From positions 1 to 42,949 of the IMG/VR virus record IMGVR_UViG_3300025168_000016: DNA of 42,949 bases, one strand, 5' to 3'. The notes under the pieces were generated by a model. That model was not told where the DNA came from. It searched no databases and was given only the letters and a program-made list of their open reading frames with translations. Both the position numbers and the translations under genes were made by a program. Below are positions 1 through 42,949 of this stretch, piece by piece (the first letter of the stretch is position 1; every line of letters starts with the position of its first letter). This DNA comes from a virus.

Positions 1-51
1 AAGCATCTCATTTAAAATGGGAACATCAAACCCAGAAGTGGGAAGATTTAG
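1..51. repeat. 51-bp terminal direct repeat, left copy
   Basis: Bases 1-51 are identical to 42899-42949. A reading frame that starts at 42826 continues through this repeat to a stop at 72-74. The repeat is best read as the overlap left when a circular or circularly permuted genome is written linearly; it is too short to resemble the usual physical terminal repeat of a T7-like phage. Confidence 0.93.
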
Positions 52-74
52 ACAATTTAGAGGGCGAAGGATAA
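1..74 (+). CDS. 3' part of small hypothetical protein that spans the genome join
   Basis: This is the C-terminal part of the 48-residue protein whose start is at 42826. Codons run in frame from base 3 and end in TAA at 72-74, five bases before the adhesin ATG at 79. The tail of the protein is hydrophilic and acidic. It lies between a small head/tail beta protein and the adhesin, so a small structural or assembly role is possible. No family is recognised. Confidence 0.75.
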   Translation, partial: ASHLKWEHQTQKWEDLDNLEGEG

Positions 75-78
75 TATT

Positions 79-2991
79 ATGGCAAAATTAACAGGACAAA
101 CAATCGCAGATAGTTATGAGCAATTATTAGCACTACCAGATGGTGGATTAAATGGAACAACTTTAGTAGCAATTACGGATGGAGATAGTGATGTAGTATC
201 TGCATTACAAATAGCAACAGATAAAGTAGCTATTGATAATCCAACAACTAGCAGTGCAACACAAGGTGGGCTATTAAGATTGCAATCTGATGATGGAGCG
301 GCTATGGCTGCTGGTCACAGGTTAGGAGTTATTGAATTTGCTGGAGCAGAAGATGCATCATCTACCATAAAAGTTGGTGCTAGAATAGAAGCATTAGCTG
401 AATCAACTTATACTGCATCTGAAAATGGTTCAGCATTACTATTTTATACTACTGATGGAGACGCTTCTCAATCAGAGCAAATGAGAATTACATCTACTGG
501 TAACGTAGGAATTGGAACTACTCCAGCAAGTGATTCAAGATTACATTTAGCCAGTACCACTCATGGAGCAGATTTAATTCAAAAGTTCTCTGCTGAAAAT
601 GCAAGTGGTACTAATAAAAACTTTTATTTTGTTTTTGATCCAGATAATGAGAATTTTAATATGTTCTCTGCTGTTGACCCTAGTCTTGTTGTTAAATCTA
701 GTAATGGTCATGTAGGCGTAGGGGTAGATCCTAGCACTAAACTGCACATTGAAGAATCAACTGCTGGCGCTAATATAGAATTTAGAATGAGAGCATTAAA
801 TGATGGCTCTGCTGGTAGAACTGCAAGTTTTGTTTTAGATCCAGATGCTCAAACTTTATCATTAGGACATACTTCGTTAGTACACGATATTAACAATGAG
901 CTAGTAGGAATTGGAACTGCAACGCCTTCAAGCTATAACGACCACGCAAATCAATTAGTTGTTGCTAGTTCAAGTAATACTGGTATAACTCTTGTAGCTG
1001 GAACTTCTAGTGCAAGTAAAATACATTTTGGAGATGGAACTGGTGATGCTTCTTACAGAGGGTTTATAAATTACACTCATAGTGATGGTAGTCTGTCAGA
1101 TTATTTTTCTATTGGTACAGCTGGTGCTACAAGAATGTCTATTACATCTGCTGGAGATGTACAATTTAATGAAAGACTTACCTTTACTGGTACTAATAAC
1201 ACTTCTGCTGCAGCTACAATTAATTTAAATAGCAATAATTATTTATATATAGCTGGTGGAACTGCTGGTCTAATTATTGGGGATGATGCACTTGCAACTG
1301 CTATTCAATTTAATGATGCAAGTAGTATGGCTTTTGATATTGGTGGTGGAACTAGAGCAAAACTTGACTCCAACTCTCGCATTTCATTATCTAATAATGA
1401 TTCTAATACTAATAATACAGTATTTGGCTATTCTGCTTTTAATACAAGTTCTAATAATGCTTCTGATAATAATACTGTGTTTGGAAACAACGCTATGGGA
1501 ACTGGTACTGTAGATGGAGCAAGTTATAACACAGCCATAGGTAATTTAGCATTAACAGATTTAATAGATGGAGTTTCAAATGTAGCTCTTGGCTCAGAGG
1601 CTGGAGCTAACATTACTATTGGTAGGTATAACATAGTAATAGGTACAACCACTTTATTTACAGAAGTTGTAGGAGATGGAACAACAGCAGTAGGACACGG
1701 TGCTGGTGTTTATCAACAATCAGATGTTAATAATGAAGCAACTGGTAATTCTCTTTTTGGCTTTGTAGCTGGAGAACACAATGTAACTGGAACAAATAAC
1801 ACTTATTTAGGTTATCAATCGGGTAAAGGAGCAAGTGGGGGAAGTAATTCAAATAACACTGGAATAGGAAAAGATAGTTTAAAAGCTATTACTACTGGAA
1901 ATGAAAATACAGTTATAGGGCATCGTGCTTTAGGCACAGCTACAACTGCAACTTTTAATGTTGCAATAGGTGGAGATGCTATGTTTGCCGTTCCAGCTAG
2001 TCAAGCTGTTTCTGGAGTTGTTGCGGTAGGATTAGAAGCATTAAAGGGTGGCGGTAGTACAACAACTGGAGTTGACAATACTGTTGCAATTGGAAGAGAA
2101 AGTTTAAAATCTCTCTCAACTGGAGCTAAAAATATAGCCGTTGGTTATCAAGCTGGACTTGCTATTGCAAGTTCAAGTAATAATATAGCTATCGGCTATC
2201 AATCTATGGTAAGCTTAGTCCGATTAGATACTAGAAATGTTGCAATAGGCAATTATAGCATGGATGCTCATACTGAAAATGCTTATAATGTAGCTATTGG
2301 GTACAATGCTCTAACAGCTATGTCTGCTGGAAATACTGGTGGTGTAAAAGCTACTTATAATACAGCAGTTGGCTATCAAGCTGGGGATGCTTTAACGGGT
2401 GGATATGATGATAGTGCTTCTGACCCTAAACCTGCAGATGAAGGTATGCACAATACATTTATAGGTGCTGAAACTGATGCAAGTGCAGTTACCGGTAATA
2501 ATCAAACAGTCATAGGCTATAACACAACTGGACAAGCAGATAACGCAGTAACATTAGGAAATGCTAGTGTAACCGATGTTTATATGGCTCAAGATAGTGG
2601 AGCAGTAGTACACTCTGGAGCATTAGTAAATGGTCTTACTGCTGTAAATGTTTCCACCTCAACTTTGGCTTATGATACTCATCAAATTGTTAGGGGTAAG
2701 TATGTTACTGTAAGTGCAGATGCCCAGACAATAACACTTCCAGCAGTACAGATTGGGGCAGTTTTTATTATTGTTAATATAGCGGCTGATGGAGGAGCAT
2801 TATTAACTATTAGTCCTGATTCTGGAGATAAATTTTTAACAAATATTGCTGGTGCAGTTGGAACAAATGATAAGGATATTACCAATACTAAAGCTACTCA
2901 AAATCAAGGAGACTTTGTTAAGCTAGTTGGTATGAGTGCAGATGGATGGGCAATCGCTGAGATTAGCGGTGTATGGGCAGATGAATCATAA
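79..2991 (+). CDS. Trimeric-adhesin-like tail fibre/receptor-binding protein
   Basis: A 970-residue protein, probably the host-contact fibre. Around residues 143, 212 and 276 it has VGIGT-P...L-type segments often seen in phage fibres. From about 446 to 830 it carries some twenty short repeats of the form N-[TVI]-[AV]-[IVL]-G-x-x-[AS], the left-handed beta-roll repeat of YadA/Hia-type trimeric adhesin heads. The last 100 residues form a beta-rich module (motifs TITLP and SPDSGD) resembling parts of the proteins at 38076 and 8568. There is no chaperone or autotransporter anchor. An AAGGA ribosome site precedes ATG 79. The repeats are known from adhesins; the receptor-binding role is inferred. 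Confidence 0.8.
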   Translation: MAKLTGQTIADSYEQLLALPDGGLNGTTLVAITDGDSDVVSALQIATDKVAIDNPTTSSATQGGLLRLQSDDGAAMAAGHRLGVIEFAGAEDASSTIKVGARIEALAESTYTASENGSALLFYTTDGDASQSEQMRITSTGNVGIGTTPASDSRLHLASTTHGADLIQKFSAENASGTNKNFYFVFDPDNENFNMFSAVDPSLVVKSSNGHVGVGVDPSTKLHIEESTAGANIEFRMRALNDGSAGRTASFVLDPDAQTLSLGHTSLVHDINNELVGIGTATPSSYNDHANQLVVASSSNTGITLVAGTSSASKIHFGDGTGDASYRGFINYTHSDGSLSDYFSIGTAGATRMSITSAGDVQFNERLTFTGTNNTSAAATINLNSNNYLYIAGGTAGLIIGDDALATAIQFNDASSMAFDIGGGTRAKLDSNSRISLSNNDSNTNNTVFGYSAFNTSSNNASDNNTVFGNNAMGTGTVDGASYNTAIGNLALTDLIDGVSNVALGSEAGANITIGRYNIVIGTTTLFTEVVGDGTTAVGHGAGVYQQSDVNNEATGNSLFGFVAGEHNVTGTNNTYLGYQSGKGASGGSNSNNTGIGKDSLKAITTGNENTVIGHRALGTATTATFNVAIGGDAMFAVPASQAVSGVVAVGLEALKGGGSTTTGVDNTVAIGRESLKSLSTGAKNIAVGYQAGLAIASSSNNIAIGYQSMVSLVRLDTRNVAIGNYSMDAHTENAYNVAIGYNALTAMSAGNTGGVKATYNTAVGYQAGDALTGGYDDSASDPKPADEGMHNTFIGAETDASAVTGNNQTVIGYNTTGQADNAVTLGNASVTDVYMAQDSGAVVHSGALVNGLTAVNVSTSTLAYDTHQIVRGKYVTVSADAQTITLPAVQIGAVFIIVNIAADGGALLTISPDSGDKFLTNIAGAVGTNDKDITNTKATQNQGDFVKLVGMSADGWAIAEISGVWADES

Positions 2992-3015
2992 ATAAACTTA
3001 AATAGGAGAATCAGA

Positions 3016-3342
3016 ATGAACTGGTCAGAATACAAAGCAAAGAAAGGTAAAACAGCCGACTTTGCAAACAAGGAAATAGTAACTAAAAAAGCTGTCAAAG
3101 AAGTTAAAGACTCTGATGGCGTAGTAGTAAGAAAAGCAGAGGCAGAAGAAAAGAGAGCCTATGTAGCTATGGTTCAAAAGGCTTGGAATCCAGCAACTGG
3201 AGAAAAGCTAGATGACCAAGAGAGTGAATACTCACTATCTGATTTAGAGCGTGAAAAGAAAAGATATGATGATGATATGGCTAGAGCCAAAGAGTATAGT
3301 GATGGATTAGCAGAGGCTATAGTAGACTTTAAAAAACTTTAA
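3016..3342 (+). CDS. Hypothetical charged protein
   Basis: 108 residues, rich in Lys, Glu and Asp and mostly predicted helical, with no cysteine and no membrane segment. AGGAG sits seven bases before the start. It follows the fibre gene and precedes another charged helical protein (3362), so it could be a fibre chaperone or assembly factor, but no family is recognised. Confidence 0.75.
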   Translation: MNWSEYKAKKGKTADFANKEIVTKKAVKEVKDSDGVVVRKAEAEEKRAYVAMVQKAWNPATGEKLDDQESEYSLSDLEREKKRYDDDMARAKEYSDGLAEAIVDFKKL

Positions 3343-3361
3343 ATAACAACAGGAGTTAATG

Positions 3362-3601
3362 ATGGCAAAAAAAGAAAAAGAAATGCCTAAAGAACAAGAA
3401 GTAACATTATTTGATAAGACTTATAAAGAGTCTGAGTTGAGCGATGAACAAAAGGTAATGATTAATCATGTAGCTGACTTGGATAGAAAGATAGGTTCAA
3501 GTGAGTTCAATCTTCAACAACTTAGGTTTGGAAAACAAGCCTTCTTGGATGCCCTAAAGGTAAGCATAGACAAAGATGAAGAAGAAAAAGAAGAAAAGTA
3601 A
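3362..3601 (+). CDS. Hypothetical acidic helical protein
   Basis: 79 residues when started at the second of two adjacent ATGs, which puts AGGAG (3351-3355) at six bases; the ATG at 3359 would be too close. It has charged ends and a central helical stretch, and finishes in a Glu/Lys run. Its last 26 bases are shared, in another frame, with the lipoprotein gene at 3576. No family is recognised. Confidence 0.7.
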   Translation: MAKKEKEMPKEQEVTLFDKTYKESELSDEQKVMINHVADLDRKIGSSEFNLQQLRFGKQAFLDALKVSIDKDEEEKEEK

Positions 3602-3734
3602 TCAATCTACAAGTTATAATATCCCTATAAAGTTTGTCTTTGTGGGGATGTTACTAACTAGTTGCGAAGGCTGGTCTGTTATGGGTTATGCTTTAGATGA
3701 AGCACAAGAAGATAACATAGAGATAGATGAATGA
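3576..3734 (+). CDS. Small lipoprotein, candidate outer-membrane spanin
   Basis: A 52-residue frame inside and after the end of the 3362 gene. It starts with six lysines, has a short hydrophobic stretch (residues 18-27) and then a lipobox Leu-Thr-Ser-Cys with Cys30, leaving a mature peptide of only 23 acidic residues. This is the form of an Rz1-type outer-membrane spanin lipoprotein. The next gene (3727, 8-base overlap) encodes a membrane-anchored coiled coil, as an inner-membrane spanin would. The ribosome site is poor, so translation may be coupled. The lipobox is seen; the spanin role is inferred. Confidence 0.6.
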   Translation: MKKKKKKSNQSTSYNIPIKFVFVGMLLTSCEGWSVMGYALDEAQEDNIEIDE

Positions 3735-4047
3735 AGATTTTAAAACTGCTAAGTCTTATCGTACTGGCATTATTGATGACAATGCTTATATCACTATTAA
3801 CTGGAAATTATTGGTACAATTTGGGGTATTGGTTATTAGTTTGTCTTACGCTTGGTATGACTTACAAGGCAGAATTAAAGACTTGGAAGAAGAAGTCTTG
3901 GACGCTCATACTGAAATTAGGTTGCTCATTGACAAACATAAGTTGGAAGAAGATACACAACTAGCAGATATGGAAAACAAACTTAAATTTTATGAAAAAG
4001 AATTTAACATTAATCCATTGAGCTGGAGAAAAAGGAAAAAGAAATAA
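3727..4047 (+). CDS. Membrane-anchored coiled-coil protein, candidate inner-membrane spanin
   Basis: 106 residues: a polar N-terminus of about 28, one transmembrane helix (about 29-45), then a heptad-like charged helix (about 50-90) and a basic C-terminal tail. The single-span plus coiled-coil build and its place directly after a lipoprotein gene suit an Rz-like spanin. Other coiled-coil membrane lysis or virion proteins are possible. An overlapping hydrophobic frame from 3731 is judged a shadow. It ends with a TAATG overlap to the next gene. Confidence 0.7.
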   Translation: MNEDFKTAKSYRTGIIDDNAYITINWKLLVQFGVLVISLSYAWYDLQGRIKDLEEEVLDAHTEIRLLIDKHKLEEDTQLADMENKLKFYEKEFNINPLSWRKRKKK

Positions 4048-4361
4048 TGGATTTTATGGCAGTATACGCAGAAGCAGGTATGATTGGAGTAGTAGGCTTT
4101 ATGTTTGTGTATTTAGTAATAACCATGTCTAAGAAATCTGAAGCACAACAAGAGTCTCTTAAAAATTTAGAAGTAGAAAATAAAGGTCAGTCAGAAACTA
4201 TTGCCAATATGGAAAGTATTTTATTAAAATTAATTTCAAGATGGAATAAATCAGACGAAATTAGCCTACGGCACAGAGAAGATGTAATTCGAGAAATAGG
4301 AGATTTAAGTGAAAAAGTTAGTTACATATCGGGAAGATTAAATGGGGGAAATCGTGGATAG
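4047..4361 (+). CDS. Small membrane protein with N-terminal span, holin/lysis-associated candidate
   Basis: 104 residues with one N-terminal transmembrane segment (about 10-28) followed by a long charged helical domain. Layout and size resemble BhlA/UviB-type holin-like proteins, but no signature residue settles this. It overlaps both neighbours in a run of four small membrane genes, which is why a lysis role is proposed. Confidence 0.65.
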   Translation: MDFMAVYAEAGMIGVVGFMFVYLVITMSKKSEAQQESLKNLEVENKGQSETIANMESILLKLISRWNKSDEISLRHREDVIREIGDLSEKVSYISGRLNGGNRG

Positions 4362-4500
4362 CGTTAAAGTTAGTGGAATTAGTACAAGTCTAGGGTTTGT
4401 TTATTATACTGATATAATATCTGGAATATTAATGTGTATTATGTTTGCAGTTAATATTTACTATTTATATTTAAAAGCAAAAAGAATAAAGGAGTCTTAA
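4342..4500 (+). CDS. Very small membrane protein (52 aa), holin candidate
   Basis: The frame starts at ATG 4342, overlapping the previous gene by 20 bases, and stops one base before the next ATG. A GTG at 4354 with GGGGGAA upstream is an alternative start. Residues about 13-47 are strongly hydrophobic with one or two spans, ending in a short basic cytosolic tail. Size, topology and cluster position suit a small holin or antiholin. It was found by reading the gap between neighbouring genes. Confidence 0.6.
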   Translation: MGEIVDSVKVSGISTSLGFVYYTDIISGILMCIMFAVNIYYLYLKAKRIKES

Positions 4501-4656
4501 ATGGAATGGTTAGCAGAGAATTGGGAATGGATATTATTAGTTTTTATGGTAGCAGAAAAGATAGTGAAAATGTCTCCAAGCGACAAAGACGATATTCTTT
4601 TGGACGTAGTTATACAGGGATTAACGAAAATGGTAAAAGGAACAGAAAAAAAATGA
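4501..4656 (+). CDS. Small membrane protein (51 aa), paralogue of the next gene
   Basis: The start is ATG 4501, directly after the previous stop, with GGAGTC nearby. A tryptophan-rich N-terminus leads into one transmembrane helix (about 10-24), then the motif I-V-K-M-S-P-S-D-K-D-D and an amphipathic helix. The next gene carries the same order of hydrophobic helix, IVK-[ML]-[ST]-P-[ST]-x-KDD and helix, so the two look like a tandem duplication. A longer frame from 4506 overlaps it but lacks these features in its first 49 codons. Confidence 0.65.
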   Translation: MEWLAENWEWILLVFMVAEKIVKMSPSDKDDILLDVVIQGLTKMVKGTEKK

Positions 4657-4823
4657 GTATGTTATCAAAAGCAATAGATAAATATCTTGCAAGAAAACTT
4701 AAAAAACACGGTACAAAAGGTGCTATTATATGGTTTATAGACCAGATAGTAAAATTAACACCTACTAAAAAAGACGATGAAATGTTTGTAAAAATAAAAC
4801 AATTAATACAGGAGTATAAATAA
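4653..4823 (+). CDS. Small membrane/amphipathic protein (56 aa), paralogue of the previous gene
   Basis: The start ATG at 4653 overlaps the previous TGA as ATGA, giving 56 residues. It has a basic N-terminal third, a hydrophobic stretch (about 22-34), then I-V-K-L-T-P-T-K-K-D-D and a final amphipathic helix, echoing the 4501 product. It belongs to the small membrane-protein cluster that probably governs lysis. No family name is assigned. Confidence 0.65.
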   Translation: MSMLSKAIDKYLARKLKKHGTKGAIIWFIDQIVKLTPTKKDDEMFVKIKQLIQEYK

Positions 4824-5017
4824 TGCATTCAATAATAGCTCTCTTAACAATGGCTTCTCTTAATAATGAGCCTATGGATTCTAGTAGTAAGCACTTAGAT
4901 CAATACGCAATGATGGAAGACGTTAAAAAGAAAAAAAAGAAAGGTAAAAAAATCGGTGGATCTAAAGGAAAAAAATCTAAAAAAGGTTTTTTCTCTAAGA
5001 TATTTGGAAGTAAGTAA
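4823..5017 (+). CDS. Small basic hypothetical protein
   Basis: 64 residues starting at ATG 4823 (TAATG overlap with the previous stop, GGAG upstream). The first 12 residues are hydrophobic, the middle is polar and residues 36-58 are a dense Lys/Gly/Ser block that could bind nucleic acid or acidic lipid. It ends one base into the tail gene at 5017. No family is recognised. Confidence 0.65.
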   Translation: MHSIIALLTMASLNNEPMDSSSKHLDQYAMMEDVKKKKKKGKKIGGSKGKKSKKGFFSKIFGSK

Positions 5018-5421
5018 TGCCTAAAAGACTCTTGACAATTAAAGATTGGTCTGGAGGTATGAATAATCGTAAAGACCCTAGGGATATACCTGACAATGAA
5101 TACTCTTATATACAGGATATGTCTATTGATTCATTAGGTAAAATAAAAAGTGCTGGTGGGCTATACGATGCAATAGAAGGTTCTGATGGGACTACGGATT
5201 TAACAGAGTACATTGTTAGTAGAACGGCTAACATACTAGGATCTGGTGGTTATGGTTTTTTTTATTTTGAATCAGATCATAGCGGAGCTTCTGAACAAAC
5301 TATTACAGAAACTAAAAGTGGTACAGACTTAGCTCTTGGTACTGGCAATGGAAATATAAATTTTAATAGAGTAGCCAGTAGCGATGATACTCCTGCAGAT
5401 ATACCAGACCTACCAAGTTAA
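5017..5421 (+). CDS. N-terminal fragment of tail-tube/hub (tail tubular B-like) protein
   Basis: 134 residues beginning with a W-S-G-G-M-N-x-R-x-D-P-R-D-I-x-type opening common in podovirus tail-tube B or stabilisation proteins. It stops at an in-frame TAA (5419-5421). The frame stays open afterwards and continues as the 5434 gene, so both are probably one 1183-residue protein broken by a single nonsense codon. Whether this is mutation, sequencing error, readthrough or real splitting cannot be decided here. Confidence 0.7.
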   Translation: MPKRLLTIKDWSGGMNNRKDPRDIPDNEYSYIQDMSIDSLGKIKSAGGLYDAIEGSDGTTDLTEYIVSRTANILGSGGYGFFYFESDHSGASEQTITETKSGTDLALGTGNGNINFNRVASSDDTPADIPDLPS

Positions 5422-5433
5422 AGCAAAGATATA

Positions 5434-8400
5434 ATGTCAACTCCTTCAAACAACTTTATGAAGTTAGTAGGTGGTACTGATAATGGCAACAGTACTATTT
5501 ACACTGCGGACGACTCTGCCGTTCAAAACCTAATTAAAGTAGGCGATACTATTAAAGTATCTGGAACTGTAAATAATAATGGAGTTTATACAGTTACTGA
5601 AATCAACACCGATGGAACAGCATTAGGAAGTACTGGTGATGTATATTATTCTTTAAAAGGACAGATCTTAACTGATGAAGATTCTGCTGGTACTACAAAG
5701 CCCATTATAGAAGTTATACGAGCACCGGGAGATAAATTATGTGCTTTAGGTGACGTAGGCGAAAGTGGTGATAACGCTATTGACGTTTGGTCAAATAACG
5801 CCACGACTGATTATGAGGGTATAAGTCCAGCAAGTGCAGACGGATGGATTAAGAATGCGATTAACCCTACAGCGACTGGAGATAATGCTAAGTATATATA
5901 TCACTTTGTAGATGAATCTTTACGAGTTTGTAATATTAATGAGGAAAACACAAGTTTTATAAAGTGGTTTGGCTATATACAAAGAACGCAATTTGCAAGT
6001 ACATATGGTCTGAGCTTTGCGGGTTGGCAAGAGAATCCTAATACACTAGCCCCTCCTAAAATAGCGACTTCTTTTACTTATGCTTACATTAACTCTCCTG
6101 ATGTTAATGGTACGAGTAACACCGCATTAAATGCAGATGAGCATGATCCAGCTCAAGCAACTAATTTTTACAGTGAAAATAGAGGAGTAGCAAGAGGTAA
6201 GAAAGATGAAGTTAGCCTTTTAAGGTTTAGGGCTGACACAGGTGAATTATCGAATATGTTAAATGCTGCTAAAAAAACATTTTTTGCTGGAGCTTTAAAT
6301 GACAATGACAGCCTGTTTGATTTTGAAGACAATAACGGAGATGGTAGTGCTACTTTAATAGACACCGATGGTTTTGTAGCGGCAAACTCAGCTACGTTTG
6401 ATATGAGTGCGGATACTGGAGTATTAACTAATGGGGCAGCAAGTCAAGGTTCCGTATCCCTTAGACTAACTACTGTTGTGGAAGCCACTTACCAAGTAAG
6501 TTTTGATGTACTAGCAGCTGGTACATCAAACATTAGCATTTCTTTAGGTTCTCATGCTACTAATTTTAATACAGATAATCAAAGTGGGGCTATTGCTCAT
6601 GCCGGAGACACAGCTGGAAATACACTAATAGTTCCTTATACAGCTACAAGTACCGTAAGCTATTTAGTTATTAAGCTGTCATCTAGTACTTCTGGGCATC
6701 ATGGCGATATAGACAACTTAACCATAAGAAGAGTAGATCAATTATCTTTTGAAAACACCAGTGCTTTTGAAAGATTAGATCAGGCTTCCAATGGAGAAAT
6801 TATTACTATTGGGGAGGCATTAGGTGCTTTTCCAAAAGAAGTATTGTTTTGCACGAAAAGATCAGGCGGGCAAGGCGGTACTATTACTTACCAAAGAAGA
6901 TATGGCGGTATACTAGATGGATCAGGTGTTCACACAAGTGGATCTGCTAGTGACCCTCATGCTTGTATACAAGGAGATAGTCCTATATTGGAAAGAGGGT
7001 TGGGTTTTAATGTTGGAGTTACAGATGGTACTGCTGATGGAGACTGGGAAGCGGGTACTTATGAGTTTTATCAAAGTTTTGTTTATGAAAACAATCAAGA
7101 ATCTTTACCATTTCAAATGGGAGATGGAGACGGTGGAAGTGATTTAGCTGCTGGAACCCATACATCAGCTGGAGGTAAGGCATTAAGAATATCTGTGTAT
7201 GCAGACTTAGCTTATAATGCTCGTTTAGTAGGGGCAAGGGTTTACACAAGGTTAGCTAATACAGATAATGATTTAACTTTATTGGTTGATATAGATATTG
7301 TGAAAGGTATTAAGATGACGTTTGATGGAGATCATGTTGGGTGGTCTTATCGAAGTGGCAAAGGATATTATGTAACAGGGCCCGCAACAGGAAATGCCAC
7401 AACTCCTAATATAGACACTTATGACACTATCAATGGATACAGTCCTGATGTTCACTTTAATGCCTTTGGTGGACGAAATGAAATATACAAGTCTTCTGTT
7501 ATTGCTAATAGAAGAACCTTTATTGCTAATGTAAAGTTAAAAGGTAAAAACATAGAACTTCAAAAACATGGCGATAGGTTGATGTATAGTGAGATTAATA
7601 AATTTGATACATTCTTAGAGCATAACTTTATTGACGTGTCTAAGGGTGACTATGGAGAGTATACAGCGTTAGAGTCTTATGCTGATAGACTACTGGCTTT
7701 TAAAAATAATTTAGTTCATGTAATTAATATTGCGAGTCCTAGTCCAGCAGGTTGGTATTTAGAGGACACTATTAAATATGCAGGTGTGAATTTTAGTTTT
7801 AGCGTTACAAAAACTAAGTACGGTATAGCTTGGGTGTCTGATGATGGTTGTTATATTTATGATGGTAATAGGGCTACAAACTTAATTGAAAAGAAAATAG
7901 CGACTAGCAGTGCTTCTTACACCTCAACCAATGTGGATTGGCAATCTTGGTATAGAGGTAGTGGAAATGTTAAAGACGTTATGATTGGATACGATGCTAT
8001 TAGTAATTCTTTAATTCTGTTAAGAAGCCCTAATGACTCTACTACCAATTCTAACCAAGGCTGGATATATGATTTTGATAGTAATGGCTGGGTATTTCAC
8101 ACTAATATTTTTTCTGAAGATGAAACCTATACTAATTTTATAACAGACTGGAATAACAATTTAGTTTTAGGATTGCAAAATAGTAATGATGTGGATTTTA
8201 AAAAGTTTTTACCAGTAAGCAAATCATCATCTGGACAAGAGTTTGTGACAAAAGATATTGACTTTGGTGAGCCGGGTCTTATTAAAAAAGTGTATGCAGT
8301 TTATGTAACTTATAAATCAAGTGCTTCACAAACAACTCCTTTTAAATACGCTATTGACGGCAAACAGGAGTTTAGTGGAACTGGTGGAACTTTTACAGGA

Positions 8401-8568
8401 AACTTTGCCGATACTTCTGACACATGGGATGTATTAAAACTAACGCCATCATCTACTATTTCTTGTCAAAGTTTACAAATTCAGTTTGACCCTCCTAGTT
8501 CTGGAGTTTATGAAATTAACGATTTAAGTATAGAGTATAGAATCATTAGAAATAAAAGAGTTAGTTAA
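5434..8568 (+). CDS. Main part of tail-tube/hub (tail tubular B-like) protein
   Basis: 1044 residues, beta-rich, in the same frame as the 5017 fragment and separated from it by one TAA plus four codons. The ATG at 5434 has no good ribosome site, which argues against independent initiation. Large size, beta content and position between lysis genes and internal virion proteins suit the nozzle or tail-tube B component of a short tail, but no single motif proves it. The end overlaps the next ATG (TAATG). Confidence 0.7.
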   Translation: MSTPSNNFMKLVGGTDNGNSTIYTADDSAVQNLIKVGDTIKVSGTVNNNGVYTVTEINTDGTALGSTGDVYYSLKGQILTDEDSAGTTKPIIEVIRAPGDKLCALGDVGESGDNAIDVWSNNATTDYEGISPASADGWIKNAINPTATGDNAKYIYHFVDESLRVCNINEENTSFIKWFGYIQRTQFASTYGLSFAGWQENPNTLAPPKIATSFTYAYINSPDVNGTSNTALNADEHDPAQATNFYSENRGVARGKKDEVSLLRFRADTGELSNMLNAAKKTFFAGALNDNDSLFDFEDNNGDGSATLIDTDGFVAANSATFDMSADTGVLTNGAASQGSVSLRLTTVVEATYQVSFDVLAAGTSNISISLGSHATNFNTDNQSGAIAHAGDTAGNTLIVPYTATSTVSYLVIKLSSSTSGHHGDIDNLTIRRVDQLSFENTSAFERLDQASNGEIITIGEALGAFPKEVLFCTKRSGGQGGTITYQRRYGGILDGSGVHTSGSASDPHACIQGDSPILERGLGFNVGVTDGTADGDWEAGTYEFYQSFVYENNQESLPFQMGDGDGGSDLAAGTHTSAGGKALRISVYADLAYNARLVGARVYTRLANTDNDLTLLVDIDIVKGIKMTFDGDHVGWSYRSGKGYYVTGPATGNATTPNIDTYDTINGYSPDVHFNAFGGRNEIYKSSVIANRRTFIANVKLKGKNIELQKHGDRLMYSEINKFDTFLEHNFIDVSKGDYGEYTALESYADRLLAFKNNLVHVINIASPSPAGWYLEDTIKYAGVNFSFSVTKTKYGIAWVSDDGCYIYDGNRATNLIEKKIATSSASYTSTNVDWQSWYRGSGNVKDVMIGYDAISNSLILLRSPNDSTTNSNQGWIYDFDSNGWVFHTNIFSEDETYTNFITDWNNNLVLGLQNSNDVDFKKFLPVSKSSSGQEFVTKDIDFGEPGLIKKVYAVYVTYKSSASQTTPFKYAIDGKQEFSGTGGTFTGNFADTSDTWDVLKLTPSSTISCQSLQIQFDPPSSGVYEINDLSIEYRIIRNKRVS

Positions 8569-9134
8569 TGCCATTAACTGAAAGAGACATTCGTAAAGTT
8601 ATTAACACTAAACAAAGTACTGTTGAGTTCAATGGTATTCCTTCTCCAGCTAGTATGGTAGATGGACAGGTTGCCCTACATAAAAAAAGCAATTCTTTGT
8701 TAGCCTTGTATCGTAAAAAATTTGGTAAGCTTTGGAAAACTTATTTATCTGCAAATGGTGATCAAATTGTTGATAGAGACTTAAAGGTATTTGGAAAACT
8801 CAAATCAAAAGTAACCGCTAAAGATTTAGTGTTTGAACAGGGCCCAACTTTAGAAATAGCAAGTGGAGTTATTACAATCACTCATTCTTTGCATGAGGTA
8901 GAGGTTCAAGGAGCTAGTGGTGATGATAATTTAGACACTATTAATGGTGGTGTGTCTGGCCAAATTCTCATACTAAGGGCTTTTGATGGTGGCAGAACAG
9001 TTACATTAAAACATGAAGAAGATAATATATTTATAACAGGTGGAAGCGATTTTGAACTAAACAGTAGTAGTGATGTAGCAATATGCTTAAAAGACGGAAA
9101 TGATTGGTTAGTTATTGTGACTGCTAGTATATAA
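8568..9134 (+). CDS. Tail-associated beta-rich protein, short fibre/adaptor candidate
   Basis: 188 residues, translationally coupled to the tail protein by TAATG. The N-terminal 60 residues are polar; the C-terminal 100 form a beta module with a G-x-I-x-I-x-R pattern and a W-L-V-I ending, similar in style to the end of the 970-residue adhesin. This could anchor or complete a fibre. Exact family unknown. Confidence 0.65.
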   Translation: MPLTERDIRKVINTKQSTVEFNGIPSPASMVDGQVALHKKSNSLLALYRKKFGKLWKTYLSANGDQIVDRDLKVFGKLKSKVTAKDLVFEQGPTLEIASGVITITHSLHEVEVQGASGDDNLDTINGGVSGQILILRAFDGGRTVTLKHEEDNIFITGGSDFELNSSSDVAICLKDGNDWLVIVTASI

Positions 9135-9193
9135 AATGAAATTAAACTATTTATTATTACAAAAAACTTTCTTAAATTCAAGGGAATTACATC

Positions 9194-10792
9194 ATGCACA
9201 AGAAATCTAACACTTATTCTAGTTCATCTCCCTTAACATCAGGCCCTAATATGACTGGTTACTATATGGGAAACTCTCCTAGTCTAATGTCTATGATGCA
9301 AACTGGAGACTTGGTAACAAGTGGAGACGTTGCAATTTCAAGAGCCAAGCAAGGCGTTAAAGAGATTGATGCATTGGAATCAGCTCAAGAAAAAGAAGCA
9401 AAAAGACAAGCAAGAGGTAGATTATTTGGAGGAGTTGGTGGATTAGCAGGGGGATTATTACTTTCTGCTTTAATACCTGCTGCAGCTCCTGCTTACTTAC
9501 TGGCTTTAGCAGCTGGTGGAGGGACGGCTTTAGGTAAAGGTTTTGGAGAAAGATTAGGGGCTGGTAGAGCTCGTAGATCTGAACAACCATCAGATACGTT
9601 TTTTTATGGAAAGAATTTTGAAGATATAGATGAAGCTAGTGAGGAATACAACCAAGGTATGCTAGAAAGAGCTGGTGTCTCTGGATTAAAGGCTGGATTA
9701 ACAGCAGGATTAGCACCCGGTGGTGGAATGTATGGAACAGTACAGGGAGGGTTAAGAAATAAACTCTTAGATAAAGGTTTACTTGGTTACTCATCAGGTA
9801 TTACACCCGGATCAATGCCGGCTTCAGCTGGTGCTGAATTTGCTGGAGACGTTGCCATTCCTGAATTTGACACATCCTTAGATGATTTCTCTGGTTTAGT
9901 AGCAGAAAATAATGCATATCAAAATTTTGATATGTCCTTGGCTAGACTTAATTCTTTAAAGTCATTACAAGAATCATCAGATAGCCTTGCTAGGAGTGCG
10001 ACTTTACAACGCAATCTTGAGAAGTACTATCAGTCACTCGGAACAGAGGCTCCAGCGTTTGTAAATCGAGAGGATGGTGGTCTTATTAACTATGAAAATG
10101 GTGGCCCAATTAGGGAAGGTTTTGGAAGTTTTGGATCAGGTGCTTTTTCTAGTAACCCTGCAAATCCTTATTCTTATTATACACCTCCAACAGGATTTGA
10201 CCCTACTCAAGATTCTGAGAAAGGACAGTTTTCACCATCATCAGCAGATACAGCTGGTTATAATACTAGTGCACAGGACATTGCAAGTAGTATGAACTTA
10301 AAAATAGACGATGATGCGGTTAGGTTTTATGAGGGTTTTGATAGGGGAGAAGTTAATCCACTTGTCAGACAAACTAGAGGAGACTTAGAACAAGCAAAGT
10401 CTGATACTAGTATGTTGTCTGCAAAGCAAGGTTTTTCAGGTAGTGGGGTACAGCAACAAAGTTTACTCGACTTAACTCAAACTTCATCTGACATAGTAAG
10501 TGAAGCTAGAGAAAAGTCTGCAGAAGATTATCAAGAGCGTATTAAAGAACAATTAGCTGCTGATTACGCAAGAGAGGGTGGCGGTGTTACGGATGCCGCT
10601 GGTACTACTGTTGAAGATTATGGAGCTGATGGAGAAGGAGTCGTACAGGCTATTACTAACCCGCCTACTGGATGGACTGGGGGAAATAGTCCAAGTGAGG
10701 GGACAACTCATCAAGATGAGTATGGTGGTACATGGACAGTCACACAAAATCAATTAGGTGATTTAGTGTGGTTGTTAACAAACGAAGGTTGA
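9194..10792 (+). CDS. Internal virion protein candidate with hydrophobic Gly/Ala segment
   Basis: 532 residues. Residues about 78-114 are a Gly/Ala/Leu-rich hydrophobic stretch able to enter a membrane; the rest is polar, with G-G-L and N-G-G-P motifs near 290-300 and a helical Gln-rich zone at 390-440. Position with two further large proteins matches the ejected core proteins of podoviruses, which form a conduit across the cell envelope. AGGGAA lies before ATG 9194. The role is inferred from architecture and context. Confidence 0.6.
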   Translation: MHKKSNTYSSSSPLTSGPNMTGYYMGNSPSLMSMMQTGDLVTSGDVAISRAKQGVKEIDALESAQEKEAKRQARGRLFGGVGGLAGGLLLSALIPAAAPAYLLALAAGGGTALGKGFGERLGAGRARRSEQPSDTFFYGKNFEDIDEASEEYNQGMLERAGVSGLKAGLTAGLAPGGGMYGTVQGGLRNKLLDKGLLGYSSGITPGSMPASAGAEFAGDVAIPEFDTSLDDFSGLVAENNAYQNFDMSLARLNSLKSLQESSDSLARSATLQRNLEKYYQSLGTEAPAFVNREDGGLINYENGGPIREGFGSFGSGAFSSNPANPYSYYTPPTGFDPTQDSEKGQFSPSSADTAGYNTSAQDIASSMNLKIDDDAVRFYEGFDRGEVNPLVRQTRGDLEQAKSDTSMLSAKQGFSGSGVQQQSLLDLTQTSSDIVSEAREKSAEDYQERIKEQLAADYAREGGGVTDAAGTTVEDYGADGEGVVQAITNPPTGWTGGNSPSEGTTHQDEYGGTWTVTQNQLGDLVWLLTNEG

Positions 10793-10796
10793 AAAC

Positions 10797-12326
10797 ATGG
10801 CTAACGGAGTAAAATCAATATACAGTAGAAGACAGCGTATGGCTCCCGGTCAATACGAAACACCCCTTGCAGATTTTCTAGATCGCTTACCAGATTATGT
10901 AGGTCAGTATCAAGCACAGAAATTAGAAGAAAAAAAATACAATGATGCTTTAAGTAGGCAAAAGTCTTTAGATAGTAGAAATGAAGAGAGGTATCAACAG
11001 GGTATTATAAGAGATGAGAATAGACTAAAAAGAAATACAGCTGATGGGTTTGTGAAGCAAGGTAGATTTGATCAAGCGATTTCTATATATGAATATTTAG
11101 GGGACGATGTTTCTGCTACTGCAGCAAGGGAGTCAAAAGTTAAAACAGAAGGTATGAATGATAGTTTTGTAGATTTGAGAAATGATTTAAGTGAAATACC
11201 TGAAGATTCTACTGATATATTTTTATTTAAAGATAGATTAAATAACTTTGAAAATGAATATCCTATGGAAGCTAGTTCTAAAATATACGGTGAATACATG
11301 GGAATGAAAGATAGAGTAGGTGTACGTGTTAAACGAATGAATAAAGGTGTGATACCGATTGGTGAATGGCAAAATATGGATCGACAGGGAAGGGTAGACT
11401 ATAGGGCTCTTGTTCAGACAGAAGAAAAAATAGAAGACTTAAGTAAGCAACTTAGCAATTCTTTTTCCAGTGATGAAATAAGAAAGAAAGCTTTAGAAGA
11501 TTTAGAATCTGAACAAAAAACTTATCAGGGGATACTGCTTAACCCTAGATATACACTTGAAACAGAAGAACAGTACCGTCAATCTGTTATTGATACAGCA
11601 AAATTACAGTCAGATGCTGCTATCAAAGAAAAAAGAAACCAAGCAGATGCTGCTATCAAAGAAAAAAGAAACCAAGAGTTTTTAGATAAAACATTAGAAG
11701 CAGATAGATTAGGATTGGCAATGCCTAACATCACCGAAGGTTCAACTTTTGAAGGAGTAGGTGCACCAACTGATGAAGAAATAGTAGCTTTTGAAGAGAG
11801 TATTAATAATATGATGAGCGATGAAGGTATGCCTGTTAAGCCTATGACAATACCCGGCTTAAACACTCTTCAAGCGAATCCAAGCCGATCAACTAATCAA
11901 GCCAATGATACAACTGGTCAAACTATTTCTACAAAAATTAGTCCTCCCAAAGGCCCATATGGGGCACCGGAAAAAGCGTTTTCTATAACAGCTGATAAAA
12001 TTGTACAACTTAAAAAATTAGAAGACCGATCAAGGTATACAAATACTAAGGGAGGAGATCAGTCTTATAAAAACGCATTAAAAAAATCAAAGAAGATAAG
12101 AGAGAGTCTAGAAAAAGATATTCTTTCTATCTACGATCCTAACACCAGACAATTTAGGTATCCCGGATATGCTGAAATGTTTTCACCTCAAGGAGATATG
12201 GTTCGTGGAAAACAACTTGACACTAGGAATGTTGAAGGTGGTTTCTTGGGAAGAAGAAAGATTCCAGTCGCTGGTGTAATGTCATTTATAGAAGAGTTAT
12301 TTCCTCCTCAAATAGCTAGTATGTAG
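10797..12326 (+). CDS. Internal virion protein candidate, helical
   Basis: 509 residues, mainly charged and helical, with no membrane span. Residues about 272-293 hold a perfect tandem duplication of an 11-residue unit (33 bp at 11611-11676) that extends a coiled-coil-like segment. It lies between two other large putative ejection proteins. No catalytic motif is visible. Comparable in size to the middle core proteins of short-tailed phages. Confidence 0.55.
   Translation: MANGVKSIYSRRQRMAPGQYETPLADFLDRLPDYVGQYQAQKLEEKKYNDALSRQKSLDSRNEERYQQGIIRDENRLKRNTADGFVKQGRFDQAISIYEYLGDDVSATAARESKVKTEGMNDSFVDLRNDLSEIPEDSTDIFLFKDRLNNFENEYPMEASSKIYGEYMGMKDRVGVRVKRMNKGVIPIGEWQNMDRQGRVDYRALVQTEEKIEDLSKQLSNSFSSDEIRKKALEDLESEQKTYQGILLNPRYTLETEEQYRQSVIDTAKLQSDAAIKEKRNQADAAIKEKRNQEFLDKTLEADRLGLAMPNITEGSTFEGVGAPTDEEIVAFEESINNMMSDEGMPVKPMTIPGLNTLQANPSRSTNQANDTTGQTISTKISPPKGPYGAPEKAFSITADKIVQLKKLEDRSRYTNTKGGDQSYKNALKKSKKIRESLEKDILSIYDPNTRQFRYPGYAEMFSPQGDMVRGKQLDTRNVEGGFLGRRKIPVAGVMSFIEELFPPQIASM
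11611..11676 (+). repeat. Perfect 33-bp tandem duplication inside the 10797 gene
   Basis: The 33 bases 11611-11643 are repeated exactly at 11644-11676. The frame is kept, adding one 11-residue helical unit (core DAAIKEKRNQ). Lack of any divergence, even at third positions, suggests a recent duplication. Confidence 0.97.
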
Positions 12327-12337
12327 CGAGCGTTTAG

Positions 12338-15300
12338 ATGCCCGTTAAACTTAATTCATATGAATCATTTGCTGATTCATTAGATTCTATATATAAAAAC
12401 CCAAAATTAACCTCTGATTCTTTAGTACAAAAAGTAGATGAAAGAGGTGACTTACTAGAAGAAGAATCTAGTTATGATAATAATTTAGTTTTCCCTACTA
12501 ATTATAGATTAGAAAGAAGAAAGCAAGAAGAACAATTAAAGAAGTCCTCTGCTGACGAGACTATGTATGGTTATCAACCACCAAGCTGGACTCCTGAATG
12601 GGTTAAGGCGGGGTATAGTCGTAGCATTACAGGTATTACTGAAAGAATGATTAAGGGAGAATCTATTAAAGAGGATTATGATTTAAATATAGTTGAAGAC
12701 GTTGGAGCTACTTTAATTAGTTTTTTACAGCCATTGGATTGGGCAACTATGATTGCGGGTGGAGGTGTAGGAGGTCTTGCAGCAAAGCAAGCTTTAAAAA
12801 CAGGAGCTAAGGAAGCGATAAAAAAAGGACTAACTAAGAAAGCCACTAAGACTTTTATTGCTAATAAGCTAGACGACCAAGCTGCAATGGCTGTTTTAGG
12901 TAATGCTCCAAACAATGCAATTAGACTTATGACTGAATCAGGTATTAACGCTAGGGTAGCGAGCAAAGCTGTTAAAAATGCTGCACCTAGAGTGGTTCAT
13001 AAGGCATTAATCGAAGGAGTTAAAGGTGCTGGTGGTCTAGGCTTTTACAGCGGATTAGCCTCAGCTGCTTACGATAAAACATCGACTGGTGACGTTGATG
13101 AAGTAATGGCCTTAAAAGAAACTTTAAAGGGGGGAACATTAGGGTTAGTTACTTCTGGTACTGGTTCTATTCTAAAGTCTGTACTTAGCCCTAAGTTAAG
13201 CAATGTCACTAGAACAACAGCTATTAAAGCAGCTGAGACGGCTGAGTTTGGAGTATTGGCCCCTACGTTAAGCGGTGAAGAAATAAACTTAGAAGGTTTT
13301 ATCCACGCAGCGGGTACTATTGGTGGTTTAACAGCTCAAAAAGCGGCTATGTCTGGAATAAAAAAAGGCATTAAAAAGATAAGGGCTAAAAAATTTGATA
13401 GTGCAATGGATGCTCAAACTACAGCTGAATATATTATGAGTGAGCAACTTCCAGATAAAAAAGTTTCTGCTAGAAATATCATAGAATCTCAAGAAATATT
13501 TATTGATAGATATGATAATCGATATAATAATTTAAAGTTTAATGATAAAGCAAAACAGGTTACCTTAATTAATAAAAAAACTAAAGAGCCACTTGAATTA
13601 AATTATGATCAATTCGATCAACTACTTATCACACGAGAGGGTAATCGATCTAAGACACCAAAAGGATTAGCCTTAGGTAGAAATCAAAAGATTAAAAATT
13701 TAAAAACAAAATTAAAGTTAAATGATAAAGAATTTCAATCTCATGTTGAGTCTGCCAAACTAGAAAAAACAGCTGAGTTTCAAAAAGATCCCTTAAACTT
13801 AAAAACATTACAACCTATAGAACAATTAAAGCTTTTAAATGAGATGAGGCATCAGGGTAGAATTGTTGAATTAAAAGAATCATTTATTAAAAATGGTTGG
13901 GAAGGTGATCTTTTACCTAAAAAAATGTTAATGGATGAAATAGCCCCAACGCTTCCTAAGTTTTGGAGACAATCTAAGAACAGGATTTCAACTCAGTTAG
14001 GTAAAATGTCATTAGTTGATTTTAACAACGCAGATGCTTTAAACCTCACTACGTTAGGCCAATTCCTACAAGAGTTTAATCATATAGGTGCTTTTAAAAA
14101 TGGATTATTTAAAAGTAAAAAATTAAGAAGATATTATGAAGGCATTGCAGACAAAATGGAAGACCCTAGATATGGAAAGAACGGTGATACTTCCCTTCCT
14201 GATTATAATCGCATTCAGGAATACAGAAAAGTCATGGATAATATGTGGAATAGAGCTACAAAGTCAGGAATAGATTTAGGGCCTAAAGAAGACTTTTACT
14301 TTCCACATATGATTAAGCCAGAGTTTTTAAAAGTATTTAATAAAGATATTGCTTTAATCGGTAAGGAAAATCCAAATTTAGTTTTTGATAAAGCATCAAA
14401 CAGTAAAGAATTTCAAAGCTTAATATTAGATCATATTCAAAATAATAAATTTAACGAGTCTACTGTATCTGCTTTAAAAGAAATGGCAGGTATAAAAGAA
14501 ACTAATGTTTCAAAATCAAGAGCTCAAATAGCCGCTGAAAATAAGAAAATTGCTCAAGCCTTTTATGATTTAAATTCAGCCGTGACTGTTCATTTTAGTA
14601 GTACTGCCAAGAACTTAGAGTTAGCTAGGCAAGGAACTAAAATTCCTAAAGCATTTATGGAAAGAGATTCTAGATTAGTATTAGCTAGGTATTCTACTCA
14701 ATTAGCTAAAAGGATTTCATTTGTAGAAACTTTTGGAACTCAGGGAGAGAATGTTTCTGGTAGAATAGCAGCTTTAAGAACTAACGCAGCTCAGAAAACT
14801 AAACTAGGAGACATTGCTACTGGTAAACAATTATCTATTGAAGCCGACACAATTGATATGTTATTTAAATCATATACTAATAAAATAGAAATGGACGCTT
14901 CTTACAATTGGAAACCCACTGCTAAAAAGTTTTGGAGCGAAGTAGTAAATTTTGAGATAGGTACTAAAATTGGATTGGGATTTGCTACGATACCAAACTT
15001 AACTCAGCTTTCAATCTCTACCGCTGTTAAGGCAGGTTATTATCCTATGATGAAAGGTATGATTAAGATGTCAATGCCTACGAAAGCTGGAAGAGAATAT
15101 CGTGCTGAAATTGCTAAGGCAGGTGTCTCTAATCTATCTATATTCCAGATGATTAATAGTCTAGAACCCACTGATACCTTTATGGGTAAATTTGCAGATG
15201 TGACAACAAGAGCTTTTGGATTTCAAACTATAAATAAATTTAATCAATTAGCTTCAGCTGCTGCGGCAAAAGAATGGATTAGTGGACTACAAAAAGCAGC

Positions 15301-16303
15301 TACTGGTAAAAGTGCTCTATTAGATGTGGGATTAAAACTTCCAAAGATCCTTGGGGGAAATAGACTTAATAGAAGAAACTGGGCTATAAAAAACTTACAA
15401 GACTTAGGGATTACAGATTACACTAAAAAGATACCACCTAAAAAAATGTATGAAGGAATGTATAAGTTTGCTCGGGATAGTCAGTTACAAAGAAATGTTT
15501 TAAACGAACCTCTATTATCCTTAGATCCAAGATTTAGGCCTTTCTTTTTATTTAAAAAATTTGGATATAAACAGTTTAATTGGATGAGAGAGCAACTTCA
15601 AGCTGAAGTAAGTCGTGGTAACTTATTCCCCTTGCTAAGATTAGGAGTCGCTGGAATGGCAGGTGGTGAGATGGTATCTTGGGCAAGAGATGCATTAGCT
15701 CAGAAATTTGCTGGACAACCTGTATATGATGAAAATAGATATATGTTTTCATTTTTAAATAAAGAAACCCCAATGTCATCAACTGGTACTGGTTCACTTA
15801 TTGATATGAGCAAGTTTACTATTGATGACTATATAGATAAATTTGCTGCAGTAGGAGCTTTTGGGGTAATCGGAGATATTGTATCCAATGAAAATAAAGT
15901 AAGAGCTCTTGAGTTCGCCTTTAAACCCGCTGTTGTCCAAGACTTTGATAAGATATGGAGTGCTATGACAAGGACAATGCAAGATACAAAGGATTATGGG
16001 TTAGGAGCTGCTAAAAGATTTCCTAAATATATAGCTCCTTTATTAGGAACTGCCCCAAGAAGATACCTTGAACGATATGAACCATCTGGGCAAAGACAAG
16101 CATATGTAAAGAGAAGAAAACAAATTATTCTTCCTAGAATAAAAGATGCAATTATCGATGGTGATTCTCAAAAAGCAAGTAAATTAATTAAAGCTTATAA
16201 CAATTCATTTGGAAGAGAAAATCCTATACTTTGGGAAGATTATGATTCTGACGCTATCGGAGAAAGAATTATAAACAAAGCTAAGAAAAAAGCTAATCCT
16301 TGA
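12338..16303 (+). CDS. Very large internal virion / DNA-ejection protein candidate
   Basis: 1321 residues, the largest protein in the genome. Residues 122-149 are a hydrophobic Gly-rich segment; the remainder is Lys-rich and predominantly helical. Size and position match the large core protein of T7-like ejection machinery (gp16), but I see no lytic transglycosylase motif. Its stop overlaps by 11 bases the stop of the convergent gene at 16293. Confidence 0.6.
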   Translation: MPVKLNSYESFADSLDSIYKNPKLTSDSLVQKVDERGDLLEEESSYDNNLVFPTNYRLERRKQEEQLKKSSADETMYGYQPPSWTPEWVKAGYSRSITGITERMIKGESIKEDYDLNIVEDVGATLISFLQPLDWATMIAGGGVGGLAAKQALKTGAKEAIKKGLTKKATKTFIANKLDDQAAMAVLGNAPNNAIRLMTESGINARVASKAVKNAAPRVVHKALIEGVKGAGGLGFYSGLASAAYDKTSTGDVDEVMALKETLKGGTLGLVTSGTGSILKSVLSPKLSNVTRTTAIKAAETAEFGVLAPTLSGEEINLEGFIHAAGTIGGLTAQKAAMSGIKKGIKKIRAKKFDSAMDAQTTAEYIMSEQLPDKKVSARNIIESQEIFIDRYDNRYNNLKFNDKAKQVTLINKKTKEPLELNYDQFDQLLITREGNRSKTPKGLALGRNQKIKNLKTKLKLNDKEFQSHVESAKLEKTAEFQKDPLNLKTLQPIEQLKLLNEMRHQGRIVELKESFIKNGWEGDLLPKKMLMDEIAPTLPKFWRQSKNRISTQLGKMSLVDFNNADALNLTTLGQFLQEFNHIGAFKNGLFKSKKLRRYYEGIADKMEDPRYGKNGDTSLPDYNRIQEYRKVMDNMWNRATKSGIDLGPKEDFYFPHMIKPEFLKVFNKDIALIGKENPNLVFDKASNSKEFQSLILDHIQNNKFNESTVSALKEMAGIKETNVSKSRAQIAAENKKIAQAFYDLNSAVTVHFSSTAKNLELARQGTKIPKAFMERDSRLVLARYSTQLAKRISFVETFGTQGENVSGRIAALRTNAAQKTKLGDIATGKQLSIEADTIDMLFKSYTNKIEMDASYNWKPTAKKFWSEVVNFEIGTKIGLGFATIPNLTQLSISTAVKAGYYPMMKGMIKMSMPTKAGREYRAEIAKAGVSNLSIFQMINSLEPTDTFMGKFADVTTRAFGFQTINKFNQLASAAAAKEWISGLQKAATGKSALLDVGLKLPKILGGNRLNRRNWAIKNLQDLGITDYTKKIPPKKMYEGMYKFARDSQLQRNVLNEPLLSLDPRFRPFFLFKKFGYKQFNWMREQLQAEVSRGNLFPLLRLGVAGMAGGEMVSWARDALAQKFAGQPVYDENRYMFSFLNKETPMSSTGTGSLIDMSKFTIDDYIDKFAAVGAFGVIGDIVSNENKVRALEFAFKPAVVQDFDKIWSAMTRTMQDTKDYGLGAAKRFPKYIAPLLGTAPRRYLERYEPSGQRQAYVKRRKQIILPRIKDAIIDGDSQKASKLIKAYNNSFGRENPILWEDYDSDAIGERIINKAKKKANP

Positions 16304-16646
16304 TATAACTATATGACTCATCTGCGTATTCTTGAAAGCCATTTTTTTTCCAGAAGTCACCTAAGGTTTTAAAATATTTATTGCCTGTTAGGTCTTTTGT
16401 AAAAGTACTAATAATAATTTTAAGGATCTCTCTTCTCTGCTCTTCTGGTAAGTAGTCTTCCTCTGTAAAGTTTTCTCCGTTTCGATCTCTTCCGTCTAGA
16501 GTCATCAAAGGTTTAGCTTCTCCATGTAATCTACAGATCATATGATAATATCCATCAACAGCTCTTTTAAAATCACAGTCTTTCTCAGGGCATTTATAAA
16601 CTAGTGTAACTTTACCTTCGTCTGGAAACTCATCCATTATATCCAT
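16293..16646 (-). CDS. Small zinc-finger-like protein, last gene of leftward block
   Basis: 117 residues. Near residue 19 it has C-P-E-K-D-C followed by H-x-x-C-x-x-x-H, a plausible C2H2/C2HC zinc site; the rest is charged and helical. GGAG lies six bases before the ATG inside the end of the 16630 gene, so translation is coupled. It is the terminal gene of the leftward block and overlaps the convergent 1321-residue gene. Confidence 0.7.
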   Translation of the reverse strand: MDIMDEFPDEGKVTLVYKCPEKDCDFKRAVDGYYHMICRLHGEAKPLMTLDGRDRNGENFTEEDYLPEEQRREILKIIISTFTKDLTGNKYFKTLGDFWKKNGFQEYADESYSYIKD

Positions 16647-16884
16647 TTCTTCTCCTCATTTTAATTTTAAACATTTCTTCTTTTTTATTTTTAACGTAAA
16701 TACTTTTTTGAGACTTACTCATCTTAAGCCAACACTCAGAAAGAGAAAGGACTCTTGTATCAAAACTAGATGCTACACCACAAAAATACTTTATTTCTTT
16801 TGTATTAGTTTCTTTTTCTGGATCATAATACGATTTACCACAAAAAGCACAGACTCTATCTATATGACTACAAATTTCAAACAT
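16630..16884 (-). CDS. Small zinc-ribbon protein
   Basis: 84 residues with C-A-F-C near residue 14 and further cysteines downstream, suggesting a single zinc site, then a very basic C-terminus that could contact nucleic acid. AAGGGG is about ten bases upstream of the ATG. It follows the hairpin at 16970-16995, so it is either read through that hairpin or has a promoter in 16885-16969 that I could not identify. Confidence 0.65.
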   Translation of the reverse strand: MFEICSHIDRVCAFCGKSYYDPEKETNTKEIKYFCGVASSFDTRVLSLSECWLKMSKSQKSIYVKNKKEEMFKIKMRRRNGYNG

Positions 16885-16969
16885 TAAACAAAAAAACCCC
16901 TTTTATATTCACGTTTACAAACATATTATTATTTTTTTGATATAAGTATTGACTAAAAATATTATAAAG

Positions 16970-16995
16970 AATAACGGGCCCGTAGGCCCGTTATT
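16970..16995 (-). terminator. GC-rich perfect hairpin, intrinsic terminator candidate
   Basis: AATAACGGGCC (16970-16980), a CGTA loop, then GGCCCGTTATT (16985-16995): 11 perfect base pairs in very AT-rich surroundings. On the leftward transcript it follows the 17018 stop and is followed by a moderately U-rich stretch. Confidence 0.7.
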
Positions 16996-17017
16996 TAGTA
17001 TGGAGTCGTTAAACTAC

Positions 17018-17230
17018 CTAAAAAGGACTCTCATCCTTTCCTTTTTGTACTTTAACCGTTCCTGACAAGTAACGCTTCCCATTTTTGTCTTTATTTATCC
17101 AAAGGGCAACGTCTTTCATGGTTCCGTCAAACATTCCGTTTCCGGTATAGTCTGGTTTTTTGTCACCATCTTCCTTGTAGGTATTCTTCCAAAGCTTAAA
17201 GCTCTGGTCTTTTTGCTGATATTCAGCCAT
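17018..17230 (-). CDS. Small DUF736-like protein, possible ssDNA-binding
   Basis: 70 residues. The central pattern D-Y-T-G-x-G..D-G....V-A-L-W-I-N-x-x-x-x-G-K-R-Y-L-S-G resembles small DUF736-like phage and plasmid proteins with an OB-like beta fold. AAGGAGATCAG lies before the ATG. The gene sits beside recombination nucleases and downstream of a 5'-UTR stem element (17251-17337). Function inferred only. Confidence 0.6.
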   Translation of the reverse strand: MAEYQQKDQSFKLWKNTYKEDGDKKPDYTGNGMFDGTMKDVALWINKDKNGKRYLSGTVKVQKGKDESPF

Positions 17231-17250
17231 TCTGATCTCCTTGTTTGTAA

Positions 17251-17337
17251 CGGGTTAGTATAAACATACTTTTACGAGCCAACGTATTTTATTTGACACT
17301 TTTTAAAGTGTTATTAATTATGCTTATAACTAACCCG
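17251..17337 (-). ncRNA. 5'-UTR stem-loop element upstream of the 17018 gene
   Basis: CGGGTTAGT (17251-17259) pairs with ACTAACCCG (17329-17337), enclosing the hairpin ACACTTT-TT-AAAGTGT (17296-17311). The alternative AGTAT-AAAC-ATACT (17257-17270) competes with the outer arm. The outer stem ends 20 nt before the ATG at 17230. Part of the element overlaps the 3' end of the 17314 gene. Confidence 0.5.
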
Positions 17338-17481
17338 CTTTTTTCTGTTTAGTAAAATTCTTTTTAACTTCATCATTCTCTGAAAAGCTGATCCGTATTG
17401 ATGTACCCTATCTTCCAGTACTAACTTTTCATAAACTCTTATAATCTCTTTTAAACCTAGCTTCTTATGATTTGTTGCCAT
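17314..17481 (-). CDS. Small basic hypothetical protein (55 aa)
   Basis: A gene read from sequence: ATG at 17481 with AAGGAG seven bases upstream, stop TAA at 17314-17316. The product is helical and very basic in its second half (RILLNRKKRV), suggesting nucleic-acid contact. It overlaps the end of the 17465 nuclease-like gene by 17 bases, so the two are probably co-translated. Confidence 0.65.
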   Translation of the reverse strand: MATNHKKLGLKEIIRVYEKLVLEDRVHQYGSAFQRMMKLKRILLNRKKRVSYKHN

Positions 17482-17803
17482 TATTAAGCTCCTTCATAAT
17501 TGACAGTATATTAATAAAGAACTCATAATCTAATACAATATAAGGTTTACCTCTATCTTCCCTAACTACGACACCATCTTCGTGTTTCTCTGGCTTAAGC
17601 CACTTTGCTATGCTCGTCCTTCTTTTACATCCATAATAACGACCTTCAATTTCTATATCTCCCTTTTCGTGTTGGGCTCCACCTCTATCTCTATTGTAGG
17701 CTTCTAAGCCAAAGTCTTTTGCCATACGAACAGATTGTCTTTGTAGCTCCGCTCCTCTCTGTCTATTTCTCCTACCTCTCTTTACGTTCTTTGGATTTTT
17801 CAT
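17465..17803 (-). CDS. Holliday-junction-resolvase-like PD-(D/E)XK protein lacking the usual Glu
   Basis: 112 residues. The N-terminal R-G-A-E-L-Q-R helix, R-D-R-G-G-A-Q-H-E-K-G-D-I and Y-Y-x-C-K-R-R pattern match a small phage Holliday-junction-resolvase-like nuclease family. Asp49 and Lys60 are present, but the position two before the lysine, normally Glu in E-C-K-R-R, is Gly58 (codon GGA, one transition from GAA). The enzyme may be inactive, may use another acid such as Glu51 or Glu53, or the base may be miscalled. Start ATG 17803 overlaps the upstream stop as ATGA. Confidence 0.65.
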   Translation of the reverse strand: MKNPKNVKRGRRNRQRGAELQRQSVRMAKDFGLEAYNRDRGGAQHEKGDIEIEGRYYGCKRRTSIAKWLKPEKHEDGVVVREDRGKPYIVLDYEFFINILSIMKELNNGNKS

Positions 17804-17964
17804 ATTGATATTCTCATTTTTGATTTAACAAATTTTATTCTACACTTTGGACAATGCATATAAAGCACTTTACTATCTGAAACGTGATGAAAGTCACAAG
17901 TCATACATTGATACTTGTATTCTATCTTATCTCTCATACCTTCTCTATAGTATTTCTTATTCAT
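17800..17964 (-). CDS. Small zinc-ribbon protein (54 aa)
   Basis: Two Cys pairs, C-M-T-C and C-P-K-C, about 20 residues apart, form a clear zinc ribbon with a basic tail. The start at ATG 17964 gives an 8-base overlap with the preceding 34-residue gene; a start at 17997 would overlap it by 41 bases. It may be a nucleic-acid adaptor of the recombination module; function unknown. Confidence 0.65.
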   Translation of the reverse strand: MNKKYYREGMRDKIEYKYQCMTCDFHHVSDSKVLYMHCPKCRIKFVKSKMRISI

Positions 17965-18061
17965 CGTCTTCTTCGTACCATATATCGCAATGCTCAAGAC
18001 ATTCTAAGCAAATATCTGTATCATCCTTAACTTCAGCCCCACAACATTCTGATCTACCCAT
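17957..18061 (-). CDS. Tiny CC...CxxC zinc-binding protein (34 aa)
   Basis: ATG at 18061 with AAGGAG seven bases upstream; stop TAA at 17957-17959. The whole protein is one zinc site: Cys-Cys, 13 residues, C-x-x-C, then H-C, followed by an acidic tail. The same CC-...-CxxC-x-x-x-C layout appears at 22801 and, partly, at 23031. Found by reading the gap between neighbours. Confidence 0.65.
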   Translation of the reverse strand: MGRSECCGAEVKDDTDICLECLEHCDIWYEEDDE

Positions 18062-18063
18062 TA

Positions 18064-18261
18064 CTATACTCCTTGGTCTTCTTTTGTTATCATAGAATCA
18101 TATATATCTTTATAATCTTTTAATAATTTTTTATATCCAGCTAACGACTCTTTAGTCATTTCGTTTACATATCTTTCAGAGAAGTAACTTAAAGCATTAA
18201 TACACTTTAATACTTCTTTTGTATTCATCTTAATTGTTGCGGTACATATTGCTTTACTCAT
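18064..18261 (-). CDS. Hypothetical helical protein
   Basis: 65 residues, helical, mixed charge, with two cysteines but no metal-site spacing. The ATG overlaps the stop of the nuclease-like gene (ATGA). It is transcribed with the recombination genes. No family is recognised. Confidence 0.6.
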   Translation of the reverse strand: MSKAICTATIKMNTKEVLKCINALSYFSERYVNEMTKESLAGYKKLLKDYKDIYDSMITKEDQGV

Positions 18262-18746
18262 AATAATTCGTTTCCATACTTAATAGGTAGGAAAGCGTTC
18301 TTTCTAATAATACTCCCACCATTAATAGTTCTTTGTGTTCTTGTTTCTTTAACGTCATAATCAAATAAAAAGTTCCCATATTTATCAGTTATTTTCCAAT
18401 ACATAATTATATCATCTTTAATTAAATATAGGAATCCAATAAAAGGAGCCCTTAACATAGTCGATAATAGTTTACCATCCGCTATTTTATCATAAGTCAC
18501 CAACCATGAGCCAAAACTTTGCAATTCAATCAGGCTTAAATTCCTACACTTAGACTCAAACACACCAGATACTTGATTGTTCTTAATAATAATCCCATCT
18601 ATCTTAGAATCCATATTCTTATCAGTCTCTATTAACATAGAATTGTTCTTATGTTTTTTACAGATAGTATCATTTATCCTATCTATCATCTTTTTTTCGT
18701 ATCTCAATGAGGATTGTCCTCTTTGGGTATTAATATCTAACTTCAT
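18258..18746 (-). CDS. PD-(D/E)XK nuclease-like protein
   Basis: 162 residues. An Asp50-Gly turn followed by strand residues and Glu64-Ser-Lys66 give the D...E-x-K metal-binding core of the PD-(D/E)XK fold, preceded by a helix with R-Y-E-K-K. This suggests a small exonuclease, resolvase or restriction-like endonuclease acting on phage or host DNA. It overlaps both neighbours by 1-4 bases in an operon with a Cas4-like nuclease and a possible ssDNA-binding protein. Fold call moderately sure, substrate unknown. Confidence 0.6.
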   Translation of the reverse strand: MKLDINTQRGQSSLRYEKKMIDRINDTICKKHKNNSMLIETDKNMDSKIDGIIIKNNQVSGVFESKCRNLSLIELQSFGSWLVTYDKIADGKLLSTMLRAPFIGFLYLIKDDIIMYWKITDKYGNFLFDYDVKETRTQRTINGGSIIRKNAFLPIKYGNELL

Positions 18747-19216
18747 TAAAAGGGTGTGTCCAATCTTTTTTCTAGTAATTGTATAGATCTAGCAACAGGA
18801 TAGCTCACTTCTGAGTCTAAGTCATTGTAGAACTTTTTAATAAATACGTCTATTAGAACCTTAGATCTTCTTATATTGGGAAGTGATAAGAAGGGTAATT
18901 GATTACCCCTCTTACCTACCTTCATCATAGATATAAACTTCGCAAATCCCCAGTTCTTTTTATGATCATACTTCATACCTTCTACTTCTTTGTATCTAAA
19001 AATACCATCATCTTTTACAATAACGTCTTCATATGCAGGGTGCTCTGTAATGTCTATTAAATACTCTGGCTTAAACACATCAGCAATGTAACTACCAAAC
19101 CTGACATCTTTAGATATCTCAAGGTTAATAATAGTAGCTGTGTACCTACCCTTAGGTAAAGATTTACGATCTGAGTCGTCATCAAAAGGGTAGTATGCAT
19201 TCCCAAAGTCATTCAT
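18746..19216 (-). CDS. Possible ssDNA-binding/recombination accessory protein
   Basis: 156 residues. The motif L-P-K-G-R-Y-T-A-T-I (about 20-29) followed by beta strands and an acidic N-terminus resembles DUF669-type phage recombination accessory or ssDNA-binding proteins. It lies between a PD-(D/E)XK gene and a helical protein beside a Cas4-like nuclease, the usual place for an SSB partner. There is no direct motif proof. Confidence 0.4.
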   Translation of the reverse strand: MNDFGNAYYPFDDDSDRKSLPKGRYTATIINLEISKDVRFGSYIADVFKPEYLIDITEHPAYEDVIVKDDGIFRYKEVEGMKYDHKKNWGFAKFISMMKVGKRGNQLPFLSLPNIRRSKVLIDVFIKKFYNDLDSEVSYPVARSIQLLEKRLDTPF

Positions 19217-19217
19217 A

Positions 19218-19625
19218 TTAAGCGTTTTGCATATCCTCTATTTTTTTAAGACACGCATCTAGGTTGTCTAAAGTAATAGTCCCATTCTTCAGTTGGTACT
19301 TTATCTTATTCTGATCCTGTTTTTTTAGGCCCACAATATTCTTTTCAATCTGTTCTGCTATATACTCATCGTCTGTTTGCTTAATCACCTCACCATCAAA
19401 CTTTTCAATGACTGCATTCTTAAACTCTTCAGGTGATAGCTTCTTATCTTTATTCACTATGTTTTTAACACCATCATAGCCGTGCACAACAAAATAAACC
19501 CAACGATCTATTTCTTTCATAGTGGCACTATCTAGTGATTTACCTTTAGAGAAAGCTTCCACAGCAAAACCATGTCTAATCTTCCCCTCTGTTATCTTAT
19601 CCCAATCGGGTTGTTTGTCGCTCAT
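19218..19625 (-). CDS. Hypothetical helical protein of recombination module
   Basis: 135 residues, nearly all helical, rich in Lys, Asp and Glu, no cysteine. The ATG overlaps the Cas4-like stop (ATGA), so the two are coupled. The position suits a partner of the nuclease, such as an annealing or loading factor, but no RecT/Erf/Sak motif is visible. Confidence 0.6.
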   Translation of the reverse strand: MSDKQPDWDKITEGKIRHGFAVEAFSKGKSLDSATMKEIDRWVYFVVHGYDGVKNIVNKDKKLSPEEFKNAVIEKFDGEVIKQTDDEYIAEQIEKNIVGLKKQDQNKIKYQLKNGTITLDNLDACLKKIEDMQNA

Positions 19626-20347
19626 AAATCGACTCCTTTTTCTTTTAATCCTCCACCACAGATCTTATAGAAGTTGCAATACTTCTCATTGCACTCCCAC
19701 TTATACACAGGAGCTACTCCAAGTTCTATGGGTGGATTTCCTTTTTCAAAAACCTTGTTCACATTACGCCAATACTCTTTTGCTTTATCTATGTAGGACA
19801 CAGGAATTACCTTCTCTCTCATCCTAGAGTTATCTTTGTTATAATATAGTAACGCTAATTTTTTTAATTTGTTCCCAGATTCTTTTTCATACCACCAACC
19901 ATAAGTTCCTAGTTGTAAATAATAATTAGTGGCTGGGTTAGGATCAGGGTTGCGACCAAATAAACCTTTCCATTTCCAAGCATTGCAAGTCTTTATATCA
20001 ATCAATGCTCCATCTTCTATAATCAACATATCTAAAAAGCCTCGCACATTTACTTCAGGTATTCTTATTTCTGTTTCAATAAGGACTTGAGCTCCGTTTA
20101 AAATGGCATACTCAGTAATAGCATCTTGAATGTCTCCATGTACCAAGTCACCTAACCTAAACAATCTCAATGTATCATCATTAATCTCTTTAGGAGGAAC
20201 ATCTGCAACGTGTTGAAAGTAATGCTTTCTCATGCACATCCCGGCACTAGATCCGTGAAACCACTGCTCATGTCCTTGATAACGATTCTTAAAATGTAAA
20301 GAATTCTTCTTCCTAAGCCAGTCGTGGTAAATTTTTTCAATATTCAT
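19622..20347 (-). CDS. Cas4/RecB-like PD-(D/E)XK exonuclease with predicted Fe-S cluster
   Basis: 241 residues. A cysteine at 38 (G-M-C-M-R-K), His70, Asp106, Asp117-Ile-Lys119, Gln145 in Y-Y-L-Q-L-G-T-Y-G, and C-terminal cysteines 219, 224 and 230 follow the order of Cas4/AddB-type nucleases: one early Cys and three late Cys for a 4Fe-4S cluster around a RecB nuclease core. There is no CRISPR array nearby, so a role in phage recombination or DNA-end processing is likely. AAGGA lies eight bases upstream of the ATG, behind a structured 5'-UTR (20368-20454). Confidence 0.82.
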   Translation of the reverse strand: MNIEKIYHDWLRKKNSLHFKNRYQGHEQWFHGSSAGMCMRKHYFQHVADVPPKEINDDTLRLFRLGDLVHGDIQDAITEYAILNGAQVLIETEIRIPEVNVRGFLDMLIIEDGALIDIKTCNAWKWKGLFGRNPDPNPATNYYLQLGTYGWWYEKESGNKLKKLALLYYNKDNSRMREKVIPVSYIDKAKEYWRNVNKVFEKGNPPIELGVAPVYKWECNEKYCNFYKICGGGLKEKGVDL

Positions 20348-20367
20348 AGGGGGTTTCCTTTAAAAGT

Positions 20368-20454
20368 TTAAGGGCGAGGATGCGGAGTGAGTGTAGTTGT
20401 GGTTGAACTGGAAGAATAGGAATATAACAAACCAGTTCATAACCTCGCCCTTAA
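20368..20454 (-). ncRNA. Nested stem-loop element in 5'-UTR of Cas4-like gene
   Basis: A perfect 12-bp outer stem, TTAAGGGCGAGG (20368-20379) with CCTCGCCCTTAA (20443-20454), encloses a second hairpin, TGAACTGG (20404-20411) with CCAGTTCA (20432-20439). It fills the 111-base gap 20348-20458. The outer stem ends 20 nt before the start codon. There is no U-tract, so it is not a standard terminator; processing, mRNA stability or attenuation are options. Confidence 0.7.
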
Positions 20455-20458
20455 TAAC

Positions 20459-20662
20459 TTATTTAGTTATTTTATGTAGTGCTTGTTTATCTTTAGACCA
20501 CAGTGTGATCTCGATCATTTGATTATCATGTGTCCTGATCGTAATAGTTGTAAAGTATTTATCTTTAACATAATTAGATGTTGAAGTACTAATCCTGTCA
20601 AGAGACATACTGGTGACATCATGTATACTAATATCTTGCATCTTCCCTAGTTCTATGTTCAT
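20459..20662 (-). CDS. Hypothetical small beta-rich protein
   Basis: 67 residues, alternating hydrophobic pattern suggesting beta strands, no cysteine. AAAGGATAAAAGC precedes ATG 20662. Second gene after the promoter at 20901-20929. No family is recognised. Confidence 0.6.
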   Translation of the reverse strand: MNIELGKMQDISIHDVTSMSLDRISTSTSNYVKDKYFTTITIRTHDNQMIEITLWSKDKQALHKITK

Positions 20663-20666
20663 GCTT

Positions 20667-20873
20667 TTATCCTTTCTGTCTGTTATATGATTGTGCCCAC
20701 TTATCCAGCTCAGTCAATTCCTTAGCCTGAGCTTTAAGCACATAATTAAGAGCCTTTGTTAGACCCTCTACTATACCAAGATGATAATACTCCCCTTGAT
20801 CTTGATGAAAATCATCCTTTGCGTACTCAACGTCTCTTTCAAGTAACGTAATTATTTTTTTTAATGAGTGCAT
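20667..20873 (-). CDS. Hypothetical helical protein (68 aa)
   Basis: I place the start at ATG 20873, preceded by AAGGGAAAGC. A start at 20921 would put the N-terminal codons inside the GGAAC-N18-TATA promoter. The product is helical and acidic in the middle (E-R-D-V-E-Y-A-K-D-D), with Y-Y-H-L-G; it resembles many small phage proteins of unknown function. Confidence 0.6.
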   Translation of the reverse strand: MHSLKKIITLLERDVEYAKDDFHQDQGEYYHLGIVEGLTKALNYVLKAQAKELTELDKWAQSYNRQKG

Positions 20874-20900
20874 TGCTTTCCCTTGTTGTTGGTTATGAGT

Positions 20901-20929
20901 CTTATACGCATCACTTTTCACTTTGTTCC
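20901..20929 (-). promoter_or_regulatory. GGAAC-N18-TATA promoter copy (6 of 6)
   Basis: On the minus strand GGAAC (20929-20925), 18 bases ending in GCG, then TATAAG (20906-20901). It overlaps the last codons of the HNH gene and drives the genes from 20873 leftward. The exact spacing and the G before TATA match the other five copies. Confidence 0.65.
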
Positions 20930-21414
20930 AAATTATTAAAATAACTTTCTACAATGTCTTGTAAGTTTTTTAAGTAATTAAATTGTTTATACGTTCTTAG
21001 CTTATGACAATTACAACACCTAACTTCACATTTATCTATCTCTGCTTTAACAACTGGCCAACTATATCCACTCATTAGTAAATAAGAAACTCCTTCTCCT
21101 CTTCTGTGCTTTAATCTTTTCTTTACGCCCCTAACATGATCAAACTCTAATACTCGAATATCTTTTTGCCCACAATCAATACACCCCTTAGAAAAGTAAT
21201 CTTTAATCACCCTTCTATAGTTTACCCTTCTTTTATGTAACTTGTATGCTTTCACTTGTTCGATCCTTTCTTTTTTTTTACTTATATACCATTTATTGTT
21301 ATGATAGTTTTTTTGACATAACTTGCAAGAATATTGACGACCATCTTTCTTAGCTTTATTTCTATAAAAATCTTTCTTAGGTTTAGATTCTTTACAAGTA
21401 GAACACAACTTCAT
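20911..21414 (-). CDS. HNH endonuclease
   Basis: 167 residues from ATG 21414 (AGGAG five bases upstream; an in-frame GTG six bases earlier is less likely). An N-terminal Cys4 site (Cys4, 7, 30, 33) leads to the HNH core: C-I-D-C at 78-81, L-E-F-D-H at 89-93 and C-C-N-C-H at 133-137. Such stand-alone phage HNH enzymes act as homing endonucleases or in DNA packaging; here it lies far from the terminase genes, so homing or host-DNA attack is likelier. Its 3' end contains the next promoter. Confidence 0.85.
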   Translation of the reverse strand: MKLCSTCKESKPKKDFYRNKAKKDGRQYSCKLCQKNYHNNKWYISKKKERIEQVKAYKLHKRRVNYRRVIKDYFSKGCIDCGQKDIRVLEFDHVRGVKKRLKHRRGEGVSYLLMSGYSWPVVKAEIDKCEVRCCNCHKLRTYKQFNYLKNLQDIVESYFNNLEQSEK

Positions 21415-21484
21415 AATCACTCCTGAATATGCAATTTCGATTCCTTGAATATAAAAAAATATTATTAGTATTCATAGAATATTA

Positions 21485-21721
21485 TTAGCAAGGATCTTGA
21501 CCTTCTCTTAATATCATTAATAGATCTACAAAGTCTTTATTACTGATAGGTGAAGTTTGTTCCTGTCTTTCTTCTTCAGCTTCTCTATGGAATCTCATTC
21601 GTATAATGCAATCATAACACAAAGATCGATCCATATCTATAAGGGAGCAATCTGTGTTTCTTTCGCAGTGTTTACATTTAACGTAATCAATCTTCTTTGC
21701 TATTATCTTCTTCATCATCAT
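21485..21721 (-). CDS. Small zinc-ribbon protein
   Basis: 78 residues starting with three methionines; any may be the start. C-K-H-C (about 16-19) and C-Y-D-C (about 35-38), with a basic patch between, make a treble-clef or zinc ribbon, followed by a charged helix. It overlaps the upstream zinc-ribbon gene by 35 bases. Function unknown. Confidence 0.65.
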   Translation of the reverse strand: MMMKKIIAKKIDYVKCKHCERNTDCSLIDMDRSLCYDCIIRMRFHREAEEERQEQTSPISNKDFVDLLMILREGQDPC

Positions 21722-21872
21722 CTTTAAGCTTTAAGTATACTTCTACATAGGCTTCGCATAAATCATTTGGGCAGGATAGATTACTTACGATACCTTCGTC
21801 CTCAAGACCATAGTCTTCATAAGAAAAGTCTCCACCCCAAATTAACTCTGTATTACAATGCCAACAATTCAT
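21687..21872 (-). CDS. Small zinc-ribbon protein (61 aa)
   Basis: The start at ATG 21872 overlaps the upstream stop as ATGA, better than 21911. N-terminal C-W-H-C and downstream C-P-N-D-L-C flank an acidic loop; the tail is almost all Asp/Glu/Lys. This form, opening M-N-C-W-H-C-x-x-E-L-I-W-G-G-D, is common among small tailed-phage proteins of unknown role. Confidence 0.7.
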   Translation of the reverse strand: MNCWHCNTELIWGGDFSYEDYGLEDEGIVSNLSCPNDLCEAYVEVYLKLKDDDEEDNSKED

Positions 21873-22021
21873 GATGTAAAGTAATCCACAATGACATACA
21901 TAATAAAGCAAAATAACATAAAAGCTGAGACGAACAAGAACAAGGCAAATGCCAGTTCTAACATCCCAAATGCAAATCCAATAAACTTTATAATCCAGTC
22001 TGAAATAGTTATAATAATCAT
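21869..22021 (-). CDS. Small membrane protein (50 aa)
   Basis: Started at ATG 22021 it is almost wholly hydrophobic, with one long or two short transmembrane helices. A GTG at 22069, overlapping the previous stop as TAGTG, would add 16 basic residues and cannot be excluded. It is early-block, so not an obvious holin; membrane or superinfection functions are possible. Confidence 0.6.
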   Translation of the reverse strand: MIIITISDWIIKFIGFAFGMLELAFALFLFVSAFMLFCFIMYVIVDYFTS

Positions 22022-22068
22022 TTCTTTCTTTACTCCTTTTGTTTCCTTTATAACCTTAATCTTCCCCA

Positions 22069-22191
22069 CTAAAGTTTCTTCTCTATCCTATCTAACCTTA
22101 TAATAACGAACACCCATAAGGATGCCCACATTATAGTTTGTATAATCGTATCAAATGCTTGGGTCTGTAAGACTTCTATAATATAATACAT
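22069..22191 (-). CDS. Very small membrane protein (40 aa)
   Basis: ATG 22191 has AAGGA about seven bases upstream; the ATG at 22197 is too close to it. Stop TAG at 22069-22071. It has an amphipathic N-terminus, one transmembrane helix (about 16-31) and a basic tail, R-L-D-R-I-E-K-K-L. Found by reading the gap. Confidence 0.6.
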   Translation of the reverse strand: MYYIIEVLQTQAFDTIIQTIMWASLWVFVIIRLDRIEKKL

Positions 22192-22209
22192 AATCATTTC
22201 CTTGTTTCC

Positions 22210-22566
22210 TTATTTTTGTGATCTTTTCTCAGGTCTATCGTCACGATCTTTTAAGTCTTCGTGATGCAGGTAAGATAATAGTAATATTAAGTAATTAACA
22301 ATATCAGAGACCCTAGACTCTAAAGTCTCATTGCTAAAGGTTTGCCCTAGTTTAAAAAAGGTCAGTAAAGACTTGATATGCTTTACTAAATAAACGGCTA
22401 ATACCTTGACAGGGCTGAGACCTAACTCGTTCCCAATCCTTCTAAAATTAGTATGAACATCTATGTCCTGATTCCCTTCTGTATATTCAATTCTTTTTGC
22501 ATCGCTTAAGTCAAATGTTCTCTTAATAAATGCTTCTCTAAACTCTTTATATTTTTCAGACTTCAT
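22210..22566 (-). CDS. DUF1599/Nmad-like protein
   Basis: 118 residues. N-F-R-R-I-G, a hydrophobic V-K-V-L-A-V-Y-L-V-K-H helix, then N-E-x-L-E-S-R-V-S-D-I-V-N-Y-L match the layout of DUF1599 (nucleotide-modification-associated domain 1), predicted to act on modified nucleotides. No modification enzymes are seen here, so the link is tentative. AAAGGAAACAAA lies before the ATG, behind a long stem-loop. Confidence 0.5.
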   Translation of the reverse strand: MKSEKYKEFREAFIKRTFDLSDAKRIEYTEGNQDIDVHTNFRRIGNELGLSPVKVLAVYLVKHIKSLLTFFKLGQTFSNETLESRVSDIVNYLILLLSYLHHEDLKDRDDRPEKRSQK

Positions 22567-22584
22567 TTTGTTTCCTTTTTATTC

Positions 22585-22673
22585 AGTGGAGAGACATACT
22601 TCATTATCTTCACTATCTTCACTTTCAATCATTATTAGAGGGAAAGTGCAATAGTGAAGTACACCTCTCCACT
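22585..22673 (-). ncRNA. Long 5'-UTR stem-loop whose pairing works only on the minus strand
   Basis: On the leftward transcript AGUGGAGAG-GUGU-ACUUCA pairs with UGAAGU-AUGU-CUCUCCACU (22585-22603 with 22655-22673), 19 continuous base pairs of which three are G-U. On the plus strand those three would be A-C mismatches. An inner hairpin GAAAGTG/CACTTTC (22642-22648 with 22620-22626) follows, with an alternative TTCACTA/TAGTGAA pairing. It ends 18 nt before ATG 22566. Confidence 0.75.
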
Positions 22674-22680
22674 AGTTTTA

Positions 22681-22749
22681 TTAATCAATTGCTTTATAGT
22701 AAACTAAAATCATAACACCCATAACAAAAAATAATATTGCACTTAACAT
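22681..22749 (-). CDS. Micro-ORF, 22-aa membrane peptide
   Basis: ATG 22749 with AAGGTATTAAG upstream, stop TAA at 22681-22683. The 22 residues are one hydrophobic helix ending Y-Y-K-A-I-D. It overlaps the end of the 18-residue frame at 22743, suggesting coupled translation. Small size limits confidence. Confidence 0.45.
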   Translation of the reverse strand: MLSAILFFVMGVMILVYYKAID

Positions 22750-22799
22750 CTTAATACCTTTAGATCGTTATATGTTGAAACCATTGCTTCTTGTAGCAT
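22743..22799 (-). CDS. Micro-ORF, 18-aa peptide with strong ribosome site
   Basis: AAAGGAG lies six bases before ATG 22799; stop at 22743-22745. The peptide is too short for family assignment. It may be a leader peptide coupling the zinc protein at 22801 to the membrane peptide at 22681. Confidence 0.4.
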   Translation of the reverse strand: MLQEAMVSTYNDLKVLRC

Positions 22800-22800
22800 A

Positions 22801-23034
22801 TTATTCTCCTTTATCATTAAATTGAGGATGAAGACTTCTAATCAAATAACTAAGTTCGTTATCCTTTATATATTTTTGTTTCAAGGGATAAACATATCCT
22901 TTTTCGTTATAGTGGGGGTAATGATTAGATCCATTAAATTCTTCTTCACCACAATGCTCTCTACAACTTGAACACATTGGTGTTTCTGTTTCTAATAACT
23001 GTACACCACAGCAATCACTTACTACTTCTTTCAT
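22801..23034 (-). CDS. Small CC...CxxC zinc-binding protein
   Basis: 77 residues. D-C-C-G near residue 8, then C-S-S-C-R-E-H-C about 13 residues later, matches the 34-residue protein at 17957. The rest is polar with several aromatic residues. The ATG overlaps the upstream stop as ATGA. Function unknown; zinc binding inferred. Confidence 0.65.
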   Translation of the reverse strand: MKEVVSDCCGVQLLETETPMCSSCREHCGEEEFNGSNHYPHYNEKGYVYPLKQKYIKDNELSYLIRSLHPQFNDKGE

Positions 23035-23261
23035 TTCAACACCTCATTGGTGTCGCATACATCACAGGAAGTCTTGTGATATTTGATGAACCTGTAACTA
23101 GGACTCTGAATGTAATTCTGTCCACACTTACAATCCCAATACTCTTGGTGAGTCTGCTCTATAGGATACTCAACAGGCTCCATACATTCTAGACACCTAC
23201 CCCACCCATCTTCTGTAATGTAATCATCATAGGCAACTGACTGACAACAAGGACTAAACAT
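23031..23261 (-). CDS. Double zinc-ribbon protein
   Basis: 76 residues with two metal sites: P-C-C-Q...C-L-E-C (residues about 5-26) related to the CC-CxxC family, then C-K-C...C-D-V-C (about 44-69). The second looks like a rubredoxin-type knuckle. GGGAG before ATG 23261; overlaps the 23254 gene. Confidence 0.65.
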   Translation of the reverse strand: MFSPCCQSVAYDDYITEDGWGRCLECMEPVEYPIEQTHQEYWDCKCGQNYIQSPSYRFIKYHKTSCDVCDTNEVLK

Positions 23262-23481
23262 CTTTTACTCCCTTATTTATTATACTCATTAACTTATGTC
23301 TAAAAGAATAGGAAAGATCTTTCGCATCTCTGTAAGATATATCGTATGCGTGAATCATCTCCTCCTCAATAGCTTTCTTTATGTATTCATCGTAGAAATT
23401 CCTATCATATATCAAATCAATTAGATCAGGGAATACATCATCTGCTAGTTCATCTAACATCATATCTCTATCTGTTGTCAT
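23254..23481 (-). CDS. Hypothetical acidic helical protein
   Basis: 75 residues, Asp/Glu/Tyr-rich, helical. GGAGAG precedes ATG 23481. No family is recognised; such acidic small proteins can be DNA mimics, but nothing here shows that. Confidence 0.6.
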   Translation of the reverse strand: MTTDRDMMLDELADDVFPDLIDLIYDRNFYDEYIKKAIEEEMIHAYDISYRDAKDLSYSFRHKLMSIINKGVKDV

Positions 23482-23483
23482 AA

Positions 23484-23705
23484 TTAATTCTCTCCTTTTA
23501 GTCTGCCTTCACCGTCTCCTGCTAAGCGAACTACTTTAGTATCTGGACTCATTACATTCCTACCCAATGCAATATCTACAGAACCGATTACTTCGTTGTT
23601 ATCGTCATACACTGGAAAGCACCAGTCAAAATCACGATCTTCATACATTAACTCATTTGCATCTGATTCGTCTATATCTATATAAACCTTACCGAGATAT
23701 TCCAT
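23484..23705 (-). CDS. Hypothetical acidic protein
   Basis: 73 residues, strongly acidic in the first half. The start region AAGGAGTTGAGTAATG belongs to a repeated translation-start block (also 24049, 24274, 24489), and the promoter at 23742-23770 lies just upstream. No family is recognised. Confidence 0.6.
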   Translation of the reverse strand: MEYLGKVYIDIDESDANELMYEDRDFDWCFPVYDDNNEVIGSVDIALGRNVMSPDTKVVRLAGDGEGRLKGEN

Positions 23706-23741
23706 TACTCAACTCCTTTTTTTTTATTTGCTTCATTTCTT

Positions 23742-23770
23742 ATTATACGCATAGCTTTTTAAAAAGTTCC
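23742..23770 (-). promoter_or_regulatory. GGAAC-N18-TATA promoter copy (1 of 6)
   Basis: Minus strand GGAAC (23770-23766), 18 bases ending GCG, TATAAT (23747-23742), continuing TATAATAAG. It lies in the 68-base gap before the 23484 gene. Confidence 0.75.
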
Positions 23771-23773
23771 AAA

Positions 23774-24049
23774 TTATTTTGCGAAATAATAAGAAATCCT
23801 ACAACCTTTTACTATTTTTATATCTTCATTCGTTATCATAACAACTTCATAACTTTCACCAAGTACGAGTTCTCTTTCTTGCATACTTACATCATCAGGG
23901 TGGTTTTTTTTATTAATATAAATATCTTTTACCCATTTACTATTTTCATCGTTTTTACAAGATATATCTATGTAATAATCCTTGTTTTCTAATATGTAGT
24001 TAAATCCAAAGATGTTATCAGGATCAACCATTTTATATAATATATTCAT
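23774..24049 (-). CDS. Hypothetical protein
   Basis: 91 residues with alternating strand-like segments and a K-N-D-E patch; no membrane segment or metal motif. AAGGGGTGGAGTA precedes ATG 24049, one of the repeated start blocks. No family is recognised. Confidence 0.6.
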   Translation of the reverse strand: MNILYKMVDPDNIFGFNYILENKDYYIDISCKNDENSKWVKDIYINKKNHPDDVSMQERELVLGESYEVVMITNEDIKIVKGCRISYYFAK

Positions 24050-24064
24050 TACTCCACCCCTTTT

Positions 24065-24274
24065 TTATTTTCTTGGGTTTAGTTCAATAATAATTTCGCT
24101 TGGCTTTGAATCAGCAAAGCTGACATCTGACTCTTCAATATTATTGATTGTTAAAAACCCTGATTTACTTGTTAGTTCCTCGTTATGTTCCTCTAACTCT
24201 CTAATCTGAATCGTAGCATTAAGATTCCCACAAGAAGATCTCTTTAACTCTCGCATCAATTCTCCAACTTTCAT
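24065..24274 (-). CDS. Hypothetical small protein (69 aa)
   Basis: Started at ATG 24274, which overlaps the upstream stop as TGATG with AAGGAG seven bases away. Helical N-terminus (M-K-V-G-E-L-M-R-E-L), then beta-like. This opening is common in phage proteins that read 'G-E-L-I-x-x-L-x-x', but no role is known to me. Confidence 0.6.
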   Translation of the reverse strand: MKVGELMRELKRSSCGNLNATIQIRELEEHNEELTSKSGFLTINNIEESDVSFADSKPSEIIIELNPRK

Positions 24275-24489
24275 CACTTCACTCCTTTTTTATTTTCTTC
24301 TATTAACTCAGGTATCGTATACCAATCCCCTTCGCAAAATTCTAACCACCCTTCTTTCCAATCAGAGTGATTGTAGCTTTCCCAAGAAGAACTTCTATCC
24401 CTATTTATTTCTTTAAGTATTTCATCTACGTCCCAATAATATTCCTCATAATGATCCTGATCCACAGAAATAACTTTATATCTATTCAT
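24274..24489 (-). CDS. Hypothetical Trp/Asp-rich protein (71 aa)
   Basis: Start at ATG 24489 with TGGAGTGAAGTG upstream; the in-frame GTG at 24525 is unlikely. Very rich in Tyr, Trp, Asp and Glu, strongly acidic. Preceded by the promoter at 24517-24545. No family is recognised; acidic aromatic composition could suit a protein-binding inhibitor. Confidence 0.6.
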   Translation of the reverse strand: MNRYKVISVDQDHYEEYYWDVDEILKEINRDRSSSWESYNHSDWKEGWLEFCEGDWYTIPELIEENKKGVK

Positions 24490-24516
24490 CACTTCACTCC
24501 ATTCGTTTTGTTTATT

Positions 24517-24545
24517 GTTATACACTCTGTTTTATTAAATGTTCC
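24517..24545 (-). promoter_or_regulatory. GGAAC-N18-TATA promoter copy (5 of 6)
   Basis: Minus strand GGAAC (24545-24541), 18 bases ending GTG, TATAAC (24522-24517). It is embedded in the last codons of the metallopeptidase gene and precedes the 24274 gene. Confidence 0.6.
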
Positions 24546-24877
24546 CACTTTTTATAATTATTTTCTGCATACCTCTCAGCCTTAATCTCCCACTTGTTAT
24601 AAACATAGGGATCTAAGCCTTGATTTATAGCCAAATTACTCGCCTGATTGTATTTCTTAATATACTTACGCCTTCCTAGTTTTAAACAGTCTAATGCGTG
24701 TTTTATTTCGTGTACTATTGTCATTAAGAATTCATCAAAACTAGTATAATTTCTAGAGATGTATATAGTATCTGTTTCAGGTACATACCTACCTAAGTTA
24801 CATTTATTTGTGTAAGTTACTTTACTTTCTAAGCCGTATTGACCTACGATTTCTTTTGCTATGTCTAAACTAGACAT
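24518..24877 (-). CDS. Small HExxH zinc metallopeptidase-like protein
   Basis: 119 residues. T-I-V-H-E-I-K-H-A-L (His56, Glu57, His60) is the zincin HExxH helix; Glu97 or Glu101 in W-E-I-K-A-E-R-Y-A-E is a good third ligand, as in SprT or ImmA/IrrE-like (M78) minimal proteases. Substrate unknown; small early-phage peptidases could remove host regulators. The start overlaps the 24870 stop by 8 bases. A promoter lies in the 3' end. Fold call fairly sure, role inferred. Confidence 0.72.
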   Translation of the reverse strand: MSSLDIAKEIVGQYGLESKVTYTNKCNLGRYVPETDTIYISRNYTSFDEFLMTIVHEIKHALDCLKLGRRKYIKKYNQASNLAINQGLDPYVYNKWEIKAERYAENNYKKWEHLIKQSV

Positions 24878-25061
24878 TTCTAAAATACTTCCTCTTTCGC
24901 ATAATAAGTTCGAGATCCTTCCTGAGATCTTCTACACTTCCTGAAACATCGTTAATAATACTGATCAATTCTTTTTTACTCATATCTTCGCTGACACCTT
25001 CTGTTAATGAGTATAAGCTCTGTATCTTGTTTCCTAACTGAGATAATAAAAATAATATCAT
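24870..25061 (-). CDS. Hypothetical helical protein (63 aa)
   Basis: Start at ATG 25061 overlaps the upstream stop as ATGA with AAGGGG seven bases away; 25076 would be inside it. Leu/Ser-rich helical protein ending R-K-R-K. No family is recognised. Confidence 0.6.
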   Translation of the reverse strand: MILFLLSQLGNKIQSLYSLTEGVSEDMSKKELISIINDVSGSVEDLRKDLELIMRKRKYFRNV

Positions 25062-25276
25062 GTTTTCCCCTTGCATTTTTTACACGTTTCTCTAGGTAGT
25101 TTGTACGTTGGCATATTTCTGTAATATAATTGTATGCTATACATCGAATCTTTTTGAAATACCAAGTTACATTTGACACAATATTTTAAAAGTCTAGTCT
25201 CTTTTGTATGTTGATTTTTCCCTCTTGTAATATTATTTACATAACCCCTTGCCATTTGCTCAATTACCCATTTCAT
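25058..25276 (-). CDS. Small zinc-ribbon protein
   Basis: 72 residues with C-V-K-C (about 33-36) and C-K-K-C (about 66-69), a long-spaced zinc ribbon rich in basic and aromatic residues. It follows the stem-loop element at 25304-25375. A second frame inside it (25179 leftward) is a shadow. Confidence 0.65.
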   Translation of the reverse strand: MKWVIEQMARGYVNNITRGKNQHTKETRLLKYCVKCNLVFQKDSMYSIQLYYRNMPTYKLPRETCKKCKGKT

Positions 25277-25303
25277 TATTTACCTACTTTTTTATATAGC
25301 TTC

Positions 25304-25375
25304 AGGTGAGGAGGTCGAAAGGTAATAATTTTAACAAACTGGTTAGTTTGGTTAATCTTTCTAATGTCCCCACCT
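25304..25375 (-). ncRNA. Nested stem-loop element upstream of the 25058 gene
   Basis: Outer arms AGGTGAGG (25304-25311) and CCCCACCT (25368-25375) pair through 8 bp on the leftward transcript; the one plus-strand mismatch (A-C) becomes a U-G wobble. Inside are GAAAG/CTTTC (25317-25321 with 25357-25361) and a tip hairpin TTAAC-AAACT / AGTTT-G-GTTAA (25331-25355). The outer stem ends 27 nt before ATG 25276. Confidence 0.65.
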
Positions 25376-25385
25376 TCAACTAATT

Positions 25386-25607
25386 CTATATTTTATTACC
25401 TACAAATTCGAATAAATCATCTGCTAAATAATCATGATCTTCATCATAATTTTTAGGTAATCCGTAACCGTCAATAGTTGAATCAAAAGAAATATGAGAA
25501 CTTTTCATCTCTAAACAAATATTAACCTGATCAACTACCCACCTTCTTAAGATAGATTTTATTTTTCTTTTACCTAGTAATCTATATATATCTTTATCTG
25601 ATACCAT
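25386..25607 (-). CDS. Hypothetical protein
   Basis: 73 residues, basic helical first half and acidic C-terminus (D-E-D-H-D-Y-L-A-D-D-L). CGGAGTGTAAA precedes ATG 25607; first gene after the promoter at 25635-25663. No family is recognised. Confidence 0.6.
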   Translation of the reverse strand: MVSDKDIYRLLGKRKIKSILRRWVVDQVNICLEMKSSHISFDSTIDGYGLPKNYDEDHDYLADDLFEFVGNKI

Positions 25608-25634
25608 TTTACACTCCGTTTTGTTTTCTTACTT

Positions 25635-25663
25635 ATTATACTTCCGTTTTACTGATTTGTTCC
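25635..25663 (-). promoter_or_regulatory. GGAAC-N18-TATA promoter copy (4 of 6)
   Basis: Minus strand GGAAC (25663-25659), 18 bases ending AAG, TATAAT (25640-25635), then AAG. It overlaps the last codons of the 48-residue gene at 25636. Confidence 0.7.
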
Positions 25664-25782
25664 ATTTTTTTATGATGTTTTTTCAATACTGTTTTTTGTT
25701 TCTCGTTCATAGTATTGTCATTCATCTGATCACGTAACAACAGGAACCTTATATCTAGTTCAAAATTAGGTAATTTAGTCAT
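25636..25782 (-). CDS. Small basic hypothetical protein (48 aa)
   Basis: Read from sequence: ATG 25782 overlaps the upstream TGA as ATGA, AAGGAG about nine bases upstream; stop TAA at 25636-25638. The product is helical with a Lys/His-rich centre (K-K-H-H-K-K). A promoter occupies its final codons. No family is recognised. Confidence 0.6.
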   Translation of the reverse strand: MTKLPNFELDIRFLLLRDQMNDNTMNEKQKTVLKKHHKKMEQISKTEV

Positions 25783-26042
25783 TTTACATAACTCCTTTTT
25801 ATTTCTGTAAGATACTTTAATTCTCTTTTATAGTACTTATGATTTTTTCTAGAAGCTTTTAATGTTTTAGATGTTTTTTTATAAACTTCTATTTTTAAAT
25901 AGTTTATCCAACTTTTTAACATCATATCTTTTAAAGATTTATTTTTAGAATTAACACCTTCAAAAGAACTTGCATTTTTTAAAATACTTTCTTTTAAAGA
26001 TTCATTTATTTTTTTATGATCTCTTCTTTTTCTATAACTCAT
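25779..26042 (-). CDS. Very basic hypothetical protein
   Basis: 87 residues, about a third Lys/Arg, helical; plausible DNA- or RNA-binding. AAAGGAAC about ten bases before ATG 26042. That GGAAC has no TATA at 18 bases and serves as a ribosome site. No family is recognised. Confidence 0.6.
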   Translation of the reverse strand: MSYRKRRDHKKINESLKESILKNASSFEGVNSKNKSLKDMMLKSWINYLKIEVYKKTSKTLKASRKNHKYYKRELKYLTEIKRSYVK

Positions 26043-26113
26043 TTATATAAGTTCCTTTTATTTCTGTAAATTAGTTTACTTTTTAAATTATATTATTATT
26101 TTTGTATGGTTGC

Positions 26114-26932
26114 TCAATGAATTGGGATAACTATTTCCATATTTTTAAATATGGTATTATTACCACAGGCATGACCAATAGAGGTACAGGAACCACACTC
26201 GCCCGGACAAATAAAGATCTTCTTTTTAAATTGTTTTCTAATCTCAGAGATTTTACCCCTAACGGCCGTAAATTTACCTCTGACAAAGTGTAATTTTTCC
26301 AGAGCAGGTTTTAACATCTCAAACTTACCACCGTTGGATAAATTCAAAATATAATTCTTTGGAAAATCAAATCTAAAATCATTTAGTTGAGTAAATAAAT
26401 GTAAGCTTTTAGAGTATCCGTAAGCTTTCAAAGTTGGATTATCTCTGATTAAGTTTAACCAGTTCTGAAGATCTGTAATATTTTTAAAATCACCGTCAAC
26501 ATATAATCTAAAATCAATATCTTTCTGATATTTAAATTTAGGTGTCGATAAGATCCTTTTTAACTCATTCCGGATAATATGAAAGCTTTCTTGCATAATT
26601 AAAGTATTTTGCACCTGCCCAAAAAAAGCAGCCGGGTATCTCCAAGCTTTCACAGAATAGCAATAAGTTAAGCATTCCAAAGCACCGGGACAATTAACGA
26701 TAGGCAAAGTTGAGAAAGTTAAAAAGGGTAACTTTTTATTACCTATTTTAAAAACACTGAAAGGCAATTTTTCGCCACCTTCCAACCACTCAACAAACTT
26801 ATCTAGATAATATCCATTGGTACCGGTCTTATGTTTTTTATCTTCCTGTAATGATTTTAAATAAACTAATAACTCATCAGGTTCATTACATAGTTTTGCT
26901 ATTTTATTTTTTACTGTGTTGTTTAATTCCAT
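26114..26932 (-). CDS. GP88-like cysteine-rich phage protein
   Basis: 272 residues. After K-L-P-F-L-T-F-S-T-L-P comes N-C-P-G-A-L-E-C-x-x-x-C-Y (Cys81, 87, 91), then R-L-Y-V-D-G-D-F (142-149), Y-G-Y-S-K-S (171-176) and a distal C-P-G-E-C-G-S-C...C (242-256). This ordered set matches the Pfam family GP88, widespread in phages and of unknown function. The two cysteine clusters suggest a metal or Fe-S site joining both ends. AGGAG precedes ATG 26932; promoter at 26968-26996. Confidence 0.65.
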   Translation of the reverse strand: MELNNTVKNKIAKLCNEPDELLVYLKSLQEDKKHKTGTNGYYLDKFVEWLEGGEKLPFSVFKIGNKKLPFLTFSTLPIVNCPGALECLTYCYSVKAWRYPAAFFGQVQNTLIMQESFHIIRNELKRILSTPKFKYQKDIDFRLYVDGDFKNITDLQNWLNLIRDNPTLKAYGYSKSLHLFTQLNDFRFDFPKNYILNLSNGGKFEMLKPALEKLHFVRGKFTAVRGKISEIRKQFKKKIFICPGECGSCTSIGHACGNNTIFKNMEIVIPIH

Positions 26933-26967
26933 AATAAAGCTCCTATTCTTTTTTATTGGTTGTATTA

Positions 26968-26996
26968 TATATACTCTTAAGTTCTTTAAAAGTTCC
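26968..26996 (-). promoter_or_regulatory. GGAAC-N18-TATA promoter copy (2 of 6)
   Basis: Minus strand GGAAC (26996-26992), 18 bases ending GAG, TATATA (26973-26968), running on into TATAATAC four bases later. It precedes the GP88-like gene and lies between it and the iteron array. Confidence 0.65.
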
Positions 26997-27125
26997 CATT
27001 TATTTTATCTTTTTTTCTTAGGTGGGTAAATGATACGGGATATTTTCGGGCAATGTATTATATATCTTCTTTACTTGCTGATAATTACTTACTTACATAG
27101 TTGGTTTTATTTGTATAAATAACAA

Positions 27126-27230
27126 CTACTTACGTGCATAAACTATATAAAACTACCTACGTGCATAGATTTATAAAAAATATATACTTTACATAAATAC
27201 TACTTACGTGCATGATCTACTTACGTGCAC
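27126..27230. repeat. Four-copy iteron array (CTACYTACGTGCAY)
   Basis: Direct 14-bp copies at 27126-27139, 27153-27166, 27200-27213 and 27217-27230; two are identical, two differ at one base. Start-to-start distances are 27, 47 and 17 bases. A degenerate ACTTACATAG occurs at 27089-27100. The array is in a 385-base AT-rich gap (26933-27317) between a terminator and a promoter. It may bind a replication initiator or repressor. Confidence 0.85.
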
Positions 27231-27261
27231 AAATAATATAAAATATATATAAAATAATTTT

Positions 27262-27296
27262 AAATAAAAAAAAAGGGAGCCTTTCGGCTCCCCTTT
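27262..27296 (-). terminator. Intrinsic terminator after the DUF932 gene
   Basis: Leftward: GGGAGCC (27292-27286 side) pairs with GGCTCCC (27281-27275 side) around a GAAA loop, followed by nine consecutive U. It lies 26 bases past the 27318 stop and is a textbook Rho-independent terminator. Confidence 0.92.
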
Positions 27297-27317
27297 CTAT
27301 TAGTTAACAGTTGTCTA

Positions 27318-28271
27318 TTAGTTAAGAGTTGAATGAATTGACTCTTGATCTTTTTTATCCTGTCCCCAGTTTAACATTCCATCTGTCATGATAATATTGT
27401 TTCTCATATTACCCTGAGTTGGTTTGTTTTTGTGAGTTAGAATCTCAGTTCCTGAATTGAGTAAGTCCCACCCTGTGAACTGATTTGAAGCCATTCCATA
27501 TTTACGATCTCCATTAGTTTCCTTAGCTGTAAACATATTCCTAACAATTTGACCGTATTGAGTTGTTGGTAAGTTGTGTAAATATGCTTTACTTTCTGTA
27601 AGTTGCCTAAGGTCAGGAAACTCAATAGATCTCTGTAAGTTACTACAGGCGTTTACAAAGTTAGTGAGTTTTACAGAACCGTTGTTATTTAGCAGGTTAC
27701 AGGCCTGATAAATATTTGAGTCCCACTCTAGGTTCTTATTAGTATGCTTGAATGTATGACCAAAGCCAAATTGTTTGGAGGTCATTCCATTCGTACAAAG
27801 CAATCTTAAGAAACTAAATGTAATTCCTGCACTGACTGAACCATCATAAGAATTTACTTCATCCATAACTATTCCTATAGTATCACCCACAGCCATATTC
27901 GGAACCTGTGCTTGTAGTCCTGAGTCTTTACAGATGTAACTCATTTTATACATTTTACCATCAAAAAAAGTTTTGAGGTACTTCCATTGTAACCCAGATT
28001 GTTGCCTGATGGCTTCACCTACTTTGTGTATATCTAAGTTAGATACAGCCATATATTCCTTTTTAACTATACCCACTTCTTTATTTTGTAACTCTGGTAA
28101 CCTAACTGAAAAGGCACTTGAATACCCACCCTGATCAGTACTTAAGGGAACCTTTACAACTTCTGTAAATGGATCTAATTTAGTATCATAGACGTTTTCT
28201 ACAGGTGGTAAGTATTCCACTTCATTATTAGAATTAACTACGGTAGGTAAATGGTTATTATTTGTGTACAT
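27318..28271 (-). CDS. DUF932 family protein
   Basis: 317 residues. The central stretch S-Y-D-G-S-V-S-A-G-I-T-F-S-F-L-R-L-L-C-T-N-G-M (about 141-163) followed by an F-K-H-T motif is typical of DUF932 phage/plasmid-like proteins (TIGR03299). Their activity is unknown, though they often occur early in phage and plasmid genomes. AAAGGA before ATG 28271, behind the stem at 28304-28347; ends at a strong terminator. Confidence 0.75.
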   Translation of the reverse strand: MYTNNNHLPTVVNSNNEVEYLPPVENVYDTKLDPFTEVVKVPLSTDQGGYSSAFSVRLPELQNKEVGIVKKEYMAVSNLDIHKVGEAIRQQSGLQWKYLKTFFDGKMYKMSYICKDSGLQAQVPNMAVGDTIGIVMDEVNSYDGSVSAGITFSFLRLLCTNGMTSKQFGFGHTFKHTNKNLEWDSNIYQACNLLNNNGSVKLTNFVNACSNLQRSIEFPDLRQLTESKAYLHNLPTTQYGQIVRNMFTAKETNGDRKYGMASNQFTGWDLLNSGTEILTHKNKPTQGNMRNNIIMTDGMLNWGQDKKDQESIHSTLN

Positions 28272-28303
28272 ATGTTTTTTTATTCCTTTAGGATTCTTAA
28301 AGC

Positions 28304-28347
28304 AGGGGCCTGTATTCCATATCTTGCTCGTCTTATTACAAGCCCCT
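28304..28347 (-). ncRNA. 5'-UTR stem-loop upstream of the DUF932 gene
   Basis: AGGGGCCTG (28304-28312) and CAAGCCCCT (28339-28347): 9 bp on the leftward transcript with one G-U wobble that would be a C-A mismatch on the plus strand. TTAA on both flanks can extend it past a bulge. Ends 32 nt before ATG 28271. Confidence 0.65.
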
Positions 28348-28363
28348 TAATAATACTAACTAT

Positions 28364-28576
28364 CTATTTCTTGTAAATATCGTACTTCTCAGATAGTGTA
28401 TTTTGTATCATTTGCAAAGCAATTAAAGCATCACTGACATATAAGTTAGTGATCTTGTGCTTTTTTGTATGACTCTGAGTTAATAGATCTTTTGCCCTGT
28501 TAAAAGCATCGTCTATAGTTTCAGGTGTAAACACTAATCCAGAAGTAGGTATATCAATAGCTTTTTTACTAGCCAT
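28364..28576 (-). CDS. Hypothetical protein, first leftward gene
   Basis: 70 residues, helical C-terminal half. AGGAATTCTT before ATG 28576. The first gene after the promoter at 28804-28832, with a leader of about 220 nt. As the promoter-proximal early gene it may be made first, but no family is recognised. Confidence 0.6.
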   Translation of the reverse strand: MASKKAIDIPTSGLVFTPETIDDAFNRAKDLLTQSHTKKHKITNLYVSDALIALQMIQNTLSEKYDIYKK

Positions 28577-28797
28577 AAGAATTCCTATTCTTTTTTTTTG
28601 TTATGTTAATAGATACCTCGTGCACCTATTAAAAGTAGCGTATTGATTCAAGAAGACAGTGTTCTTATTTTCAATGAGTACCCAGCCAGCTTGGTTACAG
28701 GCAGGGAATAAATCCTGAAGGGCTCACCCCAGACTTATCGAATTGAATCGAATACTAATTCCAATTTGTCAAAAAGCTAATTGATTAAATGTCAATT
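28577..28797 (-). promoter_or_regulatory. Structured ~220-nt leader of the leftward block
   Basis: Between the promoter and ATG 28576. On the transcript, GUGAGCCC can pair with GGG-UA-CUCA (28673-28728 region), enclosing CAGG...CCUG and CCA-AGC-UGG, a possible three-way junction; AAGAA...UUCUU forms a further hairpin. Its GC content is above the surroundings. I compared it by eye with common riboswitch consensus motifs and found no match. Confidence 0.4.
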
Positions 28798-28803
28798 GCA
28801 TTT

Positions 28804-28832
28804 AGTATACGCATGAGATTCTAAAAAGTTCC
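28804..28832 (-). promoter_or_regulatory. GGAAC-N18-TATA promoter copy (3 of 6), start of leftward block
   Basis: Minus strand GGAAC (28832-28828), 18 bases ending GCG, TATACT (28809-28804). It is the only copy upstream of the whole leftward block. Confidence 0.75.
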
Positions 28833-29042
28833 CTAATTTCTACAGTTATTTTTAATTTATGTAAATTAATTTAGCTGCGTACATTATATAGATTAATTTT
28901 TTTAACCTGCATCAAAATAAAAACAAAAAACTTAACCTAATTATTTCAACCTGAATTCCGATTGGGGGGGTGGTCGGATATAATAAAAGAGAGACGCACA
29001 TACTAATATATTTTTTTTAAATTTTTTGGAGTTTATACTGAG

Positions 29043-29160
29043 GCGGGTACTACTTTACTAAGCGGGTACTATATATACTATAATTACTATCTATACTATA
29101 ATTACTATATATACTATATATACTATATATAATATATATACTATATATACTATAGTACTA
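29043..29160. repeat. GCGGGTACTA pair and ACTATATAT-rich tract
   Basis: GCGGGTACTA occurs at 29043-29052 and 29062-29071, followed by about 90 bases of ACTATA/TATAC units. It sits in the 673-base divergent gap 28577-29249. Easy melting makes it an origin candidate; it is also the promoter region of both blocks. Confidence 0.75.
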
Positions 29161-29187
29161 TTATATAATTCAACCGGAATTAAATAA

Positions 29188-29217
29188 TTGTTAAATAAAT
29201 TTATATTTAACTATATA
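29188..29217 (+). promoter_or_regulatory. Weak sigma70-like promoter candidate for the late block
   Basis: TTGTTA (29188-29193), 18 bases, TATATA (29212-29217), 32 bases before ATG 29250. No GGAAC motif is present on this strand here. In such AT-rich DNA chance matches are frequent. Confidence 0.3.
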
Positions 29218-29249
29218 GGCTTGTCAAGTTTTTTTATTAAATTAAATGC

Positions 29250-30005
29250 ATGATTCATGAAAGAAAGATTGCAGGGGTTAAACATTTAGCTTATGAAAGA
29301 GAAAAAGACTTTAAGCTCAATCACCCCCAAGAAACTATCCAAGACAATTGGAAAGTAGCAGAGGAAGGACAGTGGTGTTATTCAGATGACAATAAAATAG
29401 TACAAGTATTAAAGCGAGATTACTTCCAAACTAAAAATGGAGTTAAGAGTCATTACATACGAACTATTATTGGAATGGTTCGCATATCAAAAAACGCAAA
29501 GTTAAAGGGTACGGTCAAAGATGAGATCTATAGATTCTCTAAAAAAAATTGGTATGGACAATTAACTCAAGCTCCCTTAAATTTTAAAAGAAAAAACTTT
29601 GCAAAGTATGTGGCCTATGGTATGAAACCCAAGGAAGCGTATAAAAAAGCATTTCCAGATACCAAAAGTTTAGCTCATGCAGGAACTAGAGCCACTGTAT
29701 TACTTAAAAACAAAACAATAAGGCATCAAGTGGATAAAGAAATAGAAAATTTAATGTCAGATGTGGGGATTACTAAGCGTTACTTACTGGAAAACACTAA
29801 AGGCATTGTAGACAAAGAAGACACTAGGGATAACGACAAGCTTAGAGCCATAGAGACCCTAATGAAAATATCAGGAATGCTTTCTGCAGACAAAAAAGTA
29901 GACTCAGTAGCCTTAATACAAGAGTTTACTGGGTTTACTAGAGAAAAGCTAAAAGCATTTGAGCAAGGAATACTCCCAGAAGCCCCCAAACAACTAGATG
30001 AGTAG
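29250..30005 (+). CDS. terS: Terminase small subunit-like protein
   Basis: 251 residues. The middle (about 111-190) reads F-A-K-Y-V-A-Y-G-M-K-P-K-E-A-Y-K-K-A-F-P followed by V-L-L-K-N-K-x-I-R-H-Q-V, the helix-turn-helix arrangement of small terminases that recognise packaging sites. The N-terminal 100 residues are an extra domain. Overlaps the large subunit by 8 bases. No ribosome site before the ATG, which is odd for a lead gene. Confidence 0.7.
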   Translation: MIHERKIAGVKHLAYEREKDFKLNHPQETIQDNWKVAEEGQWCYSDDNKIVQVLKRDYFQTKNGVKSHYIRTIIGMVRISKNAKLKGTVKDEIYRFSKKNWYGQLTQAPLNFKRKNFAKYVAYGMKPKEAYKKAFPDTKSLAHAGTRATVLLKNKTIRHQVDKEIENLMSDVGITKRYLLENTKGIVDKEDTRDNDKLRAIETLMKISGMLSADKKVDSVALIQEFTGFTREKLKAFEQGILPEAPKQLDE

Positions 30006-31593
30006 CGATTTTAATATTATACCCCCTCCTTCAGAGATGCAGAAGAGGGATACTATTCTTGCTAACTCCTATAAAAGTCTTATTTACTTTGGTAGGGCCT
30101 TTTTACCAAACGATTATTTAAAAAAGTCTGCTTCTCCTGACTTTCACTTTGATGTAGCAGAAAAACTCAACACAACAAAGCCGGGAAGTCGTACTTGTAT
30201 CATCATGCCTAGGGGGTTTGGTAAGTCTATTCTGTCTAAAACAGCTATTATGCATAAATTAGTATTTGCACAGGAAGATGAGCAACATTTTATTGCATGG
30301 GTATCTGAAGAACAAAGTCAGTCTATTGATCACCTTAAGTACCTACGCAACCATTTTGAGATGAACAAACGACTAAGATACTATTTTGGTAATTTAGATG
30401 GAAGTACGATGGGAAAACGATGGACAGAGAAAGACATTGTAACTCCTAAAGGAGATAGGCTCATTGCTAAGGGAACCTCACAGCGTTTAAGAGGTCGTGC
30501 AGAGGTGGATGTTAGATACACAGGTATTGTCCTTGATGACTTTGAATCAGAGCTTAACACTAAAACGCCCGAAAGACGTGCAGATATCAAGAAATGGATC
30601 GTATCCACAGTGTACCCTGCCTTAGAAGAAACTCCGGGCAGAGAGGGGTGGATTTGGCTGTCAGGAACGATTGTACACTTTGATAGTTTCTTACAAGCAG
30701 TAGTAGATGGAAATAAAAAAGCTAAAGAAGAAAACAGAACGTACCCTTGGAGTGTTGTTTTCCATAGGGCTATAGAAAAAGGTAAGTCTATTTGGCCACA
30801 ACAGTTTTCTTTAAAGAAGTTAGCAGGTAAGAAGCGAGAATTTATAGAAGCAGGTTTGGTAAATAAATTTGCTCAAGAGTATATGAATGACGCTAGGGAT
30901 ATTAGCAATGCTTCTTTTAAAATAGACAGGCTACAGTATTACGGTGGTCGAGTAGAGTCTAGATCACGATTTAATTACTTAGTTGATGGAGAGAGTGCAA
31001 TCCCATTAAATATTTACATAGGTGTTGACTTAGCCGCCACTGCCTCAGAAACCTCAGACTTCCAAGTTATACTGGTTATGGGGATAGACTCAAGTAATAA
31101 TCGATATGTCCTAGAGTACTTTAGGGAAAGAATCCCTACTTTTGATGTTCCAAAAGAAATCATAAGACTTGCGAATAAGTATACCCCTGTTCGAAGAGTC
31201 ACTATTGAAACCGTAGCAGCTCAGGAGATGGTTAGAGACATGGTAACAAGACTATCTGCAACGGAAAAAAGACTATTGCCCGGAATATTTAAGGGAGTTA
31301 AGCCTCCTGCTCGAATAAAAAAACAAGATAGACTTGAAACTAGCTTAGGGCCTATTGTCAACTCTAAAAAACTTTACATCCAGAGAGAAATGACTGAACT
31401 CGTAGATGAATTCTTTGAACACCCTAAACCTAGAAACGATGATGTAATGGATGCCTTGTATTATGCAGATTACTATGCAAAGCCCCCTAAAAGTGCACGA
31501 ACGACTATAGAAGCCTTAGAAAACGCATCTGACCAACCTATTAAGAAGTTAACCACCAAAGCCTATAATTGGATGACTGGGTCGAGAATGTAA
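29998..31593 (+). CDS. terL: Terminase large subunit
   Basis: 531 residues. Walker A M-P-R-G-F-G-K-S (70-77), Walker B I-V-L-D-D-F-E (177-183), a coupling L-S-G-T motif (221-224), nuclease aspartate in I-G-V-D-L-A (341-346), Glu in R-V-T-I-E-T (about 400) and D-D-V-M-D-A (near 481) give the ATPase plus RNase H-like nuclease that packages phage DNA through the portal. Complete length for the family. Confidence 0.95.
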   Translation: MSSDFNIIPPPSEMQKRDTILANSYKSLIYFGRAFLPNDYLKKSASPDFHFDVAEKLNTTKPGSRTCIIMPRGFGKSILSKTAIMHKLVFAQEDEQHFIAWVSEEQSQSIDHLKYLRNHFEMNKRLRYYFGNLDGSTMGKRWTEKDIVTPKGDRLIAKGTSQRLRGRAEVDVRYTGIVLDDFESELNTKTPERRADIKKWIVSTVYPALEETPGREGWIWLSGTIVHFDSFLQAVVDGNKKAKEENRTYPWSVVFHRAIEKGKSIWPQQFSLKKLAGKKREFIEAGLVNKFAQEYMNDARDISNASFKIDRLQYYGGRVESRSRFNYLVDGESAIPLNIYIGVDLAATASETSDFQVILVMGIDSSNNRYVLEYFRERIPTFDVPKEIIRLANKYTPVRRVTIETVAAQEMVRDMVTRLSATEKRLLPGIFKGVKPPARIKKQDRLETSLGPIVNSKKLYIQREMTELVDEFFEHPKPRNDDVMDALYYADYYAKPPKSARTTIEALENASDQPIKKLTTKAYNWMTGSRM

Positions 31594-31649
31594 AATAATA
31601 TTTGTACCTTAATGGTTTTCTTGTTAACATAACCTAGCTAAATACACCT

Positions 31650-32057
31650 ATGCCAAGATACTCAAATAGATCAAAACAACGATTAGCAACGTGTGATGAG
31701 CGATTGCAGGATGTCTTCAATGAAGTCATTAAGTATGTTGATTGCAGTATTTTGGAGGGACATAGGGGAAAGGAAAGACAAAATGATTTATTTAATAAAA
31801 GCCGTACTAAAGTTAAGTATCCTAATGGTCGCCACAACGCTAGTCCTTCTAAAGCCGCTGATGTTACCCCTTATCCTGTCGATTGGGAGGATAGAGAACG
31901 TCAAACACTTTTTGCTGGCTTTGTGCTTGGAATTGCCCGTGGTATGGGTATTAAGTTAAGATGGGGTGGAAATTGGGATATGTACGAAGAAAAAGGACGA
32001 TGGGAAGTTGAGGACAATAAGTTCGATGATTTTCCCCACTTTGAGATTAAAGAGTAA
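31650..32057 (+). CDS. Endolysin, M15 D-Ala-D-Ala carboxypeptidase/endopeptidase-like
   Basis: 135 residues. R-H-N-x-S-P-S-K-A-A-D-V (His62, Asp71), W-G-G-N-W (105-109) and F-P-H-F-E (128-132, His130) supply the zinc ligands and core of small phage M15 peptidases, which cut the peptide stems of peptidoglycan. No signal sequence, so release needs a holin; the candidate holins lie far away at 4.0-4.8 kb. Ends with a TAATG overlap to the next gene. Confidence 0.85.
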   Translation: MPRYSNRSKQRLATCDERLQDVFNEVIKYVDCSILEGHRGKERQNDLFNKSRTKVKYPNGRHNASPSKAADVTPYPVDWEDRERQTLFAGFVLGIARGMGIKLRWGGNWDMYEEKGRWEVEDNKFDDFPHFEIKE

Positions 32058-33793
32058 TGCCCGGAACAGACACTAGAAAAGCAAAAGTACCCATAGGTTC
32101 TTTTATACTAAACTATGAAAGTTCTCAAATGTATCCGCAACTTGAAAAGATAGCCAGTATGTATAAGGCAGATCAGGGTGATATGTCAAATACACAGGAT
32201 ACGTTATTAACAAATGGTGAGTTATACTTTCCACCAGACGCAGTTAAAGCAGTAGGAGCTAATAAATTGAATTACATAAATAATGAATCTAAGGGCGGTG
32301 CTCATGATGCCATAGATAATGAAATAGAAATGGAAACAATGAGGAGACTCACTCCTATGTATGGCGGTGGTATGGTAAAACCAAACTATCAAGGTGGAGG
32401 AATGGTTCAACAATATGGACATGGTGGGTCTGTAAAGAAAATGATGGGTTACGCTGAAGGCGGTCAACTCAAATCAGTCCCTCAAGATAACCCCGGTTTA
32501 GGTAAATTACCAGAAATGGTTAGGAATCGCATGGGTTATATGAAAGATGGCGGTTCTGTTCAGGATAATACAAGATCTAATTTAATGAGTTTATTGGCGT
32601 TACAGGCTATTGCAAATCAATCCCCTAAAATGTCTATGTATGATGCAGATACTAGAGGTGGTGTCATGGGCGAAGACGACCCATTGGGTATCGCTGAGGG
32701 AAATTTTATACCTATTGCTGGGTTGACTAAGGCGGCTAAATACTTAGCTGGTGAGTCTGTTGAGAACCTTGCTAAAAAAGAAACGAGGGAGATGTTTGAT
32801 ATTGCAGGAAAAGCAAAAGAAAGATACCTACAATTACAACAACAAGTTTTAACAGATGGTGGGCTTTTGGGAAAAAGTGGAATACAAAAATTAAAAAAAG
32901 AAATGGAAGAATTAATGCCTGTTATTAACTCTCGTTACCAGAATCCAAGTGGTGTAGTACCAGTAAAGAATCTTCAAATGGGTGGTATGGTAGACAACTC
33001 CTTAATGGGAATGGCTGGATATAAAAGGGGTGGTTACGTTTCTGAAAAAGAAAAAAGATCTCCAATGGGGATGAAGTTTAGAAGATATGAAAATGGAGGA
33101 GGGGTCAACCTTGATGAGTTTGAAAAAAATTACGCAGAAGCAATAATGAATATGCAAAGAGCTCAAGCTGCTAGTGATATGGCAAGTGAAAAAAGAAAAG
33201 GGTTAGAGTTGCTGTACGGAAATCTAGATTTTGATGATAGTATGTTGTTACCCGATGCTCCCGCTACCCCTGAAAAAGATATTTTAAGAGATCTCTTAGA
33301 TCAAGCTTTAGGTAAAAATGTAGGTCGTCCATTATCAAGTGATGAGCTTATGCAGTTAATGCCGCCTAAGGAAAAACAATACCTAGTCCCGAGAAGTGAT
33401 AGGAAGTTTGATTGGAGAAATATGCAAAATGGTGGTTTGGTTGGCAATGCTCAAGCTGACTCTCTTAACGCAGAGCTAGAAAGATCTATTATGGAAAGAA
33501 ATAATAATCCAACAGGTGCTGGAACAGGAATGATTAGCCCTTTCTTTGGAGATAATCCTACCACAATGCTTAAAGCCCAACAAGAAAAAATACAACAAGA
33601 CATTAATAATGCTATAAAAGAAAGAGCTGTAAAAACTTTACGACTTATTAAAATAAAAGCTTTATTAGGTCAAGGAGAAGCTATTGAGTCTTCTGGCAAT
33701 ATAAACGATATGAATTTTCCTGAAGCTACATACGGGTCTAAACAAAATAAATTATCAGAAATTATGAAGTTTCCAATTAATAGAGAACAGTAA
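32057..33793 (+). CDS. Virion protein candidate with repeated GG-[MLS]-V motifs
   Basis: 578 residues. Seven or more short patches such as N-G-G-L-V, G-G-M-V and D-G-G-S-V, each after an aromatic or polar residue, are spread along the chain; similar ones occur in the 9194 product. Between terminase/endolysin and portal, so a virion component, perhaps packaged or at the neck. No fold recognised. Confidence 0.55.
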   Translation: MPGTDTRKAKVPIGSFILNYESSQMYPQLEKIASMYKADQGDMSNTQDTLLTNGELYFPPDAVKAVGANKLNYINNESKGGAHDAIDNEIEMETMRRLTPMYGGGMVKPNYQGGGMVQQYGHGGSVKKMMGYAEGGQLKSVPQDNPGLGKLPEMVRNRMGYMKDGGSVQDNTRSNLMSLLALQAIANQSPKMSMYDADTRGGVMGEDDPLGIAEGNFIPIAGLTKAAKYLAGESVENLAKKETREMFDIAGKAKERYLQLQQQVLTDGGLLGKSGIQKLKKEMEELMPVINSRYQNPSGVVPVKNLQMGGMVDNSLMGMAGYKRGGYVSEKEKRSPMGMKFRRYENGGGVNLDEFEKNYAEAIMNMQRAQAASDMASEKRKGLELLYGNLDFDDSMLLPDAPATPEKDILRDLLDQALGKNVGRPLSSDELMQLMPPKEKQYLVPRSDRKFDWRNMQNGGLVGNAQADSLNAELERSIMERNNNPTGAGTGMISPFFGDNPTTMLKAQQEKIQQDINNAIKERAVKTLRLIKIKALLGQGEAIESSGNINDMNFPEATYGSKQNKLSEIMKFPINREQ

Positions 33794-33796
33794 TAT

Positions 33797-35827
33797 ATGG
33801 AAAAAGATAAAAGAGCTCTATACAACGAAGAACTGCATAGGCAGTGGAGAGATGCTCGATCTGAATGGGATACTGAAGCTCGTAAAGACATTGACTTTTA
33901 TTTAGGGAATCATTTTACAAGTGATGAATCTGATGAGCTATCCTCTCGCAATCAAGCTGACATACCTATGGATAGGGTGTCTGCAGCTATTGAAAAATTT
34001 AAAGCCGTTCTAACTTCAAGGGCACCTGCATTTACAGTCATTCCTAGAGAAGACTCTGATGTTCAGGTAGCCACACTTTGGAGAAGTATCCTTGGATATG
34101 TTTGGGAAAAGTCAGATGGCGACTGGCAGATGAAACAAGCGATACAAGACTATGCAACAACTGGCATGGGTTATTTATATGCTTACATTGATAGAGAATC
34201 AGATTTCGGTAGAGGTGACGTTAAGTTCACATATGTAGATCCCTTTAGAGTTTACGCATCCCCTAGCTCTAGAAATCGTTGGTTTAGCGACTCAGATGGT
34301 ATTATCCTTTCCACCATCTTAACAGGTGAACAAGTCGTTAACCTCTACCCTGAATTAGGTGATCGGCTTGATCCAACAACAGGAGAGACTATACCGGGTA
34401 TTATAAAAGATATTTCTGGGTATACTTATGATGATGAAGACTATCCGTCTTCTCAAAACAAAAACTCTATGTCTATATTTACTCCGGCAGAAGTTAAGAA
34501 TAAAGATTATTTTGAGGTTAGAAAGTATCAAGTATTAGAAAGGTTTTATAAAGTAAAGGTTCCTTATTACAGAGTAATTAATATGCAGAACCAAGAGGAA
34601 GATATTTTATCTCAGGAAGAGTACAGCTTGTTTTACAATGAGAACAAAGAAGCTTTTGATATTCAAATGTATACCGCTATAGAAGTTTTACAGACAAGGG
34701 TAAAAGTGTGTGCTTCTTTAGGCGAGGTTGTTTTATATGAAAACATTTTAAATACAGACGAGTACCCAATTATACCTCTCCCAAATATCTGGACAGGAAC
34801 GCCTTATCCAAAGAGTGATGTGTCTAGAGCACGACCTATGCAAAGACTGTTAAATAAACTATGGTCTCTAGCTTTATCCCATGCACAAGCCTCAGCAGGG
34901 CTAAAACTTTTGGTTCCTTTGGGTAGTGTTGAAGACTTATCTCAATTAGAAAAAGACTGGGCTAATCCTAATGCGGTTATAGAAGTAGATTCTTCACAAG
35001 GAGAACCTCATTATCCATCTCCTCAACCTTTAGCGGGTGAGTTTTACAGACTTATTCAGCAGTCAGAGTTTTATATTGATTTTATATTTGGATTACCAGA
35101 AATGATGCATGGCTTTGCTGAAAAAGCTCCTGAAACAGTTCGAGCTACAGAAAGAATGATTTCATTAGGAAGTGAAAGACCTAAGTCTAAGTTAAGAGAT
35201 ATTGAGTTTAGTATTAATAAGCTAGGTCGTATTCTTTATAATTTATCTAAAGGACACTACACATATAAAAAGATTTTTAGAATAGCCCAACCCAACAATA
35301 ATGTTACTGAGGTTATGGCTAATTTTTACACTGATGTCAGTGGAGCTGTGTTAGATCTTAAGAAGGACAAACACGTTTTAGATCAACATGACATAAGAAT
35401 TGAACCGGGTTCGACTATGCCTTCAAATAAGTATGCAGAACTTGCTGTGTACTTAGAAGCATTTCAAATGGGCATTGTAGATAAGTATGAGGTATTAAAA
35501 AAGAATCCAGAATTATTTGACAAGGAAGGTATTATGAGAAGGACAGATGAAAAGCAACAGATGATGTCTCAGATACAAGGACTTGAAGAGCAGTTAAAGA
35601 ATTTGCAAGGTGACTTGCAGACAGCACAGAGAGAATCTGTTAGTGACAGGAAACGAGTGGAAGTTGAGAAGTTTAAAACAAGACTTTCCGAAGTGTCTTC
35701 TGAATCTAAAGCAGATAGAAGAGTGCAACGTAGCAAACTAGAAAACGAGGTGAAGCTCGAGGTGGAGAAATTAGCAAGTAATCTGAAACAAGTTCAGACA
35801 AAAGCTAGTTCAACTCCTAAAGCCTAA
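33797..35827 (+). CDS. Portal protein
   Basis: 676 residues, located between the terminase module and scaffold/capsid genes. Shows the typical alpha/beta portal body, with W-[KD]-x-A-R-x-x-I-D-F-Y-L-G-N near the start, P-R-x-D-S-D-V-Q, an L-P-E-M-M-H-G-F loop (about 430) and a long C-terminal coiled coil (about 575-670). Size is within the range of podovirus portals. Forms the dodecameric DNA gate. Confidence 0.88.
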   Translation: MEKDKRALYNEELHRQWRDARSEWDTEARKDIDFYLGNHFTSDESDELSSRNQADIPMDRVSAAIEKFKAVLTSRAPAFTVIPREDSDVQVATLWRSILGYVWEKSDGDWQMKQAIQDYATTGMGYLYAYIDRESDFGRGDVKFTYVDPFRVYASPSSRNRWFSDSDGIILSTILTGEQVVNLYPELGDRLDPTTGETIPGIIKDISGYTYDDEDYPSSQNKNSMSIFTPAEVKNKDYFEVRKYQVLERFYKVKVPYYRVINMQNQEEDILSQEEYSLFYNENKEAFDIQMYTAIEVLQTRVKVCASLGEVVLYENILNTDEYPIIPLPNIWTGTPYPKSDVSRARPMQRLLNKLWSLALSHAQASAGLKLLVPLGSVEDLSQLEKDWANPNAVIEVDSSQGEPHYPSPQPLAGEFYRLIQQSEFYIDFIFGLPEMMHGFAEKAPETVRATERMISLGSERPKSKLRDIEFSINKLGRILYNLSKGHYTYKKIFRIAQPNNNVTEVMANFYTDVSGAVLDLKKDKHVLDQHDIRIEPGSTMPSNKYAELAVYLEAFQMGIVDKYEVLKKNPELFDKEGIMRRTDEKQQMMSQIQGLEEQLKNLQGDLQTAQRESVSDRKRVEVEKFKTRLSEVSSESKADRRVQRSKLENEVKLEVEKLASNLKQVQTKASSTPKA

Positions 35828-35855
35828 CAAAGAGACATCTAAAAAAGGAGAGTTT

Positions 35856-36638
35856 ATGTCTACACTGGAACAACAGGAAGCAAATGTCCAAAACGAAAAG
35901 GTAGTATCAAACGAAGGATTCGTGGAAGATATCGTTAGTCAACAAGATGGGCCTGAAAGCTCATTAGAAAATCAAGAGCCCGTACAGGAAATGACTACTT
36001 CAATTGATTATGAAGCTGAAGCTAAAAAGTTTCAGTCGATGTATGATAGAGCACAAACTGAAAATTCAAAACTTCAGCAAGGAGCTCAGATCTTACAACT
36101 ATTGGAGCAGAGACCAGATCTTGTAAAGACGCTTGAAGACGGTATAGCTAACCCAAATCCACAACCGGAACCGCCTAAAGTAGTAAAGGATGATTTTAAT
36201 CCTTGGGATGCTTTTACAGACGGTAATTCAGATTCAGGAAAGTATGTCAATACGAAGATACAATCGATGGTGGATCAAAGATTACAGACTGAACTAGCAA
36301 AACAAAAGCAACAGGTTCAAGCCGATATGCAAATGAATAACACGGTAAATGAGCTTAGAAATAAATACAAAATGTCAGATAATGACATTAATGGATTTCT
36401 ACAGTTCACAACTCAACCAAAAGAAGCGGTAGGGTTAAATAACTTAGTTAAGCTTTATCAGATGCAAAACGGACAATCAGTTGCAAACAACGATACAATG
36501 GAAGCGGTAAACGCAGCCAAGCAAGCTCCTAGAACTGCTGGTGTTCTTCAAGGACAATCTGCAGTATCCCCTAAAAATGATAATGAAAAAGTATGGGATA
36601 TGGTTTTAGGAACGGGCAGCGGTAGTCGTTTACCTTAA
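35856..36638 (+). CDS. Capsid scaffolding protein
   Basis: 260 residues, acidic Gln/Glu-rich N-terminus, central coiled coil, Pro-rich linker (near 105) and a basic-polar C-terminus. Placed directly between portal and major capsid genes, where scaffolds are coded. AAAGGAG precedes ATG 35856. Sequence itself is low in conserved motifs, as usual for scaffolds. Confidence 0.8.
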   Translation: MSTLEQQEANVQNEKVVSNEGFVEDIVSQQDGPESSLENQEPVQEMTTSIDYEAEAKKFQSMYDRAQTENSKLQQGAQILQLLEQRPDLVKTLEDGIANPNPQPEPPKVVKDDFNPWDAFTDGNSDSGKYVNTKIQSMVDQRLQTELAKQKQQVQADMQMNNTVNELRNKYKMSDNDINGFLQFTTQPKEAVGLNNLVKLYQMQNGQSVANNDTMEAVNAAKQAPRTAGVLQGQSAVSPKNDNEKVWDMVLGTGSGSRLP

Positions 36639-36668
36639 ACAATAAATAAAATCAAAGAGGTAAAATAA

Positions 36669-38066
36669 ATGGCTATATCATATAATTCTGGAACTTTAAA
36701 GTCCAGTGATATAACTGCAAGTACTTCTAATCCTGACAGTATAGGACAAGCCCCTGATCGTAGACGGTTATTTAATTTCGGAGACCGAGTTGCTGAGTTA
36801 GCACCTGAGGAATCTCCGTTTTTTGTCTACCTTTCTAAGGTTGCAAAGTCACCTACTGATGACTCAGTATTTAGATACTTGGAGAACAGAAATAAAATAA
36901 ACTTTACAGACAGGTCTTTTAAGCTTGCTGCTGCCGTTAATAGTGGTGCGGCTGTTGCTGAAAATTCTCAGTATGGTTTTGTCGTAGATACGGCTGGAGG
37001 AGCTACTGTAGACTACCTATTAAAAGGAATGGTCTTTGCTGTAAATTCGTTAGACAGTACTGCTGGTTACTCGCAAGTCTTAGTAAGAGTAGAAGGTGCT
37101 GTAACTCACGATGCAAGTGCAGGCACTTCGTCTTTTCAAGGTAAGATAGTTAACATATCTGCAAATATTGGAACGGGCTTTAATGTTCTTAGTGATAATG
37201 ATGATGCTCAGATAATTGGTACATCATTTGAAGAAGGTTCAGCCTCTCCTGACGTTTTTTCAAGCGAGCTAGAAGATGGATTTGGATATACTCAAATCTT
37301 TAAAACAGCTGCAGAAATGACGAATACAGCTTACGCTACAAGGTATAGAGGTTATGCTGATGAGTGGAGTCGTATTTGGGCAGACAAGTTAAGAGAACAT
37401 AAGATCGATATTGAAAGAGCTATGCTCTTCGGTCAAAAAGCTAGATCAGGTGGAATTCAGTATACTGAAGGTATTGTAGGGCATATTTTAAAAAATGTAT
37501 CCCCACAAACAACAGATACTACTGATTTTTCATATTCTTCTGGTAGTTCTTATTACAGAAGTGTTACTCAAGCGGGTTTAACTTACGATAGATTACTTGG
37601 TGATCTTGAAGTTATTTTTGATCCTGCTCGTGGCGGTTCTTCTGATAAGTTAGTTATGTGCTCACTTCCAGTGATTACATTCTTTAACAAGTTGGGCGAT
37701 GGTAACTTCTTATATGAGTCGTTGCAACCCGGCACAACGAATGTCACTCCTTTTCAACAAAATATGTCTACAAGAGATGGTGCTTTCGGTCATTCTATTA
37801 TGGTTATTGATACCATACATGGTCGTTTAAACCTTGTTAAGGAGCCGCTGTTTAGAGGAATATCTTCAGGTTTTATGCTGATGGCAGATATGAGCCAAGT
37901 TGCTTATAGGCCGCTAGTAGGTAATGGAATCAATCGAGATACTCAAGTGATGACTAATGTACAATCCGCAGACGAAGATTTAAGAAAAGATATGATCTTG
38001 ACCGAAGCTGGTCTTGAAGTAACTCTTTCTGAGTCTCATGCTCTGTACAACGTAGAAGGGCTATAG
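36669..38066 (+). CDS. Major capsid protein
   Basis: 465 residues. R-L-F-N-F-G-D-R-V-A-E-L-A-P-E-E-S-P-F near residues 34-52, and a C-terminal half with M-V-I-D-T-I-H-G-R-L-N-L-V, resemble SU10/DUF5309-type major capsid proteins with the HK97 fold. AAAGAGG lies before the ATG. Location after scaffold supports the call. Confidence 0.88.
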   Translation: MAISYNSGTLKSSDITASTSNPDSIGQAPDRRRLFNFGDRVAELAPEESPFFVYLSKVAKSPTDDSVFRYLENRNKINFTDRSFKLAAAVNSGAAVAENSQYGFVVDTAGGATVDYLLKGMVFAVNSLDSTAGYSQVLVRVEGAVTHDASAGTSSFQGKIVNISANIGTGFNVLSDNDDAQIIGTSFEEGSASPDVFSSELEDGFGYTQIFKTAAEMTNTAYATRYRGYADEWSRIWADKLREHKIDIERAMLFGQKARSGGIQYTEGIVGHILKNVSPQTTDTTDFSYSSGSSYYRSVTQAGLTYDRLLGDLEVIFDPARGGSSDKLVMCSLPVITFFNKLGDGNFLYESLQPGTTNVTPFQQNMSTRDGAFGHSIMVIDTIHGRLNLVKEPLFRGISSGFMLMADMSQVAYRPLVGNGINRDTQVMTNVQSADEDLRKDMILTEAGLEVTLSESHALYNVEGL

Positions 38067-38075
38067 GAGTAAATT

Positions 38076-38636
38076 ATGAGTAAGACAAGTGTAATTAATT
38101 CAAATAGTAGTTCATTTGGGGACTTTAACAGTCCTGTTTATGACAAAGACAGCTCTTTTGCTTCGGGTAGATGGCAGGATTTAGTTGCTAGAGGTCATGT
38201 CACCTCTTTAGCTGTTGCTGATGCTGTAGTTGATGCTGGTATAACCTTATTGGCTAATCATGAATATGTCTCTTCATGGACATCAGATGCAACTTCTGCT
38301 ATTGCTCTCCCAGCAGCAAATGTAGGTACTTTTATTTCTTGGATTCAGGTAGCAGATGCTGATGCCGCTAACGCTATGACTATTAGTGCGGTTAGTGGTG
38401 ATGTGTTTGAGCCTTATCAAGAAGTTCATATAGGTACTGGAATACCTGCACAGCAAGATTCTTCTGTAGCAACAGACGATATTCTAACAATAACTCCTGC
38501 AGCCACAAATGGTGGTTGGGGGCAAATAGGAAGTTCCTATATGCTTTATTGCAAGAATGCTGGAAAATGGATGGTGAAAGTCAACGGAGTCCTTAAGGGT
38601 AATGGTGCAACAGGTACGATCGCCTTTAGTTCTTAA
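38076..38636 (+). CDS. Head decoration/fibre-like beta protein
   Basis: 186 residues, Ser/Ala/Val-rich. From about residue 70, I-A-L-P-A-A-N-V-G-T-F-I-S-W-I, T-I-S-A-V-S-G-D-V-F, and a closing G-x-W-M-V-K-V-N-G form a beta sandwich like the C-terminal module of the 970-residue adhesin. Immediately after the capsid gene, so likely decorates the head. Confidence 0.65.
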   Translation: MSKTSVINSNSSSFGDFNSPVYDKDSSFASGRWQDLVARGHVTSLAVADAVVDAGITLLANHEYVSSWTSDATSAIALPAANVGTFISWIQVADADAANAMTISAVSGDVFEPYQEVHIGTGIPAQQDSSVATDDILTITPAATNGGWGQIGSSYMLYCKNAGKWMVKVNGVLKGNGATGTIAFSS

Positions 38637-38670
38637 TCTGAATAAATAAAGATAACAGTAATAGGTACTG

Positions 38671-38699
38671 TGAGGGTTGTCAATAAAAGACGACCCTCA
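38671..38699 (+). ncRNA. Stem-loop upstream of the 38719 gene (late-strand counterpart)
   Basis: TGAGGGTTGTC (38671-38681) pairs with GACGACCCTCA (38689-38699): 11 bp including a U-G wobble on the transcribed strand. Ends 19 nt before ATG 38719. No U-tract follows. It may reduce readthrough after the abundant capsid genes or protect the downstream message. Confidence 0.65.
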
Positions 38700-38718
38700 A
38701 AACCTAAAAGGAAAAATT

Positions 38719-38919
38719 ATGAATAAATGTATACATTGTAATAAAGAAAATAAAGAACAATGGTTTCACTGTAGATCTTGTGGAAAACAAGCTTCTAAGC
38801 CTAAGTTCACAACTAATATGTGGACAATTTCTGCTATGGGTAAGCGAACAGATGTAGAAGTCTCTGTTCAGTCTATAGATGAGAATACTAAACAAATGAA
38901 TAAAAGAATTTATGCCTAA
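38719..38919 (+). CDS. Small zinc-ribbon protein (66 aa)
   Basis: ATG 38719 (AAAAGGA upstream) is preferred; a frame opening at 38677 would start inside the stem-loop. C-I-H-C and C-R-S-C, 12 residues apart, make a compact zinc ribbon at the N-terminus, then a basic/polar tail. Late-strand and next to capsid genes, so possibly virion-associated. Confidence 0.7.
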   Translation: MNKCIHCNKENKEQWFHCRSCGKQASKPKFTTNMWTISAMGKRTDVEVSVQSIDENTKQMNKRIYA

Positions 38920-39202
38920 GAAAAAAGATTCAAGATTGGCTAGGGCTGGAGTCAGTGGTTTTAATAAACCAAAAAGAACCCCAAGTCATCCTAAAAAATC
39001 TCATGTGGTAGTTGCTAAGGTAGGTGACAAGGTTAAAACAATTAGATTTGGCGAACAGGGTGCAAGTACAGCCGGTAAGCCAAAAGCAGGCGAGTCTGCT
39101 AGAATGAAAGCAAAAAGAAAATCTTTTAAAGCTAGGCATGGAAAGAATATAGCAAAAGGTAAAATGTCAGCAGCTTATTGGGCTAATAAAGTAAAATGGT
39201 AA
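38912..39202 (+). CDS. Small, very basic protein
   Basis: 96 residues, about 25% Lys/Arg. The ending S-F-K-A-R-H-G-K-N-I-A-K-G-K-M-S-A-A-Y is conserved in small proteins of many environmental phages (I believe a DUF6321-like family). A packaged DNA-condensing role is plausible but unproven. Overlaps the previous gene by 8 bases. Confidence 0.65.
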   Translation: MPKKKDSRLARAGVSGFNKPKRTPSHPKKSHVVVAKVGDKVKTIRFGEQGASTAGKPKAGESARMKAKRKSFKARHGKNIAKGKMSAAYWANKVKW

Positions 39203-39212
39203 AGGAGTCATT

Positions 39213-39386
39213 ATGAAAGGTGTTAAGCATTATACAATAGATGGTAAGGATTGGAAAGGCGGTTCACATAAAATGAAGAATGGTCAACTACATACAGGAA
39301 AGACTCATTCAAAAACTTCAAAAAAGCTTTTCCACTTTAAAGAATTAAGCAAGAAAGCAAAAGTAGTAGCAAGAAAGAAAAAATAA
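39213..39386 (+). CDS. Small basic protein (57 aa)
   Basis: Read from sequence: AAAGGAG before ATG 39213, TAATG overlap to the next gene. Has H-Y-T-I-D-G-K-D-W-K-G-G then H-K-M-K-N-G-x-L-H-T-G-x-T-H-S, then a Lys-rich end. Likely nucleic-acid-binding or structural; third of four consecutive basic genes. Confidence 0.65.
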   Translation: MKGVKHYTIDGKDWKGGSHKMKNGQLHTGKTHSKTSKKLFHFKELSKKAKVVARKKK

Positions 39387-39781
39387 TGGCATCAGCAGAA
39401 AAAACAAAAGGAGCTATGTGGAAACGCATTGTTGCTAGTGTTAAAGCTGGTAGTAAGGGTGGAAATGCTGGGCAGTGGAGTGCGAGAAAAGCTCAGTTAG
39501 CTACAGCTCGTTACAAAAAAGCAGGTGGTGGATACAAAGGTAAGAAGTCATCAGAGAATAAACTGTCAAAGTGGTCTAAGCAAAAATGGGACTATGTGAG
39601 TAAAGGTGATGAGAAAAAACCTAAAAAAAAACGAGGACGTTATCTACCTGAATCTGTTAGGAAGAGTTTAACTAAAAGCGAAAAAGCATCTACAAATAGA
39701 AAGAAAAAAGCAGCCTCTGCAAAGGGAAAGCAAAAAGCAAAGTACTCTAAGAAAGTAGCAGGTAAGGTAAGAAGAGCATAA
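39386..39781 (+). CDS. DUF5872-like basic protein
   Basis: 131 residues with about a third Lys/Arg. M-W-K-R-I-V-A-S-V-K-A-G-S-K-G-G-N-A-G at the start, Q-W-S-A-R-K-A-Q-L-A and later G-R-Y-L-P are typical of DUF5872, found in marine phages and algal viruses. A histone-like or packaged-protein role is possible; no experiment is known to me. Confidence 0.65.
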   Translation: MASAEKTKGAMWKRIVASVKAGSKGGNAGQWSARKAQLATARYKKAGGGYKGKKSSENKLSKWSKQKWDYVSKGDEKKPKKKRGRYLPESVRKSLTKSEKASTNRKKKAASAKGKQKAKYSKKVAGKVRRA

Positions 39782-39782
39782 C

Positions 39783-41486
39783 ATGGCAACATTTGAAGAA
39801 CAAGTAGAAGCATTAACAAGTTTGGCAATTACCGGTAGTAGTGAACCAACCCTAACTGAATTAAGTCAGTTTTTAACGGATGGGACTATGGAAGTCATAA
39901 ATTCTATGCCAAGAACATTAAAAGAATTTTGTGCTACTGAAGATACTTTTACAAGTACCGCAGTAGGAAGTGAGTCTGAAACATTGACTTCTGCTCAAGT
40001 CTTATCTGTTACTCGCAGAGATGGGTCAAGTGTTGAGCAACCTTGTCGAAAAATACCGGCATCTTTACGAGGAAGGGTTTCTGATAGTGATGACATGATG
40101 GCAGCAACAGTAAGCGACCCTGTTTATTACATCTATGATGGAAAATTAAATGCACTGCCAACCTCTGGTGCTTGTAAGTATTTAGAGGTTAATAATCGTG
40201 CGGTGGTTTTTGGAGACTCTGCAATTGGAAGTTTTCCAGATGAGTATGAATATTTAGTTCCTTTGTATGCATCTGTAAAATCATTACAAAATGTCTTAGG
40301 TAGTCGTAGTACTAATTCAAGTGTGACCACTGCATTTTCAGCTATGAAGGCAGAATTAGATGAAACTCAGGCCGTGTGCGATAGCGTAAATGCTGATTTA
40401 GTATTAGCCAAAGCAGAGATAGTTATTGCAAAGGCAGAGGCAGCTGAGATAGCAGTTTTAACAGACTCCGCCTCTGGAAGCTCTGCATTTAATGTTGCTG
40501 TAGGGGCTATTAAAACAGAGCTAGATAAGGTTGATGATATTATAGATTTAGCAAATGACGAATTTGATGAAGTCTCTACTCAGGTTTCAGGAAGTAAAGA
40601 CTCTCCTATTACGGATGCGTTTACAGAATTTGAAAAGATAAGTCCCTTACTGGCTATTGGAGAAACAGATACCGAAGGAGATGTGAATGCGGCTTTAGTA
40701 CTATTAAAAGCAGCGGTAGATCAAGCTGCAGTAGCTGCAGGAAAATTTTTAACAGTAAATAGTGACTCTGTGTTTGGAGATGAGTCTACGTTTTTAACTG
40801 ACGATTCTCAACTTACAAGGGTAAAAGCAGCCTTAGATGATGCTGAGGATCTTATCAATGGTAATGAACCCTCTGCAACTACAGATGCTTATGGTGCTCA
40901 AGCTAATGAAGATATAGAATTGGCTGCTTCAGCTGTAAATATTGCTCAATCTGAAATAAGAAGAGCTCAGGCACACCTTTCTGAATGGACAGCAATTGGA
41001 GATATGAGGGTTAAAGAAGTTAATGCGGCCTTATCAGAAGCAAATGGTTATGCTACTGAGGTACAGTCAAGATTACAACAAGCTCAATCAAAAAGAGAAG
41101 AAGCTCAGTCTCGAATAGCTTCTGGAAATGCATACTTACAAGAAGCGGACAGTATCATTAAATCAGGTAATGCTTATCTACAAGAGGCCCAAGCTAGAAT
41201 AGCACAAGCTCAAGGTTATGCAACTGAAGTTAATGCTAGAGATAACTTTGCAAGTGCAAAAACAAAAGCTGTCCAGTCCTACATTAATACCGCTCAGTCT
41301 TATGTAGCCACAGCACAAGGATTCTCTAATCAAGTTCAAGCTAAAATTGCAATAGCTCAAGGATATGGAAATGAGATTCAATCTAGAATGCAAGTAGACA
41401 GAGAGCAATACACTTTTTATGAAAAACAACAAGCTAAATTACAAGCTGATTACGATAAGGGTATTCAGATTATGAGAGGTTCTTAA
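39783..41486 (+). CDS. Neck/tail protein with long coiled-coil repeat extension
   Basis: 567 residues. The first ~175 residues are globular, ending near Y-E-Y-L-V-P-L-Y-A-S-V-K, as in small head-tail or tail-tube A-like proteins. From about 185 on the chain is a Gln/Ala-rich helical repeat; A-Q-[GS]-Y-A-T-E-V, A-Q-[SA]-R and S-G-N-A-Y-L-Q-E recur at residues 400-550. A fibre-like extension fused to a neck domain is the simplest reading. Confidence 0.6.
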   Translation: MATFEEQVEALTSLAITGSSEPTLTELSQFLTDGTMEVINSMPRTLKEFCATEDTFTSTAVGSESETLTSAQVLSVTRRDGSSVEQPCRKIPASLRGRVSDSDDMMAATVSDPVYYIYDGKLNALPTSGACKYLEVNNRAVVFGDSAIGSFPDEYEYLVPLYASVKSLQNVLGSRSTNSSVTTAFSAMKAELDETQAVCDSVNADLVLAKAEIVIAKAEAAEIAVLTDSASGSSAFNVAVGAIKTELDKVDDIIDLANDEFDEVSTQVSGSKDSPITDAFTEFEKISPLLAIGETDTEGDVNAALVLLKAAVDQAAVAAGKFLTVNSDSVFGDESTFLTDDSQLTRVKAALDDAEDLINGNEPSATTDAYGAQANEDIELAASAVNIAQSEIRRAQAHLSEWTAIGDMRVKEVNAALSEANGYATEVQSRLQQAQSKREEAQSRIASGNAYLQEADSIIKSGNAYLQEAQARIAQAQGYATEVNARDNFASAKTKAVQSYINTAQSYVATAQGFSNQVQAKIAIAQGYGNEIQSRMQVDREQYTFYEKQQAKLQADYDKGIQIMRGS

Positions 41487-41737
41487 TGTCTAAGACTTTA
41501 GTAACCCTAAACACCTCCCCTTCTTTTACTGGGGTTAGTTTAAATACATCCCCTTCATCGACTTTAGTTACGTTGAACACATCACCATCTTCTACATTGG
41601 TATCTTTAAACACATCACCTTCGTTTACGTCAGTTAGTTTACCAAGCTCTATCAGTTGGTTAGTAAAGGGATTCTGGCAAAGTTATACAACAAGAAACTG
41701 GGAAGACAGTACTCAATTCTGGAGTGAGGGAGAATAA
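41486..41737 (+). CDS. Small protein with four 11-residue repeats
   Basis: 83 residues. Residues 8-51 are four units of L-N-T-S-P-S-x-T-x-V-x, followed by a Trp-rich end (F-W-Q-S-Y, N-W-E-D-S-T-Q-F-W). The regular Thr/Ser/Val alternation suits a beta-solenoid or triple beta-spiral. Overlaps both neighbours by one base. Confidence 0.65.
   Translation: MSKTLVTLNTSPSFTGVSLNTSPSSTLVTLNTSPSSTLVSLNTSPSFTSVSLPSSISWLVKGFWQSYTTRNWEDSTQFWSEGE
41507..41638 (+). repeat. Four 33-bp coding repeats in the 41486 gene
   Basis: Four in-frame 33-base units encode LNTSPS[FS]T[GLS]V[ST]. The protein level is far better conserved than the codons (for example AAC/AAT and TCC/TCA changes), so selection keeps the peptide pattern. 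Confidence 0.9.
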
Positions 41738-42045
41738 TGGCCGTACATAGCTTAACCGTAAAGAAAATGATATCAAGAATAAGACAGGTATTCCCTGATG
41801 CTCCTGAAAATTATATTATTAATTTAATTAATGAAGCATTGGTTGAGATAGGTAATTACTCTACAAAGGTAGAATACGCCAAGACTAACGCTGTTAAAGA
41901 TCAACAGTGGTATACTTTAAGTGATAGCAACTCAGGTATTGAAGTTAATAAGGTTTTTAGAGTAGATTTCATGGATGCTAGTGGTGACTATGTTAAAATT
42001 TCACGCTTGCTAAATGGAGAAATACAAACAATGGATATAGATTAA
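41737..42045 (+). CDS. Head-tail adaptor candidate
   Basis: 102 residues, helical start (M-I-S-R-I-R-Q-V-F-P-D-A-P-E-N-Y-I) followed by N-E-A-L-x-E-I-G and a beta region with W-Y-T-L-S-D. This resembles gp4/gp6-like adaptor proteins that sit under the portal. Overlaps the next gene as TAATG. Confidence 0.55.
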   Translation: MAVHSLTVKKMISRIRQVFPDAPENYIINLINEALVEIGNYSTKVEYAKTNAVKDQQWYTLSDSNSGIEVNKVFRVDFMDASGDYVKISRLLNGEIQTMDID

Positions 42046-42476
42046 TGGCCAGTACTTACAAGTATCCTGAGCAATATATCTCTTACTTTATTAAGGGAGA
42101 TCACCTAGCAGTGGTTACAACCCGTGGCGAAAATACGGGAACCACTCATTCGTTAGAAGGCCAGTTTAAGCCTATTGATGAAGCGGTAACTAATGGGGTT
42201 TTAATACATTACTACGGAGAACCCAATGCTGTTAGTGCTATTACAGATACACCTGACGTTGATAATGTTTTTCATAATTCTATTATAGATTATGTTAAGG
42301 CATCCTTATATAGAGACAGGGCTGGTACAGTTAGTGACGGTAACCTCGCAACTGTAAGTTTAAACTTGTCTCAGATACACGATGCTAAGTTCCAAGAGTC
42401 TGTTAAGAAAAATGGTATGAGAAAACGAGATAAGACAGGAGGAAGTCGCTCAGTAGCGTTCCCAGATTTTACATAA
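42045..42476 (+). CDS. Head-tail completion protein candidate
   Basis: 143 residues. Y-P-E-Q-Y-I-S-Y-F, D-E-A-V-x-x-G-V-L-I-H-Y-Y, then an I-I-D-Y-V-K-A-S-L-Y-R-D helix resemble small tail/neck proteins commonly coded right after adaptors in podoviruses. Exact family uncertain. Confidence 0.55.
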   Translation: MASTYKYPEQYISYFIKGDHLAVVTTRGENTGTTHSLEGQFKPIDEAVTNGVLIHYYGEPNAVSAITDTPDVDNVFHNSIIDYVKASLYRDRAGTVSDGNLATVSLNLSQIHDAKFQESVKKNGMRKRDKTGGSRSVAFPDFT

Positions 42477-42532
42477 ACCGATGTGCCCATGAGAAGTGTC
42501 AAGCTCGGTAAGGCATCACAAGGAGAAACAAG

Positions 42533-42826
42533 ATGGCAAGTACTATAAATAAATATTCAGTAGTAGAATCTCTCAATCAAATGATTTACGAGAGTGCGAC
42601 TGCAGTTACAGCAATTAATGGCGGTAGCGGATCCACAGGAAATCAAACATTATCAGATTCGCATACAGCTTTGTATGTTGGGGTTGGTGGAGATGTTGTG
42701 CTGACTTTACAGTCTGGTAGCGATGCTACCTTTAAAAATTTAGCAAGTGGTCAAATACTCCCTGTAAAATTTAGCGGTATTAAAGCAACCAATACGACAG
42801 CAACTAATATGCTGGCCCTAAAATAA
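42533..42826 (+). CDS. Small beta-rich structural protein
   Basis: 97 residues, Thr/Ser/Gly-rich, with L-Y-V-G-V-G-G-D-V-V-L-T-L and I-L-P-V-K-F-S-G strands. AAGGAG is present about nine bases before ATG 42533. Lies between adaptor and fibre genes, so a tail or capsid accessory is likely. Confidence 0.65.
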   Translation: MASTINKYSVVESLNQMIYESATAVTAINGGSGSTGNQTLSDSHTALYVGVGGDVVLTLQSGSDATFKNLASGQILPVKFSGIKATNTTATNMLALK

Positions 42827-42949
42827 TGTTAGGTGCATTAAGGTTAGCAGCTACTACAGTTATGCAAGCTATATATGATATAGGTTGGAGTGGAGCTGAA
42901 GCATCTCATTTAAAATGGGAACATCAAACCCAGAAGTGGGAAGATTTAG
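42826..42949 (+). CDS. 5' part of small hypothetical protein that spans the genome join
   Basis: ATG 42826 overlaps the previous stop as TAATG. The reading frame runs to the window end and continues at base 52 to the stop at 72-74: 48 residues in all. Its first 25 residues are hydrophobic/amphipathic (A-T-T-V-M-Q-A-I-Y). Role unknown. Confidence 0.75.
   Translation, partial: MLGALRLAATTVMQAIYDIGWSGAEASHLKWEHQTQKWEDL
42899..42949. repeat. 51-bp terminal direct repeat, right copy
   Basis: Identical to bases 1-51. See the left copy; marks circular closure of the assembly. Confidence 0.93.

Follow-up and report, generated by a model that had tools for sequence, protein, structure and literature searches.

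The window, that is the whole stretch of 42,949 nucleotides analysed here (IMG/VR record IMGVR_UViG_3300025168_000016), comes from a tailed phage, as indicated by PHROGs assignments of a terminase, a portal and a major head protein. It is an uncultured phage of marine type for which no DNA match to phage records was found, and its protein relatives among these records are only distant ones. A hairpin of the minus strand lies between a micro-ORF and a 118-aa gene (Table 1). About 80 relatives of this gene are found in IMG/VR and none was found in bacterial genomes. Searches of the 118-aa protein against Pfam, NCBIfam and PDB sequences gave no match worth using. Its modelled fold (pLDDT 71) weakly suggests a resemblance to MazG-like pyrophosphatases (E 0.6).

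Table 1. Coordinates of the hairpin, of its flanking genes and of two other leaders of the same operon.
Feature	Positions	Strand	Description and basis
Hairpin 5' arm	22655..22673	-	RNA sense AGUGGAGAGGUGUACUUCA; sequence and fold
Hairpin 3' arm	22585..22603	-	RNA sense UGAAGUAUGUCUCUCCACU; sequence and fold
Hairpin interior	22604..22654	-	7-8 bp inner stems and 9-nt tandem repeat GUGAAGAUA, two registers; constrained folds
Linker, A-rich, up to ATG	22567..22584	-	Shine-Dalgarno (SD) sequence AAGGAA at 22572-22577; sequence
118-aa gene behind the hairpin	22210..22566	-	phrog_6802, unknown function; predicted all-helical
Micro-ORF upstream of the hairpin	22681..22749	-	hydrophobic, 22 aa; conserved in relatives
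Cas4-like exonuclease leader hairpin	20368..20454	-	before gene 19622-20347; covarying in relatives
ssb leader hairpin	17249..17339	-	before ssb gene 17018-17230; covarying, conserved UUGGC loop motif

The hairpin is real, as confirmed from both sequence and fold. The 19-bp stem of the initial annotation is indeed made of 19 unbroken pairs between 22673-22655 (AGUGGAGAG GUGU ACUUCA) and 22603-22585 (UGAAGU AUGU CUCUCCACU). Read from the minus strand, which is taken as the transcribed strand because both flanking genes lie on it, the stem contains G-U, U-G, G-U and U-A in succession, hence three G-U among four pairs. It can be extended to 25 positions (22674-22650 / 22608-22584) with a single C-A mismatch. 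From the end of the 19-bp stem it is 7 nt to the SD and 18 nt to the ATG, and the SD stays free in the fold. The minus-strand RNA folds at -39.1 kcal/mol (z -7.0), a value that none of 200 shuffles equals, and the hairpin is the lowest-energy 100-nt segment when both strands of the whole window are compared. Without gaps, the stem scores 31, which 2 of 80 shuffled genomes also reached. The stem had been described as continuous only on the transcribed strand; this holds for the 19 bp, but the plus strand folds well too (-33.8 kcal/mol, z -5.8). A 21-codon frame starting with TTG (22563-22628, minus strand) also runs across the 3' half of the hairpin and overlaps the 118-aa gene by ATGA; it is probably due to chance.

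Three contigs only carry the hairpin: the window, G001 (L002) and G002 (L003). They hold two near-identical versions, with 2 differences over 114 nt and none in the 19-bp arms. The compensatory changes that were looked for in homologous phages are absent from these hairpin-bearing contigs. Beyond the window, the two-arm pattern was found only in L067 and L100, which belong to the same contigs as L002 and L003, respectively; a broader scan with one arm gave mostly chance matches. In the same way, a covariance model built from the hairpin (R3) strongly finds only itself, and no second copy at other sites was found in the fetched relatives or in the viral scan.

Homologues that keep the flanking genes and lose the pairing had been named beforehand as evidence against the initial interpretation, and one relative goes part of the way. 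At this locus, G003 (L004) is 97-98% identical to G001, with near-identical flanking genes, and lacks a block of about 110 bp that includes the hairpin. At its hairpin-less junction, the micro-ORF stop and the start codon of the 118-aa gene overlap as ATGA; in the hairpin allele, TAATAA is followed by the hairpin and then by the gene's own SD. Two differences in the SD region adjoin the gap of G003, which suggests an allele exchange; an assembly loss is less probable. Absence of the hairpin is probably the ancestral state, since it is also absent from the more distant G006.

Hairpins unrelated to this one occupy the same leader position in other lineages of the 118-aa family (L195/L203; L236/L240). 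In the L195/L203 leader, a G-C pair of the outer stem is changed to A-U on both sides. The leaders of L240 (118-aa family gene at 1456, plus strand) and of L236 (64-aa gene at 2810, plus strand) are near-identical. A hairpin cassette moving between genes was considered for this pair and rejected, as the 64-aa gene of L236 behind the same leader precedes a gene of the 118-aa family.

Two other genes of the operon that carries the hairpin, encoding Ssb and a Cas4-like exonuclease, are each preceded at a short distance from their SD by a leader hairpin (Table 1). A strong SD-proximal stem is present in 41 of 53 ssb leaders and in 27 of 38 exonuclease leaders, both sets including some internal starts. 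Two covariance models, each derived from five sequences and run on a search space of 656 kb, found 49 ssb leaders (model R1) and 39 exonuclease leaders (model R2), including those of the window (E 0.001 and E 8e-6, respectively). On the resulting alignments, which are biased towards the model, 89% of cells are paired in the ssb leaders and 96% in the exonuclease leaders, with 210 and 125 changes affecting both sides of a pair. The covariation scores reach 0.614 for ssb, against at most 0.12 when slid, and 0.609 for the exonuclease, against at most 0.09. Furthermore, G-U outnumber A-C by 82:6 in the ssb stems and by 28:6 in the exonuclease stems, which is the polarity predicted by an RNA-level function.

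In most ssb leaders (relatives L250-L303), the 5' arm is contained in the last part of the preceding ORF. The lineage of the window has an earlier stop in this ORF but keeps the UUGGC loop together with the stem that closes it. The ssb leader was not detected in the phages that encode the distant protein relatives. For the exonuclease leader (relatives L256-L303), outer and inner stems both covary, CACAACUACAC is conserved in the loop, and CACAACUACACAUCUC and CAYAYACYAAAGGA are conserved before the gene. The comparison of the window with Rfam 15 gave no match at the gathering cut-off and chance-level matches only at E<=10, none of them at the hairpin.

The hairpin before the 118-aa gene lies outside these two families by model score and is like them in layout. 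It shares with them the outer stem, the 40-70 nt enclosed, the short linker and the SD, in the same operon and on the same strand. It differs by non-significant scores (13.3 bits, E 0.18 at 22572-22677 with R1; 8.1 bits, E 1.8 with R2), even though it is the second-best match to the ssb model in the region, behind the true ssb leader. It also differs by the absence of the conserved loop motifs, UUGGC being absent from the interior (22604-22654) and CACAACUACAC from the loop. The initial annotation had taken the polarity of the stem as strong evidence for an RNA-level function. On the sense strand, four of the 25 stem positions depart from Watson-Crick pairing: three are G-U and one is A-C, which corresponds to a G-U on the opposite strand. 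This 3:1 ratio is roughly that expected by chance and, alone, is a weak argument. An RNA-level role is nevertheless plausible because the hairpin is co-directional with its neighbours, ends 7 nt before an SD and is analogous to the covarying ssb and exonuclease leaders.

The layout is enriched in the whole phage group. Stems scoring at least 17.5 close to the SD are found in 113 of 1522 distinct leaders of relatives, against 19.8 in shuffled controls and 19 on the antisense strand; as related leaders have a common ancestry, these counts are not independent events. Without ssb and exonuclease, the figures are 56, against 19 shuffled and 13 antisense. With all leaders counted, SD-proximal leader hairpins are 5-6 times as frequent as in shuffled controls. 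Some starts were misplaced by the gene calling, which was used solely to flag leaders.

Several leaders met in this survey deserve mention. L195 (65-aa gene at 1895, plus strand) and L203 (56-aa gene at 2294, plus strand) have short leader hairpins with the loop UGGUUGGCGUUA, whose stems differ yet stay paired; their GGUUGGC also occurs in ssb leaders. Another leader hairpin family (L183, L185, L187, L195, L203, L190 and L191), with the stem GGGCACAGAU/AUUUGUGCCC and the loop UCCUUU, heads genes of 64-77 aa (M..VEIHIK...), and different yet paired stems precede homologues of these genes in L188 and L194. A pseudoknot formed by the UCCUUU loop and the SD AAAGGA was considered and rejected, as loop and SD fail to change together. 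The window itself contains a structured leader that heads a 72-aa gene (25277-25390, minus strand; -26.9 kcal/mol, z -3.2), and a run of TATATAGTA-type repeats (29091-29155) that forms a long AT-rich palindrome between divergent gene blocks. It also contains a hairpin TGAGGGTTGTC/GACGACCCTCA (38671-38699, plus strand), located after the capsid region and ahead of a gene for a small Cys-rich protein, which is retained with altered pairs in L150 and L165.

The reading that we favour, with a probability of about one half, is that the hairpin is a recently acquired cis-acting 5' leader of the 118-aa gene that would uncouple this gene from its neighbour and set its 5' context. This role is supported by the strongest fold of the window lying on the coding strand, immediately before an SD and with no T-run behind it, by the overlap of micro-ORF and gene in G003, by the enrichment of the layout, by the covariation and polarity of the sister leaders and by the hairpins found at this position in other lineages of the gene. 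Against it, the hairpin is dispensable in G003, is carried by three contigs only and scores below significance with R1 and R2. Its structure, its position, its presence or absence between near-identical phages, the overlap in G003, the enrichment and the covariation of the sister leaders are observations, whereas its RNA-level function, the uncoupling and the processing are inferred. In the polycistronic early mRNA, the hairpin would fold just upstream of the SD and leave it open. By separating the 118-aa gene from the micro-ORF, it may cause ribosomes to load on the gene's own SD instead of arriving by termination-reinitiation. It would probably also make a defined and protected 5' end, for which cutting of the 19-25 bp duplex by RNase III would be the most likely source. 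The hairpin would thus be a recent, lineage-specific gain in a genome that already uses the succession of stem, short A-rich linker, SD and gene.

Such a processing has a parallel in the early mRNA of T7, in which intercistronic hairpins lie within a polycistronic transcript. The T7 R1.1 RNA, of about 60 nt, receives one cut by the RNase III of E. coli (PMC4858673). Like the T7 signals, the hairpin is intercistronic and is a long duplex with an interior irregularity; with 19 perfect pairs, or 25 positions including one mismatch, it has the unbroken duplex of about 20 bp typical of them. Their sequences are unrelated, and a cut in the hairpin is a prediction.

The main rival to the leader reading is a neutral or DNA-level insertion, in which a recent fold-back segment of roughly 110 bp would have settled between two genes with no role in the mRNA. 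This is unlikely, but several features fit it. The block can be described as a palindrome that contains a 9-nt tandem duplication and has AATAAAA repeats on its flanks, it is present or absent between otherwise near-identical phages and missing from the distant G006, and the 3:1 polarity of its stem fits chance. Against it, the hairpin lies exactly before an open SD, in a layout that is over-represented on the coding strand in this phage group, and the copies at other sites expected of a mobile fold-back element were not found in the fetched relatives or in the viral scan. The identity of the arms between the window and L002 also points away from neutrality, which is a weak point as the whole stretch is well conserved.

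By analogy with T4, the hairpin could also be a translational operator to which a phage protein in excess would bind, thereby repressing the 118-aa gene; we consider this rather improbable. The T4 proteins gp32 and gp43 bind to structured elements located ahead of the start of their own genes (PMC3014915, PMC535899). The 5' part of the operator reaches into the preceding ORF (PMC535899), a situation also seen in the ssb leaders of this phage group. These sister leaders, which head ssb and a recombination-type exonuclease, hence the class of genes autoregulated in T4 (PMC3014915, PMC535899), and the conserved UUGGC loop of the ssb leaders speak for an operator. The T4/RB69 gene 32/43 operators also resemble the hairpin as structured RNAs upstream of a replication-gene SD with an A+U-rich unpaired SD stretch. 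Their structure is either a pseudoknot located some 67 nt upstream or a small hairpin of 16-18 bases located some 40 nt upstream. On the other side, the hairpin lacks both loop motifs of its sister leaders, and the gene behind it encodes neither Ssb nor a polymerase but a protein in which no RNA- or DNA-binding family is recognised. The arrangement of the gene 32 operator, a pseudoknot 5' of an ssb SD, is not found here: only nested helices are predicted at the hairpin, by a program that models nested helices only, and the gene is not ssb. The STAXI motif (PMC2864571) is likewise structured and recurs close to ssb and to other genes for DNA handling; it consists of tandem pseudoknots, and no Rfam family matches the window.

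A wider proposal is that gene-specific SD-proximal leaders run the early operon, that a common trans-acting factor reads their loops (UUGGC, UGGUUGGCGUUA) and that the hairpin has newly joined them; it is speculative and we regard it as doubtful.

The switch initially proposed, in which the RNA would be bistable and alternate between two folds that exclude each other, is very improbable. The inner UUCACUA/UAGUGAA pairing on which it was based is present; it amounts to a 9-nt shift in the register of one and the same stem, which the tandem GUGAAGAUA allows. Both registers do exist in the window and in its nearest relative L002, but they differ only in the location of the 9-nt bulge, which the repeat merely slides; the outer 18 bp or so are common to both, and the SD is equally accessible in either. 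Furthermore, the favoured register reverses between these relatives because of one G-to-A change: in constrained folds, the window favours the shifted register (-38.1 vs -34.1 kcal/mol) and L002 the unshifted one (-31.4 vs -28.2 kcal/mol). Lastly, an intrinsic terminator or attenuator is hardly credible despite a long, G+C-containing stem located between genes: the canonical form is refuted by AATAAAAAGGAAAC after the stem, with no T-run on the transcribed strand, the terminator scan is negative at the hairpin, and a terminator-like site of the window looks different (GGGGAGCC GAAA GGCTCCC followed by a T-run, 27260-27307).

Taken alone, the hairpin would be a modest, lineage-specific leader, and its context weighs more. 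The ssb and exonuclease leaders represent two new, strongly covarying families of cis-regulatory RNAs from uncultured phages, absent from Rfam, and the enrichment of SD-proximal hairpins spans the early operon of the phage group. The theme known from T4, structured leaders on replication genes, is thus extended to unrelated phages. If a common factor does read these leaders, the hairpin would have turned a coupled 118-aa gene into an independently controlled one. The window or G001, compared with G003, offers a natural present/absent pair for the effect of a leader on a coupled gene.
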